Shown here: piece after piece, positions 1-64,000 of the stretch | How positions within the stretch are numbered: position 1 is the first letter of the stretch | How the letters are laid out: each line of letters starts with the position of its first letter | Assembly: GCF_000830885.1 (NCBI RefSeq) | Contig: NZ_CP006951.1 | Span: 124,001 to 188,000, forward strand | DNA: 64,000 nt | Source: Dehalococcoides mccartyi CG5 | GTDB taxonomy: Bacteria > Chloroflexota > Dehalococcoidia > Dehalococcoidales > Dehalococcoidaceae | Direction of reading: 5' to 3' | Notes under the pieces: generated by a model | The model's database searches: none | What the model saw: only the letters and a program-made list of their open reading frames with translations | Told to the model about the DNA's origin: nothing | Translations under genes and position numbers: made by a program

Positions 1-8
1 AAAAAACC

Positions 9-401
9 TTAGTTCTGTTCCCCAAGTTTTTGGAAAGTTTCGGTGATTATTGTCTTAAGATCGTTGGGGGTGAAGGGTTTGGGTAAAAAGGGTTGGCCGG
101 TGGCATCCAGAAAACCCCGGGTGGTCTCATCCAAAAGGTCACCGGTTGTGAATATAATCCGTTTGGCGATATTCGGATAATGGTTCAGCACGTATGCGTA
201 CAGGTTTTTACCATTCATAACGGGAGTGCGTATATCTACCAGACAGAGGTCAAATGTATCTCTCTGGATAAGTGATTGACCTATCTGTCCATTTATAGCT
301 ATGGTGACATCAAGCCCCATGCCTTCCAGAGTGCGCAAGCATACCTGGCATATGGAGGGTTCGTCTTCAACTACCAGTACCCTGTATTTTTTATCAGTCA
401 T
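9..401 (-). CDS. Orphan CheY-like response regulator receiver protein
   Basis: This is a single receiver domain of 130 residues with no output domain. Visible features are the acidic pair near the N-terminus (VVEDEP), the probable phospho-acceptor Asp in LVDIRTP, a Thr in the FTTGD segment and the conserved Lys in LPKPF. Such proteins relay phosphate from a histidine kinase to a partner protein or a phosphorelay. No kinase gene adjoins it inside the window and the gene ends close to the left edge, so its partner may lie outside. The start ATG follows a modest AGGACT motif. The family call is firm; the pathway is unknown. Confidence 0.85.
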   Translation of the reverse strand: MTDKKYRVLVVEDEPSICQVCLRTLEGMGLDVTIAINGQIGQSLIQRDTFDLCLVDIRTPVMNGKNLYAYVLNHYPNIAKRIIFTTGDLLDETTRGFLDATGQPFLPKPFTPNDLKTIITETFQKLGEQN

Positions 402-545
402 AGAGTCCTGTCTGTTGGAAGGAAAGTTTGGATTGTTAGAATGGGTAATGAATTTGTACTAATGGTATTGTACCACAGAGTTGCCAGCTGTCAATAGAGA
501 GGTATAGTAAAGTGTTAAAAAGGCAAAAAAGAGGTCAAAAAATAC

Positions 546-1118
546 TTAAAACTTGAATTTACCCTGCTGGATAAGGTAGCCGCAGGCAAGCCCGACGAGT
601 AATCCCCCCAGATGTCCCTGCCAGGCAACCGACGGAAGGAAGGACAGGATAATAAAGCTGCCAATGACTGCAATCCAGAGAGGGATGGGTATTGGCAGAG
701 GGAAGACCATAACCTTGGAGTTCGGGCGAAGTACTGCCAGAGCTCCGCCAAGTGCAAAAACCGCCCCTGAAGCACCTATTACATATCCGTATGAACCGGC
801 GTTTAGTAGTATAAACAGCAAACTGCCTGCCAGACCGCCCCCGAAGAATATTATCAGCCAACTGCGCTGGCTTATCATCTGGAGCAGGGCATTGCCGAAG
901 AAATACAGGGTGAGCATATTGGCAAAAAGATGCCAGAGGTCTGCGTGGACAAACAGGCTGGTTACAATAGTCCAAGGGTGGCTGATGGCGGTTGCAGGTT
1001 GAAGCGCAAGGTACGGCCCAAGCTGAGGAACGAAATTAACCCCGAAGAATACAACCACGCAGGTGATTATTATCAGAAGTATGACATCCGGCTGGTTACG
1101 GTAGTTTGAAAATTTCAT
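546..1118 (-). CDS. Rhomboid family intramembrane serine protease
   Basis: The protein has 190 residues and about six hydrophobic segments, the size of a minimal bacterial rhomboid. The catalytic pair is visible: Ser in GASGA (residue 117) and His in WQGHLGG (residue 169). The upstream HLFANM motif (His63, Asn67) that forms the oxyanion region is also present. Rhomboids cleave transmembrane segments of substrate proteins inside the membrane. It is transcribed alone and leftward, with its neighbour at 1225 divergent. The substrate is unknown. Confidence 0.93.
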   Translation of the reverse strand: MKFSNYRNQPDVILLIIITCVVVFFGVNFVPQLGPYLALQPATAISHPWTIVTSLFVHADLWHLFANMLTLYFFGNALLQMISQRSWLIIFFGGGLAGSLLFILLNAGSYGYVIGASGAVFALGGALAVLRPNSKVMVFPLPIPIPLWIAVIGSFIILSFLPSVAWQGHLGGLLVGLACGYLIQQGKFKF

Positions 1119-1224
1119 ATGCAGTAATTCTGACAGTTTTATCCAAGGTGTGTCAAATTTTTATTGACAGGCGGATTTGAGTGGCACTAAAGTCTTATCA
1201 GTAAGGTATTGATGAGGTGAAACT

Positions 1225-2184
1225 ATGCCCACGCTTATTCTCTCCCGTAAAGATATTTCCGGACTGATTTCCATGCCGGTGGTTATACAGGCAGTAGAGC
1301 AGGCTTTTAAGGACTGGGCGGTGGGGTTGGCGGATATGCCCTCTAAAGTGTATCTGACACTTCCCGGAGGGGATTTCAGGGCTATGCCGGCCTCCTTGCC
1401 GGGTGCGGCCGGAATAAAATGGGTAAATGTCCATCCCGGAAACAGGGCTTTGCATATGCCTACCGTAATGGGGCTTATAATTTACTCTGATCCGGATACC
1501 GGTTATCCGTTGGCAATTATGGACGGCACAGATATTACCGCTTACCGCACCGGGGCGGCAGCCGCCATTGCCTCAAGGTATTTGGCCAGACAGGATGCCA
1601 CTACGCTGGGAATTATAGGGGCGGGGCGTCAGGCCATTACCCAGATAATGGCCCATAAGGTGCTTTTTGAACTTAGGGAGATACGGGTGTACGACATATC
1701 TCCTGATGCGGGTTTAAGACTCATAGAGTATTTCCCTGATCTGAATATAAGGCAAACCAGCCTTGAAGAAACTGCCGCTTCAGATATAATCTGTACCCTT
1801 ACTACTTCAACCAAACCGGTCTTGTTCTTAAAACACTTAAAACCCGGTTGCCATATAAATGCGGTCGGGGCGGATGCCCCCGGCAAACAGGAGCTTGACC
1901 CCCTTATCCTCAAGCAGGCGGTAGTGGTGGTAGATGATATGGACCAGGCAATCCATGCCGGTGAGCTGAATGTGCCCGTGAAAGCGGGTGCTTTTAATAA
2001 GGAAATGGTCAAGGCCAATCTGGGGCAAATATTGATGGGGGGAAAAAGCGGACGCAGCTCAGTCAGGGATATAACCGTATTTGATTCTACCGGAGTGGCC
2101 ATTGAAGATATCGCAGTAGCCAAATGGCTGTATCAGAGGGCAAGTAATCTCGGAACCTTCCTGAGTCTGCCGTTGGTGGAGTAG
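1225..2184 (+). CDS. Ornithine cyclodeaminase / mu-crystallin family dehydrogenase
   Basis: The 319-residue protein matches the ornithine cyclodeaminase/alanine dehydrogenase (mu-crystallin) family in length and layout. It has an N-terminal substrate domain with the IKWVNVHPGN and MDGTDITAYRTGAAA segments, then a Rossmann domain starting at GIIGAGRQA, and a conserved VGAD segment. Members deaminate ornithine to proline or act as imino-acid or alanine dehydrogenases, and sequence alone does not separate these. The ATG follows a GAGGTGA ribosome site. A proline-forming role would fit beside proC at 37687, but that is inference. Confidence 0.88.
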   Translation: MPTLILSRKDISGLISMPVVIQAVEQAFKDWAVGLADMPSKVYLTLPGGDFRAMPASLPGAAGIKWVNVHPGNRALHMPTVMGLIIYSDPDTGYPLAIMDGTDITAYRTGAAAAIASRYLARQDATTLGIIGAGRQAITQIMAHKVLFELREIRVYDISPDAGLRLIEYFPDLNIRQTSLEETAASDIICTLTTSTKPVLFLKHLKPGCHINAVGADAPGKQELDPLILKQAVVVVDDMDQAIHAGELNVPVKAGAFNKEMVKANLGQILMGGKSGRSSVRDITVFDSTGVAIEDIAVAKWLYQRASNLGTFLSLPLVE

Positions 2185-2187
2185 GCT

Positions 2188-2400
2188 TCAGGACTGGGTT
2201 TTTTTAGAGGGTGTCTGCTTGGGGGCTTTGAGATTTACTTCTTCGGCAGAGAAGGGCGAATAACCCTGAATGATTTCATCTTCAGTAGTTATTACCAGTT
2301 TACCGCCGCACTGGGCACAGCTTTGGTGGCGGGCATTTAAAAGCGCCCATCCGTGATAATGCCCCCCGCACTTGGTACATACTGCTTCTGGTATTTGCAT
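2188..2400 (-). CDS. Small zinc-ribbon protein, unknown function
   Basis: This is a 70-residue protein with two CxxC knuckles (CTKCGG near residue 8 and CAQCGG near residue 33), which together should bind one zinc. The C-terminal tail is Lys/Thr/Ser-rich and probably disordered. It ends three bases after the convergent gene at 1225-2184. No family with known function is recognised. The paired knuckles and compact spacing argue that it is a real gene. Confidence 0.7.
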   Translation of the reverse strand: MQIPEAVCTKCGGHYHGWALLNARHQSCAQCGGKLVITTEDEIIQGYSPFSAEEVNLKAPKQTPSKKTQS

Positions 2401-2447
2401 ACTATTATATTACCATTAAGGTAGATATAACCTGTCAACTACTTTAT

Positions 2448-2474
2448 AGTTACTATTTTAAGAAAATAGTAACT
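2448..2474. repeat. Perfect AT-rich inverted repeat
   Basis: Two 12-base arms (2448-2459 and 2463-2474) are exact reverse complements separated by 3 bases. The hairpin lies just downstream of the pseudopilin gene and upstream of the zinc-ribbon gene, both on the minus strand. It could be a weak terminator for the pilin transcript or an operator for the zinc-ribbon gene. There is no GC-rich core or clear U-tract. Confidence 0.6.
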
Positions 2475-2489
2475 ATTATCCGGCAGTTG

Positions 2490-2909
2490 CTACTGCCAGG
2501 CACCATTTACGAAAGTGAGACCTGCCCAGTCACTGTCTTCGGGCATTTCAGCACTTGCTATCAGCCCTTTTTCATCTAGAGTATATATACCGATAACCGC
2601 ACCCATAATAAAATTATGAACTGGCAAGCTGACGGAAGGTGAACCGTAGGTAACACTGGAGGTATGGCCGGGTCCTACCGTGCCTCCGTCATTCAGGGTA
2701 TTTGTTTTCACATCTACCATAGCGGACAGGACTGCCAGACGGACATTTGCCAGTTCGGTATTGGCTGACTCTACCTTGCCCTCGTGCATAAACTTGATTA
2801 CATTGGGGATTACCACTCCTGCCAATGCTCCCAATATGGCCACAACTACCAGTATTTCAATGAGTGTAAAACCACTTTCACGCTTGAAAATGTTTAGCGG
2901 CATTTTCAT
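2490..2909 (-). CDS. Type IV pilin-like / type II pseudopilin
   Basis: This is a prepilin with a class III leader: a short basic start, then GFTLIE with cleavage expected after the Gly and the conserved Glu at mature position 5. A roughly 20-residue hydrophobic helix follows. The C-terminal part is a small soluble domain. The start at 2909 is chosen because GGGGGAG sits 4-5 bases upstream; a longer reading frame from 2939 lacks a ribosome site. The mature protein has about 130 residues. No pilus assembly ATPase, platform protein or prepilin peptidase is nearby, so it is an orphan subunit here. Confidence 0.85.
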   Translation of the reverse strand: MKMPLNIFKRESGFTLIEILVVVAILGALAGVVIPNVIKFMHEGKVESANTELANVRLAVLSAMVDVKTNTLNDGGTVGPGHTSSVTYGSPSVSLPVHNFIMGAVIGIYTLDEKGLIASAEMPEDSDWAGLTFVNGAWQ

Positions 2910-3006
2910 AAATCTCCCCCTGTGCTTGCACCTGTCCACATTTATATCTCCAATAGTACTAAAATTTAGTCATCAGTTGCAATACCCTTTTATTAAAGTG
3001 CTTGTC

Positions 3007-3035
3007 TTGCTGAAAATACCCGCTGGCTTTATACT
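3007..3035 (+). promoter_or_regulatory. Predicted promoter of phoB-phoR, likely leaderless
   Basis: TTGCTG (3007-3012) and TATACT (3030-3035) are separated by 17 bases. Transcription would start about 7 bases further on, at or next to the A of the phoB ATG at 3042. No Shine-Dalgarno motif precedes that ATG. Together these suggest a leaderless mRNA. Confidence 0.55.
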
Positions 3036-3041
3036 TTAGCC

Positions 3042-3734
3042 ATGCCTGAGCATAAAATATTGGTAGTTGAAGATGATGCCACTCTGCGGGAACTTTTGTG
3101 TTATAACCTTGCCAAAGAAGGGTATCAGCTGGAATGTGCTGAAGACGGGCTGAAGGCACTTAGTGTTTACCGCCTGTTTAAGCCGGCACTGGTTATACTG
3201 GATGTTATGATACCGGGTATAGACGGCTTTGAACTCTGCCGCCTTATCCGCGCCGAGAGCAGTGTTCCCATACTTATGCTGACTGCCCGTTCAAGTGAGG
3301 CAGACAAAGTAAACGGGCTGGAAGCGGGGGCGGATGATTATCTATCCAAACCCTTTGGCATGAAGGAACTGCTGGCCAGAATGAGGGCTCTCCTTCGCCG
3401 CAGCCAGATGTTGAACTCTCAGGCAGATATAGCAGGCGGGCTGAAGATAGGCGATTTGGAGATATTTATTGAACGCCATCTGGTAATACGGAACGGAGTT
3501 GCTCTGGATTTTTCCCCGAAAGAATTTGACCTGTTTAGCTTTTTAGTGCAGAACCGCTATCGGGTTTTCAGCCGGGAACAACTGCTGGAAAAGGTCTGGG
3601 GTTATGACTATCCCGGCGGTACCCGTACGGTGGATGTGCATATAAGCTGGCTTCGCCAGAAGATAGAGGTTGATCCCTCCAAACCCCGCCACCTGATAAC
3701 TGTCAGGGGAACCGGCTACAAGTTTGAGGAGTAG
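3042..3734 (+). CDS. phoB: PhoB/PhoP-type response regulator (OmpR family)
   Basis: The 230-residue protein has an N-terminal receiver (acidic VVEDDA, phospho-acceptor Asp in LDVMIPG, Lys in LSKPFG) and a C-terminal winged-helix DNA-binding domain. The latter shows the typical VWGYDYPGGTRTVDVHI and GTGYKFE signatures. It is followed by a kinase gene with a 2-base gap and stands upstream of mgsA-pstSCAB-phoU. This context marks it as the phosphate-starvation regulator; family membership is clear and the Pho role is inferred from neighbours. It probably binds the repeat array at 5586-5629. No ribosome site precedes the start. Confidence 0.9.
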   Translation: MPEHKILVVEDDATLRELLCYNLAKEGYQLECAEDGLKALSVYRLFKPALVILDVMIPGIDGFELCRLIRAESSVPILMLTARSSEADKVNGLEAGADDYLSKPFGMKELLARMRALLRRSQMLNSQADIAGGLKIGDLEIFIERHLVIRNGVALDFSPKEFDLFSFLVQNRYRVFSREQLLEKVWGYDYPGGTRTVDVHISWLRQKIEVDPSKPRHLITVRGTGYKFEE

Positions 3735-3736
3735 AT

Positions 3737-5482
3737 ATGACCAGAAGCCTTAAATGGCGTTTGATAACTCTGTTCTGCCTGCTTATTGCCGGTTGTGTGG
3801 GTATACTGAGTATTTTTCTTTCCAATCATCTGGAAAATTCGTATATGGATAACCTGCAGTCACGCCTGATACAGGAGGTTACCCTGTTTTCACGGGTAGT
3901 GCCTGAATATATCACCGAAAGCCCGGATAGTTTTGATGCCGGTGTAAAGAAACTTGGGGCTTCGCTGGATATAAGGCTGACCGTGATTGCCCTTGACGGA
4001 CAGGTGCTGGCAGATTCACTCCAGTTGCCTTCGGAAATGGAAAACCACTCTACCAGAATTGAGTTTATTGATGCCCTTGCAAGCGGCATCGGCATAAGTA
4101 TTCACCCATCTGCCAGCCTGGGGTATGAAATGCTGTACGTGGCTACTCTGGTTAAAAGCGGCCAAGATGTGCTGGCGGTAGCGCGGGTGGCTTTGCCGGT
4201 GGAAGAGGTGTACGCTGCCGTACGGGAGGTAGACCGTACTATTCTGCTGGGTGCGGTAATAAGTATACTGGCGGCCGGTCTGCTGGCGGTTTGGGTAGCG
4301 GCCAGTGTTACCCGTCCGGTTAAGGAACTGACGGCTATTTCCAGGCGTATTGCCCAAGGGCAAATGGATACCATTCAGATAGATGTAAGCGGCAAAGGGG
4401 AAATGGAAGAGCTGGCAAAGGCCTTTCGGCTGATGACTGAGCGCCTGCGTGACAGCATAAAAGCTGTCAGTTCGGAGCGTGACCATCTTTCGGCGGTACT
4501 GGAACGCATGGGGGACGGCATTTTCCTGCTGGACCGTGAGGGTTCAATAAACCTTTTAAATCACGCTTCTGAGCGAATATTCAAACTGGAAGCTGGCGGA
4601 GTAATAGGGCATAGCTTTGTGGAAGCGATACGTGACCATGAAATAAACGCTGTTTTTGAGCGTGCTAAATCCTCCGGCAAACAGGAGATGGGTTTTGTAG
4701 AGCTTACCGCAGGCAAGCGTTTTCTGGGCATTATTGCCACCCCTCTGGTCAGCCAGTCCGGTTATCTGGTGCTGGTGCAGGACCTTTCGGAGCTTCGGCG
4801 GCTGGAAAAGGTTAGGCGGGATTTTGTAGCCAATATTTCCCACGAATTACGTACACCCATTACCTCTCTTAAACTGTTAACAGAAACCTTGCAGGAAGGA
4901 GCGGCATCTGACCCTGATGTGGCGGCCGGTTTTATTGATAAAATCCACCTTGAGGTAGATAAACTGGCCCAGCTGGTTACGGAATTAAGTGATCTCTCTG
5001 CTATAGAAAGCGGGCAGGCGGTTTTGAACCTCCAGCCGGGAGATATAAGAACGGCTATCAAACTGGCGGCTGAAAGGCTTAGTCCTCAGGCAGAACGGGC
5101 GGGTATAATTCTTGGGGTAGAGCTGCCTGAAACCCTGCCGCAGGTAAGACTGGACGAAAACAGGGTTGAGCAGGTACTGGTTAATCTGGTGCATAACGCT
5201 ATCAAGTTTACTCCCAAAGGCGGAAAGATAAAGATTGGTGTCCGTACTCAGAGCCAAACACTGGTAGTATATGTAACTGACAGCGGCATAGGTATACCCG
5301 AAGATGATTTAACCCGGGTGTTTGAGCGTTTTTACAAGGTGGACAAATCCCGTTCCGGTGGGGGCACAGGTTTGGGGTTGGCTATTTCCAAGCATATTGT
5401 GCAGGCTCATGGCGGGAGTATTTGGGCAGAGAGCGTTTATGGCAAGGGAGCTACCTTTAGCTTTAGTTTGCCGCTAGCCTGA
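3737..5482 (+). CDS. phoR: PhoR-type membrane sensor histidine kinase
   Basis: The kinase has 581 residues. A transmembrane helix lies near residues 8-28, then an extracytoplasmic domain to about 165 and a second helix to about 190. HAMP follows (SVTRPVKELTAISRRIAQG), then a PAS domain, the HisKA H-box (NISHELRTPITSL), and the ATPase domain with its N-box (NLVHNAIKFT) and glycine boxes (DSGIGIP, GTGLGLAI). The start ATG follows GAGGAG and is two bases after phoB. With PstSCAB and PhoU downstream it is the likely phosphate-state sensor. A terminator follows, separating it from mgsA. Confidence 0.92.
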   Translation: MTRSLKWRLITLFCLLIAGCVGILSIFLSNHLENSYMDNLQSRLIQEVTLFSRVVPEYITESPDSFDAGVKKLGASLDIRLTVIALDGQVLADSLQLPSEMENHSTRIEFIDALASGIGISIHPSASLGYEMLYVATLVKSGQDVLAVARVALPVEEVYAAVREVDRTILLGAVISILAAGLLAVWVAASVTRPVKELTAISRRIAQGQMDTIQIDVSGKGEMEELAKAFRLMTERLRDSIKAVSSERDHLSAVLERMGDGIFLLDREGSINLLNHASERIFKLEAGGVIGHSFVEAIRDHEINAVFERAKSSGKQEMGFVELTAGKRFLGIIATPLVSQSGYLVLVQDLSELRRLEKVRRDFVANISHELRTPITSLKLLTETLQEGAASDPDVAAGFIDKIHLEVDKLAQLVTELSDLSAIESGQAVLNLQPGDIRTAIKLAAERLSPQAERAGIILGVELPETLPQVRLDENRVEQVLVNLVHNAIKFTPKGGKIKIGVRTQSQTLVVYVTDSGIGIPEDDLTRVFERFYKVDKSRSGGGTGLGLAISKHIVQAHGGSIWAESVYGKGATFSFSLPLA

Positions 5483-5504
5483 GGAATCCCTAAAACCCGG
5501 TAGC

Positions 5505-5535
5505 GCCAGCCAGTTTGAATAAAGCTGGCTTTTTT
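5505..5535 (+). terminator. Rho-independent terminator after phoR
   Basis: A GCCAGC/GCTGGC stem (5505-5510 with 5524-5529) is followed by six T residues. It separates the phoBR transcript from the Pho-box-controlled operon. Confidence 0.8.
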
Positions 5536-5585
5536 GTTTTCCGAAATAGTCCTCAGTATCTATTAACTAAGGGTATCCTGAAAAT

Positions 5586-5645
5586 TTTACATAACCTTAA
5601 CATGTTCTTTATATGGTCTTAATCTTTAAGCATTAAACTGATAGT
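5586..5645 (+). promoter_or_regulatory. Pho-box-like direct repeat array and -10 of the mgsA-pst operon
   Basis: Four TTWA-type repeats start at 5586, 5597, 5608 and 5619, an exact 11-base period: TTTACATAACC, TTAACATGTTC, TTTATATGGTC, TTAATCTTTAA. Repeats of TTAACA-like cores at one helical turn are the known mode of PhoP/PhoB binding. A GATAGT -10-like hexamer at 5640-5645 lies about 10 bases past the last repeat. No separate -35 is evident, as in activator-dependent pho promoters. Binding by the phoB product is inferred. Confidence 0.65.
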
Positions 5646-5690
5646 GTGAATAAGGAAAGAGGAAATGAAACAAGAAAGGAGGTGAATATA

Positions 5691-6125
5691 ATGGAAAGAA
5701 TAACTTTAGCTCTGGTAGCCCATGATAACAAGAAGCAGGAAATGGTTGAACTGGTGAAGAAGCATGAAACAGACTTGGCAAGCCTTAATCTGGTAGCCAC
5801 CCGCACCACCGGTAAGCTGATTCAGGCAAGCACAAGTCTGAATGTTACCCTGTTGCAAAGCGGCCCTCTGGGAGGTGACCAGCAGATTGGTGCCATGGTA
5901 GCCAGCGGGGTAGTAACCGCTATCATATTTCTTCGTGACCCCCTGACCGCCCAGCCCCATGAACCTGATATCTCCGCCCTGATGCGCGTGTGTGACGTAC
6001 ATAATGTACCCTTAGCTACCAACGTATCTACCGCTGAGGCTGTATTGCACCTTATATTCGAGCATCCGGAGGAACTTAAGGAGCATAGGCTGAAGAGCCA
6101 GCTTTTAAATAGTCTGAATAGCTAA
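5691..6125 (+). CDS. mgsA: Methylglyoxal synthase
   Basis: The protein converts dihydroxyacetone phosphate to methylglyoxal and releases inorganic phosphate. Expected catalytic residues are visible: His11 (VAHDNKK), Asp63 (GGDQQIG), Asp83 (RDPL), and His90/Asp93 (QPHEPD). Its 144 residues are close to the E. coli enzyme (152). The start at 5691 is chosen because GAAAGGAGGTG lies at ideal distance; an in-frame GTG at 5646 would add 15 residues without homology. It stands between the Pho-box array and pstS, so it probably belongs to the phosphate regulon. That suits an enzyme that frees phosphate and is inhibited by it in E. coli. Confidence 0.92.
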
Positions 6126-6164
6126 TATAAGCTCAAAAAAGAAGTAAAAGAAAAAGGAGAAAAA

Positions 6165-7019
6165 TTGAACAAGATAGCAAGTAATAAAAAGATTATGTTG
6201 CCTGTAACTGCCATTATGCTGCTGGCACTGGGCGTGGCTGGTTGCGGTAATGATACCGACGATAACAACGATGACAATACCACCGCTCTTTCAGGGACTA
6301 TCAACGAAGCCGGTTCTACCACTGTCCAGCCTCTGGCTGAAAAACTGGCAGCTGCTTTCACCGCCCTGAACCCGAATGTCAAAGTGGTAATTGGCGGCGG
6401 CGGTTCGTCAGTGGGCGTTAAGTCTGTAACTGAAGGCACTGTAGATATCGGTGCGGCTTCCCGTGACCTGAAGGATACCGAAACCGGTCTGACTAAACAC
6501 CTTCTGGCCAAAGACGGTATTGCCATTGTGGTTCACCCTGATAATACCGCCGTTAATAACCTGACTATAGACCAAGTAAGGGATATCTTTTCAGGGGTTA
6601 TTACCAACTGGAGCCAGGTAGGCGGCCCTGACAAGGCTATCCATGTAATGGCCCGTGAAGAGGGTTCGGGTACCCGGACTGCCTTTGAGGAATTGGTAAT
6701 GGGTGCTGATGTGAGGATTGTAACCAATGCTGTTCTTCAGAACTCCAACGGGGCTCTTAAGACTGCCCTTTCCGGTGATAAAGATGCCATAGGCTTTATC
6801 TCCTTCGGCTACATAGATTCTGCTGTAAAAGCCCTGAGTATAAACGGCATAGCGGCCACCTCCGAGAATGGTAAAAACGGTACCTACCCCATAATCCGCC
6901 CGCTTTACTTCCTGACCAAGGGTACCACCAGCGAACTGGTGCAGGCCTTTATAGACTATTGCCTAAGTGATGCAGTCCAGCAGATAATAACCGAAGAGGG
7001 TTACTTATCCGTAAACTAA
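6165..7019 (+). CDS. pstS: Phosphate ABC transporter substrate-binding lipoprotein PstS
   Basis: This 284-residue protein binds phosphate for the Pst importer. It begins at TTG after AGGAGA and has a lipoprotein signal ending near VAGC, so it should be anchored outside the membrane. Phosphate-binding segments typical of PstS are visible: INEAGSTTVQPL, GGGGSSVGV and AREEGSGTRTAFEEL. The C-terminal domain ends with the usual TEEGYLSVN-like tail. It is the second gene of the mgsA-pst operon. A strong hairpin follows it (7042-7080), likely giving more pstS than pstC message. Confidence 0.95.
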   Translation: MNKIASNKKIMLPVTAIMLLALGVAGCGNDTDDNNDDNTTALSGTINEAGSTTVQPLAEKLAAAFTALNPNVKVVIGGGGSSVGVKSVTEGTVDIGAASRDLKDTETGLTKHLLAKDGIAIVVHPDNTAVNNLTIDQVRDIFSGVITNWSQVGGPDKAIHVMAREEGSGTRTAFEELVMGADVRIVTNAVLQNSNGALKTALSGDKDAIGFISFGYIDSAVKALSINGIAATSENGKNGTYPIIRPLYFLTKGTTSELVQAFIDYCLSDAVQQIITEEGYLSVN

Positions 7020-7041
7020 ACCACGGCGGGTCAAATCAGAT

Positions 7042-7080
7042 AGTCCTAATGGGCAGAGACGAAAACTCTCTGCCCGGACT
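7042..7080 (+). promoter_or_regulatory. Intercistronic hairpin between pstS and pstC
   Basis: A 9-bp stem (7051-7059 with 7067-7075, 7-base loop) is extended by AGTCC/GGACT arms (7042-7046 with 7076-7080). There is no U-tract, so it is unlikely to be a full terminator. It probably stabilises or partially terminates the pstS message, which would make the binding protein more abundant than the permease. Confidence 0.6.
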
Positions 7081-7093
7081 GGTTTAGGGAAAA

Positions 7094-7954
7094 ATGTTAC
7101 CGAGATATTTTACTGATAAACTGGCCAAATACGGGGTCTTCATCACCGCCCTTGTTTCCATACTGGTGCTGTTGGCCATCGCCATATTTATTATAAAAGG
7201 GGGGTTGCCTTTATTCGGTGAAGTAAATCCCCTGGATTTCCTTTTCGGACAGAGCTGGAGCCCTACCTACGGTGAATACGGCATACTATCCATGATAGTG
7301 GGTTCTTTACTGGTTACACTGGGCGCGATGGTGATTGCAGTGCCTCTGGGCATTGCCTGTGCTATTTTGCTGGCAGAGGTTGCACCCCGAAGGGTGCGGG
7401 ATTTGCTGCGTCCGGCAGTTGAACTGTTGGTGGGTATTCCCTCGGTGGTTTACGGTCTGGTAGGCATAATGGTAATCGTGCCGGCCGTCAGAAATCTGGG
7501 GGGTACGGGTTATTCTATACTGGCGGCAGTGCTGGTGCTCTCAATTATGGTTTTGCCTACTATTATCAGCATATCCGAAGATAGTCTTAGGGCTGTCCCC
7601 CGCACTTACAGGGAAGGGTCTCTGGCGCTGGGCGCCAGCCACTGGCAGACTATCTGGCATGTGCTTTTGCCGGCTGCCCGTTCAGGGGTGGGTGCAAGCA
7701 TAGTTCTGGGTATGGGCAGAGCCATCGGCGAGACTATGGCCATGATTATGGTTATAGGCAATGCGGTTATTATCCCTTCCTCGCCTCTTGACCCTGCCAG
7801 AACTCTGACCGGCAACATTGCGGTGGAGATAAACTATGCGGCAGGTCTGCATGAAAATGCCCTGTTTGCTACCGGTCTGGTGCTGCTGATTTTAATACTT
7901 ATATTAAACAGTCTGGCTACTCTGGTACTGAAGCGGGGGGAACAGCATGCTTAA
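7094..7954 (+). CDS. pstC: Phosphate ABC transporter permease PstC
   Basis: The 286-residue protein has six predicted membrane helices. Its EAA-type coupling loop is visible as EGSLALGASHWQTIWHVLLP. An IPSVVYGLVG segment before it is typical of PstC/PstA. It forms the membrane channel with PstA. The start ATG at 7094 follows a weak AGGGAAAA. Its end overlaps pstA by 8 bases, indicating translational coupling. Confidence 0.94.
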   Translation: MLPRYFTDKLAKYGVFITALVSILVLLAIAIFIIKGGLPLFGEVNPLDFLFGQSWSPTYGEYGILSMIVGSLLVTLGAMVIAVPLGIACAILLAEVAPRRVRDLLRPAVELLVGIPSVVYGLVGIMVIVPAVRNLGGTGYSILAAVLVLSIMVLPTIISISEDSLRAVPRTYREGSLALGASHWQTIWHVLLPAARSGVGASIVLGMGRAIGETMAMIMVIGNAVIIPSSPLDPARTLTGNIAVEINYAAGLHENALFATGLVLLILILILNSLATLVLKRGEQHA

Positions 7955-8798
7955 ATTTACCTCCCGCAGCACCCAGAAAGTGGCGTTTTCGCTGTTGTGG
8001 ACGGCAGGCATTATCACCTTGCTTATTCTGCTGCTTATTATAGGTTACATTATTATAAGGGGCTTGCCCGGTTTCTCATGGGATTTTCTGTTTACTCCGC
8101 CGGCAGGCGGTCTGGCAGGTGACGGGGGTATTTCTTCGACTATTGTCACCACCCTGTATCTGGTAGGACTGACTTTGCTGATACTGGTGCCGGTAGGTAT
8201 CGGGGCGGCTATATATCTGGTGGAATATGCACCTGATAACCGCCTGACCCGTTTTATCCGTTACGGCGTTCAAACTTTGGCAGGTGTGCCCTCTATCCTG
8301 TTCGGGCTGTTCGGGTTTGCCCTGTTTGTCACGGTTCTCCACTTCCGGTTCTCCATACTTTCAGGTGCACTTACGCTGGCCTGCCTGCTGCTTCCGGTGC
8401 TTATCACGGCTACAGAAGAAGCTCTAAAGACAGTTCCCCGTTCCTACCGGGCAGGGGCTATGGCTCTTGGGGCTACCAAATGGCAGTCCATAACCCATGT
8501 AATACTGCCGGCAGCTTTGCCGGGTATTGCTACCGGGGTGATACTCTGTGCCGGGCGGGCTTTGGGTGAAACAGCCTGTTTATATGTGACTATGGGTGGC
8601 AGTGCCGCCATGCCGGATTCGCTTCTTTCGGGCGGGCGTTCACTGGCATTGCATGTATTTTATCTGGCTACCGAGACCAATGCCATAGATAAGGCCATGG
8701 CCACCGCTGCAGTCTTGATAGTGATTATTGTGGGGCTGAATGCTTTAACCAATTTCATTTCCCGGCGTTTTCAGAAACGCATGAGCGGAGGAGTTTAA
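7947..8798 (+). CDS. pstA: Phosphate ABC transporter permease PstA
   Basis: This is a 283-residue permease with six membrane helices. The PstA signatures VPSILFGLFGFALF and the coupling loop RAGAMALGATKWQSITHVILP are visible. It overlaps pstC and abuts pstB, whose ATG follows the pstA stop directly. It pairs with PstC to form the phosphate channel in the cytoplasmic membrane. Confidence 0.94.
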   Translation: MLKFTSRSTQKVAFSLLWTAGIITLLILLLIIGYIIIRGLPGFSWDFLFTPPAGGLAGDGGISSTIVTTLYLVGLTLLILVPVGIGAAIYLVEYAPDNRLTRFIRYGVQTLAGVPSILFGLFGFALFVTVLHFRFSILSGALTLACLLLPVLITATEEALKTVPRSYRAGAMALGATKWQSITHVILPAALPGIATGVILCAGRALGETACLYVTMGGSAAMPDSLLSGGRSLALHVFYLATETNAIDKAMATAAVLIVIIVGLNALTNFISRRFQKRMSGGV

Positions 8799-9554
8799 AT
8801 GGACCCTAAAATAAAAATCCGCGGTGTTAACTTCTTCTATCACAAGCACCAGGTACTGAAAAATATAAATATGGACTTCCCCGAACGCCAGATAACCGCC
8901 ATAATCGGCCCTTCAGGTTGCGGCAAGAGCACCCTTTTGCGGGCCCTCAACCGCATGAATGATATTGTCAGCGGGGCCAGACTGGAGGGTGCTGTACTGC
9001 TGGATAATGAAAATATCTACTCCCCCAATCTGGATGTGGTCAACCTCCGCAAGCGGGTGGGTATGGTTTTCCAGCAGCCCAACCCTTTTCCCAAGAGCAT
9101 TTTTGATAATGTGGCTTTTGGTCCGCGTATGCTGGGCACTACTGTCCAGTCCCGTCTGGACGAGGTGGTAGAAAAAAGTCTGCGTCAGGCGGCTTTGTGG
9201 GACGAGGTCAAAGACAACCTGCATAAATCCGGTCTGGCCCTCTCCGGCGGGCAGCAGCAAAGGCTGTGTATTGCCAGAGTGTTGGCGATAGAGCCGGAGG
9301 TTATCCTGATGGATGAACCCTGTTCCGCCCTTGACCCGGTGAGCACTATGAGGATTGAAGAATTGATGCAGGAACTGAAGCAAAACTATACTATTGCTAT
9401 AGTAACTCACAACATGCAGCAGGCTGCCCGCGCCTCGGACTGGACTGGCTTTCTGCTGACAGGCGACCTGGTGGAATACGGGCGGACGGGTGAGATTTTC
9501 TCCCGCCCCAGAGATAAACGCACTGAAGACTATATTACCGGACGTTTCGGTTAA
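8799..9554 (+). CDS. pstB: Phosphate ABC transporter ATP-binding protein PstB
   Basis: The 251-residue ATPase carries Walker A (GPSGCGKST), the Q-loop (VFQQPNPFP, a PstB hallmark), the signature LSGGQQQRL, Walker B ([13 protein letters not shown]) and the switch His (THNMQQA). It powers phosphate import through PstCA. GGAGGAG overlaps the pstA end and serves as its ribosome site. Confidence 0.97.
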
Positions 9555-9566
9555 AGGAGACAGATT

Positions 9567-10232
9567 ATGCCGCGAATGGGATTTGACCGCCACCTGAAGG
9601 AACTTGAAAATGACTTATTGCTCCTTGGGAGTATGGTGGGTAAGGCTATTGATCGCTCCACTCAGGCTATGAAAGAGCGGGATATTGCGCTTGCCAAGCA
9701 GGTTATAGAAGAAGACAAACTGATAAACTGTAAACGTTTTGAGATTGAAGAAAAAAGTATAGAACTTATGGCTACCCAGCAACCCATGGCCCGTGACCTG
9801 CGGATAATAGTGGCGGTGCTTAATATGATAGTTGACCTTGAGCGGATTGGTGACCACGCTGCCGGCAACGCCAAAATTGTGCTTATGCTGGGCGAAGAAC
9901 CCCCTTTAAAGCCGCTGGTGGATATACCCCGCATGGCGGTGAAGACGCAGGAGATGCTCAACCGGGCATTGGGGGCGTTTATCAACCGGGATAGTGCCGA
10001 AGCCATTAACGTGATAAATGACGATGACGAAGTAGATAATTTGTATGACCAGGTTTTCCGTGAACTTTTAGTGTTTATGGCCGAAGATCCCCACACCATT
10101 TCACGGGCTACCCGGCTAATCTGGGCAGCCCACAATCTGGAAAGGAGTGCTGACCGGGTGACCAATATATGCGAGAGAGTGCTTTTTGTGATTACCGGCA
10201 AATCAGAAGAGTTAGGTTCATCAAATTACTGA
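9567..10232 (+). CDS. phoU: Phosphate signalling complex protein PhoU
   Basis: The protein has 221 residues and two PhoU three-helix bundle repeats. The metal-binding motifs show as DLERIGDHAAGNAK in the first repeat and NLERSADRVTNICE in the second. PhoU connects PstSCAB activity to PhoR and restrains phosphate uptake. AAAGGAGACAG precedes the ATG. The following gene starts one base after its stop. Confidence 0.95.
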   Translation: MPRMGFDRHLKELENDLLLLGSMVGKAIDRSTQAMKERDIALAKQVIEEDKLINCKRFEIEEKSIELMATQQPMARDLRIIVAVLNMIVDLERIGDHAAGNAKIVLMLGEEPPLKPLVDIPRMAVKTQEMLNRALGAFINRDSAEAINVINDDDEVDNLYDQVFRELLVFMAEDPHTISRATRLIWAAHNLERSADRVTNICERVLFVITGKSEELGSSNY

Positions 10233-10233
10233 T

Positions 10234-10647
10234 ATGGAAAACAGACTACAGGTTTTGTTCGTATGTTTGCATAATGCCGGCCGTTCGCAGGCGGCTGAGG
10301 CTATCTTTAATAATCTCTCTGGGGGCAGGGTTGTAGCCATTTCAGCCGGTACTGAACCATCCTCCGCCCTTAACCCGGAGGTAGTGGCGGTGCTGAAGGA
10401 AGACGGCATAAATACAGACGGGCTTAAGCCCAAACTGCTTAGTCAGGACATGCTGGATAAGGCCAGCCGCATAATAAGTATGGGTTGTGATGTTACTTTG
10501 TCCTGCCCGGGGCATTTATACGGACAGGAAGATTGGGGCATAACTGATCCAAGGGGTAAAAATCTGGCAGAAGTCCGCCTGATAGTCGGCGGTATCCGCC
10601 AAAAAGTGGAAAACCTGCTGGCGGAGCTGGAAAAATCCGAGGGTTAA
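10234..10647 (+). CDS. Arsenate reductase (thioredoxin type) / LMW phosphatase-like protein
   Basis: This 137-residue protein has the low-molecular-weight phosphatase fold. The P-loop CLHNAGRS (CX5R) is near residue 10. Two further cysteines, in ISMGCDV and LSCPG, are spaced much like the redox shuttle cysteines of thioredoxin-coupled ArsC, and the WGITDP segment matches the family. It probably reduces arsenate, which the Pst system would import along with phosphate. No arsenite exporter is adjacent. It is the last gene of the mgsA-pst operon, so phosphate starvation may induce it. A protein tyrosine phosphatase role is less likely. Confidence 0.8.
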   Translation: MENRLQVLFVCLHNAGRSQAAEAIFNNLSGGRVVAISAGTEPSSALNPEVVAVLKEDGINTDGLKPKLLSQDMLDKASRIISMGCDVTLSCPGHLYGQEDWGITDPRGKNLAEVRLIVGGIRQKVENLLAELEKSEG

Positions 10648-11089
10648 CAGCTCTAATCCTGCATTACCGATAAGAGCCGTACCTGAATAGCACAGGGTTT
10701 ACCTAGTCAGCAGGTAATTGCTGCGAAACAGGCCGCAGTACAAGGCGCGGTGTATCCAGCGCTTTTATATAGTAGCTTGTTACCATTCCGGAATATATTT
10801 TATATCATAGCCAAGGTATTCATGGTGGGGGATAGCCAGGGCTTGCATTGTGTGGTATTATATAAAAAGTACTAGTACCTTTCTTTTTACAATACGGCAA
10901 TAGACCGCACATTTGGTCACTTGCTTACGAAGGGAATACGGTGCTTAATGGCAACTGGTTGCCTATTGTTTTATTAGTTTATAGCTATAATCATTATTAT
11001 AATACAATAATTTGATATTGTTTGCCGTTATATGTTAGTATGTACAAGTCTTTTACGCCCCCTATTAAAATAACCGGAGTTACTTCAAT
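10648..11089 (+). promoter_or_regulatory. 442-base intergenic region with predicted hym promoter
   Basis: No convincing gene is seen here. A promoter candidate for hymA is TTGATA (11012-11017) with TAGTAT (11036-11041), 18 bases apart. A GGCAAC/GTTGCC dyad with a 2-base gap lies at 10950-10963, upstream in a very AT-rich stretch, and could be an operator. No clear terminator for the pst operon was found. Confidence 0.4.
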
Positions 11090-11557
11090 ATGGAAAGTAT
11101 CTGGAAAGAAAAAGTAGACGGCGTCATTACCCAGAGCGGAAGCTCTCGGCTCTCTCTCCTTCCATGTTTGGAAGCGGTTCAGGAAGAGTGCGGCTACATA
11201 CCCCACGAAGCTGTAAATTATTTGAGGGAATGCTTAAGCATTCCCTCAATTGATATTTACGGTATGATTACCTTCTATAGCCTGCTCTCTACTAACCAAA
11301 AGGGAAAGTACGTGATCCGCCTGTGTAATTCGCTACCCTGTTACCTAAACGGTACGGAAAACATTCTGGATACCCTGGTGGACAACCTGGGTATAGAACC
11401 GGGCCAAACCACTCTGGATCGACGTTTTACCCTGGAGCTGGTACCCTGTCTGGGATTATGTGACCAGTCACCGGCCATGGTAATTAACGGGGTGGTTTAC
11501 GGTAAGCTGACTGCTCAGTTGGTAACCGAAGTCCTGGATGAATTGAGGACTTACTAA
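11090..11557 (+). CDS. hymA: [FeFe] hydrogenase subunit HymA (NuoE-like)
   Basis: The 155-residue thioredoxin-like [2Fe-2S] protein is related to NuoE/HydC. Its cluster ligands are visible as CNSLPC and CLGLC, a C-x4-C plus C-x3-C pattern. The N-terminal half has the usual helical CLEAVQEECGYIP segment. It transfers electrons between the HymB flavoprotein and the catalytic subunit. The start follows ACCGGAGTTA. hymB begins one base after its stop. Confidence 0.9.
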   Translation: MESIWKEKVDGVITQSGSSRLSLLPCLEAVQEECGYIPHEAVNYLRECLSIPSIDIYGMITFYSLLSTNQKGKYVIRLCNSLPCYLNGTENILDTLVDNLGIEPGQTTLDRRFTLELVPCLGLCDQSPAMVINGVVYGKLTAQLVTEVLDELRTY

Positions 11558-11558
11558 G

Positions 11559-12812
11559 ATGAAAGACTTGAAGATTATTACCCGCCATCTGAACACTGCC
11601 AATTCAGCGGATATTGATGTCTATCTGGCTGACGGCGGCTACCAGGCCCTCAAGAAAGCTTTGTCTATGACCCCGGAGGAAGTGATTGCCGAGGTCAAAC
11701 GCTCAAAGCTGGTGGGTCGGGGAGGGGCGGCTTTTCCCACCGGGCTCAAGTGGGAGCTTACCCGCAAGGAAAAGGCCAACCCGAAATATATTGTCTGCAA
11801 TGCCAGCGAGGGCGAACCGGGCACTTTTAAAGACCGGTTAATACTCAAAAATGACCCCCATATGGTGCTGGAAGGTTTTATTATTGCCGCTTATGCGGTA
11901 GGTACATCTCAGGGCTTTATTCACGCCCGCGAGGTTTATACCCAAGAAATAGAGCTTTTCCAAAAGGCCATAGACCAGGCAACCGAACGCGGTTTTCTGG
12001 GTCAGAATATCATGGGGAGCAATTTCTCGCTGGATATCCAGTTTTACAAAAGCGCCGGTGCGTACATCTGCGGTGAGGAAACCGCCCTGTTTGAGTCCCT
12101 TGAAGGGCACAGGGGCATTCCCGCCACTCGTCCGCCTTACCCGGTGCAGGTGGGGCTTATGGATAAACCCACCACCGTCAACAATGTTGAAACATTGTGC
12201 AATATTCCTGCCATTATAAATAACGGGGCAGACTGGTTTGCTTCAATCGGCCATCCGGACTATCCCGGTACCAAGCTCTTCTGCCTTTCCGGCAACGTGA
12301 AAAAGCCGGGTGTTTTTGAATTGCCACTGGGGACTAACCTTAAGGACTTGCTTGAGGCCGGGGGGGGCGTAGACGGTAAGTTCAAAGCGGTTTTACCGGG
12401 TGGCATATCTTCCAGTCTGCTTACCGAAACGGATATCAGTCTGGATTTCAAGACTCTGGCCAAGGCCGGTACTATGCTGGGTTCAGGTGCGGTTATTGTG
12501 ATAAACTCTGATACCAGCATGGTAAATGTAGCGTCCAATGTCGCCCACTTCTTTGATGAAGAGGGTTGCGGCAAGTGTTCTATTTGCCGCGAAGGTACCC
12601 GCCGGGCGGCTGAAATCCTGAGCCGTTTTTCCCGCGGGCAGGGTAACCGCAACGAACTGGAGTGGTTACTGGAACTGCATGAGGTAATGAAAGACACCGC
12701 TTCCTGCGGTTTGGGACAGGTAGCCTTGAATGTGGCTGCCAGTGCCATACGTAACTTCAAGGGTGAATTCTTGGCGCAGGTGCGTAAGGAGGAAGGCGTA
12801 TGGTTACGCTAA
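11559..12812 (+). CDS. hymB: [FeFe] hydrogenase subunit HymB (NuoF-like flavoprotein)
   Basis: This 417-residue protein resembles NuoF. FMN/NAD(H)-binding glycine segments are visible (GRGGAAFPTGLKW, NASEGEPGTFKDR, YICGEETALFESLEG). The C-terminal [4Fe-4S] site is GCGKCSICREGTRR plus the later SCGLGQ cysteine. It should exchange electrons with NAD(H) or another carrier. It lacks the extra N-terminal [2Fe-2S] and C-terminal 2x[4Fe-4S] domains found in large HydB subunits of bifurcating hydrogenases such as Thermotoga. It overlaps hymC by 13 bases. Confidence 0.9.
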   Translation: MKDLKIITRHLNTANSADIDVYLADGGYQALKKALSMTPEEVIAEVKRSKLVGRGGAAFPTGLKWELTRKEKANPKYIVCNASEGEPGTFKDRLILKNDPHMVLEGFIIAAYAVGTSQGFIHAREVYTQEIELFQKAIDQATERGFLGQNIMGSNFSLDIQFYKSAGAYICGEETALFESLEGHRGIPATRPPYPVQVGLMDKPTTVNNVETLCNIPAIINNGADWFASIGHPDYPGTKLFCLSGNVKKPGVFELPLGTNLKDLLEAGGGVDGKFKAVLPGGISSSLLTETDISLDFKTLAKAGTMLGSGAVIVINSDTSMVNVASNVAHFFDEEGCGKCSICREGTRRAAEILSRFSRGQGNRNELEWLLELHEVMKDTASCGLGQVALNVAASAIRNFKGEFLAQVRKEEGVWLR

Positions 12813-14521
12813 ATATTGACAATAAGCAGGTAACCGTACCTGAGGGTGCGACTATTTTGCAGGCCGCCAAAGAGGCCAATATCAATATCCCCCACCTGTG
12901 TTATTTTGAAGGCCTGAAAAGTTATAGCGGTTGCCGGGTATGTGTAGTGGAAATAGAGGGTGAACCCCGTCTGGCTACATCCTGCTCACGCAAGGTAGCC
13001 GAAGGCATGAAGGTGAATACCCATTCTGCCAGAGTCCGCCGCGCCCGGCGCACCATACTTGAAATCCTGCTGGCAAATCACCCGCAGGACTGTTTCAACT
13101 GTGAACGCAACCAGAACTGTGATTTGTTGCGTCTGGCATTTGAATGCGGAGTTAAAAAGCTGCGCTTTGAAGAAAGCGAAAAACGGGTATTGCCTATAGA
13201 TAATACCAGCCCCAGCATTATCCGTGACCCCAATAAATGTATTGCCTGCGGACGCTGTGTCCGCGTCTGCCACGATATACAAACAGTAAATGCCATCGGT
13301 TTTATAAATAAAGGCCCTGATACTATGGTGGCAACCTCCATGGACAGGGGCATGGGCAATGTGGCCTGTGCCAACTGCGGCCAGTGCATACTGGTTTGCC
13401 CGGTGGGTGCTATCAAGGAACGCTCGGCGGTAGATGCTGTCTGGGCGGCCATAGCAGACCCCGCCAAGCATGTAGTTGTTCAGGAAGCCCCTTCAATCAG
13501 AGTTTCTCTGGGTGAAGAGCTTGGCTTGCCTGCCGGCACATTGGTTGCCAAAAAGATGTATGCCGCTTTAAGGCGTCTGGGTTTTGATGCCGTATTTGAT
13601 ACCAATTTCACCGCTGACCTGACCATTTTGGAAGAGGGTTCGGAACTGGTGGAACGGGTTAAGGAGGGGGGAGTGCTTCCCCAGATAACCTCCTGCTGCC
13701 CGGGCTGGGTCAAGTTTATGGAACACTATTATCCTGAGCTTGCTCCCAATGTTTCCTCCGCCAAATCCCCCCAGCAGATGTTCGGGGCTGTTTGCAAGAC
13801 CTATTATGCGGAAAAGGCAGGCATAGACCCCAAGACTATTGTCAATGTTTCGGTCATGCCTTGTACTGCCAAGAAGTTTGAGTGCCAGCGTCCTGAAATG
13901 AATGACAGCGGTTTTAAAGACGTGGATTATGTTTTGACTACCCGCGAACTTGCCCGCATGATAAAAGAGGCCGGTCTGGATTTTGTTTCACTGGATGAAG
14001 AACCTGCCGAAGACTTGCTGGGTCTTTATACCGGTGCGGCTACCATCTTCGGGGCTACCGGTGGCGTTATGGAAGCGGCTATCCGCAGTGCCTATATGCT
14101 GATAACCGGACGCGAACTGGAAAATCTGGATATAGAACCGGTACGCGGGCTGGAGGGTGTCAAGACGGCTACTTTGAATGTAGACGGGTTGGAACTGAAG
14201 GTAGCGGTAGCTCACGGTCTGGGTAATGCTAGAGCTTTGCTTGAAGAGATAAAAGAGGGAACTTCACCCTATCACTTTATAGAAATTATGGCTTGCCCCG
14301 GCGGTTGTGTCGGCGGTGGCGGCCAACCCATACGCTTTGATTCCAGTCTGAAGAAAAAACGCGGTGAAGCCCTTTACGAAGAAGACAGGAATATGCCCAA
14401 GCGGTGTTCCCACCATAACCCGTCAATAGCGAAAATATATGCTGACTATCTGGAGAAACCACTTGGCAAGCGTTCTCATAAACTGTTGCATACCGAATAT
14501 ACTAGTCGCCCGGTAGTTTAA
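12800..14521 (+). CDS. hymC: [FeFe] hydrogenase catalytic subunit HymC
   Basis: The 573-residue enzyme oxidises or produces H2. Domains in order are: plant-type [2Fe-2S] (residues about 1-75); a His-Cys [4Fe-4S] domain (HPQDCFNCERNQNCDL); two [4Fe-4S] motifs (CIACGRCVRVC and CANCGQCILVC); and the H-cluster domain. All three H-cluster motifs are canonical: TSCCPGW, MPCTAKKFE and MACPGGCVGGGGQP. No twin-arginine leader is present, so it is cytoplasmic. AAGGAGGAAGG inside hymB is its ribosome site. Confidence 0.96.
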   Translation: MVTLNIDNKQVTVPEGATILQAAKEANINIPHLCYFEGLKSYSGCRVCVVEIEGEPRLATSCSRKVAEGMKVNTHSARVRRARRTILEILLANHPQDCFNCERNQNCDLLRLAFECGVKKLRFEESEKRVLPIDNTSPSIIRDPNKCIACGRCVRVCHDIQTVNAIGFINKGPDTMVATSMDRGMGNVACANCGQCILVCPVGAIKERSAVDAVWAAIADPAKHVVVQEAPSIRVSLGEELGLPAGTLVAKKMYAALRRLGFDAVFDTNFTADLTILEEGSELVERVKEGGVLPQITSCCPGWVKFMEHYYPELAPNVSSAKSPQQMFGAVCKTYYAEKAGIDPKTIVNVSVMPCTAKKFECQRPEMNDSGFKDVDYVLTTRELARMIKEAGLDFVSLDEEPAEDLLGLYTGAATIFGATGGVMEAAIRSAYMLITGRELENLDIEPVRGLEGVKTATLNVDGLELKVAVAHGLGNARALLEEIKEGTSPYHFIEIMACPGGCVGGGGQPIRFDSSLKKKRGEALYEEDRNMPKRCSHHNPSIAKIYADYLEKPLGKRSHKLLHTEYTSRPVV

Positions 14522-14560
14522 GGGCAAATAATAAATCAATACGCGGGAGGAACAAAATAA

Positions 14561-15064
14561 ATGTTCAATGTCCAGAGTATTAGCCTTAGAAAAGAGCTTG
14601 TTATTGCCTTTTTGGTTATGCTGGGGTTGGCCACTGCCGCCCCCCTGTTGGGCAACCAGTATCTGACCGGTTCACTGGTAAATGCCGTCCTGTTTATCAG
14701 TGCCGTAACACTCGGCTGGAAAAATGCGGTGGCTATCGGCCTTATTTCCAGTACTATTGCTTTGGCTACCGGTCTTTTGCCAATAGTCATGGCTCCCATG
14801 GTGCCCTTCATCATGGCAGCTAATGCTCTGCTGGTTACAAGTTTCAGTGCGCTTCGCGGCAAGAGTTTCTGGCTGGGTGCCGGAGTGGGCGCCGTTCTGA
14901 AGTTTGCTTTCCTTTGGGCTACTTCCAGCCTGATTTTGAACCTTTTTATAGAACAAAATGTGGCTGACAAGATTGCCGGAATGATGGGTTTAACCCAGCT
15001 TTTCACCGCCCTGATGGGTGCGGTTATTGCTTATGGCGCTCTGCGTCTGGGCAAGAAGATATAG
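14561..15064 (+). CDS. hymD: Hydrogenase-associated membrane protein HymD
   Basis: This 167-residue protein is almost entirely hydrophobic, with about five membrane helices. It is the fourth gene of the hym operon, in the position annotated as HymD in Dehalococcoides. It has no cofactor motif and may anchor the HymABC complex at the membrane. The fold and glycine-rich helices also resemble S-components of ECF transporters, so anchoring is inference. GCGGGAGGAAC precedes the ATG and a strong terminator follows. Confidence 0.75.
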   Translation: MFNVQSISLRKELVIAFLVMLGLATAAPLLGNQYLTGSLVNAVLFISAVTLGWKNAVAIGLISSTIALATGLLPIVMAPMVPFIMAANALLVTSFSALRGKSFWLGAGVGAVLKFAFLWATSSLILNLFIEQNVADKIAGMMGLTQLFTALMGAVIAYGALRLGKKI

Positions 15065-15092
15065 TTTTTCTGTAATCCTGTAAGTAACCGTT

Positions 15093-15117
15093 AAAGGGGG
15101 CTTTTAGCCCCCTTTTT
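15093..15117 (+). terminator. Rho-independent terminator after hymD
   Basis: A 9-bp stem AAAGGGGGC/GCCCCCTTT (15093-15101 with 15107-15115, 5-base loop) is followed by a T-run. It ends the hymABCD transcript. Confidence 0.9.
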
Positions 15118-15290
15118 ATATTGTGCAAGATTCAGGCACTTTACCATGAGTGACTGTTTGCAGGTTGTAGTATAAATACAGGTAACAGGCAACCTGCCGG
15201 TAAACAGCAGAAATATCAGAAAAATTACTTAAAATAAAAAAGTGCCTGTTTGATATATATGTATTCGGGCAGGCACTTGTCAAACTGGCC

Positions 15291-16124
15291 TCAGATATGA
15301 TTTTCAAGCCAGAAAAACAGGTCATTCCAGACCTGCGGGCAGTCAGGTTCGTTCAATACCTCATGGTACATACCGGGGTAAGTTATCAGGGTTTTATCTT
15401 TAGACCTTATCCGTTGGACCAGCTCACGGCTGCCTTTTATATTTACCAGATGGTCTTCCTCGCCGTGAATAATCAGGCTGGGCAGACTGATATTCTTCAG
15501 AAAATCGGGCAGGTCTTGGCAAATGCGCAGAAATTCGGCCGCCATTTGGGCACTCATACGGTGGTGAAGCACCAGAGGGTCTTCATTGTAAGCTTTGACT
15601 ACATCTTTGTTATGGCTGATAGTGGATGCGTTAATCTTACGTACTCCCAGCATCGGTGCAATTTTGGACAGGGGTTTAATAAGCTGGTTAATAACGCCCG
15701 GCATGCCGGTATTCGGCTTTAGGGCAATGCTGGAGAAGATAAGCCCGGCGGCATCATACTGGTTCTTGCTGGCATAGGCTGCGGTAATCAGGCCGCCCAT
15801 GCTGTGGCCAAAGATGAATATTTTAGAGGTAGGGTGCTTGGCCTGCACCATACTGAAGGCGCTGATAAGGTCATAAATATATACATCGTAACTGGATACA
15901 TAACCGGCTTTGCCGTCTGTTTTGCCATGGCCGAAATGATCATAAGCATAAACGGCATAACTTCTGTCTGCCAGATAATGGGCCAGTTCACTGTAACGGC
16001 CTGAATGTTCACCCAGACCGTGAACTACCAGCACAATTGCCTTGGGACTGCCGTTTGGCAGTAAAGCCTGATAGTAACAATTGTATTCCTGACAGCCTTT
16101 GAAATGCCCTTCAGTGAACCTCAT
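15291..16124 (-). CDS. Alpha/beta hydrolase, monoacylglycerol lipase-like
   Basis: The 277-residue protein is a serine hydrolase of the Hydrolase_4/monoacylglycerol lipase type. The oxyanion segment VHGLGEHSGRY and nucleophile elbow GHSMGG are visible. The catalytic Asp lies in IHGEEDHLV and the catalytic His in YPGMYHEVLNE. The substrate is probably a lysophospholipid or monoglyceride, but an unrelated ester is possible. No signal peptide is seen. It is downstream of the small gene at 16131 with 6 bases between, suggesting one transcript. Confidence 0.88.
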   Translation of the reverse strand: MRFTEGHFKGCQEYNCYYQALLPNGSPKAIVLVVHGLGEHSGRYSELAHYLADRSYAVYAYDHFGHGKTDGKAGYVSSYDVYIYDLISAFSMVQAKHPTSKIFIFGHSMGGLITAAYASKNQYDAAGLIFSSIALKPNTGMPGVINQLIKPLSKIAPMLGVRKINASTISHNKDVVKAYNEDPLVLHHRMSAQMAAEFLRICQDLPDFLKNISLPSLIIHGEEDHLVNIKGSRELVQRIRSKDKTLITYPGMYHEVLNEPDCPQVWNDLFFWLENHI

Positions 16125-16130
16125 CTTGTT

Positions 16131-16397
16131 TTAGTCTTCTACTCCTGCTTCTGCTTCCATTTTAGCCAGGCGGGTATAGTAATCTTCTATTTCATTCAAG
16201 TGAGCCAGAGCTATTTTTCCGGTCATTACCGGGTCATCACTAGTGACATTGGTATGAGGGTCTCTGGTACCATGTTCCAGCTCTACGTCCATGCCCATGC
16301 GGAACTGTTCTATATCATAATTCTTAAAGGTAATGCCAAGTGTTTTAGCTACTGCCATAGCTTCTTTGGTTGAAAAACTTTTCTTAGACACTTTCAA
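16131..16397 (-). CDS. DUF5661 family small protein
   Basis: This is an 88-residue protein of unknown function. It has a compact helical core and the segment MDVELEHGTRDPHTNVT, followed by KIALAHLNEIEDYY; this pattern is typical of the DUF5661 family. The TTG start at 16397 is chosen because AGGGAGGA lies just upstream. A longer frame to 16454 would add a hydrophobic run that family members lack. It likely shares a transcript with the downstream hydrolase. Confidence 0.75.
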   Translation of the reverse strand: MKVSKKSFSTKEAMAVAKTLGITFKNYDIEQFRMGMDVELEHGTRDPHTNVTSDDPVMTGKIALAHLNEIEDYYTRLAKMEAEAGVED

Positions 16398-16614
16398 GTT
16401 TCCTCCCTCGCATAATATTAAAGCTATTCTGAAGGTAAATAGAAAATATGTCAACCTATTCTATAAGCAAAGCGGATGAATCTTGATATACCGGAATAAT
16501 ATGTATTGGGGAAGAAACTATGGATATTAACAAATTCACTATTTTACATTCCGGAGATATGTATGGAGATTTTCTGGCTGAGTAGGAAGCCGCCGGGTAT
16601 ATAGCAGGAGGGTT

Positions 16615-17337
16615 TTATTCGTAGGTTTTCAGCTGTTTACGCAGGGTTTTCCAGTTAGGGCAGTACTTTTCAACTATTACCCAGAACCTGTCGGTGTGGT
16701 TCATTTCCACCCGGTGGGAAAGTTCATGGATTACCACGTAATCCATTACTTCCGGTGGTATGGTTGCCAGTTTCCAGTTGAAGTTTAGGTCACCCATAGA
16801 GGTACAGCTTCCCCAGCGGGTTTTTTGGGCGCGTATGCAGAGCCTGCCAAAGCTTAGCCCCATTTTGCTGGCATTTTTCTCAAGGCAGGTTTTGACAATC
16901 CCGGCAGCCCGGTGGCGATACCACTTTTCCATTACTTCAACCGGAGTTTTGTCGCCGGTAAGCAGATGGATTGTATTTTCAGCCAGACTCACATGGCCTC
17001 GCTCTCCGCCCTCTTTTATCCGCAGGGTATAGAGCTTGCCCAGATAGGGAACTTGCTGTCCGTCATGCAGTCCGTCCTCCAGCACAAAGCGGTTGGCGTT
17101 CATTTTGTTCTGGTGTTTCAAAATCCAGGCTGAACGTTGTAGCAGGATATCGTCCAGACCGTTCATATTGTATTGGTGGGGGACGGTAACTACCAAACCG
17201 GTGGCAGAGCGTATCGCCAAGCGGATAAGGTCTGAAAAGCGGCTCTTTCTAAGGGTATAGTGAATCTCTTTACCCTCCAGAACTATGCTTTTTTTGCCAA
17301 TAACCTCAGGTCGGGAATAAACATTTCGGGGACTCAA
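16615..17337 (-). CDS. YgjP-like M48-family metallopeptidase
   Basis: The 240-residue protein belongs to the YgjP/DUF45 group of zinc metallopeptidases. The zinc motif HELSHRVEMNHTDRFW shows HExxH plus the downstream His. The segment TRWGSCTSMGDLNFNWKL before it is also characteristic of the group. The TTG start overlaps the stop of the upstream transporter gene (TTGA), so translation is probably coupled. The substrate is unknown, and it has no signal peptide. Confidence 0.85.
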   Translation of the reverse strand: MSPRNVYSRPEVIGKKSIVLEGKEIHYTLRKSRFSDLIRLAIRSATGLVVTVPHQYNMNGLDDILLQRSAWILKHQNKMNANRFVLEDGLHDGQQVPYLGKLYTLRIKEGGERGHVSLAENTIHLLTGDKTPVEVMEKWYRHRAAGIVKTCLEKNASKMGLSFGRLCIRAQKTRWGSCTSMGDLNFNWKLATIPPEVMDYVVIHELSHRVEMNHTDRFWVIVEKYCPNWKTLRKQLKTYE

Positions 17338-18236
17338 CGCGGTATCTCAGCCTCCATTTTTTTGGTGCGGGGCTGGTTTAACATAACAATAAGTATGCCG
17401 GCTAATACCAGCATACCGCCCAGAAATTCGTTAAAGGTAAGGCCTTCGCCCAGAAACAGATATCCCAGAATAATGGCACCTACCGGTTCACCCAGTATGG
17501 CTACCGAAACTACCAGAGCAGGTACCAGCCGCAAAGCCATGTTAAGGGAAGAATGGCCTACCAGCTGGGAAACTACTGCCAGCAGGAAAATCATCAGGTA
17601 AGTAGTGCCGGGATATCCCCCGAAGCTATCACCGCTGATAAATGCGCCCGCCAGCAAAAAGAAAGCGGCACTCCCGTAAAGCAGAGTGATATAGGGCAGG
17701 AAATCTATACTGTTACGCATCTGGCGGCCAATAATCAGGTAACCGGTGGTGGGAATGGTGGCCGCCATAGCCAGCATATTGCCTAAAAATGCCTGTTCAC
17801 CCACCTGCGTGGTGGCCAGATTTATCAGTACCATGCCTCCGAAAGCCGCCAGCACCCCAAAGATGGCTTTCGGGTTAAGCTGTTCCCGCCACATTATATA
17901 AGACATAATGGCTACTAGTACCGGGTGTGAGGTTACCAAAATAACCGAGCTGGCAATAGAGGTGTATTCAAGCGAACTCACCCAGAAAAACTGGTCCATG
18001 CCCACCAGAAACCCGGCTAGAATGATAAGCAATAGGTTTCGCCGTGAAAGACATTTTATAGCCAGATATACAGGCCTCGCGGCAAACGGTAAAAGTAAAA
18101 GGGTAGCCGCAAGCATACGCAAACTGGCGATTATAACAGGCGGTGCATCTGCCAGACGGGTAAAGACCGAAGCCGCAGCAATGCCAAACACCCCAAGAAG
18201 CAACAGGAGATACGTTTTAGCTTTCATGTGAAGCAT
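17334..18236 (-). CDS. EamA-family (DMT superfamily) transporter
   Basis: The 300-residue protein has ten predicted helices arranged as two EamA repeats. Repeat features are visible, such as an AREPVGAI-like GEPVGAIILGYLFLGE segment in the second half. Such exporters move amino acids or metabolites; the cargo cannot be assigned. It is divergent from the threonine aldolase gene and overlaps the metallopeptidase by 4 bases. An alternative start codon lies three residues in. Confidence 0.88.
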   Translation of the reverse strand: MLHMKAKTYLLLLLGVFGIAAASVFTRLADAPPVIIASLRMLAATLLLLPFAARPVYLAIKCLSRRNLLLIILAGFLVGMDQFFWVSSLEYTSIASSVILVTSHPVLVAIMSYIMWREQLNPKAIFGVLAAFGGMVLINLATTQVGEQAFLGNMLAMAATIPTTGYLIIGRQMRNSIDFLPYITLLYGSAAFFLLAGAFISGDSFGGYPGTTYLMIFLLAVVSQLVGHSSLNMALRLVPALVVSVAILGEPVGAIILGYLFLGEGLTFNEFLGGMLVLAGILIVMLNQPRTKKMEAEIPR

Positions 18237-18320
18237 TCAGCATACCCTAATTCCTTAAAAAATACCAGTTTACGCTTGTCGGATGGATTATAATAGTATT
18301 AACAAGCAGGGGAGGTTAAG

Positions 18321-19355
18321 ATGAAAATTATAGACCTTCGGAGTGATACTGTTACCCGTCCCACCCCCGAAATGAAAAAAGCCATGTGCGATGCCCCTCT
18401 GGGAGATGACGTGTTTGGGGAAGATCCCACTGTAAACCGTCTGGAGGAAATGGCAGCCGGGAAAACGGGTAAAGAGGCCGCTTTGTTTACCCCCAGCGGC
18501 ATCATGAGTAATCTGCTTTCAGTCCTGTCCCAGACCCGCCCGGGTGATGAAATAATACTGGGGAGTGAAGCCCATATACTCTGGTACGAAGTAGGCGGGG
18601 CATCAGCAGTGGGAGGTGTGGTTATGCGGGCTGTGCCAAACCAACCTGACGGCACTATCCATCTGGCAGATATAAAAGATGCTATACGCGGCTCAAATCT
18701 TCATTTTCCGCCTACACGGCTTATCTGTCTGGAAAATACCCACAACCGTTGCGGGGGTGCGGTGCTAAGCCCGTCCTACACCGCCGGGGTGGCAAATCTG
18801 GCCAGAATGCGGGGTATTAAGGTCCATCTGGACGGTGCCCGTTTGTTCAATGCCTGTGTGGCTCTGGGTGTTTCAGCCAAGGAACTCTGTCAGGGGATGG
18901 ATACAGTCAGTTTTTGCCTTTCAAAAGGGCTGTCGGCACCGGCAGGATCACTTTTGTGTTCTGACCAAGAAACCATAAACCGGGCCAGAAAATTCCGCAA
19001 GATGCTGGGCGGAGGCATGCGTCAGGCCGGGGTATTAGCAGCCTGCGGTATTGTGGCGCTGGAAACTATGATAGAGCGCTTGGCTCTGGATCACGCTATG
19101 GCTAAAACTCTGGCGGAAAGTCTGTTTGATATAGATAACCATACGCTGGATAAACAAATTGTCCAAACCAATATTGTCATTTTCAACCCGCCGTTTGGTC
19201 TTGGTGCTGACGAATTTTTAGAGCAGGCCAAGCAGGCCGGGTTACTCTTTACCAAGGGTAGTCACGGCCGGGTCAGGGCTGTTTGCCACCATGACCTGAG
19301 CGAGGCAGATATACAAACGGCCATTAAGCGTATTGCAGCTATGAAAAAGGCTTAG
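18321..19355 (+). CDS. Low-specificity L-threonine aldolase
   Basis: This is a PLP enzyme of 344 residues (GLY1/LtaA type) that cleaves threonine or allo-threonine to glycine and acetaldehyde. The N-terminal LRSDTVTRPTPEMK and GDDVFGEDPTVNRLE segments are diagnostic. HLDGARLFNA holds the PLP-binding Asp, and the Schiff-base Lys lies in CLSKGLSAPAGS. The ATG follows GGGGAGG. It could supply glycine or act as an overflow route. It is monocistronic. Confidence 0.92.
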   Translation: MKIIDLRSDTVTRPTPEMKKAMCDAPLGDDVFGEDPTVNRLEEMAAGKTGKEAALFTPSGIMSNLLSVLSQTRPGDEIILGSEAHILWYEVGGASAVGGVVMRAVPNQPDGTIHLADIKDAIRGSNLHFPPTRLICLENTHNRCGGAVLSPSYTAGVANLARMRGIKVHLDGARLFNACVALGVSAKELCQGMDTVSFCLSKGLSAPAGSLLCSDQETINRARKFRKMLGGGMRQAGVLAACGIVALETMIERLALDHAMAKTLAESLFDIDNHTLDKQIVQTNIVIFNPPFGLGADEFLEQAKQAGLLFTKGSHGRVRAVCHHDLSEADIQTAIKRIAAMKKA

Positions 19356-19464
19356 TCACGCCGGAAGCTTTATAAGCACTACGGGTGCATACTGCAAAGA
19401 CAACCCGCCGGTAACGAGTGGCGTTATTTGTGAAAAAACGGCTGTTAGGTTAAAATTAGATACA

Positions 19465-19959
19465 ATGAAGAAATTCCCCAAGCGTACATATTCAAACCCC
19501 ATCCAGTTTTTCTCCGATATTGGTTTTATCCTGAGAAACCGCCGTAAGTTAAAGGAATCCCGTTTAAGCGGATTTCCCGGCCCGGCCTTTCGGGAACGGT
19601 TGATGCTGGCGGTAACAGGGGTTAATGAATGCCGCTTTTGCACTTATGCCCATACCAAAATGGCTCTTGAAAGCGGCATTTCCCAGTCAGAAGTGAAAGC
19701 CTTGCTGGATGGTGATTTTGGTAACTGCCCACCGGAGGAGCTGGGCGCAGTCCTCTTTGCCCAGCACTGGGCAGACACTGCCGCCAAACCTTCTGCAAAA
19801 ATGCAGGGCAAGTTTGAAGCGGATTACGGAGCCGAAAAATCAGGTTTTATAAACCTGTATCTGCGCATGATACGTATCGGCAACCTTAGCGGCAATACTG
19901 CTGATAAATTACTATATTATATTTCCTTCGGCAAAATGGGGCTGGACCGTCAGCTATAG
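19465..19959 (+). CDS. Carboxymuconolactone decarboxylase / AhpD-like protein
   Basis: The 164-residue helical protein carries the CxxC...H motif of the AhpD-like family (NECRFCTYAHTKMAL). A redox or peroxidase-linked role is usual for members with this motif. The partner is unknown and there is no peroxiredoxin gene beside it. It is preceded by a 109-base gap after the threonine aldolase. The start has no strong ribosome site. Confidence 0.8.
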   Translation: MKKFPKRTYSNPIQFFSDIGFILRNRRKLKESRLSGFPGPAFRERLMLAVTGVNECRFCTYAHTKMALESGISQSEVKALLDGDFGNCPPEELGAVLFAQHWADTAAKPSAKMQGKFEADYGAEKSGFINLYLRMIRIGNLSGNTADKLLYYISFGKMGLDRQL

Positions 19960-19964
19960 ATGCG

Positions 19965-19993
19965 TTGAATTTAGCCTGTCTATAAGATATAAT
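19965..19993 (+). promoter_or_regulatory. Promoter of tRNA-Val
   Basis: TTGAAT (19965-19970) and TATAAT (19988-19993) are separated by 17 bases. The predicted start is about 9 bases before the tRNA 5' end. Confidence 0.8.
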
Positions 19994-20008
19994 CGGCCTG
20001 AGTTCTTT

Positions 20009-20084
20009 GGGCGGTTAGCTCAGTGGTTAGAGCACCTGCTTCACACGCAGGGGGTCAGTGGTTCAAATCCACTACTGCCCACCA
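20009..20084 (+). tRNA. tRNA-Val (anticodon CAC)
   Basis: A complete cloverleaf is visible. Acceptor GGGCGGT pairs with ACTGCCC, with discriminator A and encoded CCA. The anticodon arm is CCTGC-TTCACAC-GCAGG, giving anticodon CAC. The T arm contains GTTCAAATC. Its 3' side abuts a low-GC patch with an RHS remnant, consistent with use as an integration site. Confidence 0.97.
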
Positions 20085-20100
20085 TTATTTGGATGTAAAA

Positions 20101-20135
20101 AAGCCCTCATGATGTTAGTTTCATGGGGGCTTTTT
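20101..20135 (+). terminator. Terminator after tRNA-Val
   Basis: A 12-bp stem with one G-T pair (20101-20112 with 20121-20132, 8-base loop) is followed by T residues. The RHS-fragment reading frame begins inside this hairpin. Confidence 0.85.
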
Positions 20136-20806
20136 CTATAAATGGCACTAATTTGGTCACTAGCAGCACTGGTACTTCATTTGGCTCAACCAAGTATTAT
20201 CCGTACGGTGTTACCAGAAGCGGTTCCGTACCTACAGACGAGAAGTTTACCGGTCAGAAGCTGGATGGTACCGGGCTATACTATTACAATGCTCGATATT
20301 ATGACCCTATAATCGGTAGATTTTTAAGCGCAGATATACTGGTACAGAATATTCATAACCCCCAGTGTCTTAATAGGTATAGCTATGTATTAAATAATCC
20401 GCTAAAATATATTGATCCGAATGGCCATAGGATGGTAATACCGGGCAATCCACCACAAAATGGCATCCCTTTCCCGGGACCTGAAGGCCCTGGCGGATCG
20501 AGCGGCAATGGTGATTCGGGCGACAGTGGTACAATATTGTTGCCACCTATAGACAATTCGACTGGCGGTTCATCCGCACCTCGACTGAGTACTTATGATG
20601 CAGTCGTAGGTACTTTAGAGGTAGTGGGAGGATGGTTTTGCTGTATTGTCGGCGGAGTAATAATTGCAGCAGCTGGCACTATTCCTATTCCTATTGCTTT
20701 GCCTGTAGGAATAGACTTAATAGTAGTTGGTATAGGGTCTATCTCGGATGGGTTAGGTAGATTTGGATTTGATTTTTATATACCTAATCCTTTCGGTGGT
20801 CCATAA
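20123..20806 (+). pseudogene. RHS/YD-repeat protein C-terminal remnant
   Basis: This 227-codon frame starts within RHS repeat sequence. It has the end of the RHS core (YYPYGV, FTGQKLDGTGLYYYNARYYDP, GRFLSAD and NRYSYVLNNPLKYIDPNG) at residues about 25-110. A Gly/Pro/Ser-rich linker and a hydrophobic Gly-rich tail follow. Complete RHS proteins are far longer, so the 5' part is lost. The first ATG lies in the tRNA-Val terminator and has no ribosome site. The variable C-terminus after the core is where RHS toxins lie, but this one resembles no toxin I know. Base composition is more AT-rich than the flanks. It probably arrived by integration at the tRNA. Confidence 0.8.
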
Positions 20807-20990
20807 GGGGGTAGCACTTGGACATTGGTTTTTTCTGTTAGGACTTTTTAGTGCAATATTTTCGGGTTTTTCTTTATTTAAGAGAAAACCTTCTTCACAG
20901 TCAGACTCTGATAAGTTAGGATTTTACCTACTGTTTGGAGCAGGTATCTTTGTGATTATTATTTCCGTATTAGATGCCTTTTTGGGCTAA
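20763..20990 (+). CDS. Small two-helix membrane protein, unknown
   Basis: This is a 75-codon frame starting at TTG and overlapping the RHS remnant end by 44 bases. It encodes two hydrophobic helices separated by a Lys/Ser-rich loop (KRKPSSQSDSDKLG). The true start is uncertain; a GTG at 20796 would remove the overlap and neither has a strong ribosome site. Position just after an RHS C-terminus is where immunity genes often lie, so an immunity role is possible but unproven. Confidence 0.45.
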   Translation: MDLIFIYLILSVVHKGVALGHWFFLLGLFSAIFSGFSLFKRKPSSQSDSDKLGFYLLFGAGIFVIIISVLDAFLG

Positions 20991-21008
20991 CTAGAACAGG
21001 GGGTAGTT

Positions 21009-21434
21009 ATGCGCGGATATGTAAAAATAGTCTCTACATTACTGATTACATTGGCTTTAGCAGAGATGTTATTTGTGGCATACCTTCAAATCCAATCACA
21101 AGTGCCTGTGATTGATTTAGACATGGAAACCCGGAAAATTATTAGCAGTACCTTTTTACTTGTGTGCATAGTGATTTTCTCGCTTGGTTTTTACATCGCT
21201 CCCATTTTAAAGAAAATTGTTACGAAATCTGTAACTGAGAATTTTGTATTTATGGGAAGCATTGTAAGACTAGCCTGTTTTGCCACTCCGTCTTTGACAT
21301 CTCCGGTCTTCTATCTTTTAGGAACAAATGTACTCAGCACTATTGTAGTATTCATGTTATCCGTTTTGCTGATTATTAAGTATTGGCCTACAGTCGACTA
21401 TTGGGAGAAAATTTACAGAGAGCTTAAAAAATAA
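21009..21434 (+). CDS. Small four-helix membrane protein, unknown
   Basis: The 141-residue protein has about four membrane helices. A good ribosome site (AGGGGG) precedes its ATG. It lies 18 bases after the preceding small frame and shares its AT-rich composition. No known family is recognised. It may belong to the same acquired cassette as the RHS remnant. Confidence 0.6.
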   Translation: MRGYVKIVSTLLITLALAEMLFVAYLQIQSQVPVIDLDMETRKIISSTFLLVCIVIFSLGFYIAPILKKIVTKSVTENFVFMGSIVRLACFATPSLTSPVFYLLGTNVLSTIVVFMLSVLLIIKYWPTVDYWEKIYRELKK

Positions 21435-21674
21435 TTTATATTATGTATAGGATTTTATATTACTGCGAGTAAGTTTATATTCGGGTCTTTAATATTTGGC
21501 ACTAAGGCTTATCAAATTTATCTTTAAAAATAAGTTTGCAAAGCTAAAATAAGTGTTACCACAAGCCAAGAGTTTAGCTTTAAAACCACTAAAAAGCCGG
21601 GCAAGTATCTAATTTAATGAATCCGAAATGGCAGATTTAGGGCTAGTATAGGTGTCAGTCAAGCTCTTCGGGGG

Positions 21675-22355
21675 CTATTCAGCAAAAGACAACCGGTATC
21701 CTATACCGGCTTCGTTTTTAATGATACCGCCGGTCTTCAGGTTTTTTTCCATTTTAATACGCAACCTGGATACATAAACCCGTATACTTTCATCTGAACC
21801 GGGGTAGGCGTGTCCCCACAGGGTATCTGATATATCCCGGTAGTCCACTATTTGGCCGCCTCTTTGCAGCAGAAGGCTCATAATCATGGTTTCCACTCTG
21901 GTCAGTAAAACCCTGTCATTTCGGAACGTAAGTTCGTGTTTGGCACAGTCAATGGTAAGGTCACCGAATTTGATTATGGCCGTATTTGGGCTGATATTTT
22001 TGGATAGGGCTTTTTTAACCCTTGCCAGAAATTCAAGGTGGCGGAATGGTTTGATAATATATTCATCAGCCCCTTGTTCCAGGGCTTTTAACACATTTTC
22101 TTCTTCTTCGCAGGCGGTTACTACAATAATAGGGGCACCGGTAATCGGGCGTATTTCATCCAGAACCTTCAGTCCGTTCATATCCGGCAGACCCAAATCA
22201 AGCATAACCAAATCTGCTTTGTCAGAGTTTATGCTTTCCAGTGCCTCATAGCCGGTACGGCAAATGGTAATCTTGGCGTCATGATAAGACAATTTCAAGA
22301 TAGAGCTGATGGTTGAAGCGGCAGCATCGTTGTCCTCAACTATTAAAATATTCAT
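21675..22355 (-). CDS. Response regulator (OmpR family), dehalogenase-locus
   Basis: The 226-residue protein has a receiver domain (VEDNDAAAS, phospho-acceptor Asp in VMLDLGLPDMNG, Lys in IIKPFRHLEF). The winged-helix output domain ends in IRVYVSRLRIKMEK and AGIGYRLSF. Its start overlaps the end of the kinase gene by 20 bases, so the two are coupled. It likely controls the divergent rdhA-rdhB operon at 24955. It is the last gene of a three-gene leftward operon. Confidence 0.92.
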   Translation of the reverse strand: MNILIVEDNDAAASTISSILKLSYHDAKITICRTGYEALESINSDKADLVMLDLGLPDMNGLKVLDEIRPITGAPIIVVTACEEEENVLKALEQGADEYIIKPFRHLEFLARVKKALSKNISPNTAIIKFGDLTIDCAKHELTFRNDRVLLTRVETMIMSLLLQRGGQIVDYRDISDTLWGHAYPGSDESIRVYVSRLRIKMEKNLKTGGIIKNEAGIGYRLSFAE

Positions 22356-24129
22356 TAGCTATCCTGATATTATCGCGTTCGTTCCGGGATACGGTTTTAA
22401 CCGGTATAGTGAAGGAGAATTCACTGCCTTTCGGTTCTCTGGGGCTATAAATAATATTGCCGCCGTGTGCTTCAACGTAAAGCTTGGCAATAGGCAAGCC
22501 CAACCCCAGACCGCTGAGGTTATGACCGCCGCTAAGTTTGCCGTATTCTGTAAAAAGGTCAGGAATCAGACAAGCAGGTACGCCTGCGCCGCTGTCGCTT
22601 ACAGTAAAGCGAAGAGATTCATTGTCTAGCCGGGTGGCAACTGATACGCTATCCTCCGGTTTGGTATACTTCAGGGCGTTGTCTATCAAATTGGTAAGTA
22701 TTTGCAGCAAACGTTCTTTATCACAGTATATCTCGGAGTTGGCTGTTTCATCACAAAAGACAAGGCTCTTATGCTGTTTCAGGAAGATAGGCATATATCG
22801 TAGCTGCAACTCCTCCATGATATCCTCAATGGAATAGCCGGCCATTTTCAGTTTCAGCATGCCTATTTTACCGCGTTCAAGTTCAATCAAATCATGGATA
22901 CGGCTGTTTAAGGTCTCTGCCCCTTCGCGGATACTGCTGGCCAGATTATAGAGTTCAGTGCCTTTTTCAGATACGTTCACCAAGGCATCACTGGCGGCCA
23001 GAAGGGGGGTCAGGGGGGTTCTGATTTCATGGACCAGAGCTTTAAGATGAGCCTGCCTTTTCTTGGTTTCATCCTGCAGGGCCTGCCTCAGCAGGCACTC
23101 TTTAGTATAGCTCTCCGCTATAGATTTTTCGGATGTTTTTACCTTGGTGATATCTTCCATCCGTCCGCAGATGTTGGATATAGAGCAATTATCATCGTAA
23201 GATACCCAGAGTATCTCTTTTATCCAGGTGGATTCACCGTTTTGGATAATTTCATATTCGGTAGTCAAAGACGAACGGTTAGCAAAACGTTTGCACTTAT
23301 CCAGATACAATCCCCGCTGTTTAAGCAGGGAATCAAGGCCTTTTACCTGAAAACTGCTGTCAGGCTGGCGGCTTATGATAAGTTGTAACAGCTTTTCGCA
23401 TATCTGGTTGGGGGTTGCCGGGGCAACATAAGGGCTGAATATTACATTGTCATGTTTGTCCAGAATATACAGATACTCATCTGAATTGTGGAAAGAGAAC
23501 GGGAAAATCAGCTGATGAGAGGTTTCATCTTCCTCGTCACTGGCAAGCTGTATTTGGGCATAGGCCTGGTCAAGTTTATCTTCTAAAAAGTGGGGCTGCG
23601 GGTGCAGTATCTCAACCGAGTAGTCAAGGATAGTGGTGTTTTTAAGGTTGTTTACATAACTGGCGGCTTTTTCTTCCTCGCCGTTCTCCAGTATAAATGT
23701 TATCGGGGCAGGGTAGATGCCTGCTTCAACCGGTTGCATAACCTCCAGCGTGGGCATATTGTGCCAGCAGGACATGGTGGTGGGATTACGGAAAATATGC
23801 CCCTGTTCTATGCGCTCATGGTAGATGGCGGTGCCTATGGCTGCCTCGTAACAATTATCCAGCTCTACCACTGATAATCTGCCGGCATAATGGTTTTTCA
23901 GCTGAGTAATAGATTCGTTGCACATGCCGTAGTTCAAAATACAGTAGCCGTTTTCCAGAATTGCCCGCTCAATATAATAGGATAGCATCTCTATTTTAAC
24001 GCTGTAGAAGCAGGAGTTGGTTATGGGGTAAATTCGGGCATCCAGATTCCGGTGCAGAGCCCAGTTTTTAACAAAGTTGCTCATGCTTACGCAGGTAACA
24101 ACCCCAACTTTGTTATTTTCGGTTTTCAT
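22336..24129 (-). CDS. Soluble sensor histidine kinase with DUF1638-like N-terminus
   Basis: The kinase has 597 residues and no membrane helix. Residues about 60-125 (LNYGMCNESI with Cys70, VELDNCYEAAIGTAIYHE with Cys93, CWHNM with Cys121) resemble the DUF1638 pattern found with corrinoid methyltransferase genes. A PAS-like region follows near 280-390. The HisKA H-box is ALVHEIRTPLTPL. The ATPase domain has NLIDNALKYT, DSGAGVP and GLGLGLPIAK. It is coupled to the downstream regulator and to the upstream B12-like gene (17-base overlap). The sensed signal is unknown; a corrinoid or methyl-state signal is inference. Confidence 0.85.
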   Translation of the reverse strand: MKTENNKVGVVTCVSMSNFVKNWALHRNLDARIYPITNSCFYSVKIEMLSYYIERAILENGYCILNYGMCNESITQLKNHYAGRLSVVELDNCYEAAIGTAIYHERIEQGHIFRNPTTMSCWHNMPTLEVMQPVEAGIYPAPITFILENGEEEKAASYVNNLKNTTILDYSVEILHPQPHFLEDKLDQAYAQIQLASDEEDETSHQLIFPFSFHNSDEYLYILDKHDNVIFSPYVAPATPNQICEKLLQLIISRQPDSSFQVKGLDSLLKQRGLYLDKCKRFANRSSLTTEYEIIQNGESTWIKEILWVSYDDNCSISNICGRMEDITKVKTSEKSIAESYTKECLLRQALQDETKKRQAHLKALVHEIRTPLTPLLAASDALVNVSEKGTELYNLASSIREGAETLNSRIHDLIELERGKIGMLKLKMAGYSIEDIMEELQLRYMPIFLKQHKSLVFCDETANSEIYCDKERLLQILTNLIDNALKYTKPEDSVSVATRLDNESLRFTVSDSGAGVPACLIPDLFTEYGKLSGGHNLSGLGLGLPIAKLYVEAHGGNIIYSPREPKGSEFSFTIPVKTVSRNERDNIRIANEYFNS

Positions 24130-24712
24130 TTAACAAGTCCTCACTAAGTTTGCAGACAATCTGTTTGAATGAGTCAGGGAAAGAACAAAAAGAAAGTTTG
24201 TCTTTATTCTGGTTTTGATACATAAAAGGTACTCCACCTGCCAGAACATTCAGGCCGGCGGCTTCGAAACAGGGCTTCAGTTTGGCCAGTTTATCAATAT
24301 GGTGAAACAATGTCAGGCTGACAACAACTGTGGGGTGAATCTGGCCTGCCATTTTTTTTATAGTCTGTTCATCAAGCCCCAGCACCACCGGTACAAATCC
24401 ATTCAGTTTCAGATATGCTTCCAGCAGGGTAATGCCCGGAGGTATAAAGGAGATGGGGTTGAAGATGGCTATGGGGGCACAACTGCGGGGCATAGTTTGA
24501 GCTTTTCCAGCTTTGTTTTGGATTATACCGATGAGCCTTCTGATCTCATTATGATGGATTGCCCCCCGTATATAGTCGTCAAACATCTGGTCAACCAGAT
24601 CAATCAGCTTCGCAGTCTCCGAAGGAAGGATGCCGCTAATGGCTTTTTCAAGTTCAGCAGATTGGGTTCTGGTAATCATACTGGTTTCTGACAGTAAATT
24701 CTGATGTACCAT
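24113..24712 (-). CDS. B12-binding-like domain protein lacking the ligand His
   Basis: This 199-residue protein has a helical N-terminal part (about 15-70) and then a flavodoxin-like region that reads as a cobalamin-binding domain. LEAYLKLNGFVPVVLGLD, VVSLTLFHHIDKL and GLNVLAGGVPF match the order and spacing of that family. The DxHxxG motif is replaced by SFIPPG, so the lower-ligand His is Ile90. Related sensors (for example SCHIC domains) bind heme or B12 in another mode. It overlaps the kinase gene by 17 bases. Two starts are possible (24712, 24679) and neither has a strong ribosome site. Confidence 0.7.
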   Translation of the reverse strand: MVHQNLLSETSMITRTQSAELEKAISGILPSETAKLIDLVDQMFDDYIRGAIHHNEIRRLIGIIQNKAGKAQTMPRSCAPIAIFNPISFIPPGITLLEAYLKLNGFVPVVLGLDEQTIKKMAGQIHPTVVVSLTLFHHIDKLAKLKPCFEAAGLNVLAGGVPFMYQNQNKDKLSFCSFPDSFKQIVCKLSEDLLNENRK

Positions 24713-24791
24713 AGTTTTATTTTATATCTATTATAGTGGTAATACAATTCAGCTCCGAACGTTTAGGTGAGGTGTAACAGAACTGATACGG

Positions 24792-24847
24792 GGTATTACT
24801 GATTAGTATCCACTAGTTATTGAGTGTTAGCTACGTGATGTAATACC
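24792..24847. promoter_or_regulatory. Divergent intergenic region with GGTATTAC/GTAATACC dyad
   Basis: Between the B12-like gene and rdhA, GGTATTAC (24792-24799) and GTAATACC (24840-24847) form an 8-bp inverted repeat 40 bases apart. A related GGTAATAC occurs at about 24738-24745. A TTGAGT hexamer at 24820-24825 lies 15 bases before TAATAC. These could be response-regulator sites controlling rdhA. No expression evidence is available from sequence. Confidence 0.35.
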
Positions 24848-24954
24848 ATACGGTTAATGCCCACTGCAGGATAAAGGCGATGCGCGCAATTTGCCTTGGA
24901 GTCTATCGGTGAAGCTAAATCTCATATGGAAAGGTAACCAAAAAGGGTTAAGAC

Positions 24955-26322
24955 ATGGATGAAAAAATAAACCGTCGTGATTTTGTTAAAGGTGCAGGAC
25001 TTGCATCGGCTGCAACCGTTGCCACCCTCATGGCAACAGCTTCAACTGTATCCGCTGAGGAGCTGGTTAATCCGGGCGGAAAAGCTATGGATGAAATGGG
25101 TAATGCTTCTATTAAGCGTGATTTACCGGAGAGTTTTTACAAAAGGATTGAAAACAAAGCTGGTTATATAGGAACTACCAGAGTGGTTGCTCCTACTCAG
25201 AGGCTTGATGCCCGCGAACATGGTTTTTCCCAGATAGTCAGGCGCGGTTCTACCGGTGACTGGTCGGGCGAATCCGGAGACTGGGGACCGATACTTTTAG
25301 CAGCTGTTCAGGAAAAAAAGAAACATGCAGCCGAGATTTCTCCTTTGGAAGCGGCTGATTATACCTGGAGTAATGCTTTCCAGATTGCCATGGACAGGTG
25401 GCATATTACCCTTGAACCGGGCAGGTATCAACAGGCACCCATAGCCGCCACCAAGGTTGAGCTTTCTCCCGAAGAAATGACTGCCAGAATAAAGAAGATT
25501 TGCCGCTGGTTTGGCTGTGAGCAGGTAGGTATCTGCGAAGTAACCGAAGATATGAAGCCTTTCTTCTATAGTGTAGGCAGAACCCGAGGTACTTATACTA
25601 CCGGTCACGCCAACTATGTGGATAACGGCCGTGAAATTCCTTGGCCTTATCCCTACAAATACTGCATTGTGATGGCAGATAAATGTGATACGGATACCCT
25701 GAATGCACTTACCGGGCCTCTGGTTGAAGCCAGTGCCAAGATAGCCTGTTCTCAATCAGATTTCGCCCCCCATTATCTGGAGTCCATTATCCGCTCACTT
25801 GGTCATGATGCCAAGGCCAATATCTTCAGCGATACTGATATTATGGATACTCCTTTTGCCGTCAAAGCCGGTCTTGGCGAACTGGGACGAAGCGGTTTGG
25901 TAATTTCGCCTTGGGGCGCCCAGATGAGAATCATGGAAGTCTTTACCAACCTGCCGCTAGTTCCGGATAAGCCCATAGATTTTGGTCTTCAGGAATTCTG
26001 CAAGGTTTGCAAGAAGTGTGCCGACAACTGTCCCGCCAGTGCTATTTCTATGGACGATGAACCCAGTGAAGTTGATACCGTAGTTAAATCTATCCGTTGG
26101 TTCCAGGATGGTAAAAAGTGTCTGGCTCAGAGACTGGCTTATGGCTGTTCCAAATGCCAGGGTGTATGCCCGTGGTCCAAACCGGACACTCTAATCCACG
26201 AGGTAGGACGCATGGTAGGCCAGAACCCGGCTTTTGCCCCGTTCTTGGTTAAGCTGGACGATTTCTTCTATAACAGATATCCTGAAGGACATGCCACTGG
26301 TGAATGGGCTCCCTGGAGATAG
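24955..26322 (+). CDS. rdhA: Reductive dehalogenase catalytic subunit RdhA
   Basis: The 455-residue corrinoid/iron-sulfur enzyme cleaves carbon-halogen bonds as terminal electron acceptor. It has a twin-arginine leader (NRRDFVKGAGLASAAT), so it is exported and sits on the outer face of the membrane. The C-terminal cluster motifs are complete: CKVCKKCADNCP and a second C-x8-C-x2-C-x3-CP set ending CSKCQGVCPW. The GELGRSGLVISPWG segment before them is characteristic. rdhB follows 48 bases later. The substrate cannot be predicted. Confidence 0.97.
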   Translation: MDEKINRRDFVKGAGLASAATVATLMATASTVSAEELVNPGGKAMDEMGNASIKRDLPESFYKRIENKAGYIGTTRVVAPTQRLDAREHGFSQIVRRGSTGDWSGESGDWGPILLAAVQEKKKHAAEISPLEAADYTWSNAFQIAMDRWHITLEPGRYQQAPIAATKVELSPEEMTARIKKICRWFGCEQVGICEVTEDMKPFFYSVGRTRGTYTTGHANYVDNGREIPWPYPYKYCIVMADKCDTDTLNALTGPLVEASAKIACSQSDFAPHYLESIIRSLGHDAKANIFSDTDIMDTPFAVKAGLGELGRSGLVISPWGAQMRIMEVFTNLPLVPDKPIDFGLQEFCKVCKKCADNCPASAISMDDEPSEVDTVVKSIRWFQDGKKCLAQRLAYGCSKCQGVCPWSKPDTLIHEVGRMVGQNPAFAPFLVKLDDFFYNRYPEGHATGEWAPWR

Positions 26323-26370
26323 ATAAAAGAGTCTGAATATCAAGGTATTTTTAAAAAAGGAGTTAGAGAT

Positions 26371-26658
26371 ATGACAGGAATTGTCTTTTTGTTTGGTCTG
26401 CTTTTAGGTATATTGGGTACCTGGTTATGGCATACCGCTAAAGAACGGAGTATAAAGCTTGCCTGGGTAGATTACCTCCTGATAGCTATATTTGTTTTGA
26501 TGGCTGGTGGCGGTATTTGGTTTGTTAATACCTTTACCGAAGAATCCGTGGCAAGTGCCGCCCGCAGTTCCGGGCTGATATTCGGCCTGCTGGCTCTGCT
26601 GGTGCTGGGTGTAACTTGGCAGCTTATCCGGCGCCGTAATCATAAATCAGGCATTTAA
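26371..26658 (+). CDS. rdhB: Reductive dehalogenase membrane anchor RdhB
   Basis: This 95-residue protein has three membrane helices and the typical anchor loop WFVNTFTEESVASAA between helices 2 and 3. It ends with a basic tail. It tethers the exported RdhA to the membrane. AAAGGAGTTAGAG is a strong ribosome site. It is transcribed with rdhA and a terminator follows. Confidence 0.95.
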   Translation: MTGIVFLFGLLLGILGTWLWHTAKERSIKLAWVDYLLIAIFVLMAGGGIWFVNTFTEESVASAARSSGLIFGLLALLVLGVTWQLIRRRNHKSGI

Positions 26659-26678
26659 CCGTTATTTAGCAACTAATA

Positions 26679-26717
26679 AAGAAGGGCAGGTGGTTATTAT
26701 GAACTCCTGCCCTTCTT
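26679..26717 (+). terminator. Terminator after rdhB
   Basis: A perfect 12-bp stem (26679-26690 with 26706-26717) has a 15-base loop. The T-run after it is short. Confidence 0.7.
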
Positions 26718-26769
26718 GGCATTTGGCAGAGGAAATTAGAACTTGTCTCGGGTAGTCTTGCGGGTAGAT

Positions 26770-26798
26770 TTGACATAAAAACCGAGATGTTATATTCT
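26770..26798 (+). promoter_or_regulatory. Predicted promoter of DEAD-box helicase gene
   Basis: TTGACA (26770-26775) and TATTCT (26793-26798) lie 17 bases apart. Transcription from here would give a leader of about 310 bases before the helicase ATG at 27114. Confidence 0.6.
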
Positions 26799-26875
26799 TA
26801 ATGGACTGCACAAGCAGGGCAACACAGATAAGAAAATATTGTAATTCGGGTTTGGCCCCAGTTTCACATAGGCCT

Positions 26876-26949
26876 AGCCCGGGCAGGGAAAAATCCCAGG
26901 GCTGGGTAGCTTTCAAACCGTCCTTTCAAAAGGACCGGCTCATCTACCC
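26876..26949 (+). other. Structured region in the helicase 5' leader
   Basis: Two consecutive nested hairpins can be drawn. AGCCC (26876-26880) pairs with GGGCT (26899-26903) around an inner GGG/CCC. GGGTAG (26904-26909) pairs with CTACCC (26944-26949) around GTCCTT/AAGGAC (26920-26925 with 26930-26935). No open reading frame explains the sequence. It may be a cis-regulatory leader. It matches no riboswitch class I recognise. Confidence 0.4.
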
Positions 26950-27113
26950 CCAGGTAATTACTTGCACTCCTATCTTCTGCATTCTACCTTTAAAACAGGG
27001 CAGGATAATGATGGGACATAAGATTTCCTATCTGGACAACAGTTAAAGAATAGCGGTTGTCTGACTGCTGGCAGAAGAAAAAATATGAGTGCAAAGCACT
27101 CAACAGGAGTTGT

Positions 27114-28799
27114 ATGTCTTTCGAATCTTTCAATTTTGATCCGGCTGTTATGGCTGGAGTCAGGGCCTGCGGCTATAAAGAGCCCACCCCCATTCAGGCA
27201 CAGGCTATTCCCCCCATTATGGCTGGACATGATGTTATCGGTCTGGCTCAGACCGGCACCGGTAAAACCGCTGCTTATGCCTTGCCCATTATTCAAAAAA
27301 TGCTTTCTACCCCCAGGGGACGGGTGCGTACTCTGGTAATTGCACCCACCAGGGAACTGGCTTGCCAGATTTCTGATAGTTTTCGTTCACTTGGCCAGCG
27401 CGCCCGTATACGGGAGTGCTCCATTTACGGCGGAGTGAATATGGACCAGCAAATTCGCCGCTTACGGAGCGGTGTAGACGTAGTAGTGGCTTGCCCCGGC
27501 AGGCTTCTGGATCACATATGGCGGGGAACTATTGATGTCTGCGGGGTGGAAACCCTGATAATAGACGAAGCTGACCGCATGTTTGACATGGGTTTCCAGC
27601 CGGATATCCAGAGCATTTTGAAGTGTCTGGTTCAGCCGCATCAAACCCTTTTATTTTCGGCAACCATGCCGCCGGAAGTCCGCAAGCTTACTCTGGAAAC
27701 TCAGACCAATCCGGTAACTGTACAGGTTGGTACCCAGTCTCCGGTAAGCAGTGTCAGCCATAGTGTTTATCCGGTGAAAAGTCACCAGAAAACCCCGTTA
27801 CTGCTTGAAATATTGAAAACGGTAGAAACCAAGTCAGTTCTGATATTTGCCCGCACCAAATATGGAGCGGAAAATCTGGCTGATGAAATATCCAAGGCCG
27901 GGTTTACTACAGCCTCCCTTCAGGGCAATCTTTCCCAAAACCGCCGTCATGCCGTTATGGAAGGGTTCCGCCGCGGGAATTTCAAAATTCTGGTAGCTAC
28001 CGATATTGCCGCCAGAGGTTTGGATATTGACCATATATCCCATGTAATAAATTACGATATGCCGGATTCCCCGGAAGACTATACTCACCGTATTGGCCGG
28101 ACAGGACGCTTTGACCGCACAGGACAGGCTTTCAGTCTGGTAACCGGACGTGACGGGGATATGGTAAGAGATATCCAGAGGCTTTTAAGCAGCCCCATTC
28201 AGCGTCTGCGGGTTGACGGGTTTGATTATGCTACGACCCGCAATGATGGACAGAACCAGTCACAGCGCAGGGATTTTGCACCCCGCCGGGGTTATTCCCA
28301 TGGCGGTTATAATCGCCCTGAAATGGCTGTAAATGAAACTTCACAAACGGATACTCCGTCTGAAATGCCGGTAAGCCCCGCAAGGCCTTTTAATCCCGGT
28401 TTCCGGCCCAGCCGTCCGGCAAATTCTGCTCCCCGTTTCCACAGGGAGGGGAACTTTGCCCCCCGTATGCAGAGCCACTCTTCTTTTGAGGGTACCTCTG
28501 CCCCAGCGGCCAGACCTGCAGCCCGGTATAATGACCGTCCTGCTTTTAGAAAAGAAAACAGTTTTCAAACTACCGAGGCGTCACGGCCTTCTTTTAGGAA
28601 GGAAACAGGGTTTACTCCCCGTGAGCATACTCAGGCTGATTTTGAAAATAGCGAACAGCCTTCAGGCAGGCGTCCTGCCCGGTTTAACGGGAAAGCTTCT
28701 TTTGCAGACCGCCCGGCACGTTCGGGGAATAAAGTGGGGAAACCGCCCTTCTTTAGGCGTTCAAAACCAGCTGTTTCAGAGAAAAACGAAACTTACTAG
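27114..28799 (+). CDS. DEAD-box RNA helicase
   Basis: The 561-residue helicase has all core motifs: Q motif (GYKEPTPIQ), I (AQTGTGKT), Ia (PTRELA), II (DEAD within IIDEADRMFD), III (SAT), IV-VI (LIFARTK, TDIAARGLDI, HRIGRTGR). The C-terminal 180 residues are rich in Arg, Pro, Phe and Ser with repeated RPA/FRKE units, a likely disordered RNA-binding tail. It remodels RNA or ribosome precursors. The start at 27114 follows AGGAG; an in-frame start at 27057 lacks one. A long structured leader suggests post-transcriptional control. Confidence 0.95.
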   Translation: MSFESFNFDPAVMAGVRACGYKEPTPIQAQAIPPIMAGHDVIGLAQTGTGKTAAYALPIIQKMLSTPRGRVRTLVIAPTRELACQISDSFRSLGQRARIRECSIYGGVNMDQQIRRLRSGVDVVVACPGRLLDHIWRGTIDVCGVETLIIDEADRMFDMGFQPDIQSILKCLVQPHQTLLFSATMPPEVRKLTLETQTNPVTVQVGTQSPVSSVSHSVYPVKSHQKTPLLLEILKTVETKSVLIFARTKYGAENLADEISKAGFTTASLQGNLSQNRRHAVMEGFRRGNFKILVATDIAARGLDIDHISHVINYDMPDSPEDYTHRIGRTGRFDRTGQAFSLVTGRDGDMVRDIQRLLSSPIQRLRVDGFDYATTRNDGQNQSQRRDFAPRRGYSHGGYNRPEMAVNETSQTDTPSEMPVSPARPFNPGFRPSRPANSAPRFHREGNFAPRMQSHSSFEGTSAPAARPAARYNDRPAFRKENSFQTTEASRPSFRKETGFTPREHTQADFENSEQPSGRRPARFNGKASFADRPARSGNKVGKPPFFRRSKPAVSEKNETY

Positions 28800-28808
28800 A
28801 ACTAAAAA

Positions 28809-28831
28809 GGGGAGTGCCGAAAGCACTCCCC
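28809..28831. terminator. Hairpin after helicase gene
   Basis: A 9-bp stem GGGGAGTGC/GCACTCCCC has a 5-base loop. The T-run is missing on the plus strand. It may act as a 3' stabiliser or weak terminator. Confidence 0.5.
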
Positions 28832-28967
28832 TCAGCTATTAGAGGCTATTTGACGGGCAGAATGTTGGGTGTTATATTAGCCTGATTAAACAGGTATTTG
28901 GCCGCAGGTTTTCCGTTTTGTTGTATTCTTTTGAGATAAAAGGTAATCGGTTTAAAGGAGTATAGCC

Positions 28968-29933
28968 TTGTCACTGACTGTGTTATGGGTAATTTTTGCC
29001 GTAATGGTACTTTGTATGATGGCACTGGATTTGGGTGTTTTCCACCGTCGTGCCCATGAAGTAAAGACCAAAGAAGCCCTTGTCTGGAGCGGTGTCTGGA
29101 TTGCATTAGCCCTTATATTTGGCGGGCTTGTGTATTCCAGTTTGGGTAGCGAAACCGGTCTTAATTATTTAAGCGGTTATATTATTGAGTTATCCCTTTC
29201 GGTAGATAATCTGTTTGTATTCATTATGATATTTTCTTACTTCTGTATTAAGCGGGAGTATCAGCACAAAGTTCTGTTCTGGGGTATTCTGGGGGCTATT
29301 ATTATGCGGGCTGTTTTTATTGCGGCCGGCATCACCCTTATAGAAAACCTGAGCTGGGTGTTGTACATATTCGGAGTTTTCCTTATTTATACCGGTATCA
29401 AGATGGTTAAAGATCAAAATAAAGAAATACACCCTGATAAAAATCCTCTGGTAAATTTTGTCTGCCGTATTTTGCCTATGACTAACAAACTGCATGGTGA
29501 CCATTTTTTTATAAAGGAAAATGGCCGGAAATTGGCTACCCCCCTTATTCTGGTGCTGGTTTCCATTGAGGCCATGGATCTGGTTTTTGCGGTAGATTCC
29601 ATACCGGCGGTTATGGCTATAACTTTAGACCCGTTTATAATCTTCACTTCCAATATCTTTGCGGTCATGGGCCTGAGGGCTATGTATATGGCACTTTCAG
29701 GGGTTATCCAGAAGCTGCACTATCTGCATTACGGTTTGGCAGCCATTCTGGCTTTCCTGGGTATTAAAATGCTGATAAGTGATTTTTTCCATATGCCGGT
29801 AACGGCTTCTTTAGGTGTGGTGGCTGTTATACTGGCTATATCGATAGCGGCTTCACTGCTTAAGCCTCCCAAGGAGATAAAGCCGGTAGAAGTGCCTCAC
29901 CCGGCGTGTCCTGTAGACGAAGGCGATAAGTAA
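28968..29933 (+). CDS. TerC family integral membrane protein
   Basis: The protein has 321 residues and about nine membrane helices. TerC hallmarks are visible: LDLGVFHRRAHEV near the N-terminus, ELSLSVDNLFVF with acidic metal-site residues, and AMDLVFAVDSIPAV in the second half. Members export manganese or help metal loading of exported proteins; tellurite resistance is the historical name. The TTG start follows AAAGGAGTATAG. It is monocistronic with a strong terminator. Which metal it moves is unknown. Confidence 0.93.
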   Translation: MSLTVLWVIFAVMVLCMMALDLGVFHRRAHEVKTKEALVWSGVWIALALIFGGLVYSSLGSETGLNYLSGYIIELSLSVDNLFVFIMIFSYFCIKREYQHKVLFWGILGAIIMRAVFIAAGITLIENLSWVLYIFGVFLIYTGIKMVKDQNKEIHPDKNPLVNFVCRILPMTNKLHGDHFFIKENGRKLATPLILVLVSIEAMDLVFAVDSIPAVMAITLDPFIIFTSNIFAVMGLRAMYMALSGVIQKLHYLHYGLAAILAFLGIKMLISDFFHMPVTASLGVVAVILAISIAASLLKPPKEIKPVEVPHPACPVDEGDK

Positions 29934-29940
29934 ACAACAG

Positions 29941-29966
29941 GGGGGCGTAAAGCCCCCTTTCTTTTT
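29941..29966 (+). terminator. Terminator after terC-like gene
   Basis: A GGGGGC/GCCCCC stem (29941-29946 with 29952-29957) is followed by a T-rich tail. Confidence 0.85.
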
Positions 29967-30113
29967 GCCCTTGATTTGTAAGCTAAGCGTTTATCCTGCC
30001 TGCGGGTATACTTTCCCTTAAATTCTGACCAATTAAAATGGCATAGCTATGCTCTTTTGGTGTATTTAAGCATTTGGTATGGGGGTGTGTGGAAAAGGTC
30101 TTAAAAAGGGGTT

Positions 30114-30962
30114 CTAGCCTGGCTGGTAGCCTTCGTTCTGGGCAATGCTGTCCAGATGGATGGAAACAGCGTCTTCTACTTCCGGCAGACACTCGCGCCC
30201 CAGCCGTCGTTCGTCAGTGGTCTTAATGTAGGTTTTGCACTTCTCACAGACATCTACCCGCTGGTAGGGGAACAGGGCAGAATAGAAGTGGCGGAGTTTT
30301 TCGGCATTAGCATTGGAGCAGTAGGCACATTTTATCCGCCGGTAATTCCACTGGGTGTGGCAGAGTGAGCAGAACAGGCGGCGGGCACCATTGTCCTTAT
30401 CCAGACAGGAATAGCGGGGGCTGGAGCCGCAGAAGGGGCAAGTATTTTTATCCCAGCCAAGCAAGTCTACTTGCGGCTGATAGTATTTGGCCTGAGCTGT
30501 TAAAAAGGGAGACACCAGATTGGTCACAAAGAAGAGCAGTGTTTCCGGATTGAAGCTGGTATTTTGGGTGAACTTGGCCAGATATTCCAGATTGTCTGAA
30601 AGCATGGCGGTGATGAAACCGGATAATCCGCCGGGGTGGTTCTCTATCAGTTTTAGCAGGGCAGGGGTGGGGAATTTCTCTCCGGCGGTCTGGGTAAAAG
30701 CACGCCCCAGTTTGAGCCCTGTCTGGTGGAAAAGTTCGGCGGAAGGTTCAAAGGGGATATCTTTCAGTATATATTCACCGGCAGCCAGCTTGGCTATGGC
30801 ATCTTCATCTGAAATAAGGGGAGCCGGCTCCTCTTGCGAGGAAGCCGACTCCTGAATGTCAAAGACCTTCTGGTACAGGGCAAGTATGGTTTCCAGTTCC
30901 GGCTGAGCGGCCCTGTATCTTTCAATTTCCGAATTGATACGCTCCAGCCGATTTGTATTCAT
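30114..30962 (-). CDS. fdhE: FdhE-like molybdoenzyme accessory protein
   Basis: The 282-residue protein matches FdhE, which helps formate-dehydrogenase-like enzymes mature before twin-arginine export. Four zinc/iron knuckles lie in the C-terminal half: CPFCGSSP, CSLCHTQW, CAYCSNA and CEKCKTYIK. It directly follows the NrfD-like gene and ends the omeA-omeB-fdhE operon. It probably acts on OmeA, the exported molybdopterin subunit, although OmeA is not thought to be a formate dehydrogenase. Confidence 0.9.
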   Translation of the reverse strand: MNTNRLERINSEIERYRAAQPELETILALYQKVFDIQESASSQEEPAPLISDEDAIAKLAAGEYILKDIPFEPSAELFHQTGLKLGRAFTQTAGEKFPTPALLKLIENHPGGLSGFITAMLSDNLEYLAKFTQNTSFNPETLLFFVTNLVSPFLTAQAKYYQPQVDLLGWDKNTCPFCGSSPRYSCLDKDNGARRLFCSLCHTQWNYRRIKCAYCSNANAEKLRHFYSALFPYQRVDVCEKCKTYIKTTDERRLGRECLPEVEDAVSIHLDSIAQNEGYQPG

Positions 30963-32174
30963 TTAGTCTGCCGGTATAACCGCAGGTGCTTTCTTGACCT
31001 GTTCAGGGGTAAGCCCCTTCATGTGGTCAGTATACAGCGGCAGGTACTTGGCACACAGGCGGAATACGTACATAGCCCCGGCAATCAGGCCGAAGGTAAA
31101 GACGAATTCCAGTATGTGCGGGAAATAGCTGCCTTCGCGGTTGGGAGCCTGAGAGATAACCAGGGTATTGATACGGTTAAGCACCACACCCATAATCATC
31201 AAACCGGTTGACCAGAGAAGGCCGCTGCGTGAACTGCGAATCTTCTTTATAAAGAGCAGTATCATGGGCAGTAACATGCCTATACCTACTTCAGCTACCC
31301 AGAGTACGGTATACCAGTCACCATTAAGGCCGGTGGCCAGGTTTCCGGTAATAGCGTAATCAACGCCGCGGGCTGCCAGATAAACCAGCATTATCCAGGC
31401 TATAATCAGCCCCAGTTTGGAAAGGATATCCATACGCAGGGTCATCTTCCATGAGCGGGACAGGATAACGGAGAAGTAAGTGAGCACTGATAAACCCAGA
31501 GCCATGGCAGACACCAGGAACAGGTGACCCATCAACGGGCCGTGCCAGAGGGGCTGCTGAGCCGGGTTAATCAGGAAAAGGGCACCCAGTGAAGACTGGT
31601 GGAGGAAGGAGAGCATAATGCCGAAGATAACCAGCGGGATGATAAAGGCATGCTGCAGGTTACCCAGCTTCTTCCAGCCAATACGTTCAAAGATATTGTT
31701 AGAGAACTCAAGATAGAGTACGGTCAGGTACATCATAACGCACCAGCCTACTTCGAACATGATGGACTCGTGATTCCACATCCAGATAGGATGAACAATC
31801 CGTATAGAGCGGGCGAGGTCAATCATGATACCGATAGCGCCGATGGTGTAGCACAATGCACCAATGAGAATGGCCGGCCTTACCAGGGGACGGAATTTCT
31901 CATAACCGAATATGTATACGATTGCGGCCATGGTGAAACCACCAGCAGCCGAGGCGATATATGCGCCTACGTCAAAGGCAACCCAAAGACCCCAGGGCCA
32001 GTTATCTGAAAGGTTGGTAATGGGACCCAGACCGTAAGCCAGTTTCAGGGCGGCTACGGTTAAGGCACCCAGACCAAGGATAATCTGGAGTAGTCCCCAT
32101 TTGCCGAATAAAGGCACATTGGGGTTGCCGGTCTGTTCGAGCTTGTTTACCCAGCCCTTGATGGCACTGAACAT
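30963..32174 (-). CDS. omeB: NrfD/PsrC-family membrane subunit OmeB
   Basis: This 403-residue integral membrane protein has about ten helices and belongs to the NrfD/PsrC quinone-site family. D. mccartyi lacks respiratory quinones, and the protein is reported as part of the organohalide respiration complex together with OmeA, Hup hydrogenase and RdhA/B. It may link the extracytoplasmic subunits or move protons; that part is inference. It lies 87 bases downstream of omeA. No iron-sulfur FdhB-like subunit lies between them, unlike most molybdoenzyme operons. Confidence 0.9.
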   Translation of the reverse strand: MFSAIKGWVNKLEQTGNPNVPLFGKWGLLQIILGLGALTVAALKLAYGLGPITNLSDNWPWGLWVAFDVGAYIASAAGGFTMAAIVYIFGYEKFRPLVRPAILIGALCYTIGAIGIMIDLARSIRIVHPIWMWNHESIMFEVGWCVMMYLTVLYLEFSNNIFERIGWKKLGNLQHAFIIPLVIFGIMLSFLHQSSLGALFLINPAQQPLWHGPLMGHLFLVSAMALGLSVLTYFSVILSRSWKMTLRMDILSKLGLIIAWIMLVYLAARGVDYAITGNLATGLNGDWYTVLWVAEVGIGMLLPMILLFIKKIRSSRSGLLWSTGLMIMGVVLNRINTLVISQAPNREGSYFPHILEFVFTFGLIAGAMYVFRLCAKYLPLYTDHMKGLTPEQVKKAPAVIPAD

Positions 32175-32261
32175 GCTCTAAAGCCCTCCCTTCCTGGAAG
32201 GAGAATTCCCTTCCGTATATGCAAGTTCGCCGTTTAATTTAGCATTTAGATACTTCATGAC

Positions 32262-35246
32262 TTAGTCCTCAAGTACCTTATAGCGTCCGGTGATGGTGGG
32301 TACGGTACCGTCGGCTGCTTTTTCAACCTTGACCAAGAACGCCTTGAACTCAGGAGTGGAGGAATTTGAGTCTGCGGTGTTCGGGGCAAGTACGTTGGCA
32401 CTGTCACCCTGTGCAATTCCCATAAAGCCCCAGTGATTGGGTATGGCTACCTGGTGAACAGTTTTGCCGCCAATGCTGAAGGGTTTAAGCCGTTTGGTAA
32501 CGGCTGCAGCCACTGATACGCTGCCTCTGGCCGAAGTGAGTTTTACAATATCACCGGCCTTGATACCCTTTTCGCTGGCCAGCTGTTCGGAGATTTCCAC
32601 ATAAGCAGCCGGGGCAAGTTCTACCAGGAAAGGCATATTGCGGGTTAACTGACCGCCCAAACTATGCTCAACGGTGCGTATAGTGGTACAGATAACCGGA
32701 TATTCACCGGCACTGCCCTGGGTATCGCCCTCGAAGACCATAGCGGTCGGGTTATTCTGGGTGCCGGACAGAGCATTGTCCACCGGGCTTTCCCAAGGTT
32801 CGTAATGTTCAGGCATGGGGCCGTCAGCCATGGCGGCAAAGAGCTGTGCGGTATTGCCATTGGTACCTTTAAAGGGCAGTCCGCCGCTCTGATTAAACGG
32901 AGCGTTTTTACCGTCAACATTGTCACCGGTCCAGCTCATACCGTTCCAGCTGATAACGGGTTTGGCCGCATTGAAGGGCTTGCCGCTGAGGTCAACTGAA
33001 GCGCGGTTGTTCATTATGCGGGTATTCATCGGCCAGCTCCAAGCCCAACCGGCATGGAAAGCACCGGTCTGTTCACGCCGTGCCATTTGGTTTCCGGCAT
33101 TTGTAAAGCTGCCGATATAAAGGCTATTGCCGCAGGCAACTGTTCCGTCAGCCCTTAGGTCTTCAGGACTTTCAAGCTGCTGCAGGGAAGATATCTTGTA
33201 TCCGTTCATCTCTTTGGCTACATCAGCCGCAGAGGGGTTGGTGCTGTAAGTCCAGCTGAGTTTGGTAATAGCTTCTGCATTGAGGCCGCTTTCGCCCTGA
33301 TAAAGGGTCTGAAGACGGCTAAGCAGGGAGCTGATAACCTCAAGCTCAGATTTGGCTTCACCGGAAGCGCTGACGGCCTTGTTTCGCCATTGAATCCAGC
33401 GGTCAGCATTGGTTACACTGCCTTCTTTTTCGTAAGAACAGGCAGTGGGCAGCAGGAAGACTTCGGTCTGCGAAGTCACCCCGTCTTTCTTCCAGAAAGC
33501 AGCAGTTTCAGACTCAAACATATCTGTCACTACCAGCCAGTCCAGTTTGGCCAAAGCCTGAGTAGCCTGACCGGCAGCAGCACTCTCAACCACCGGGTTT
33601 GCACCCCAGGCGAAAGCACCCTTTATTTTGCCGGCAGCCATCTGTTTGATAGCGTTTACGTAAGAGTAATTGGTATTATTATCTGTTTTGGGCAGGAAGC
33701 CGAAGCCGAAACCGTTTGAGCTGGAGGCATTAGAGCCGTACCAGGCCTTCAAAAGGCTGGCTGCACTTTGGTCGCCGGCTTTAGAAGCATAGGCGGCAAA
33801 AGTGGTATCGTCTTCGTTGGGGGCAGATAAATAACCGGGCAGTTTGTTCCATGAGACACCGTTGTCGGCAGCACCCTGTACGTTAGATTCACCTCCAAGG
33901 GCGAATAAACCGCCGCCGGATACGCCGATATTGGCCAGCAGCATCTGAAGTACGGCATAAGCCCGAACTGTCTGAGCGCCGGAGGTGTGCTGGGTGGAGC
34001 TCATGGCGTAGACAATAGCGCCGGCCTTGTCTGCTTTGCCGGTTGCGGCAAAAAAGGCACAGACCTTTGCGAAGTCAGCCTGGGAGCAGCCACAGGTTGC
34101 GGACACCATTTCCGGAGTGTAACGGGCATATTGCTTCTTCAAAAGCTGGAAGACACAATTGGGGTTGGTAAGGGTTTTGTCTATTACCGGTTCGCCGTTG
34201 CTGGCCTTGGTAAAGTTCCAGTTTGATTGGTCGTATGAATGGCTGGCGGTGTTGTAACCTACAAACATGCCGTCCAAATCAGCCGGACCCTTGAAGTTGG
34301 AGTTTACTACCATGCCGGCAGTGGTGTATTCGGTAATATAGGTCATGTTGTAATTTGCGGGGTGAGCTTCAATGTCAGAAATGACATATTTGATAAGCCC
34401 GCCGATAAAGGCAATCTCCGAACCGGAGCGGGCGGCAACGAATGTGCCGGCCTTGGCGGCAGTCCGGGTCAGGCGGCAGTCAACGCTGATAAGCTCTGCA
34501 CCTTTGCCCATAGCTTCGCCCAGATGGGAGAAACAGGCAGGGTAGTTTTCAGCCGGGTTGCCACCCATATCCAGAATGACGTTGGCGTTTGAAACATCGG
34601 TCCAGCTGTTGGTCATGGCGTTTCGTCCGAACGAAGCCGCCAAAGCTTCCAGGCTGGAAGCGGTGCTCAGTCTGGCCTGGCTATCCAGGTAGACAATGCC
34701 CAGGGCACGAAGCATCTTGGACAGAAGATAACATTCTTCGTTATCCAGAGTAGCTCCGCCCAGCGAGGCAATAGCCTCGGTGCGGTTAACGGTCTTGCCG
34801 GCAGCATTTTTGGCTATAAAACCGCTGTCACGGCTGGCCTTTACCTTTTTGGCAATTTCACCAAACGCCCAATCCCATGACTTTTCTTCCCAATCATTCG
34901 CACCGGCGGCACGGTAAAGCACCTTTTCTAAACGGTGTTTATTATTGTGAAGTTGAATCAGTGAAGCACCCTTGGAACAGGCACTCCCCCGATTTACGGG
35001 ATTGTCTGGATCACCTTCCATATTGGTGAGGTTGCCGGCCGAATCGGTATAGCAGATAAATCCGCAACCGCTGGCATCAAAGGGACAAATGGTGGTGGTT
35101 TCTTTTACCCACCGGGGGCGCGTGTCAACCATTTTGGGCTCAACACCCTTAATGGGTCCACGGAAAAGACCAGCTGTGGCAAAGAGACCCGCGGTCCCTC
35201 CGCTGATCTTGAGGAAATCTCGCCTACTAAACTGAGACCTCATCAC
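32262..35246 (-). CDS. omeA: Organohalide respiration complex molybdopterin oxidoreductase OmeA
   Basis: The 994-residue complex iron-sulfur molybdoenzyme has a twin-arginine leader (SRRDFLKISGGTAGLF). An N-terminal cluster site holds Cys54, Cys61, Cys65 and Cys90, and the molybdopterin domains end in a C-terminal dinucleotide-binding barrel. It aligns with formate dehydrogenase (FGRNAMTNSW, DMGGNPAENYPACF). The catalytic Sec/Cys position is Ser194 (QARLSTAS, codon AGC). The usual second cluster cysteine is Asp57 (CPFDASGC). It is therefore unlikely to oxidise formate. In D. mccartyi it is part of the respiratory complex that passes electrons from hydrogenase to RdhA. GGAGG precedes its ATG. 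Confidence 0.93.
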   Translation of the reverse strand: MMRSQFSRRDFLKISGGTAGLFATAGLFRGPIKGVEPKMVDTRPRWVKETTTICPFDASGCGFICYTDSAGNLTNMEGDPDNPVNRGSACSKGASLIQLHNNKHRLEKVLYRAAGANDWEEKSWDWAFGEIAKKVKASRDSGFIAKNAAGKTVNRTEAIASLGGATLDNEECYLLSKMLRALGIVYLDSQARLSTASSLEALAASFGRNAMTNSWTDVSNANVILDMGGNPAENYPACFSHLGEAMGKGAELISVDCRLTRTAAKAGTFVAARSGSEIAFIGGLIKYVISDIEAHPANYNMTYITEYTTAGMVVNSNFKGPADLDGMFVGYNTASHSYDQSNWNFTKASNGEPVIDKTLTNPNCVFQLLKKQYARYTPEMVSATCGCSQADFAKVCAFFAATGKADKAGAIVYAMSSTQHTSGAQTVRAYAVLQMLLANIGVSGGGLFALGGESNVQGAADNGVSWNKLPGYLSAPNEDDTTFAAYASKAGDQSAASLLKAWYGSNASSSNGFGFGFLPKTDNNTNYSYVNAIKQMAAGKIKGAFAWGANPVVESAAAGQATQALAKLDWLVVTDMFESETAAFWKKDGVTSQTEVFLLPTACSYEKEGSVTNADRWIQWRNKAVSASGEAKSELEVISSLLSRLQTLYQGESGLNAEAITKLSWTYSTNPSAADVAKEMNGYKISSLQQLESPEDLRADGTVACGNSLYIGSFTNAGNQMARREQTGAFHAGWAWSWPMNTRIMNNRASVDLSGKPFNAAKPVISWNGMSWTGDNVDGKNAPFNQSGGLPFKGTNGNTAQLFAAMADGPMPEHYEPWESPVDNALSGTQNNPTAMVFEGDTQGSAGEYPVICTTIRTVEHSLGGQLTRNMPFLVELAPAAYVEISEQLASEKGIKAGDIVKLTSARGSVSVAAAVTKRLKPFSIGGKTVHQVAIPNHWGFMGIAQGDSANVLAPNTADSNSSTPEFKAFLVKVEKAADGTVPTITGRYKVLED

Positions 35247-35301
35247 TACCTCCTTACTAAAGGCTCTGGAGACACAATTTGTTAATATGATATACCAAGT
35301 A

Positions 35302-35334
35302 GTTGTTTAAACGCAAGTTAAAATTGCGAACAAC
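35302..35334. promoter_or_regulatory. Palindrome in the omeA promoter region
   Basis: GTTGTT (35302-35307) and AACAAC (35329-35334) flank CGCAA/TTGCG (35312-35316 with 35324-35328). On the minus strand it overlaps a TTGCG -35-like element upstream of a TATATC -10-like element, so a regulator bound here could control omeA. The rest of the 35247-35621 gap shows no gene. Confidence 0.4.
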
Positions 35335-35621
35335 TTATATCTAAAGTACTAGTGCTAGGGGTCAATCAGGAATAAAAAATTTTAAAAACATAATTCGGCT
35401 GGGAAAACTTTATAAACTGCCTGTGCCGAGACTGAAAATACAAGGGAATACATCCTAAAAACTTTAAAAATATTTGGACAACAGGCATAGGTCTTCACCT
35501 GACAGATTGGTGAGCGGCAAGTGTTTTAAAAACCAGCTTTTTATTCCGTATATCTATCCGAAACAGATTTTGCAGCTGGTTAGACTTGATTTGAAAGCCA
35601 TATTCCGCTATTTTTTAGGAT

Positions 35622-36200
35622 ATGAGAATTATTGCCGGAGATGCCAAGGGCAAAAATATTATTGTACCCCAGCGGAAAGCTACCCGTCCGGCTACCGAGT
35701 TGGTCAGGGGGGCTATGATGTCCATGCTGGAGGCAGTAGCTGAAGACTGGAGCGAGGTGCTGGATATTTATTCCGGCAGCGGTTCTCTGGGTTTGGAAGC
35801 CCTTTCCCGCGGGGCCGGGCATGTAGATTTTGTTGAGCACGAGCGCTGTTGTTGTGATATAATAAAACAAAATTTGGAAACCATTGGCTGTGCAAGCCAT
35901 GCTCACGTGTATTGTTTGGATGTACCCAAGGCTATGGCCTTCTTGAAAAAGCAATATGACGTAATACTGGCAGATCCGCCGTACCGTAACCAGCAGATTG
36001 GCGAGGTACTGGAGAAACTGGGGAATTCCGGGCTTATCGGTGAAAACACAGTCATGGCAGTTACCCATTCCGCCCATCTCACTCTTGCCGAATGTTACGG
36101 GCGGTTAAAGATGCTAAAAGAGCATCGCCATGGGGATAGCCTTATCGCTATATACAGAAAGGATAGCAGTTTTGATAGCCATTTACCCGGGCCGGTTTGA
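35622..36200 (+). CDS. rsmD: 16S rRNA (guanine966-N2)-methyltransferase RsmD
   Basis: The 192-residue SAM-dependent enzyme methylates 16S rRNA. The N-terminal MRIIAGDAKGKNI and RPATELVRGAMMSML segments, the SAM site DIYSGSGSLGLEALSRGA and the catalytic DPPY are all typical. Its length is normal for RsmD. Its end overlaps coaD by 29 bases, a common gene pair in bacteria. Confidence 0.93.
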   Translation: MRIIAGDAKGKNIIVPQRKATRPATELVRGAMMSMLEAVAEDWSEVLDIYSGSGSLGLEALSRGAGHVDFVEHERCCCDIIKQNLETIGCASHAHVYCLDVPKAMAFLKKQYDVILADPPYRNQQIGEVLEKLGNSGLIGENTVMAVTHSAHLTLAECYGRLKMLKEHRHGDSLIAIYRKDSSFDSHLPGPV

Positions 36201-36651
36201 CCCGGTAACCCTGGGCCATCTGAGCGTTGCCAGACGCGCTTCAGGCTTTTGTGACCGGCTGATTATTGCTGTCTTTGATAATCCTGCCAAACCGGGCCTT
36301 TTTACGGCCGCCGAGAGGGTAGACTTCATCAAACAATCCATTAAAGACCTTCCCAATGTAGAGGTGCGTTCTTTCAGCGGGCTTATGGTCAATTTTGCCC
36401 GTAAAATGGGTGCTTCGCTTATAATTCGCGGCCTCAGGGTGGGGGCTGATTTTGAGCGTGAAATGGAAATGTACGTTATGAACCGCCGTCTGGATGAGGG
36501 GCTTGAGCTTTGTTGCCTCTTCTCCGAGCCTCAGTACCAGTACCTCAGTGCTTCGCTTATCAAAGAAATAGTGATACTGGGCGGGGACTCAAGCGGATTA
36601 ATATCGGAACATGTGGCAGTAGCTTTAAAAAACAAGTTAGCGTCTGTCTAG
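36172..36651 (+). CDS. coaD: Phosphopantetheine adenylyltransferase
   Basis: This 159-residue enzyme makes dephospho-CoA from 4'-phosphopantetheine and ATP. The nucleotidyltransferase motif is GRFDPVTLGH, with RGLRVGADFEREM and the C-terminal QYQYLSASLIKEI segment. The TTG start at 36172 is chosen because AAAGGA lies 8 bases upstream and it gives the exact length of E. coli CoaD. An upstream in-frame ATG at 36130 would add 14 non-homologous residues. Confidence 0.95.
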   Translation: MIAIYPGRFDPVTLGHLSVARRASGFCDRLIIAVFDNPAKPGLFTAAERVDFIKQSIKDLPNVEVRSFSGLMVNFARKMGASLIIRGLRVGADFEREMEMYVMNRRLDEGLELCCLFSEPQYQYLSASLIKEIVILGGDSSGLISEHVAVALKNKLASV

Positions 36652-36739
36652 TGTGGTATAATCAATTAATTATTTTACAGGAGGGTGTATCGCCAGAAGA
36701 AGTTTTGCTTAAGACAGATTTTGGAGGTAGAAGGAATTT

Positions 36740-36994
36740 ATGTCGTTCAAGATAACAGATGACTGTATCAGTTGTGGGGCTTGCGAACCGGAATGCCCCA
36801 ATAAGGCTATTTCGGAAGGCGAGACTATTTACATTATTGATCCTGAGAAATGCTCTGAGTGCGTGGGTGCTTTTGATACTCCGCAGTGCGTTGAAATCTG
36901 CCCGGTAGACTCCTGTGTGAAATGCTGTAATGAATCTAACGATGAATTACTGGCAAAATGGCAGAAACAGCACCCGGGCGAAAGCCCCAAGTAA
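36740..36994 (+). CDS. YfhL-type 2[4Fe-4S] ferredoxin
   Basis: The 84-residue ferredoxin has CISCGACEPECP and CSECVGAFDTPQCVEICP. This second motif has an enlarged loop, typical of the YfhL/alvin type. Two extra cysteines follow (DSCVKCC). It is an electron carrier, but the partner is unknown. A GGAGG motif precedes the ATG closely. Confidence 0.93.
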   Translation: MSFKITDDCISCGACEPECPNKAISEGETIYIIDPEKCSECVGAFDTPQCVEICPVDSCVKCCNESNDELLAKWQKQHPGESPK

Positions 36995-37104
36995 AAGTAA
37001 CAAAAATTTAAGGCCGATCTGGATATAGGGTTTTAAATAAAATCATAAATGCCTTAAGAGCCATCTGGGTTACGGCGGTTTAGTGTGCAGGTTTTGTATG
37101 GGCT

Positions 37105-37593
37105 TTAGTTGAAAAAGTCTTGGATTACTCCGAACTCATCAGGTAAAAGCGACAGAATCAGCGGAAACTTGTCAAGAAGTATCTGGGCGACGGCAGAATC
37201 GGTGATAACCGAACCGGAGTCAAAGAATTTGACCCAGATGGCTAGCAGGGTGGCAGTAAAAATGCCGGAAACCAGCAAACCGAATATTGCACCCCCCAGC
37301 CGATTTACCCAGTTAAGGAAAGTCGGCTTTATCATAGTGTCAAGCAGCTTGGCGATAAGGGTGGTAGCTACCCAGATAGTTATCAGTATCAGCAGGAAAG
37401 CGATTATATTTGCCCACTCCGGGCTGGAAATAAAACTGAGCCATTCGGCAACCGTAGGGTAAAAGCGCCCTGCCAGTATAATGCCTATTATCAGCCCTAC
37501 CAGATGCAAAAAGTTGCGTATAAGGCCGGTGAAAAAGCCGCTCACGGTTTGAATGCCCAGTGATATCAGTAAAACTATATCTAACCAATTCAT
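37105..37593 (-). CDS. CvpA family membrane protein
   Basis: The 162-residue protein has four membrane helices and the N-terminal MNWLDIVLLISLGIQT pattern of the CvpA family. The VGLIIGIILAGRFY segment also fits. The biochemical role of the family is poorly defined (colicin V production, envelope integrity). It is alone on its strand, with proC 93 bases upstream. Confidence 0.8.
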   Translation of the reverse strand: MNWLDIVLLISLGIQTVSGFFTGLIRNFLHLVGLIIGIILAGRFYPTVAEWLSFISSPEWANIIAFLLILITIWVATTLIAKLLDTMIKPTFLNWVNRLGGAIFGLLVSGIFTATLLAIWVKFFDSGSVITDSAVAQILLDKFPLILSLLPDEFGVIQDFFN

Positions 37594-37686
37594 CGCTTTG
37601 ATTAAAGCATATCCGCATGGACAAACGCAATAGTAGTATTTTCCTATCGTTTTTAGGGGCTGCAGATATTTATTTAAGCGGGGGGG

Positions 37687-38490
37687 TTAACCCTTGCCCA
37701 GTTCTACAGAGCGGTTAAAGGCGGCCTTGGCAGCCTTGATTATAGTTGCCTCCAGACCGGCTTCTTCAAATGCCTTTATAGCTTCGGCGGTAGTACCGCC
37801 GGGCGAGGTTACGTTTTTGCGAAGCTGGGTGAGCGCCAAGCCGGATTTTCCGGCATAAATAGCCGAACCGGCAGCTGTCTGGGATACCAGTATAGATGCT
37901 TCTTCAGGGGTAAATCCCATTTCCAGTGCCGCTTTTTCCAGCCCTTCCATGAACAGAAAGAAATAGGCCGGGCCTGAACCTGAGATAGCGGTAGCTGCAT
38001 CCAGCATGGTTTCTTTGCCGGTATATATTTCTTTGCCCATGGCTGAAAGTATGGCTTTAGCTTGGTCTTTCTGGGTGGGGCTGACAGACGGCAGGGCAGT
38101 CCAGACGCTCATGCCCATGCCTATCATGGCGGGGGTGTTGGGCATAACCCGCACCACCGCTTTATGGGCAAGCCCGCCGCTGAGTTTGCTTAAGGTTGCC
38201 CCGGCAATAATGGATATAACCAGCTGTTTGTCCGCCAGTTTGCCCTTCAGTTCGGCACTCAGTTCGGGCAGATTCTGGGGTTTGATAGCCAGCAGAACTA
38301 CCTCTGCACTCTTTATCGCATCCGGGTTTGAAGCGGTGGTTTTTATGCCATAGCTGGTTTCAAGGTAGGTACGGCGTTCAGCTTTAATCTCACTTACAGT
38401 GATATTTTGGGGCGGACAGATGTTTTTTTGGATAAGAGCGCCCAAGATGGCCTCACCCATATTTCCCCCGCCGATAAATGCTATGTTCAT
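37687..38490 (-). CDS. proC: Pyrroline-5-carboxylate reductase
   Basis: This 267-residue enzyme performs the last step of proline synthesis. The NAD(P) site is FIGGGNMGEAI. The conserved signature near the C-terminus reads QLRKNVTSPGGTTAEAI, and the VRVMPNTPAMIGMG segment is diagnostic. It begins one base after the stop of leuS on the same strand, so both are likely cotranscribed. Confidence 0.96.
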   Translation of the reverse strand: MNIAFIGGGNMGEAILGALIQKNICPPQNITVSEIKAERRTYLETSYGIKTTASNPDAIKSAEVVLLAIKPQNLPELSAELKGKLADKQLVISIIAGATLSKLSGGLAHKAVVRVMPNTPAMIGMGMSVWTALPSVSPTQKDQAKAILSAMGKEIYTGKETMLDAATAISGSGPAYFFLFMEGLEKAALEMGFTPEEASILVSQTAAGSAIYAGKSGLALTQLRKNVTSPGGTTAEAIKAFEEAGLEATIIKAAKAAFNRSVELGKG

Positions 38491-38491
38491 G

Positions 38492-40933
38492 TTATTTCAC
38501 CACAATATTTACTAATTTGCCGGGTACGTATATAACAGTTACGGGGGTTTTGCCCAGCAGGTGGGGTTTGACCCTTTCGCTGTTTAAAGCCGTTTCCTTG
38601 GCTTCGGCCTCTGAAATTCCGGCCGGCATTTCCAGCCTTTCGCGGAGCTTGCCATTTACCTGAATAATCAGAGTTATAACTTCGTCCTTGGCCAGTTCTT
38701 CGTCCCACGTCGGCCAGTTCTGGTTGTGGATTGAATACTTCATGCCCAGATTAGCCCAGAGTTCCTCGGCAATATGGGGGGCAACCGGAGCAAGCATAAG
38801 TGCAAAAGTTTGAAGTGTGTTTTGCCAGTTTTCTGCCGAAATAGCCGCCGTTTCCTTTAGCTTTGCCAGACTGTTTGAAAGCTCCATAAGGGCGGCTACC
38901 ACGGTATTGAAACGCAGCCGTTCAATATCCATGGTTATCTTCTTGATAGTCTGGTGCAGGGTGCGCTTAAGTTCGCGTTCCGCTTCAGCCGAGGCGGTTT
39001 GGGGAGTATATTCCTCGGTAAACAAATTCCAGACCCGGTTCAGCCAGCGGCTCATGCCCGAAAGGCCGGAATCATTCCATTCGCCGCCCTGATCCCACGG
39101 ACCCACAAACATCAGGTAAGCCCTGACGGCGTCTGTGCCTACTTCCGCCACCAGATTATCCGGGGTAACCACGTTGCCCTTGGATTTGCTCATTTTCTGG
39201 TGGTTGCTGACAATAATGCCTTGGTTAAAGAGCTTTTTAAAGGGTTCGCCAAAGTCTATTATGCCCATATCCCGCAGGGCTTTGGTGAAGAAACGGGAAT
39301 AGAAAAGGTGCATAACCGCATGTTCGGCACCGCCGGTATAAAGGTCTACCGGCATCCAGTATTTGAGTTTTACCGGGTCAAACGGTCCTTTGTCATAACC
39401 GGGGCTGGTGTAACGCAGGAAATACCACGAAGAACACATGAAAGTATCCATGGTATCTGTTTCGCGTTTGGCTTTTCCTCCGCAGACCGGGCAGATGGTA
39501 TTTACAAAGCCTTCGTTGTATTTTAAGGGGGATTCCCCTCCGCTGCGGAATCCAACATCTTCTGGCAGGAGTACCGGCAGGTCTTTTTCAGGTACGGGCA
39601 CAATGCCGCATTTTTCGCAGTAGACCATGGGTATGGGGGCGCCCCAGTAACGCTGGCGGGAAATAAGCCAGTCACGCAGTTTGTAGTTTACGGTTTTCTT
39701 GCCCCAGCCGTGTTCGGCCAGATAGTCACATACCTTTTCCTTGCCTTCGGTATTCGGTGTACCGTTAAAAGGGCCGGAGTTTAACATAACTCCTTCGTTT
39801 ATATAGGCCGCCTCAAGGGGTTTGCCGTCATATGCGGATGGGGCGATGACTGTTATAACCGGCAAATGGTATTTTTGGGCAAAAACGAAATCCCGTTCGT
39901 CATGGGCGGGTACGCCCATAACCGCCCCGGTACCGTAGCTCTGGAGTACGTAATCACCTATCCAGACGGGTACTTTCTGCCCGTTGACCCGGTTGGTTAC
40001 ATATGTACCGGTAAATACCCCGTCTTTTTCCCTTTCGGTGGAAAGGCGTTCAATCTCGGTGCAGGTACGGGACTTCTTTATATAGGCATCCACCGCCGCT
40101 TTGTTTTCGGGGGTGGTTATCTTTTCAACCAGCGGGTGTTCGGGTGCCAGCACCATAAAGGTAACCCCGTAGATAGTGTCCGGGCGGGTGGTAAAGACTT
40201 TTATCTCTTTTTCAAAAGCAGTTGGACAGTCAAGGGCGAATGACACTTCCGCTCCGTAGCTTTTGCCTACCCAGTTTCTCTGCATGGCGGTTATTTTTTC
40301 CGGCCAGTCCAACCCTTCGTGGTCTTTGAGTTCGTCTGCATAGTTGGTGATGCGGAAAAACCACTGCTCAAGGTCGCGCCGGGTGGTGGGGGTTTCGCAC
40401 CTCCAGCAAGTGCCGTCTACCACCTGTTCGTTGGCCAATACCGCCTGGCAACTGGGACACCAGTTTACCGGGGCTTTGGCACGGTAGGCCAATCCGGCTT
40501 CATACAGCTTTAAAAAGAACCATTGTGTCCACTTGTAATATTCGGGCAGGCAGGTTATAACCTCCCTGTCCCAGTCAAACATAGCACCTATTGTCTTCAG
40601 CTGGCGGCGCATGTTTTCTACGTTATTCAGGGTCCAGATACGGGGGTGGATATTGTGCTTGATAGCGGCATTTTCAGCCGGCAGGCCGAAAGAGTCAAAA
40701 CCCACCGGGCGCATTACATTAAAGCCTCTCAGGCGTTTGTATCTGGCAAAACAGTCCGCCGGAACTTCGGCATACCAGTGGCCTATGTGGAGATTGCCCG
40801 AGGTATAAGGGAACATGGTAAGGGAGTACCATTTGGGTTTGGGGCTGTCTTCACTGGCGTGGTAAAGGCGGTCTGCCGCCCATTTATCCTGCCATTTTTT
40901 TTCTGTTTCCTGCGGATTATATTTTTCGGCCAT
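38492..40933 (-). CDS. leuS: Leucyl-tRNA synthetase
   Basis: The 813-residue class I synthetase has HIGH (SGNLHIGHW) and KMSKS (KMSKSKGNVV). A CP1 editing domain (residues about 220-400, with TTRPDTIYGVTF) removes mischarged amino acids. A zinc-type CPVCGGKAKRETD insert and a C-terminal anticodon-binding domain follow. It is full length and heads the leuS-proC pair. Confidence 0.97.
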   Translation of the reverse strand: MAEKYNPQETEKKWQDKWAADRLYHASEDSPKPKWYSLTMFPYTSGNLHIGHWYAEVPADCFARYKRLRGFNVMRPVGFDSFGLPAENAAIKHNIHPRIWTLNNVENMRRQLKTIGAMFDWDREVITCLPEYYKWTQWFFLKLYEAGLAYRAKAPVNWCPSCQAVLANEQVVDGTCWRCETPTTRRDLEQWFFRITNYADELKDHEGLDWPEKITAMQRNWVGKSYGAEVSFALDCPTAFEKEIKVFTTRPDTIYGVTFMVLAPEHPLVEKITTPENKAAVDAYIKKSRTCTEIERLSTEREKDGVFTGTYVTNRVNGQKVPVWIGDYVLQSYGTGAVMGVPAHDERDFVFAQKYHLPVITVIAPSAYDGKPLEAAYINEGVMLNSGPFNGTPNTEGKEKVCDYLAEHGWGKKTVNYKLRDWLISRQRYWGAPIPMVYCEKCGIVPVPEKDLPVLLPEDVGFRSGGESPLKYNEGFVNTICPVCGGKAKRETDTMDTFMCSSWYFLRYTSPGYDKGPFDPVKLKYWMPVDLYTGGAEHAVMHLFYSRFFTKALRDMGIIDFGEPFKKLFNQGIIVSNHQKMSKSKGNVVTPDNLVAEVGTDAVRAYLMFVGPWDQGGEWNDSGLSGMSRWLNRVWNLFTEEYTPQTASAEAERELKRTLHQTIKKITMDIERLRFNTVVAALMELSNSLAKLKETAAISAENWQNTLQTFALMLAPVAPHIAEELWANLGMKYSIHNQNWPTWDEELAKDEVITLIIQVNGKLRERLEMPAGISEAEAKETALNSERVKPHLLGKTPVTVIYVPGKLVNIVVK

Positions 40934-41107
40934 TTCTGTTTTCCTATCTGAAATATCAGATTATATTACCCCGTACTGCCTGTGCTTTCAAGTTAAGGCG
41001 GCTTTTTAGGGCTATTTCTATATTGGACGGGAATTGGGTAAAATGAGAAGGCTTAAAAATGTATTATATATAATAGAAAGGCTGGCCGAAAAGGGCCGGT
41101 GGTTTTA

Positions 41108-42415
41108 ATGACAGTTAAAGAGATTGTGGTAATAGGTGCGGGGGCGGGCGGGCTTATGGCGGCAGGCCGGGCGGCGGAATGCGGCGGCAAAGTAATTCTG
41201 CTGGAAAAATCCGAACAGCCGGGCAAGAAAATGCTTATTTCCGGGCAGGGTAGATGTAATATTTCAAACAGCCGGGATATGGCCGAGTTTATAACCGCTT
41301 TCGGCCCTAACGGGCGGTTTTTATACAGTGCTTTCAGCCGTTTTTTCAGGCAGGAACTGGTGGAGTTGCTTGCCCGCTACGGGGTGGAAACCAAGACCGA
41401 ACGGGGCGGCAGGCTTTTTCCTGATTCGGACAAGGCCGGAGATGTGGTGGGGGCACTGATGAAATATGCCTCAGCCGCTACCCTGATAGCTGGTCAAAAG
41501 GTTAGCCAGATACTGGTGAATGACGGGCAAGTTGTGGGGGTCAAAACCGAAAAGGAGACCTTCAGGGCGGATGCGGCTGTGATTGCCACCGGCGGGGCAT
41601 CTTACCCCGGTACCGGCTCTTCGGGGGACGGCTTTCGCATGGCAGAAGCACTGGGGCATACCATTGTAAAACTCCGTCCGGCTTTAGTGCCTCTGGTAGT
41701 AAAGGAAATAGCCCTTGTTCAGAGTATGCAGGGAGTAGCCCTGAAAAATATTCGCCTGACTTCCTACCGCTGTGAAGCGGATAAAATACCTCTTGATTTG
41801 ATTTTGCAGGACTGGGGGCGGGGCATTACGGGAAAGAAACCGCCTAAAGCGGTTATTGAAAGCCGCATGGGCGAACTGATGATTACTCATTTCGGTCTGG
41901 GCGGGCCTTTGACTATGCTGATGGGGCTTCCGGTTGCCGAGGCATTGGAACAAGGGGCGGTGAGTGTGGCTATAGACCTGAAACCGGCGCTATCTTTGGA
42001 TAAGCTGCGTCTGCGTCTCCAGCGGGATTTTGATACCTTCGGCAAACGCAGTTTTCAAAACCTGCTCTCAGAACTTTTGCCCCAGAAAATGATAAGGCCG
42101 TTTGTAGACCTGACAGGCATAGACCCCTTCAAGTGCGGCGGGCAGATAACGGCGTCTGAGCGTGAAGTTATTTTGGCTAACCTTAAGTGCCTGCGGTTTA
42201 ATATTACTTCCACTCTCCCCCTGACCTCGGCGGTGGTAACTGCCGGCGGGGTAAATCTAAAGGAGATAGACCCCCGGACTATGGAATCCAAACTAATAAA
42301 GGGGCTGTATTTCTGCGGCGAGGTTATGGATATAGATGCGGATACCGGCGGCTACAACCTTCAGGCGGCTTTTTCCAGCGGCTATCTGGCCGGCGAATCG
42401 GCGGCAGGGGCATAA
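41108..42415 (+). CDS. BaiN/HI0933-like FAD-dependent oxidoreductase (copy 1)
   Basis: The flavoprotein has about 435 residues with an N-terminal Rossmann motif (VIGAGAGGLMAAGRAAE). QGRCNISN, ATGGASYPGTGSSGDGF and the C-terminal AGGVNLKEIDPRTMESK and GGYNLQAAFSSG segments define the HI0933/BaiN family. The substrate is unknown; BaiN itself reduces bile acid dienes. ATG 41108 is preferred over GTG 41099, whose AAGGG is too close. A paralogue lies at 57735. The next gene starts 3 bases after its stop. Confidence 0.88.
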   Translation: MTVKEIVVIGAGAGGLMAAGRAAECGGKVILLEKSEQPGKKMLISGQGRCNISNSRDMAEFITAFGPNGRFLYSAFSRFFRQELVELLARYGVETKTERGGRLFPDSDKAGDVVGALMKYASAATLIAGQKVSQILVNDGQVVGVKTEKETFRADAAVIATGGASYPGTGSSGDGFRMAEALGHTIVKLRPALVPLVVKEIALVQSMQGVALKNIRLTSYRCEADKIPLDLILQDWGRGITGKKPPKAVIESRMGELMITHFGLGGPLTMLMGLPVAEALEQGAVSVAIDLKPALSLDKLRLRLQRDFDTFGKRSFQNLLSELLPQKMIRPFVDLTGIDPFKCGGQITASEREVILANLKCLRFNITSTLPLTSAVVTAGGVNLKEIDPRTMESKLIKGLYFCGEVMDIDADTGGYNLQAAFSSGYLAGESAAGA

Positions 42416-42418
42416 AAA

Positions 42419-42949
42419 TTGGTCAGGCGGGTAACGGTAGAGGAGTATAATCTCTGTTGGGCAGAGCAGTATGATGCCGAGGCGGTAAAGCTTCGGGCTT
42501 TACTGGCAGATAATCTGCTTGAGATACACCACATAGGCTCAACCGCTGTGCCGGGGCTTAGTGCCAAACCTATAATAGATATTATGCCGGTGGTCAAAGA
42601 TATATCTGCTATAGACAGGCTTCAGAAAACCTTTGAGCGGGCAGGTTACCTGTATTTGGGCGAATATGGCATTCCGGGCAGGCGTTTTTTGGTGCGGGGG
42701 ACTGATAAAATACGGTTTGCCCATGTGCATATCTTCGGGGTATCTTCCTCAGATATAGAAAGACACCTTGCCTTTCGTGATTATCTGCGTTGCCATGAGG
42801 CAGAGGCAGCGGAATATTCCTGTATCAAAAAGGCGCTGGCACTCAAATTCCCCGAGGACATAGAGGCCTATATAAACGGCAAGTCCGGTTTTGTCAGGGA
42901 CTTAGAGACCAAAGCCCTGAAGTGGTTCAGGGCAAACCTCCAGACCTGA
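42419..42949 (+). CDS. GrpB/UPF0157 family nucleotidyltransferase-like protein
   Basis: The 176-residue protein has the family core IHHIGSTAVPGLSAKPIIDI, a nucleotidyltransferase-like fold of unclear activity. VHIFGVSSSDIERHLAFRDYL is also typical. The TTG start follows AGGGGC within the end of the preceding flavoprotein gene, so the two are probably cotranscribed. Confidence 0.85.
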   Translation: MVRRVTVEEYNLCWAEQYDAEAVKLRALLADNLLEIHHIGSTAVPGLSAKPIIDIMPVVKDISAIDRLQKTFERAGYLYLGEYGIPGRRFLVRGTDKIRFAHVHIFGVSSSDIERHLAFRDYLRCHEAEAAEYSCIKKALALKFPEDIEAYINGKSGFVRDLETKALKWFRANLQT

Positions 42950-43190
42950 ACCTATTATTCTTTACCCGCCGGAGTCCTCTTGTCTGAAAAGTATAGACAT
43001 ACTTACATAAGTCCGCTATTGACTTTTTCAAGTGGCAAAATTCGGAAATCATCCTGTAATAAATACGTACACTTACTAATACCGCCGGAAGCGGATAAAA
43101 AGCATAATGAACATCCGAGTGATTGTTATCGGCTTTCAGAGCCGGTTTTTTGGTGTATGTGACGCAGCCAGCGTTACCGAGAGGAATGTA

Positions 43191-43493
43191 GTGAGTATGC
43201 AAATGCTTTTAAATCAGGATATTATAAATAAGTGTGTATGCCACAAATGTCCTGTACAAAATCAGAGTGAATGCGTTCATACCCAGATGGCTGAGCTGAA
43301 AAACAGCCTCAAGGAAACTCCTTTGGATCCGCATAAAATCCCCAAGGCATATTGTGTTAACGGAAAGTCTCTCTGCAAGGGGATTGACCACAGCAAACCC
43401 TGCATCTGCGGCAGCTGTGATGTTTATGCCAAATATCACCTGTCCGAAGGTGAACCGGGCGGGTTTTATTGTTTTGAAGGCAAATCTGTTTAG
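43191..43493 (+). CDS. DUF2769 family cysteine-rich protein
   Basis: This roughly 100-residue protein has a pattern of cysteine pairs: CVCHKCPVQ, SECVH, YCVNGKSLC and CICGSCDVYAKY. The layout fits DUF2769 and suggests metal or iron-sulfur binding. The start at GTG 43191 is chosen because AGAGGAA lies 6 bases upstream. The frame is open back to 43107, but that part has no family similarity. Function is unknown. Confidence 0.75.
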   Translation: MSMQMLLNQDIINKCVCHKCPVQNQSECVHTQMAELKNSLKETPLDPHKIPKAYCVNGKSLCKGIDHSKPCICGSCDVYAKYHLSEGEPGGFYCFEGKSV

Positions 43494-43683
43494 ACTGTGC
43501 CCCCCAAGGGTTCTTTTTCTGGTTTTCCATCGGTTTATTATTCTTTTTTACCGAATTTAGTTAAGGGGTGATATTTCCTGAATACCGGCGTATGCTTAAA
43601 GCTAGGGAATATTTACCGTAAACTTTAAAAGGGATTTTCGCTATAAGTGTCGTATCAGTTTGGGAAGGAGTGATTTTTAACCT

Positions 43684-43959
43684 ATGGAAAAGATTATAGG
43701 CAGGAATGCAGGTAAGATTAAACTATATGCCCTAAGTACCTGCGGCTGGTGCCGTTTGACCCGCCAGCTTCTGGCTGAACTGGGAGTAGCCTACGAATTT
43801 GAATATGTTGATTTGCTTACCGGAGCGGAACGGGAAAAAGCCGTAAAAGAACTGACGGCTCTTAACCCGTCCAGCTCTTTTCCTACGATGGTTATCGGGG
43901 AAAACAGAGTGATAATAGGTTATAAAAAAGCTGAAATACGGGAGGCGCTGAAAGCATGA
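43684..43959 (+). CDS. Glutaredoxin-like protein
   Basis: The 91-residue thioredoxin-fold protein has the active site [10 protein letters not shown] (CxxC) near residue 19 and the cis-proline segment SFPTMVIGE. It resembles NrdH/glutaredoxin-type dithiol carriers. It overlaps the start of the next gene by 4 bases (ATGA), so both are translated together. Its electron donor is probably the FTR-like protein encoded next. Confidence 0.88.
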
Positions 43960-44459
43960 GTTCAAAACTTCCTGAACCGTCAGAAGGCCCTGTACTTTTT
44001 CAGGCACGCCTCAAAAATGAGGCTGAGGCTTCTGGTTATCACCTTAACCCGGATGGGTCTTTTGTAAAGATGCTGGCTGAGGGTTTACTGGCTAACCGCC
44101 AGCGGTATGGTTACCCATCCTGTCCCTGCCGTCTGGCAAAAGGTGATAAAAAGGCTGACTTGGATATTATTTGCCCGTGTGATTACCGTGATGCAGACCT
44201 GAGTGAATTTGGCAGCTGCTACTGTGCGCTGTATGTAAATAGCCATATTGCAAAGGGTGAAAAAAAGGCTCAGGCAGTGCCTGAACGCCGCCATTTGCCC
44301 GAAACCCGTCCGGAAACAAAGCCTGCCGAAGCTCCTTCCGGGCTGGCTTATCCTGTTTGGCGTTGCCGGGCCTGCGGATACCTGTGCGGGCGTGACGAAG
44401 CGCCGGATGAGTGTCCCATTTGCAAGGCAGACAAAGAACGGTTTGAGCGGTTCATGTAG
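43956..44459 (+). CDS. Ferredoxin-thioredoxin reductase catalytic domain fused to rubredoxin
   Basis: The 167-residue protein has two parts. Residues about 25-100 carry the FTR catalytic cysteines ([27 protein letters not shown]), which hold a [4Fe-4S] cluster next to a redox disulfide. Residues about 130-167 form a rubredoxin-like knuckle pair ([19 protein letters not shown]). A Pro/Glu linker joins them. It likely moves electrons from an iron carrier to a disulfide target, probably the glutaredoxin encoded upstream. No plant-type variable FTR subunit is seen. Confidence 0.88.
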
Positions 44460-44550
44460 TAAAACCCAAAAGTCCAAAAAGGCTTGCCTGAGAGTGCCAT
44501 TTGGGTTATCATAGTGTCAGGTATTGTGGTTACAGGGCTGGTCTTTTGGG

Positions 44551-45462
44551 ATGAATTTTTTACGCCGTTATGATCTGTATCTAGTTTTATTGTTCATAGT
44601 TTTGGCAGTACTGGCAGCCGAAGGCGGCTGGGTGCTGCCTTTGCGGTTGTTATTCGGCGTGCCGCTAGTTCTGATAGTGCCGGGTTATGCCCTGATGTCT
44701 GTCTTGTACCCGTCAAGGCTTAGTCTTAGCCGCTCCGGGCGGTTTATGATGGGTTTGGGGCTTAGTCTGTCAGTATCCATATTGGCCGGGCTGGCGCTTA
44801 ACTATACAGTCGGGCTGGAGCAGGCGAGTGTTCTGTATGCTCTTAGCGGTTTCAGCCTTGTTTTTTGCCTTATAGCCATTGGCCGGAGGCAGCATCTGCC
44901 GCCCAATGAGAAACCCGGTCTGATACTAACCCCGCCTGATACCAAAAGGCATTTGCCTCCAAACACCTCCCAGATATTTCTGAATGTGATTCTCTCGGTT
45001 TGCCTGCTGGGGGTGGGGGGAGTTGCCGCAAAACAGCTGCTACAGGTTTATTCCCCGTCTGAATTCACCCGGTTTTATCTGCTGGGGCTGAATGATACTG
45101 CCGAAAACTTTCCCAGTCTGTTTATTTTAAATGGTGAACAGGTGGCGGGGGTTAAATATGGCAACCAGCCTGCGGTAGTGGCTGTTTCTGCCCGACTTAA
45201 ACTGGTAATATCCAATAGTGGCCAGTCCGAAATGGTTTATCAGGTAGAGGCTTTACTTAACGGCCAGAACTACCGCTTTTCCCTTAAAGAAGGCGGGGAA
45301 TTTGATGGTCTGGTAAAAGTACCGGTGGATACCATTAAGTCACTTGAGCTTTATTTTGCCCCGTTTGAGGCTGGAGATAACCAAGTGCTGGAAATCTGGC
45401 TTTATGCCGGTGAAACCGCAGTGTTTACTAAGCCGCTCAAAATTGTCTTCAGCACAGTTTGA
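44551..45462 (+). CDS. DUF1616 domain membrane protein
   Basis: This protein of about 303 residues has four N-terminal membrane helices and one near residue 150. An extracytoplasmic C-terminal domain follows. The FGVPLVLIVPGYALMSVLYP segment is typical of DUF1616. The start is uncertain: ATG 44551 or TTG 44524, neither with a strong ribosome site. The family often occurs with cell-surface glycan genes, and a glycosyltransferase is convergent next to it. No specific function is known. Confidence 0.75.
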   Translation: MNFLRRYDLYLVLLFIVLAVLAAEGGWVLPLRLLFGVPLVLIVPGYALMSVLYPSRLSLSRSGRFMMGLGLSLSVSILAGLALNYTVGLEQASVLYALSGFSLVFCLIAIGRRQHLPPNEKPGLILTPPDTKRHLPPNTSQIFLNVILSVCLLGVGGVAAKQLLQVYSPSEFTRFYLLGLNDTAENFPSLFILNGEQVAGVKYGNQPAVVAVSARLKLVISNSGQSEMVYQVEALLNGQNYRFSLKEGGEFDGLVKVPVDTIKSLELYFAPFEAGDNQVLEIWLYAGETAVFTKPLKIVFSTV

Positions 45463-45474
45463 AGCGGTCTTTTC

Positions 45475-46482
45475 TCAGGCTAACAGCTTGGTGTATAGCT
45501 CTTTGAGGCTGGTTATTATGAGAGGCCAAGCGCAGGTGGCTACTTTGTGGCGGGTATTGGCCGGCGGATTTTGAGTATAGGCCTGAAAGGCTTTTAAAAA
45601 TTCAAAATCATCATGGGCGTAGTATAAGCCCTCTCCGGCTGGAAATACTTCCGGCAGAGCCCCGAACGGGGTAGTTATAACCGGCAGATTGGCAGACATG
45701 GCCTCCAGTACCGAAAGAGGCATTTCGCTGGAAAAAATCTGGTGGTTGGCATCCTCTTCCAGCAGCATGGGGTATACATAAGCGTCTGCCAGAGCATATA
45801 AATCTGCAATATTGGGGCGGAAACTGGTCAATATCATACAACCGCTTTTCCTCAGATTTTCCAGCAGTGTACGGTTAAAGATACCCGGATTTGAGACCGC
45901 CATGATTACCTGGGTATCCGGGTTTTGCATTCGTCGGAGCAGGTCCACACCTCGTCCTGCCCGTATTGGTCCCACGTGGAGAAGCAGGAGTTTGTTGTGC
46001 GGCAGGCAATACCGGCGGCGAAGTTCGGCTTTGATTTCGGGTGAGACTGGCTGAAAGGTAGCCATATCCACTCCGTTCGGCAAAATGACAGTCTCTATTC
46101 CGGCCTCCCTGAAAAAGGAGGCACTTTTTTGGGACAAACAGATTGCCATGTCCGGTTTTATATAAGGAAGCATATTCCGGACGGTACGGGTATTGACTGG
46201 CTGTTGAGCCGAAATCACCGTTTTGGCTCGCGGGGCAGACAGTTTGGCCATCTTCAGGCGGAAAAGTTCAGCGGCATCCGGTTTGCCCAGCAGGTGGATT
46301 ATATCCGGCTGGAAACGGCGGATACGGTTTAAGCTTCGGGGGCGGGTGAAGTGTTCTCTGGGGCAGAGCAGGAGAAGTATGTCCTTTTCTTTTGAAAGAA
46401 AATCAGCCAGCTGGGCCGCCATCTTATAGATACTGCGGTCAGGGCAAACCTTGAAATCACCTATCAGGCAGATTTTTATCAT
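45475..46482 (-). CDS. GT-B fold glycosyltransferase
   Basis: The 335-residue protein belongs to the GT4-like group. The C-terminal domain has the donor-site motif LSVLEAMSANLPVITTPFG, with the conserved EA pair. VILPNGVDMATFQP marks the start of the second Rossmann domain. It probably adds a sugar to a lipid or surface polymer. It is convergent with the DUF1616 gene. Donor and acceptor are unknown. Confidence 0.85.
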   Translation of the reverse strand: MIKICLIGDFKVCPDRSIYKMAAQLADFLSKEKDILLLLCPREHFTRPRSLNRIRRFQPDIIHLLGKPDAAELFRLKMAKLSAPRAKTVISAQQPVNTRTVRNMLPYIKPDMAICLSQKSASFFREAGIETVILPNGVDMATFQPVSPEIKAELRRRYCLPHNKLLLLHVGPIRAGRGVDLLRRMQNPDTQVIMAVSNPGIFNRTLLENLRKSGCMILTSFRPNIADLYALADAYVYPMLLEEDANHQIFSSEMPLSVLEAMSANLPVITTPFGALPEVFPAGEGLYYAHDDFEFLKAFQAYTQNPPANTRHKVATCAWPLIITSLKELYTKLLA

Positions 46483-46808
46483 ATACGCTCAGGAATATCT
46501 GAAGTCTAGTGTAAGCCACTTTTCGCTGTTCGTCAAAGCATTTTACACTAAAGCTAGTGCCAAGGGTCATAACAGCCTAATACGCCAAATGACCATGACA
46601 GTGCGTAATAAATAGGCACAAACTATTGACAAATGACATATAGCAGGCTTATTATAGTGACAATAAGCGAAAAAACAGGATGCAAATGGAGCAAAAGGCT
46701 ATATAGTATTTGTAACAAAGGTTTGATATAGGGACTTAAGGTTGGGATATTTAGGGGGGCATATCCTGCCACTTGTACTTGGCGGCCATATTTTCTAAAC
46801 TGATACAG
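46483..46808 (+). promoter_or_regulatory. Intergenic region with PIG-L gene promoter and dyad
   Basis: A promoter is predicted with TTGACA (46626-46631) and TATTAT (46650-46655), 18 bases apart. An inverted repeat TAGTGTAA/TTACACTA (46507-46514 with 46543-46550) lies further upstream. The leader to the PIG-L gene would be about 150 bases. No other gene is seen here. Confidence 0.5.
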
Positions 46809-47606
46809 ATGAAACTTATGAAAAAGAATAGGGCAAGACTATTTCTTAGCCTGACGGTTATCTGTCTGGCGGGTGTATCCTTTTTTCTCTGGGCTATGCC
46901 GGCAGTACTGGGCCAGCAGTATATCAAACAGCTTGATTACTTGCCGTCACCCCAACCGGGGGAGAGGATACTTATATTTTCACCCCACCCCGATGATGAA
47001 ACTATTGCACTTGGTGGCTACATTGACAGTGCCTGTCAGGCCGGAGCGGAGGTAGAGATTGTACTGGTTACGGACGGCAGCAAATTTACCAACAAAGAAA
47101 TCCGTTACCAAGAGTTTGAAAGTGCCTGCCGCTTGCTGGGGGTGGCAGCAGACCATCTGGTGTTTTTGGATTTTAAAGACGGCAGTCTTCGGTCAGTGCC
47201 TGTTACCCTGTTGATAGATTGCTTCGGTGCTTTGATAAATAGCTTCATGCCGGATATTGTGTTTTACCCCCACCCCCAAGATGCTCACGATGACCATGCG
47301 GCTGTAAGCAGGGCAGTCAGGCAGTGTTTAAAAGTTACCCCCGGTATCCGGGGTTATGAATATCTGGTGCATTATCGGATATTCTTCCCTCAACCGCGGG
47401 TTTTTAACCAAAACTTGTATCTGTTGCCGCCGCTTACGCTGGTAAATGAAGACCACAACTGGCTTAAGTTTGACCTCTCTGAAGAGCAGCTGGAACGAAA
47501 ATTGGCAGCCCTGAGTGCCTATGCGAGCCAGCTGAAAAATCCATTTCTGAAGCCCCTTATGCAGAGTTTTATCCGCCAGAATGAGCTGGTTTGTCTGCCG
47601 AACTGA
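46809..47606 (+). CDS. PIG-L/LmbE-family deacetylase
   Basis: This protein of about 265 residues has an N-terminal hydrophobic anchor and then the zinc motif FSPHPDDETIALGG. The second metal ligand segment is HPQDAHDDHAAVS. Such enzymes remove N-acetyl groups from sugars or related compounds. The anchor suggests it works at the outer face of the membrane. The exact start is uncertain (46773 TTG, 46809 ATG, 46818 ATG), and no strong ribosome site is visible. Confidence 0.88.
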   Translation: MKLMKKNRARLFLSLTVICLAGVSFFLWAMPAVLGQQYIKQLDYLPSPQPGERILIFSPHPDDETIALGGYIDSACQAGAEVEIVLVTDGSKFTNKEIRYQEFESACRLLGVAADHLVFLDFKDGSLRSVPVTLLIDCFGALINSFMPDIVFYPHPQDAHDDHAAVSRAVRQCLKVTPGIRGYEYLVHYRIFFPQPRVFNQNLYLLPPLTLVNEDHNWLKFDLSEEQLERKLAALSAYASQLKNPFLKPLMQSFIRQNELVCLPN

Positions 47607-47878
47607 TTCAATCAGGGTTTGGGGGATTTCGGCTGGCAGTATCCCCTTAAGATTTCAAAACAGTAAATAGTCAGGCTGAGTTATGCTCTTTGTTCCCCTT
47701 CTGGCTGGCCAGATTGCCAGAGCAAGGCCTGAAATGCGGGGCGTGCTGGTTTCCCCCCCTTAAACAACCTTACCTTGGCGTGCCAGGCTTTGTGGGGCTT
47801 GCCTTTAACAATTCTGACCGCTAACATTTATATGTAATATTTTCGGGATATAAATAATAATTGGGAGTAACCGGATAT

Positions 47879-48853
47879 ATGAATAATATAATAGATAAAA
47901 AATGGGCTTACCGTGAGCTCGGCAAAACGGGCATAGGGCTTAGCCCCATCGGCTTGGGCGGCTGGCAGTTTTCCCGCGGTAAGGGGGCGGCTATTGGGGT
48001 ATGGGGCATGCTGAACCAGACCAAAGTAAACGAGATTGTGCTTAATTCGTTGGGGGGTGGGATAAACTGGTTTGATACAGCCGAAGCCTATGGCATGGGG
48101 CAGAGTGAAGAGGCTTTAGCCGAAGCCCTGAAACAGGCGGGTATCCAGCCCGGAGAGTGCTTTATAGCTACCAAATGGCAGCCTACTTTGCGATTTGCAT
48201 CTTCTATTAAAACCCTTCTGCCCATGCGCGAGGGTTTTCTAAACCCTTATAAAGTGGATTTGTATCAGGTTCATTTTCCGGGCCTTTTTGCCTCTATTGA
48301 TGCCCAGATGGATAACATGGCTGCCTTGTATAAAGAAGGGCGGATACGGGCCATAGGCGTCAGCAACTTTAATGCCTCCCAGATGCGCATTGCCCAGAAG
48401 CGTTTAAATGAACATGGTTTGTCACTAGCATCAAATCAAGTCAGGTACAATCTGCTGGACAGGCAGATTGAGACTAACGGGGTGTTTGAAACTGCCCGTG
48501 AGTTGGGTATAAGCCTGCTAGCTTATTCTCCGTTGGGTATGGGTATCCTTTCAGGTAAATACCAGCGTAACCCGGAGTATCTGCAGCAGGTGCCGTTTAT
48601 CCGCCGTAAATCTATCCGCCGGGCGCTGGAAAAGAGTATGCCTATTATCGCCAAGCTTTCAGAAATAGCCGGCAGATACAGTGCAGATATAGCTCAGGTA
48701 GCTCTGGCGTGGGTAATTTACGGGCAGGGAGATACTGTTTTTGCCATAGCCGGCGCCAGTACTCCGGTGCAGGCACGGGAAAACCTGAAGGCTCTGGATA
48801 TAAAGCTGACTACAGCCGAAATAGCTGAATTAAATAAGGTGTCCCGGTTTTAG
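47879..48853 (+). CDS. Aldo/keto reductase
   Basis: The 324-residue TIM-barrel oxidoreductase has the catalytic Asp-Tyr pair in WFDTAEAYGMGQSE, Lys in ATKW, and His in YQVHFP. IGVSNFN is diagnostic. It uses NADPH to reduce an aldehyde or ketone; the substrate is unknown. ATG 47879 is preferred, with GGGAG upstream. It could remove methylglyoxal, which ties to mgsA only by speculation. Its end overlaps the convergent DUF134 gene by 4 bases. Confidence 0.9.
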   Translation: MNNIIDKKWAYRELGKTGIGLSPIGLGGWQFSRGKGAAIGVWGMLNQTKVNEIVLNSLGGGINWFDTAEAYGMGQSEEALAEALKQAGIQPGECFIATKWQPTLRFASSIKTLLPMREGFLNPYKVDLYQVHFPGLFASIDAQMDNMAALYKEGRIRAIGVSNFNASQMRIAQKRLNEHGLSLASNQVRYNLLDRQIETNGVFETARELGISLLAYSPLGMGILSGKYQRNPEYLQQVPFIRRKSIRRALEKSMPIIAKLSEIAGRYSADIAQVALAWVIYGQGDTVFAIAGASTPVQARENLKALDIKLTTAEIAELNKVSRF

Positions 48854-49203
48854 GTCTGCTCCGGCGGGTCTGGCTGGCAAGGGGGCGTTTGCCTCTGGCA
48901 GCAGGGGCGGGCATCTATCTCAAAAACCCCTCCCTCTATCCGCAGTGCCTTGCCATTTAGCAGGGCGTCTGCCACTTTGTATCTGGCGGAATAAAGCATC
49001 CGCTGAAAAGTGGGGCGGGAGATATTCATCTGCAGGGCGGCTTGGGCTTGCTCCAGCCCCAGCAGGTCTTTTAAACGCAGTGCTTCAGCTTCCTCAGTAG
49101 ACAGCTGGTTTTCCTCAAGCATACTCAGAGGTATGCCGGCAGGTTTGTAATAAGCTACTTTGGGTATCTCACTTATGCGGCGGCATTTGTACGGTCGGGG
49201 CAT
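48850..49203 (-). CDS. DUF134/UPF0251 helix-turn-helix protein
   Basis: The 117-residue protein matches the DUF134 family: MPRPYKCRRI at the N-terminus, EAEALRLKDLLGLEQAQAALQMNISRPTFQRML forming a sigma-like HTH, and a C-terminal IEGGVFEIDARPCC tail. It is probably a DNA-binding regulator. The extra C-terminal cysteines may bind metal. It is the only gene on its strand here. Confidence 0.85.
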   Translation of the reverse strand: MPRPYKCRRISEIPKVAYYKPAGIPLSMLEENQLSTEEAEALRLKDLLGLEQAQAALQMNISRPTFQRMLYSARYKVADALLNGKALRIEGGVFEIDARPCCQRQTPPCQPDPPEQT

Positions 49204-49354
49204 GGTGCTTACCTTTCAGTTTCTTTCACGCTTGGCTTCAGAATAGCCTCTACTTTTATTTGTGTCAATATTTATTCTGCAGGTGTTATTACGTATCATT
49301 ACTAATAGACCATGTGCCTGTTTTGGATTAAGCTCAGAAGAGGAGGGCAAAGCG

Positions 49355-49849
49355 ATGGCAGATACCGAGTTTATTACGCAGCAGATACAACTTTTAAAAG
49401 ACCCGGATGGTCTGAAACGCCAGTTTGCCCGGCTGGCGCTTGAAGATTTGGGTAAATCAAGCGTGCCGTATCTGGTTGCCAAGCTGGATGAGTATCAGGG
49501 TGATGCCCTGTGGGAAAGTGTAAAAGCCCTAAGCCGCATTGGGGATGCCTCTTCCGCCGGGGCTTTGGTCAAACTTCTCTCCCATGAGGTATCCGATATA
49601 CGCTGGCTGGCCTCTTTGGGTCTGATAAAAATAGGCAAAGAAGGGGTGAAGCCGCTGCTGCGTGCCCTTAGTTTATCAGATGCCCGTTCACCTCTCCTCA
49701 GAGAGGAAGCTCACCATGTGCTTACCGGGCTGAGAGACAAGCAGCTTAAAAACAGTTTGTCAGGGGTTATAAAGGCTTTGGAAAGCAATTCCCCCCGGTC
49801 TGATGCTCCGGTAGCCGCCGAGGAAGCGCTTGTAAAGCTTAAATTTTAA
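49355..49849 (+). CDS. HEAT-repeat protein
   Basis: This 164-residue protein is built of HEAT-like helical repeats (LKRQFARLALEDLGKSSVPYL, ALWESVKALSRIGDASSAGAL, DIRWLASLGLIKIGKEGV). It is likely a protein-interaction scaffold. The start at 49355 is chosen for GAGGAGGG 6 bases upstream. The partner is unknown. Confidence 0.82.
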   Translation: MADTEFITQQIQLLKDPDGLKRQFARLALEDLGKSSVPYLVAKLDEYQGDALWESVKALSRIGDASSAGALVKLLSHEVSDIRWLASLGLIKIGKEGVKPLLRALSLSDARSPLLREEAHHVLTGLRDKQLKNSLSGVIKALESNSPRSDAPVAAEEALVKLKF

Positions 49850-49989
49850 AATAAAACCTGATTATTATCTATACATGGATAAATACAGGCAAATAAAATG
49901 ATTTACAGTTAACTACAGAAAAATAAGGTTATAAAATAATCTGTATTTATTTAAAAGGTCTTAATATCTCGCTATTATACCTCTGTAGC

Positions 49990-50019
49990 TTGACTGTAGG
50001 GATATAATAGCGGTAAAAT
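49990..50019 (+). promoter_or_regulatory. Predicted promoter of the lysine aminomutase gene
   Basis: TTGACT (49990-49995) and TAAAAT (50014-50019) lie 18 bases apart, giving a leader of about 275 bases. A frame of 25 codons (50029-50106) and a CCCGT/ACGGG hairpin followed by TTTT (50097-50114) lie in the leader. The rest of the 49850-50302 gap shows nothing I can name. Confidence 0.5.
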
Positions 50020-50302
50020 AAAGTAAATATGAAGCACATGAGGAGGTATTTATCTCTCCAAAGTGAAAAAGTTTATTTGAATATAGTTTGTTGTAGCCCG
50101 TTTTAACGGGTTTTGCCCCGGCCCTTTCCGCTGTATTTAGTTTTCAGGTTTTTCTCCAGCCACTGGTTTTTATATTATCCCGGGTACTTGTCAGTCTTTA
50201 CGCAGTTCCAAATTTTCTGTCCGAGACTTTCATTTGTCTAGCCGTGTTTTCTTAATTCAGCTTTCGGGTTGGGGTTATTCCCTGCACAAAGGAAGGATTA
50301 AC

Positions 50303-52495
50303 ATGGTTTTAGCCGATACAAAATCCGAAATGCCTCAATACCCCCAGACGGAGCAAGACCACCAGGTGATGGCTCACAAGATAAGCTCTGACTACCATGA
50401 GGACGAATGGAATAACTGGAAATGGCATATTTCCCATACTATTAGGGACTTGACCACAGTTGAAAAACTGCTGGGTGTAAAATTTTCAGCTGAAAAACGC
50501 CGTAGTCTGGAAGATACTATCCTCAAGTTTCCCATGAGCATTACACCTTATTATTTTTCCCTTATTGACCGCAAAAATTTCGAAAATGATCCTGTTTTTA
50601 TCCAGTCTGTACCCAGTGCCGCTGAACTTAATTTCAGTTGCTACGATAAAGAAGACCCTCTGGCCGAAGACGTGGATAGCCCCGCTCCCGGCATTACCCA
50701 CCGCTACCCGGACAGGGTGCTGTTTCATGTCTCAAACCGTTGTGCCATGTACTGCCGGCACTGTACCCGCAAACGCAAGGTGGGGGATATTGATAAAAAC
50801 CTTTCACGTGATGAGCTGAAAAAGGGATTGGAGTACATAAAAAACACCCCCCGGGTGCGGGATGTTTTACTGTCCGGGGGTGACCCTCTGCTCCTTCCTG
50901 ATAGCATACTTGAATGGCTACTTTCAGAACTGAAAGCGATACCTCATGTTCAGGTAATAAGGATTGGTACACGGGTACCGGTAGTATTGCCCCAGCGGAT
51001 TACTCCCCATCTGGTAAAAATTATCCGGAAGTATCACCCCGTCTGGATAAATACTCATTTCAATCACCCCCGTGAGATAACCTCCACCTCCAGCCGGGCG
51101 CTTGGCATGCTGGCAGATGCCGGTATACCCTTAGGTAACCAGACAGTTTTGCTGGCCAAGGTAAATGACTGTCCGCGGGTTATGAAAGCCCTGGTACATA
51201 AACTGGTGGAAAACAGAGTCAGACCGTATTACCTCTACCAGTGTGACCCGGCACAGGGCCTTTCCCATTTCCGCACTTCCATAGGCAAGGGTATAGAGAT
51301 TATCGAAAATCTTATCGGGCATACCAGCGGATTTGCCGTACCCACATATGTTATAGATGCGCCGAATGGCGGCGGCAAGATACCTATTATGCCGAATTAC
51401 CTCATATCCCAGTCTTCCAGCAAGGTTATTCTGCGTAATTACGAAGGGATTATCACGGCCTATTACCAGCCGGAAGATTACCACCCGCCCAAGTGCGGGC
51501 AGGATTGTTCGGCCTGTAATCTGGATTTGGACTTGAATGGTGCGGCAGAGGGGGCGCTGGTAGGGATTGCCCGTTTGCTGTCTAACTATGAAGATACCGA
51601 TTATTTAGTTCCCACTGAATGTGACCGAATGGATCGCCGCAAGAGCGGCTATGACCAGATAACTACTATGGGGACTTCCCTCATCCAGCACGGCAAAAAC
51701 AGTGACCGTATCTACCTGATGAGATTGGCCGCCGAAGAGGCCGCCACTCTGATAACTGGGATGCAGACACTGGCAACCGAAAACGGCTACACCAAGCTGT
51801 TTGCCAAGGTGCCTGATGATATAAAGCCCCTGTTTGAAGCAGATGGTTTTGAAACCGAGGCGGTTATTCCCTGTTTTTACGGCGGGAGCAAAGCCGGTTA
51901 CTTCATGGGAAAGTTTATAGATAAAGACCGTAAAATAGAAGAAAATGGCGAATTGCTGGAAGATGTGCTGAAGGTGGCCCATTCCAAAGCTGGTAAAGTG
52001 CCGGCGGTCAAATTGCCTAACGGGTATACCCTTCGCAAATGCACCGCTGAAGATACGTCAGCTATGGCCGAGGTTTTTTCCACTGTTTTTGCATCATATC
52101 CGTTTCCCATTTTTGAACCGGACTATATCAGCCGCACCATGGCTGAAAGCATAACTTATTATGGTATCTGGCATGGTGACAGATTGGCGGCGTTATCTTC
52201 AGCCGAACAGTATCCGCTGGAAGGGCACGTGGAATTGACAGATTTTGCTACCTTGCCCGCATACCGACGCCGCAAGCTGGCGGGTATTTTACTGCGTACT
52301 ATGGAAGATGAAATGAAGCAAAAAGGCTTTGGAGTTAGCTATACGTCTGCAGTGGCGGAGTCTTATGGTATGAATATCAGCTTTGCCCGCCAGGGATATA
52401 AATTTGCCGGGAGGCTGAAAAACAATACCCAAATAAACGGCAGTATAAAAAGCATGAATGTTTGGTACAAGTGCCTGAAGAAAAAGACCAAATAG
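50303..52495 (+). CDS. Fused lysine 2,3-aminomutase / beta-lysine N-acetyltransferase
   Basis: The 730-residue protein joins two enzymes usually encoded by ablA and ablB. Residues about 20-440 are a radical-SAM lysine 2,3-aminomutase (CxxxCxxC in [17 protein letters not shown], then [11 protein letters not shown], and Cys residues in CGQDCSACN). Residues about 470-730 include a GNAT acetyltransferase ([16 protein letters not shown], with the acetyl-CoA loop). Together they would turn lysine into N-epsilon-acetyl-beta-lysine, an osmolyte known from methanogenic archaea. GGAAGG precedes the ATG at 50303; upstream in-frame starts lack one. Confidence 0.9.
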
Positions 52496-52524
52496 GCCAA
52501 GTTGCTTTCAGTATCATATAGCAG

Positions 52525-52556
52525 AGCGGACACCTTTTTGGGGTGTCCGCTTTTGT
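52525..52556 (+). terminator. Terminator after lysine aminomutase fusion gene
   Basis: A 10-bp stem AGCGGACACC/GGTGTCCGCT (52525-52534 with 52542-52551) is followed by TTT and a T-rich tail. Confidence 0.9.
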
Positions 52557-52576
52557 TTGACAGATTGCAGGTTATT

Positions 52577-53857
52577 TTAGGCGCCAGGGTTCAGTACCCG
52601 TCCGGTAAAGAGAGTAGTGCCGGTAGCCATATCTACTATGCAGAATATAAAAGCCCGGTCAATGCTCAGGGTGACAGGTTCAGCAGGGGCGGAAGTCAGG
52701 TTCATAGTTACGGCTGTTGCCGCTGCCGCTTCAGTGCCGGCTTCACTTACAGATATAAATGACTTATGAAATACGTCACCTATCATCAGGTTATAGCCGC
52801 CGTCCATTTTTGAGAAATCCGCTTGGCCGCTAAAAGCAGTGGGCATACCCAAGGCAGACAGGGCATCTTTGAGGGCAAACTCTGACTCAAAGCTGAATTT
52901 GGGCAGGGATAAATTTATCTGGTTATACTTGATGGAAGCGAGTATCCCGGTCAGCATTTGCCCGGAAAGAGCATCTTCCACCTGTCCAAACTTGCCTTCA
53001 TCCGGCAGGATAATCACCATGGAGAGACTGTTTCCGGCGTAAGCAAGTTCTACCGCCTGAAAATCATCTCCGTTGTAATAGCCGTGGCCTTCGCTCTGGT
53101 GCATCATCTGCACGCTTACGCTAGAGCCGTTTTGCAGGTAGAAAAGGCCGTTCTGAGTGTCTTCTTCTTCAAACGGAGCTGCCCAGGCGGCATTAAAGTA
53201 AATGGCATTGGTCAGCACCAGACGGGTGGTTGAGTCTATTCCATCAGAGGGGATAAGGTCTTTGATTTTATCTTTGGTTGCCTCGGATACCCAGTCATTT
53301 ATCACCCTGCGGGCATCTTCAGAGCTGGCGGCAAAGTCCAGTACCCGCAGTCCTGCACCGTAGTTCTGGGCAAGCGTATCCAGAAAATCTGACAGGAAGG
53401 TGTAATTTTTCTGCCCCCAGATGGCATTTACCAGTTTCAGCTCAAAAGTGCCGGCATCGGCCTCCTCTGCCTGTGATTCTCTTTTATTCAATTCCTGATC
53501 TATAAAGTTAAAAAAGGCATGCAGGTTTGCATCCGGCAGCAGGTAGTTAAGGGTATTTTGCATCTCGGTTTTGGTGGTGGTATCTGCTCCGGCGTATGTC
53601 ATGGCCAGAGCAATGGAGATGCTGAAAGGGGAGTAAAAGAAATTGCCTTCCTCTGTACCTTTCAGAAAGTGATACAGCTTGAAGGCAAAATCATTGTTGG
53701 CTTCTGCTTGAATATTTGCGTCTTGCTGGCTGATATTCGGGTTTGCAATCCGGTCTTTGTCAGATTTCAGTTCCTCAGCCGAAACTCCGCCCGAACAGGC
53801 GGTAAGGGTAAATAAACTGGCTACTGCCAGCAGTGAAAATACATGTTTGATTTTCAT
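52577..53857 (-). CDS. Serpin (serine protease inhibitor), lipoprotein
   Basis: The 426-residue serpin has a lipobox (SLFTLTACSGG, Cys at about 21), so it should be tethered outside the cell. The serpin fold is complete, including the hinge SEAGTEAAAATAVT that is required for inhibition. Counting from the hinge Glu as P17 gives P1-P1' near Thr-Ser in NLTSAP; the real scissile bond is uncertain. Inhibitory serpins trap serine or cysteine proteases. AAGGAGATAAAAT precedes its ATG. It is monocistronic. Confidence 0.92.
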   Translation of the reverse strand: MKIKHVFSLLAVASLFTLTACSGGVSAEELKSDKDRIANPNISQQDANIQAEANNDFAFKLYHFLKGTEEGNFFYSPFSISIALAMTYAGADTTTKTEMQNTLNYLLPDANLHAFFNFIDQELNKRESQAEEADAGTFELKLVNAIWGQKNYTFLSDFLDTLAQNYGAGLRVLDFAASSEDARRVINDWVSEATKDKIKDLIPSDGIDSTTRLVLTNAIYFNAAWAAPFEEEDTQNGLFYLQNGSSVSVQMMHQSEGHGYYNGDDFQAVELAYAGNSLSMVIILPDEGKFGQVEDALSGQMLTGILASIKYNQINLSLPKFSFESEFALKDALSALGMPTAFSGQADFSKMDGGYNLMIGDVFHKSFISVSEAGTEAAAATAVTMNLTSAPAEPVTLSIDRAFIFCIVDMATGTTLFTGRVLNPGA

Positions 53858-53988
53858 ATTTTATCTCCTTGGGTTGTCTGCAAATATTAAAACGCCGGGG
53901 GTCTGAAAAGGATAGTATAGGGTAATAATGCCCGTAGACCATTTGAAATTAAAGGTTTATAATTGTAATTTCTTTCAGGAGGACGAAC

Positions 53989-54630
53989 ATAAATATACGC
54001 AAAGCGGAGCGCTTTTCATCATTTTCACATCTGGCAGGGGCGGTGGGGGGTGTGCTGGCACTGATAGTGCTGGTTATCCTCAGCTGGGGGAACTGGGATA
54101 TTATGGCGGTCTCGGTGATTTATGCCCTGGCCGTTATCAGTTTGTTTTCCTTCAGTACCATTTACCATGCCTTGAAAAAAAAGGAAAATGAAATAAATGT
54201 CTGGCGCAAGCTTGACCATATAGCTATATTTATAATGATAGCCGGTACGTATACCCCTATGGCTTATATCTATCTGGACGGCGGCTGGCGGCTTGGTATG
54301 CTTATTGCCACCTGGGTTTTTGTGCTGGCAGGGGTTTTCCAGAAGATATTTTTCCTGAATGCACCCCGCTGGCTTTCACCGGTAACTTATCTGGGTATGG
54401 GCTGGATGGCGGTTGTCCCGTTAAGAGAGTTCTGGCTGAATATGCCGAGTCTGGTGTTCTGGTTGATTGCGGCCGGAGGACTGGCATACAGTATCGGGGC
54501 GGTTATTTACGGGCTGAAAAAACCTAATCCTGTGCCGGGTGCTTTCGGCTTCCACGAGATATTCCATACCCTTATATTGCTGGGCTGGGCGTTTCATCTG
54601 GCGGCGGTTATACTGGCTATTTTAGGTTAG
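53989..54630 (+). CDS. Hemolysin III family membrane protein, probable ATA start
   Basis: This protein of 213 residues has seven membrane helices of the HlyIII/PAQR type, with conserved [21 protein letters not shown] and [15 protein letters not shown] holding metal ligands. Only GTG 54043 and later codons are standard starts, but that start would cut the first family segment. Family-like residues ([18 protein letters not shown]) continue in frame upstream. AGGAGG (53977-53982) stands 6 bases before ATA 53989. I therefore call ATA as start. The function of the family is not settled. Confidence 0.8.
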
Positions 54631-56618
54631 TTATCCAGCTCTTTTAGGGTATCTTCCATTTTCTGCTTAAGTGTGTCATTCTGCTGGCAAAGTTTCAGCC
54701 ATTTTTCACCCAGAATTATCAGCCGTTCTTTGCAGGTTTTATATTCCAAAGAGGCATCGGCCACTTTTTGGCCGCTTCGGTATAAATCGGGGTCGGCAAG
54801 CAGGGTTTCCAGTTCCTGTTTGCTTTTTTCCAGCCCGGTTATTTCTTCCTCTGTATCAGAGATTTCCTGTTTTAAAGCCCCTGTTTCTTTATAATGCTGG
54901 TTTCTAATCTGACCTTCCAGAGTTTTACGCTGTTTCTGGGAGAGTGAGGCTGAAACGGGAGCGGGGCGGGGGGAACTGACCGCAGTCCTGTTCTTTAGTA
55001 TTTCATCTTCAAAGGGGTTGGCGGCGGCAAATTCCAGATAGGCATCATAATCGCCTTCAAAAATTCTGATTTTACCGTTTCGTACTTCAATAATCTTGGT
55101 GGCCACTTCGCGGATAAGGGTGCGGTCATGAGTGATGAAACAAAGAGTGCCTTTGTAAGCCTGAAGGGCATCAGCCAGTATTTCACGGGCAGGTATATCC
55201 AGATGGTTGGTAGGCTCGTCCATGAGTACCAGATTGGCTGGTTTGAGTAGCATTTTGGCGATGGCCAAACGGGTTTTTTCACCTCCCGACAGTACCGATA
55301 TTCTCTTTTTTACATCATCTCCGCTGAATAGAAATGCCCCCAGCATGCCCCGCAGCTGTTGTTCAGGGGCATCAGGCAGTATTGTTTCCAGTTCCTGAAT
55401 AAGGTTATTGGACGGGCAGAGTGACTCTACATAATACTGAGCGAAATAGGCGGTATTTACGTTTACACCCAGATTACGGTAACCCGAATCAAAGGGCATA
55501 ACCCCGGCCAGTATCTTCAGGAGGGTGGTTTTGCCGGCACCGTTCGGACCTACCAGTGCAACTTTATCTCCGCGGTTGAGTACCAGTTCCAGCCCCTGGT
55601 AGATAACCATATCGCCGTAAGACTTGGTAAGGTTTCTTAGTTTTATAACATCATGCCCGCTGCGTTCCGGTTCAGGGAAGTTGAAGTGCATTTTCTTGGT
55701 CTGGCGGGGGATAACTATGGCAGACAGTTTATCCAGCTTTTTTATCCGGCTTTGCACCTGGCTGGCTTTAGTGGCTTTGTAACGGAAACGTTCTATAAAC
55801 TTGGTTTCTTTGTCTATAAGCTCCTGCTGGCGGCGGGATTGGCTTTCAAGCTGGGTTAGGCGGAGTTCGCGCTCACGCAGGTAGCTGTCATAATTGCCTG
55901 TATAGAGACGGGCTTTTTGTTCCTCCAGTGACAGTATTTTGGTTGCGATGGAGTTCAAAAATGCCCGGTCATGGCTGGTAAAAAGCACCGAACCACTGTA
56001 CTGCTTCAAGTAGCTTTCAAACCAGCGGGTGGATTCCAGGTCAAGGTGGTTGGTAGGTTCGTCCAGTATAAGTATATCCGGGCTGAGGAAAAGGAGTTTT
56101 GCCAGTTCAGCCCGCATCAGCCAGCCGCCGGAAAATTCATGCAGGGGGCGGTCAAAATCGGCGGGTTTGAAACCCAGTCCTGCCAGTATCAGTTTAGCTT
56201 CCTGTTCGGCGTTATAGCCGCCCAGAGCTTCAAAAGAGTGCTGAAGTTCACCCAGTTCGTTCATCAGGCGGTTGCTTTCAGAGCCGTCTTTTTCTTCTGC
56301 CAGTTCTCCCTGCAGCAGGGAAATCTTGTGCGAAAGGGAACGGAGGCGGTCTGAGGCGCTGGAAACAGCTTTAAGCAGGGGTTGTTTGGAACTGGGTTTG
56401 ATATCCTGCTCCAGATAACCTACCGTAGTGCCGCGGCGGAGGATGATTTTACCTTCATCAGGTTCCAGCCTGCCGGCAATCATTTCAAAAAGGGTAGTTT
56501 TACCGCTGCCGTTCGGGCCAAGTAAAGCCAGGCGGTCTCTTGCGCCTATATTCAGGTTTACGCCGGTATAAAGGCTGCGCACCCCGAAGGATTTGGAAAG
56601 ATTTTGGATATTTAACAT
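54627..56618 (-). CDS. ABC-F family ATP-binding protein
   Basis: The 663-residue protein has two ATPase domains without membrane segments. Each has Walker A ([18 protein letters not shown]), a signature ([16 protein letters not shown]) and LDEPTNHLD-type Walker B. A linker joins them and a C-terminal coiled coil (about residues 570-660) follows. ABC-F proteins act on ribosomes, in translation or antibiotic protection. ATG 56618 ([10 protein letters not shown]) is the best start; the frame extends to 56684 without homology. No ribosome site is seen before it. Confidence 0.92.
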
Positions 56619-56639
56619 ATTAGTTTTTGTATAGTAGCC

Positions 56640-56668
56640 ATTATACAGTAAGAAACCCCCGCCGCCAA
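56640..56668 (-). promoter_or_regulatory. Predicted promoter of the ABC-F gene
   Basis: On the minus strand TTGGCG (56668-56663) and TATAAT (56645-56640) are 17 bases apart. The message would begin about 15 bases before the ATG at 56618 and contain no Shine-Dalgarno motif. Confidence 0.6.
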
Positions 56669-56687
56669 AGGAGGTATAACTCAATAT

Positions 56688-56718
56688 AAAAAGGGGGAGG
56701 CTTGAAATCGCCTCCCCC
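56688..56718 (-). terminator. Terminator after the lipoprotein gene
   Basis: On the minus strand a perfect 9-bp stem GGGGGAGGC/GCCTCCCCC with 8-base loop is followed by five T residues. It ends the transcript of the gene at 56752-57609. Confidence 0.9.
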
Positions 56719-56751
56719 GTCAGGGTTTCTTTCCGGAAGGTGTTAGAAAAC

Positions 56752-57609
56752 CTAGCCTACCTGAATGGCATTAACCGCTTCAGGGGGCAGAGTGATAGAT
56801 ACCGGCTGGTTAATATTGGTTATAGTTGTAGACATAACCATAGATAAAGTTTGCGCCTCTATGAGCATATCCATGGACATATTCATTTTTATTACATAAG
56901 ACGTATCTTTGGCCACCCAAGCAGTCAGTTTTATATTTTTCAGGCTGTCAGCAGGGTTGGTTATAGCTGAAGGGTCTTCGATAGCTTGCTGTTCGTTCAG
57001 GTATTTTATCAGTTCTGTCAGGTCAGGGGTGATGGTAACTTTCCAGCAGCTTGTTCCGTTTATCGTTTCAGACCCGTCTACGGTAATGCTGGATTTGGAA
57101 AACAGGTAGTTATTCTGCTGGGATTGGGAGTTCCAAGTCTGGGTTTGCATCTGGGTATCCATCAGCATTTTGTACCAAGTGTTAAGCTGCATGCCGGTGT
57201 TCTGGTCGGTGCTGGTAATCCTGAAATACTGGAAACTGTCAATCAGGTAGGTTTCCATTTCCATGGTGCTCGCCAAATCTCCGGTCATGAGGATACTGCT
57301 TGTTAAGTACGCTTTCTTGCTGCTAAGGTCCTCTTTGCCGTTTGCAGTCATAACCGTTTTGATACTCATACCGGAAACTTGCATAGTCATGTCAATAACA
57401 CTGGTCGTATCAAAGCTGGTTATATTGGGAGAGGCGGCCAGTATGGAAGCAATCAGCTGTGAGCCGGTAGGGGTAGTGTCCGATACGGGAAGATTATTGG
57501 TGTCTGGTGAATCATTGTTCGCTGTGCCGCTTGAACAGCTGCTGCCCAAAGCCAGTGAGAGTAGCATGAGCAGGCTGATTAAGGGAGCTATAACTTTAAA
57601 GGATTTCAT
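56752..57609 (-). CDS. DUF6612-like lipoprotein
   Basis: The 285-residue exported protein has a signal peptide and a likely lipoprotein Cys (ALGSSCSSG), though the residue at -3 is not ideal. The mature part resembles LppX/LolA-like lipoproteins of the DUF6612 type, with two-layer beta structure and the [15 protein letters not shown] and [13 protein letters not shown] segments. It may bind lipid at the cell surface, but the function is unknown. It is monocistronic with a strong terminator. Confidence 0.75.
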
Positions 57610-57734
57610 CTGTTGCTACCTTTCCTGTTTACTATTACAGTAAACTATTTAGACTATACAGGACACTATGATAAATATAGTCAAGCAAGAAGTCAATATG
57701 GTAATCCTTGCGGCATAGCTACAAATTGCAAATT

Positions 57735-58925
57735 TTAACTTAAACCGGCTACGTAGCCGGAAGCCCAGGCAAATCCAAGGTTATAGCCGCCGCGTTTGCC
57801 GTTTACGTCCAGCACCTCGCCTGCCAGATACAACCCTTTGACCAGCTTTGACTCCAGGGTTTGGGGGTCTACTTCTTTGGTGTCTATACCGCCGGCGGTA
57901 AATTCGGCCTCATTCCAGCCGCGGGTTCCCGAAACCTCAAACCGCCAGTTTTTAAGTTTAACAGCCGCTTTGGAGGGGTTTTCTTTTTCAAATAGCTGTT
58001 TAAATGCCAGGCAGAGTTTACCGGGCAATATACCGGTCAGCATATCCTCCGGAGTTAAGCCCATTTTATGGCGGTTAGTCAGCTCTGTTTCCAGCTGTTT
58101 TTGCTCCATAAAGGGTATCAGGTCTGTTTCAAGGGAGACATCTTTTATATTTAAGCGGTTTATAGCCAGAGAAATTTCCTGGCTTATATCCAGTATAAGG
58201 CTGCCTGACAAACCGTATTTGGTAAAAAGCAGTTCTCCGTCAACGGGGTTGCCTATTTTGCCTTGGATACGGCTTTGGGCGCGGGCAATAATGCGTTGCC
58301 CCTGAAGCAGGTGACAGAGAGGGTCTTTGACCACCAGAGGTACAGTACTGGGTACAGGTTTGATGATGCGGTGACCCAGTGAAGAAGCCAGTTTGTAGCC
58401 GCTTCCGTCCGAACCGAAAGAAGGGTAAGTAGAGCCTCCGCCTGTCAGGATAAGGCTGTGGCCGGTTTGCTGTTTACCGTCTGCTGCGCCCAAGCTGAAA
58501 CCGGTTTGAGTTTTTTGGATGGACACGCAGTCAAAGCCGTATTCCACCTGCACACCCAGCCGTTTTATTTCCAGTGCAAGCACCTTCTGGACAGACGCAG
58601 CTTGGTTGGTAAACGGGAAAATGCGGCCGTCCTGTGAGTAATAGTGAAGCCCCAGTTCCGAAAAGAAAGTTAGTATATCATCCCGTCCGAAGCGGCTGAA
58701 GACAGAATTTACCAGGGGTCTGGCTTCGGGGTTATAAGAGCTGGAATCCAGCGCTTCATTAAGCAGGTTGCAGCGCCCGTTGCCGCTGGCCAGTATTTTC
58801 TTGCCCAGCTGGGCAGTTTTTTCAAGAATCATTACCGGTTCACCCCGGCGGGCTTTGCTGATTGAGGCTACCATACCGGCAGCGCCTCCGCCAATAATCA
58901 GGGTTGTTTTCCGGGGCATTTTCAA
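57735..58925 (-). CDS. BaiN/HI0933-like FAD-dependent oxidoreductase (copy 2)
   Basis: The 396-residue flavoprotein has TLIIGGGAAGMVASI, SGNGRCNLLN, TGGGSTYPSFGSDGSGY and a C-terminal TAGGIDTKEVDPQTLESK and GGYNLGFAWASG. It is the paralogue of the protein at 41108. GGGAGG lies 4 bases before TTG 58925 and 10 bases before ATG 58919; I keep the former. The substrate is unknown. A 202-base gap after it holds no gene. Confidence 0.88.
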   Translation of the reverse strand: MKMPRKTTLIIGGGAAGMVASISKARRGEPVMILEKTAQLGKKILASGNGRCNLLNEALDSSSYNPEARPLVNSVFSRFGRDDILTFFSELGLHYYSQDGRIFPFTNQAASVQKVLALEIKRLGVQVEYGFDCVSIQKTQTGFSLGAADGKQQTGHSLILTGGGSTYPSFGSDGSGYKLASSLGHRIIKPVPSTVPLVVKDPLCHLLQGQRIIARAQSRIQGKIGNPVDGELLFTKYGLSGSLILDISQEISLAINRLNIKDVSLETDLIPFMEQKQLETELTNRHKMGLTPEDMLTGILPGKLCLAFKQLFEKENPSKAAVKLKNWRFEVSGTRGWNEAEFTAGGIDTKEVDPQTLESKLVKGLYLAGEVLDVNGKRGGYNLGFAWASGYVAGLS

Positions 58926-59127
58926 ATGGCCTCCCTAAATTTGTCACGCCGGGTAGTGAAGAATAGGCTTATTATACACTAAAGGCAGGGATAAGCTGAC
59001 GGCCGGGGTGTTTGGGTATCTTCAACATGTCCAGTTGAGGTAAGAAATCGGTGTATTTTAGGGCAAAGGCAGGAAAGGGACAAAACTCAGATGAGATATA
59101 ACTGCACTTAGGCTGATAGGCAAAAAA

Positions 59128-59469
59128 TTAAGGGGTTATTTTCTGTCCGCAGTTTGGGCAGAACACAACATCTGCTGCCAATCCGATACCGCATTTGGTG
59201 CAGTATTGACCACTTGTGTTTTGACTGTCTGGGGTGGATAGACGGGATTGCACTGGATGAGCAGGTTTGGACGGGTTTTTCAGATAGCTTCTTATCAGAA
59301 GGAATGCTCCTAGCAACATAACTAATGCCGGAAGCCCGGTGACAAAGAAAAACATTCCGGCAACCTGTGGCTCAGTTTCGCTCAGGGAGCCAATGAGGTT
59401 TTGGATGGAAAAAACAAGTACCGGCAATCCCCAAAGGCCCAGCAGTATACCTATAATCAGCCTGACCAT
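59128..59469 (-). CDS. Membrane protein with C-terminal zinc ribbon (1)
   Basis: The 113-residue protein has two membrane helices, then a short linker and one zinc ribbon (YCTKCGIGLAADVVFCPNCGQKITP). The function is unknown. The next gene upstream ends 12 bases away and has the same architecture, so the two are likely a transcription unit. Confidence 0.75.
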   Translation of the reverse strand: MVRLIIGILLGLWGLPVLVFSIQNLIGSLSETEPQVAGMFFFVTGLPALVMLLGAFLLIRSYLKNPSKPAHPVQSRLSTPDSQNTSGQYCTKCGIGLAADVVFCPNCGQKITP

Positions 59470-59481
59470 AATACCGGCTTC

Positions 59482-59739
59482 CTAGGGTATTTTAGGGGCA
59501 TGCAGTTTCTCTGTGCCGCAAACAGGACAAAACTGGATATTGGCTTCCAGTTTCTGCCCGCATCTGGTGCAGTACTGTACCCCTTTGTTGATTTCAATTA
59601 TATCCAGAGGCATATTTCTTCCGGTGATTTTCTTTTTATTCAGCTTGTTAAACAAATATATCAGCCCCCAGATAAGACCTACAGGGATCATTATCAGTAT
59701 GATGATTATTATTATTTCTATGGGACCAATTTTGGGCAT
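59482..59739 (-). CDS. Membrane protein with C-terminal zinc ribbon (2)
   Basis: The 85-residue protein has one Ile-rich membrane helix, a basic segment, then a zinc ribbon (YCTRCGQKLEANIQFCPVCG). It lies between two other zinc-ribbon membrane proteins on the same strand. GGAGGAGA precedes the ATG. The function is unknown. Confidence 0.75.
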   Translation of the reverse strand: MPKIGPIEIIIIIILIMIPVGLIWGLIYLFNKLNKKKITGRNMPLDIIEINKGVQYCTRCGQKLEANIQFCPVCGTEKLHAPKIP

Positions 59740-59826
59740 GTCATCTCCTCCATGTGTTAATTCGGGCTGTCCGCTGGGTGGAGAGATTATTCAGATTGGC
59801 ATATGCCATTAAAGCTTGCGGCTATA

Positions 59827-60153
59827 TTAATCCCGCAGGGGTATGCCTTTGGCGTCATACTGGAATGAGCCGGTAAGTATAAGTATGCCTTCAATAAGGC
59901 CCCAGATATAGCCGCCTATGCCCAGAGTAACAAAAGATACAATAATTTGGGCTATTCCAATACCCACGTAACCCAGATAAAATCTGTGTACGCCTATACT
60001 TCCCAGAAATATACCCAGCAAACCGGCCGCAATCCTGGATTTTCGTTCGGGGTATTCCGTAGCGGTTGTTCCGCTCGTATGGAGCTGATTACCGCAGGCA
60101 GGGCAGAAGGATACGCTATCATCTACTTGTTTACCGCATTTGGAACAATACAT
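59827..60153 (-). CDS. TM2 domain protein with N-terminal zinc ribbon (3)
   Basis: The 108-residue protein has a zinc ribbon first (MYCSKCGKQVDDSVSFCPACG) and then a TM2 domain. That domain has two helices with AGLLGIFLGSIGVHRFYLG between them, its hallmark. It is the first gene of the three-gene leftward zinc-ribbon group. The function of TM2 proteins in bacteria is not defined. Confidence 0.85.
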   Translation of the reverse strand: MYCSKCGKQVDDSVSFCPACGNQLHTSGTTATEYPERKSRIAAGLLGIFLGSIGVHRFYLGYVGIGIAQIIVSFVTLGIGGYIWGLIEGILILTGSFQYDAKGIPLRD

Positions 60154-60394
60154 GCTATTTCCGCCTCTATATTTTTGTTGAAAACATTATAGTCTTGAGT
60201 ATATGTATTAACAAGTACATAAAAGATAATACATTGCACAGGCATTTGGCTGTTACTGAAAGCTACTGAAGATGTCACGCTATTATCCACAAGGATTTTA
60301 GCTGAAAATCCAACTTTGCAAAGTGTCAGGATAAAGGCATTCAGTCTTCCGGAAGGGTTTTGAAATTAGTTAAATGGTAGGTTTTAGCTTTATG

Positions 60395-60432
60395 GTGGAG
60401 CAGAGCCGGAGGGATTCGAACCCCTGACCTCC
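60395..60432 (-). other. tRNA/tmRNA 3'-end-like remnant
   Basis: Read on the minus strand, this holds a T-arm with GGGGTTCGAATCCCTCC and an acceptor-like tail ending in GCTCCACCA. No matching 5' half is found within 120 bases upstream, and the T-arm to CCA distance is about 5 bases too long for an intact tRNA. It looks like the 3' part of a tRNA or tmRNA gene left by integration or deletion. It sits just upstream of the second rdhA locus. The rest of the 60154-60540 gap contains no gene. Confidence 0.5.
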
Positions 60433-60540
60433 TCCTAAATAGAGCTACTCAAATTATACAGTTCGGTCATGTTAGACGCCAAATGTTACTCGGGTGCTCC
60501 GGGAATTCAATTAAAATATACACATCGTTTCTGATAGCAT

Positions 60541-61218
60541 TTATTCAACTATCTGGTAGCCAACTCCGGGTATATTTATGATAAATTCTTTGGAATTATC
60601 AATACGGCTTAGTTTTTGTCTTATCCTCATAATGTGGGTTTTAATAGTTTCTTTGGCATAATATTCGTTGCGCCCCCAAATTGATTTGGATATATCAGCA
60701 TAACTGACAGTACTTCCGGCTTTGGTCAACAAAATGTGCAGCAGCTGGCCTTCTGTAACGGTTAAATTTACGCGAATATTGTTATAAGATATTTCCTTCA
60801 GGCTGGTACCAAATTTCCAGTGCCCGTATTTAACTCCCAGGTCCTGGCTGGCTCTGCTTAGGCGTTTTAACAGGGATTTTACTCTGGCTATAAGTTCCAG
60901 CGGCTGAAAAGGTTTGGTAATATAATCATCTGCACCTAATTCAAAAGCGGTAAAAATCTCCTGTTCATTATTTCTGGCGGTTAAAATAAGTATGGGTAGA
61001 CTGGAAAATGCCCGTATTTGTTTGAGGACATTTATGCCATCAATATCAGGCAGTCCCAGGTCTATTATGGCAATGTCAAAGTCCTCTTTATAAGCAGTCT
61101 CAATGCCGGTTTTACCCAAGTGTACAGCTTTGGTTTCCATATCCGGCCAAAAGGATTTGAATAGTAAGAAGATAGATTCAACTATTTTCTTATCGTCTTC
61201 TATAAATAGCAGTTTCAT
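60541..61218 (-). CDS. Response regulator (OmpR family), second dehalogenase locus
   Basis: The 225-residue protein has a receiver domain (FIEDDKK, phospho-acceptor Asp in AIIDLGLPDIDG, Lys in ITKPFQPLEL) and a winged-helix output domain ending VGYQIVE. The start at 61218 overlaps the stop of the kinase gene (ATGA), so the pair is coupled. It probably regulates the divergent rdhA at 62781. An upstream in-frame start at 61281 lies inside the kinase gene. Confidence 0.92.
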   Translation of the reverse strand: MKLLFIEDDKKIVESIFLLFKSFWPDMETKAVHLGKTGIETAYKEDFDIAIIDLGLPDIDGINVLKQIRAFSSLPILILTARNNEQEIFTAFELGADDYITKPFQPLELIARVKSLLKRLSRASQDLGVKYGHWKFGTSLKEISYNNIRVNLTVTEGQLLHILLTKAGSTVSYADISKSIWGRNEYYAKETIKTHIMRIRQKLSRIDNSKEFIINIPGVGYQIVE

Positions 61219-62495
61219 GCCGGTGTTGCCTTTGATGGCGGTTGCGGGATGGTAAACAGGAAGGTGGTGCCCTTGCCGCATTCACTTTCAACCCAGATAC
61301 GTCCGCCATGCAGTTTGACGTATGTTCTTACAATGCTGAGCCCCAGCCCCAGCCCTTGTAGCTTCCTCTGCCTGTTTTCCACCCGGTAATAGGGCTTGAA
61401 TATGTTCTTAATCTCGCCTGGTTCTATCCCGATACCGCTGTCTGAAATAGAAAAAAGGACATTATTCTGGTCATGGCTGATATTGATAGATATAATCCCG
61501 GAATCTGCAGAGTATTTTATGGCGTTATCTATCAGATTATCCAGAATTTGCTTTAAACGGTCTTCATCAGCAATTATAAACGTTACTTCGGGTGCAATAA
61601 CTATATTAAAAACAATATGGTTGGTATTGCATATTTCCTGCTGGATGGAGATTATATGCTCCAGCATTTCTTTGATGTTGAAACGGCTTTTGTTTAGTTT
61701 TGGGTCTCTGACTTCACACTGAGCCATATCCAGAAGTTCGTCAAGGCGGATATTTAAATTCATAGTACTTTCATAAATATTGGAAGCCAGTGCCTTGTAT
61801 TTTCCATCAGCGGCTATATTGGAAAGTACCCCGCTGGATGAAATTATGGAGGTAAGGGGTGTTTTTAAGTCGTGGACTACAATTCGGGTAAATTCCAGAC
61901 GGCTTTTCATTTCTGTCTGTATTCGTTTGCGCAGTTTCTTTTCATTTTCATAAGACACCATAAGCTGGTTATAAATGAGTTTGCGTTTATTAATCTCGTC
62001 AGACAATAGTTTGTTTACATCAATGTCAGGGTTCTCCTGGCTGGATGAAGCGGGATTGCTTGAAATACTGAGAGGTGTTGAAGATGACAAGGTGGTTTCT
62101 TTAGTAATATCTTTTATAAAAGTGACACTCAAAATTCCGTTGTCAGCGTTGTCTTTTAAAAGAAAGCCCTCTGATTCTGCCCAGATACATCCGCCGTCTT
62201 TTTTAGAGTAGCGTTTAATGATTTTTGAATAACAGTGTTCATCGTCCCAGATTTTCATGGCGTGCTTGTAGCTGATTTCCATATCATCCGGGTGGGTAAT
62301 ATCAAACATGGTTTTACCCAGAAGTTCTTTTTTCCTGTATCCGAGCATCTTGCACAAAGCCTGGTTAACTCGGATTATCTGGTGCATCTTCTGATCCACA
62401 ATAGTTATTCCTACCAGAGTGTTATGCTGCATTATTTTAACAATCTGGCTGCAATAATCAGCTGTTCCAATCCGTTCTGGTGAAGGCATTTTCAT
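61215..62495 (-). CDS. Soluble PAS-domain sensor histidine kinase, second dehalogenase locus
   Basis: The 426-residue kinase has no membrane segment. A PAS domain (residues about 20-130) ends with a typical FIKDITKE segment. Then come HisKA (RIVVHDLKTPLTSIISS) and the ATPase domain (NLIDNAIKYS, DSGIGIEPGE, GLGLGLSIVR). It senses an internal signal, perhaps redox or a halogenated compound, through PAS. Its start at 62495 follows AAGGAG; the ATG at 62516, preceded by AAGGGG, is an alternative. The coupled regulator and divergent rdhA are typical of Dehalococcoides. Confidence 0.9.
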   Translation of the reverse strand: MKMPSPERIGTADYCSQIVKIMQHNTLVGITIVDQKMHQIIRVNQALCKMLGYRKKELLGKTMFDITHPDDMEISYKHAMKIWDDEHCYSKIIKRYSKKDGGCIWAESEGFLLKDNADNGILSVTFIKDITKETTLSSSTPLSISSNPASSSQENPDIDVNKLLSDEINKRKLIYNQLMVSYENEKKLRKRIQTEMKSRLEFTRIVVHDLKTPLTSIISSSGVLSNIAADGKYKALASNIYESTMNLNIRLDELLDMAQCEVRDPKLNKSRFNIKEMLEHIISIQQEICNTNHIVFNIVIAPEVTFIIADEDRLKQILDNLIDNAIKYSADSGIISINISHDQNNVLFSISDSGIGIEPGEIKNIFKPYYRVENRQRKLQGLGLGLSIVRTYVKLHGGRIWVESECGKGTTFLFTIPQPPSKATPA

Positions 62496-62630
62496 CAGGT
62501 GCTCCTTAAATCTCATTTTATACCCCTTATTTTCGAAGGACAATGACTGTTACAAATCTTTACCGCAATTTCATTATTTATAACCGTAAATACATTCTCC
62601 TGTTACTGGGGTGTTGGTACACTCCATTGA

Positions 62631-62686
62631 AACGCCTTTTTCCGGCTACTCTCATTATTGGGTTCATTATTTCCGGTAAAGGCGTT
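62631..62686. promoter_or_regulatory. Inverted repeat between the kinase gene and rdhA
   Basis: AACGCCTTT (62631-62639) and AAAGGCGTT (62678-62686) are perfect 9-base arms. Inside them CCGG appears on both sides (62642-62645 and 62673-62676), so a longer hairpin with small mismatch can form. A second dyad GGCATAAAA/TTTTATACC (62714-62733, one mismatch) lies nearer rdhA. Both are candidate operators for the rdhA promoter. Confidence 0.45.
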
Positions 62687-62780
62687 CAAGTAAATAAAAA
62701 TGGGGGTGAGAACGGCATAAAAGATTTTATACCGCTGGGTAAGCCCCAGATATTTATGGTCTTAATATAGGAGAGGGAAA

Positions 62781-64000
62781 ATGAATAAATTCCATTCAAG
62801 CGTAAGCCGCCGGGATTTTATGAAAGGGCTGGGAATAGCCGGGGCAGGATTGGGAGCTGCGGCAGCTACCGTGCCGGTTTTTCATGATTTGGATGAAGCT
62901 GTCTCTGCGCCTGTAGCTGGCGGTTTCAGACGCCCGTGGTGGGTTAAGGAACGTGAATATGAAGACCCTACCTGCGAAGTAGACTGGAGCCAGATAGAGC
63001 GTTCGGACAATTCGTGGATTATGCACGGGGTGCGGAACGGGGTAAAGGGCGGTTACCTGTTTGCCGGGCAGAAATACCTTGACTGGCAGAAGGAAGGTTC
63101 TGACCAGGCTTTTAACGGGGTTAAAAACAATGAACCCGGCCTTACTCTTCGGGATATGGCCCTTGAGGGCGGCGCATCTCCATTGCTTATGGGTTTAAAC
63201 AAAGTGGTTAATTTTGTGTTGCCTGAAATTGACCAGGATCAGGTTCTGGCTCAGTTCGGCTTTACCGCTGCTGCTTGGCCCAATGCCTCGTCTTTCTGGG
63301 TGGCATCCGCCCCGCCGGATTTCTGGGGAGTACCGAAGTGGCAGGGCACACCCGAAGAAAATTCTCGCATGCTGCGTTCAGCCATGCGTTTCTTTGGTGC
63401 TTCCGAGGTGCGTTTTGCCGAGTTGAATGAAAAAACCAAGAAACTCATTTTTACCCATCATGTACACAATACACCCATTGTATTTGAAGATGTAGACAAG
63501 GCTTATGAAGTTGCAGGCCAAAAGTTTGTTCTGCCCGACAAGCCGCTTTATATCGTCAGTGTAGCCGTTCAGATGAGCAAGGAAATGTACCGCCAGGGTA
63601 ATGCCGGCATTCGTTTTGCCGCTAATAACATGCGGTACCGCCTTAATAATGTGGTGCAGGTAGCTACCCAGTCATTTTTAAAAGGCATCGGTTATCAGGG
63701 TATCGGATATCCTTCGGAGTCTCTTTTCCATGGTATGATGCCTTCTCAGGCTGATGCCATTCTGACCGGTTTTGCCGAAATGGCAAGGAATAACAACTAC
63801 TGCATAAGCCCGGAATTCGGGACGGTGGCTGGTTATTACAGTATTCTTACAGATCTGCCTCTGGCTCCGGACAAGCCGATAGATGCAGGCTATTTCCGTT
63901 TCTGCCATACCTGCCGGAAATGTGCTGAGGCTTGCCCCTCCCAGGCTATCTCTTTTGACAGCGAACCTACCTGGGATATACCCCCATCTTCAGTAGATCC
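62781..64000 (+). CDS. rdhA: Reductive dehalogenase RdhA, partial (runs off right edge)
   Basis: The frame is open from the ATG at 62781 to the window edge, giving 406 codons with no stop. The start follows GGAGAGGG. A twin-arginine leader (SRRDFMKGLGIAGAGLGAA) marks export. Middle segments (RSAMRFFGASEVRFAELNE, IGYQGIGYP, FGTVAGYYSILTDLP) fit the family, and the first cluster motif CHTCRKCAEACP is complete. The second cluster motif and the rdhB gene would lie beyond the edge. It is divergent from its kinase/regulator pair. The substrate is unknown. Confidence 0.95.
   Translation, partial: MNKFHSSVSRRDFMKGLGIAGAGLGAAAATVPVFHDLDEAVSAPVAGGFRRPWWVKEREYEDPTCEVDWSQIERSDNSWIMHGVRNGVKGGYLFAGQKYLDWQKEGSDQAFNGVKNNEPGLTLRDMALEGGASPLLMGLNKVVNFVLPEIDQDQVLAQFGFTAAAWPNASSFWVASAPPDFWGVPKWQGTPEENSRMLRSAMRFFGASEVRFAELNEKTKKLIFTHHVHNTPIVFEDVDKAYEVAGQKFVLPDKPLYIVSVAVQMSKEMYRQGNAGIRFAANNMRYRLNNVVQVATQSFLKGIGYQGIGYPSESLFHGMMPSQADAILTGFAEMARNNNYCISPEFGTVAGYYSILTDLPLAPDKPIDAGYFRFCHTCRKCAEACPSQAISFDSEPTWDIPPSSVD

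Follow-up and report, generated by a model that had tools for sequence, protein, structure and literature searches.

The window analyzed here is a 64,000-nucleotide stretch of Dehalococcoides mccartyi CG5 (contig NZ_CP006951.1, positions 124,001 to 188,000), the genome of which comprises 1,362,151 bp. Within it, three genes on the minus strand, with overlaps of 17 and 20 bases, point away from a plus-strand rdhA that starts at a distance of 242 bp, an arrangement noted in a preliminary description of this DNA and confirmed here. The first ORF (24113-24712) encodes a 199-aa protein, here referred to as COB, with a predicted helical bundle and Rossmann-like fold of the B12-binding type, in which the cobalt-ligating His is missing. 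The second ORF (22336-24129) encodes a 597-aa soluble sensor histidine kinase in which, based on Pfam and comparison with relatives, residues 1-205 (23515-24129) form a DUF1638-type input domain, followed by a diverged PAS region (residues about 206-345; 23095-23514) and by the HisKA and HATPase_c domains (residues 358-578; 22396-23058) with the H-box, N-box, G1 and G2 motifs all in place. The third gene (21675-22355) encodes, as had been proposed, a response regulator; it is 226 aa long and of the OmpR type, with Response_reg and Trans_reg_C domains in Pfam and the receiver Asp and Lys present. Together, the kinase motifs, receiver residues and DNA-binding domain are those of a two-component system. 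No transmembrane segment was detected in any of the three proteins; a soluble trio that adjoins rdhA has the two features by which rdhPS regulators are recognized, i.e. an rdhA neighbor and no transmembrane segment. Beyond the intergenic region (24713-24954) lie rdhA (24955-26322), which encodes a protein with a Tat-type signal and a match to TIGR02486 (RDH) at 3e-56, and a gene for a 95-aa rdhB-type membrane anchor (26371-26658), both on the plus strand. A possible old insertion site lies at 20009-20806, where a tRNA gene is directly followed by a C-terminal fragment that is RHS-repeat-like.

In each of the two other Dehalococcoides genomes compared, an orthologous trio occupies the corresponding position, with the gene order unchanged. 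The dN/dS values are 0.18-0.22 for COB, 0.08-0.10 for the kinase, 0.05-0.06 for the regulator and 0.03-0.09 for RdhA; thus, COB is under constraint but the loosest of the four genes tested. Because the orthologues are found at the same place, the three genes have dN/dS values of 0.05-0.22, and COB and the kinase are paired in 17 of 17 places (see below), the trio is real beyond chance. Based on synteny and position, the window rdhA is probably the orthologue of DET0180/cbdbA187, the sole full-length rdhA that is kept syntenic in four strains (PMC2764846). For DET0180, an increase upon the transition to stationary phase, while TCE is being depleted, has been reported (PMC2764846), and this counts against a model of pure substrate induction. 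The divergent intergenic region is highly conserved across three Dehalococcoides species, with a mean identity of 91% over 291 aligned columns that include short coding ends. Copies of GTATTAC at 24739 (-), 24793 (+) and 24840 (-) are candidate regulator sites; two of these copies lie within GGTATTAC, a sequence that occurs only three times in the window. A cobamide riboswitch in the promoter was ruled out, a tRNA being the only Rfam match in the window. The position of the trio and the conserved divergent promoter region suggest that the trio may control rdhA.

COB had been described as B12-binding-like, and its predicted fold bears this out. The window COB gave no Pfam match, and the cut-offs of PF02310 and PF02607 were not reached. 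Its relatives matched the B12-binding family PF02310 below cut-off (for L067, 1.9e-5 and 25 bits against a cut-off of 32.1 bits), as did the family alignment, A2 (best 3.1e-5), while the COB profile matched an intact corrinoid protein with an E-value of 8e-7 and a probability of 91.6%. Solved structures related by sequence to COB or to the DUF1638 region were sought, and none of note was found. A structure model of COB was built from 4 sequences, none of them from the genome profile search described below (mean pLDDT 67). Proteins that depend on B12 or have a B12 fold make up all of its top 13 Foldseek matches, including MttC (7xcn, 2.7e-4), 4jgi (4.8e-4), a MerR-type B12 sensor, AerR and MetH. 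A Desulfitobacterium cobalamin-binding protein is among the best matches and CarH-type sensors are among the fold matches, so that the structural check proposed earlier, in which the absence of a B12-fold match would have spoken against the idea, came out in its favor for COB. In VIA-align, the model aligns with 4jgi at Z 8.5 (146 residues), and the better matches span 8.5-9.4, with some unrelated Rossmann folds reaching similar Z. We conclude that COB has a corrinoid-protein fold and is probably descended from corrinoid proteins; cobamide binding is putative.

COB resembles the corrinoid proteins of MttC/MtmC-type methyltransferases (PF02607 and PF02310) in its helical bundle, Rossmann fold, and Ser/Thr and Gly-Gly signature positions, which are kept in all 17 distinct COBs of the family. 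By contrast, when the COBs are aligned with intact corrinoid proteins, the DxHxxG His that ligates cobalt is missing in 17/17, its position being taken by I, Q, V, L or a different non-His residue, but present in 8/8 corrinoid-protein comparators; no other invariant His was found across the COB alignment. COB also differs from the MttC/MtmC type in being paired with a kinase and in lacking an adjacent methyltransferase; a gene for a UroD-type methyltransferase was sought in the trio and the ORFs beside it, and none was found. With the His missing and no methyltransferase gene, it is unlikely that COB functions as an ordinary methyl carrier.

The N-terminus of the window kinase matches DUF1638 (PF07796) at 1.1e-4 and 22.6 bits, i.e. 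under the 27-bit cut-off. However, paralogues (43.7 and 35.7 bits) and relatives (40.8 and 33.5 bits) exceed this cut-off, which supports the earlier assignment of a DUF1638-like N-terminus. Pfam recognizes PAS_3 in paralogues only (in family kinases, L015 at 1.6e-7 and L058 at 6.6e-13); the PAS region of the window's own kinase is diverged beyond Pfam recognition. The window has a second two-component system of the rdh kind (60541-62543), divergent from an rdhA starting at 62781; its PAS-HisKA kinase lacks DUF1638, and no COB gene adjoins it. Thus, the contrast drawn in the preliminary description, a plain PAS domain there instead of the input domain here, holds for the second kinase but not for the trio family, in which DUF1638 is present in addition to PAS. 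An rdhB-like ORF at 59128-59469 has no rdhA visible beside it. A structure model of the DUF1638 domain, likewise from four sequences (pLDDT 50), was too poor for use. Genetic evidence from Phaeobacter connects DUF1638 with B12 reactivation, in that B12-dependent synthesis of methionine requires both DUF1638 and a RamA-like protein (PMC5764234); in Ruegeria, DUF1638 is predicted to function in cobalamin recharging (PMC12478193). Based on the requirement for both proteins in methionine synthesis, DUF1638 plausibly docks on corrinoid proteins. The family kinases share the YGxC and xC motifs and the corrinoid-protein link with the DUF1638 proteins of corrinoid reactivation and methionine synthesis; the latter are stand-alone proteins beside RamA-like proteins, whereas here the domain is fused to a PAS-histidine kinase.

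Four Cys residues of the kinase input (Cys13, Cys40, Cys70 and Cys93) are invariant across 11 aligned relatives. A supposed loss of a His beside Cys93 was dropped as a feature because canonical DUF1638 proteins have D, H or N at this position. The invariant Cys residues raise the alternative that the trio is a heme or thiol redox sensor, in which COB or the four Cys would hold heme, a metal or a disulfide in the manner of SCHIC-type B12-fold proteins. AppA (SCHIC) is among the VIA-align matches of the COB model (Z 7.4-7.5), redox cues have been proposed for these soluble kinases (PMC13390414), and the stationary-phase rise of DET0180 would fit. However, COB has no invariant His and the paralogues are strongly diverged, and we consider this alternative rather unlikely.

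A scan for the kinase input with one peptide pattern returned three loci, and a genome profile search extended the coverage. COB (profile A2) and the DUF1638 kinase (profile A1) were found in the same 17 places, spread over 9 of the 11 Dehalococcoidaceae genomes, and both are absent from the remaining two; in the A1 search, the score falls from 229 to 67 bits at the next DUF1638 match in the class. In all 17 places, the two genes are adjacent and in one order, and neither occurs alone. This strict pairing suggests that the kinase input would dock on COB. Moreover, the distance matrices of COB are correlated with those of DUF1638 (r 0.91-0.94) and of the regulator (r 0.88-0.92), with a permutation p of 0.0002, and in a non-redundant set the within-trio correlations are 0.85-0.96. 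These observations bear on the possibility that the system is an ordinary rdh two-component system and COB a decaying, non-functional relic. In line with a relic, COB shows the lowest conservation within the locus (73-83% identity against 95-96% for RdhA), and its dN/dS exceeds those of the other three genes; yet, this value is well below 1, the open frame is intact in 17/17 places and in three further pairs outside Dehalococcoidaceae, and COB is strictly paired and co-diverges with the kinase input. We therefore consider this possibility very unlikely.

As for the proposed tie of the trio to rdhA, an rdhA lies within about 5 kb of the pair in all 17 places, which supports it. In the host genome, 11.5% of the sequence lies that near an rdhA, and all three trios are found there (p about 0.0015). 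One trio-rdhA unit is common to both genera, with 72-82% identity for RdhA and 38-46% for COB. Trio distances are more weakly correlated with those of RdhA (r 0.37-0.54, the value of 0.54 being at p 0.003 in the non-redundant set), and co-divergence of trio and rdhA outside near-identical orthologues is weak. Three further pairs of COB and a DUF1638-PAS kinase were found in two Neomarinimicrobiota genomes and one Desulfobacterales genome (L067, L068 and L069), with no rdhA seen in the fetched flanks. Going by these three, the sensor pair is not tied to dehalogenation, from which it would follow that control of rdhA is a local use of the sensor module. Several family members are altered. The kinase of the second trio of the host genome (L016, 3072-4913; at about 191 kb, just beyond the window) is split by an in-frame stop in the PAS region, with both pieces still at low dN/dS and the kinase of its relative L019 whole. 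In two Dehalogenimonas genomes (L059, 3381-4800, and L005), the DUF1638 kinase is shortened to about 203 aa beside a transposase gene. The cerA locus of a 2.07-Mb Dehalogenimonas genome is probably not of this trio type, judging by locus-tag order.

Among the three trios of the host genome, with L019 standing in for the one with the interrupted kinase, the sensor parts are 21-23% (COB) and 23-36% (DUF1638) identical and the output parts 34-40% (kinase cores) and 36-51% (regulators). Because the sensor parts have diverged most and lie beside three different rdhA, we favor substrate-specific ligands that differ between trios. The alternative that the trio gauges the availability or state of cobamide or methyl-cobamide, so that rdhA is made only when its cofactor is present, is possible, if doubtful on balance. 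It would fit the B12-type fold with its retained Ser/Thr and Gly-Gly positions, the links of DUF1638 to B12 reactivation and cobalamin recharging in Phaeobacter and Ruegeria (PMC5764234, PMC12478193), and the salvage of cobamides by Dehalogenimonas (PMC13390414). However, the His ligand is missing throughout and the methyltransferase is lacking, one universal signal would not require three trios within one genome with COBs this different, and the host genome has only three trios against 26 rdhA matches. For the same reasons, i.e. the missing His, the lack of a methyltransferase gene and sensor parts 21-36% identical against 34-51% for the outputs, the initial proposal that the operon measures corrinoid or methyl-corrinoid is unsupported as written.

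The origin of the module is suggested by operons in other Chloroflexota and in Desulfobacterota, in which an intact corrinoid protein (DxHxxG) is followed by a UroD-type methyltransferase and then by DUF1638 and a signaling output, and neighboring genes overlap mostly by 4 bases. DUF1638 is joined to a PAS-histidine kinase in L103 (3652-7512; the domain lies below the Pfam report level and was recognized via A1 and phmmer) and to GAF-PAS-HD-GYP in L104 (3205-7486), is separate and followed by a hybrid histidine kinase in L106 (1971-6380) or a kinase in L107 (2538-7132), and comes with a GAF-GGDEF output in L060-L063. These operons support the association of B12-binding and DUF1638 proteins with corrinoid methyltransferases invoked at the outset. 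A tree of 36 DUF1638 domains unites the kinases of Dehalococcoidaceae, Neomarinimicrobiota and Desulfobacterales in a single clade (96/96). This clade is grouped with the signaling clade of L060, L061, L063 and L103 (80/93), apart from stand-alone DUF1638 proteins; the support for joining the two clades is moderate. The trio linked to rdhA thus appears to be a stripped descendant of a corrinoid-methyltransferase sensor operon, and in the simplest history such a sensor would have lost its methyltransferase and His ligand. The operons with intact corrinoid proteins apparently represent an undescribed class of methyltransferase-based sensors, and a literature search of limited scope did not find this wider class. 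The mec cassette of dichloromethane fermenters similarly clusters a histidine kinase, a regulator, a corrinoid protein and methyltransferases but differs in that its kinase has a PocR domain and its corrinoid protein and methyltransferases are taken as catalytic (PMC9768040).

Based on these data, we suggest a model in which COB would join with the DUF1638-PAS portion of the kinase in one two-protein cytoplasmic sensor. In this model, the input would descend from a corrinoid-protein/UroD-methyltransferase/DUF1638 operon by loss of the methyltransferase and the cobalt-ligating His, while COB would retain the frame of a B12-type pocket (Ser/Thr, Gly-Gly). The signal would most likely be trio-specific and linked to the substrate of the neighboring dehalogenase, and may be bound in the COB/DUF1638 pocket or reported via a cobamide held without a His ligand. 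The kinase would phosphorylate the OmpR-type regulator, which would act on the divergent promoter common to rdhAB and the trio. We consider this model, taken as a whole, reasonably probable. Reductive dehalogenases themselves use cobamide base-off without a protein His ligand, as seen in RdhA structures. COB might similarly hold a base-off cobamide and sense organohalides by reacting with them, as a non-catalytic mimic of a dehalogenase active site that feeds the kinase, and the individual trios might be tuned to the substrates of their respective rdhA; this bolder version of the model is quite unlikely. B12-type folds are also used in regulation by CarH, AerR and the SCHIC domain of AppA, which act directly on DNA or on regulators; CarH retains the His ligand, and none of them has a DUF1638 kinase.

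The rdhPS systems of Dehalococcoides and Dehalogenimonas (PMC13390414) likewise have a soluble kinase and a regulator beside rdhA, and most rdhA lack the COB/DUF1638 input. In the available portion of that 2026 paper, the signal of the soluble kinases beside rdhA is stated as open, and neither a DUF1638 input nor a COB partner is mentioned. The dcpA islands that it places at 1,384,297-1,407,259 and 1,612,218-1,635,409 of two Dehalogenimonas genomes would, with the genomes matched by us, enclose two trios of the present type, a position by which one type of trio would be connected with 1,2-dichloropropane. The input can now be named as a degenerate corrinoid protein together with DUF1638, a strict pair in two genera and beyond, and this sensor pair is linked to sensory operons of the corrinoid-methyltransferase type, which have outputs of several kinds. 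Because the proteins are small and soluble, the kinase signal is testable, and the pair provides a concrete lead on what tells pollutant-respiring bacteria to switch on their dehalogenases.
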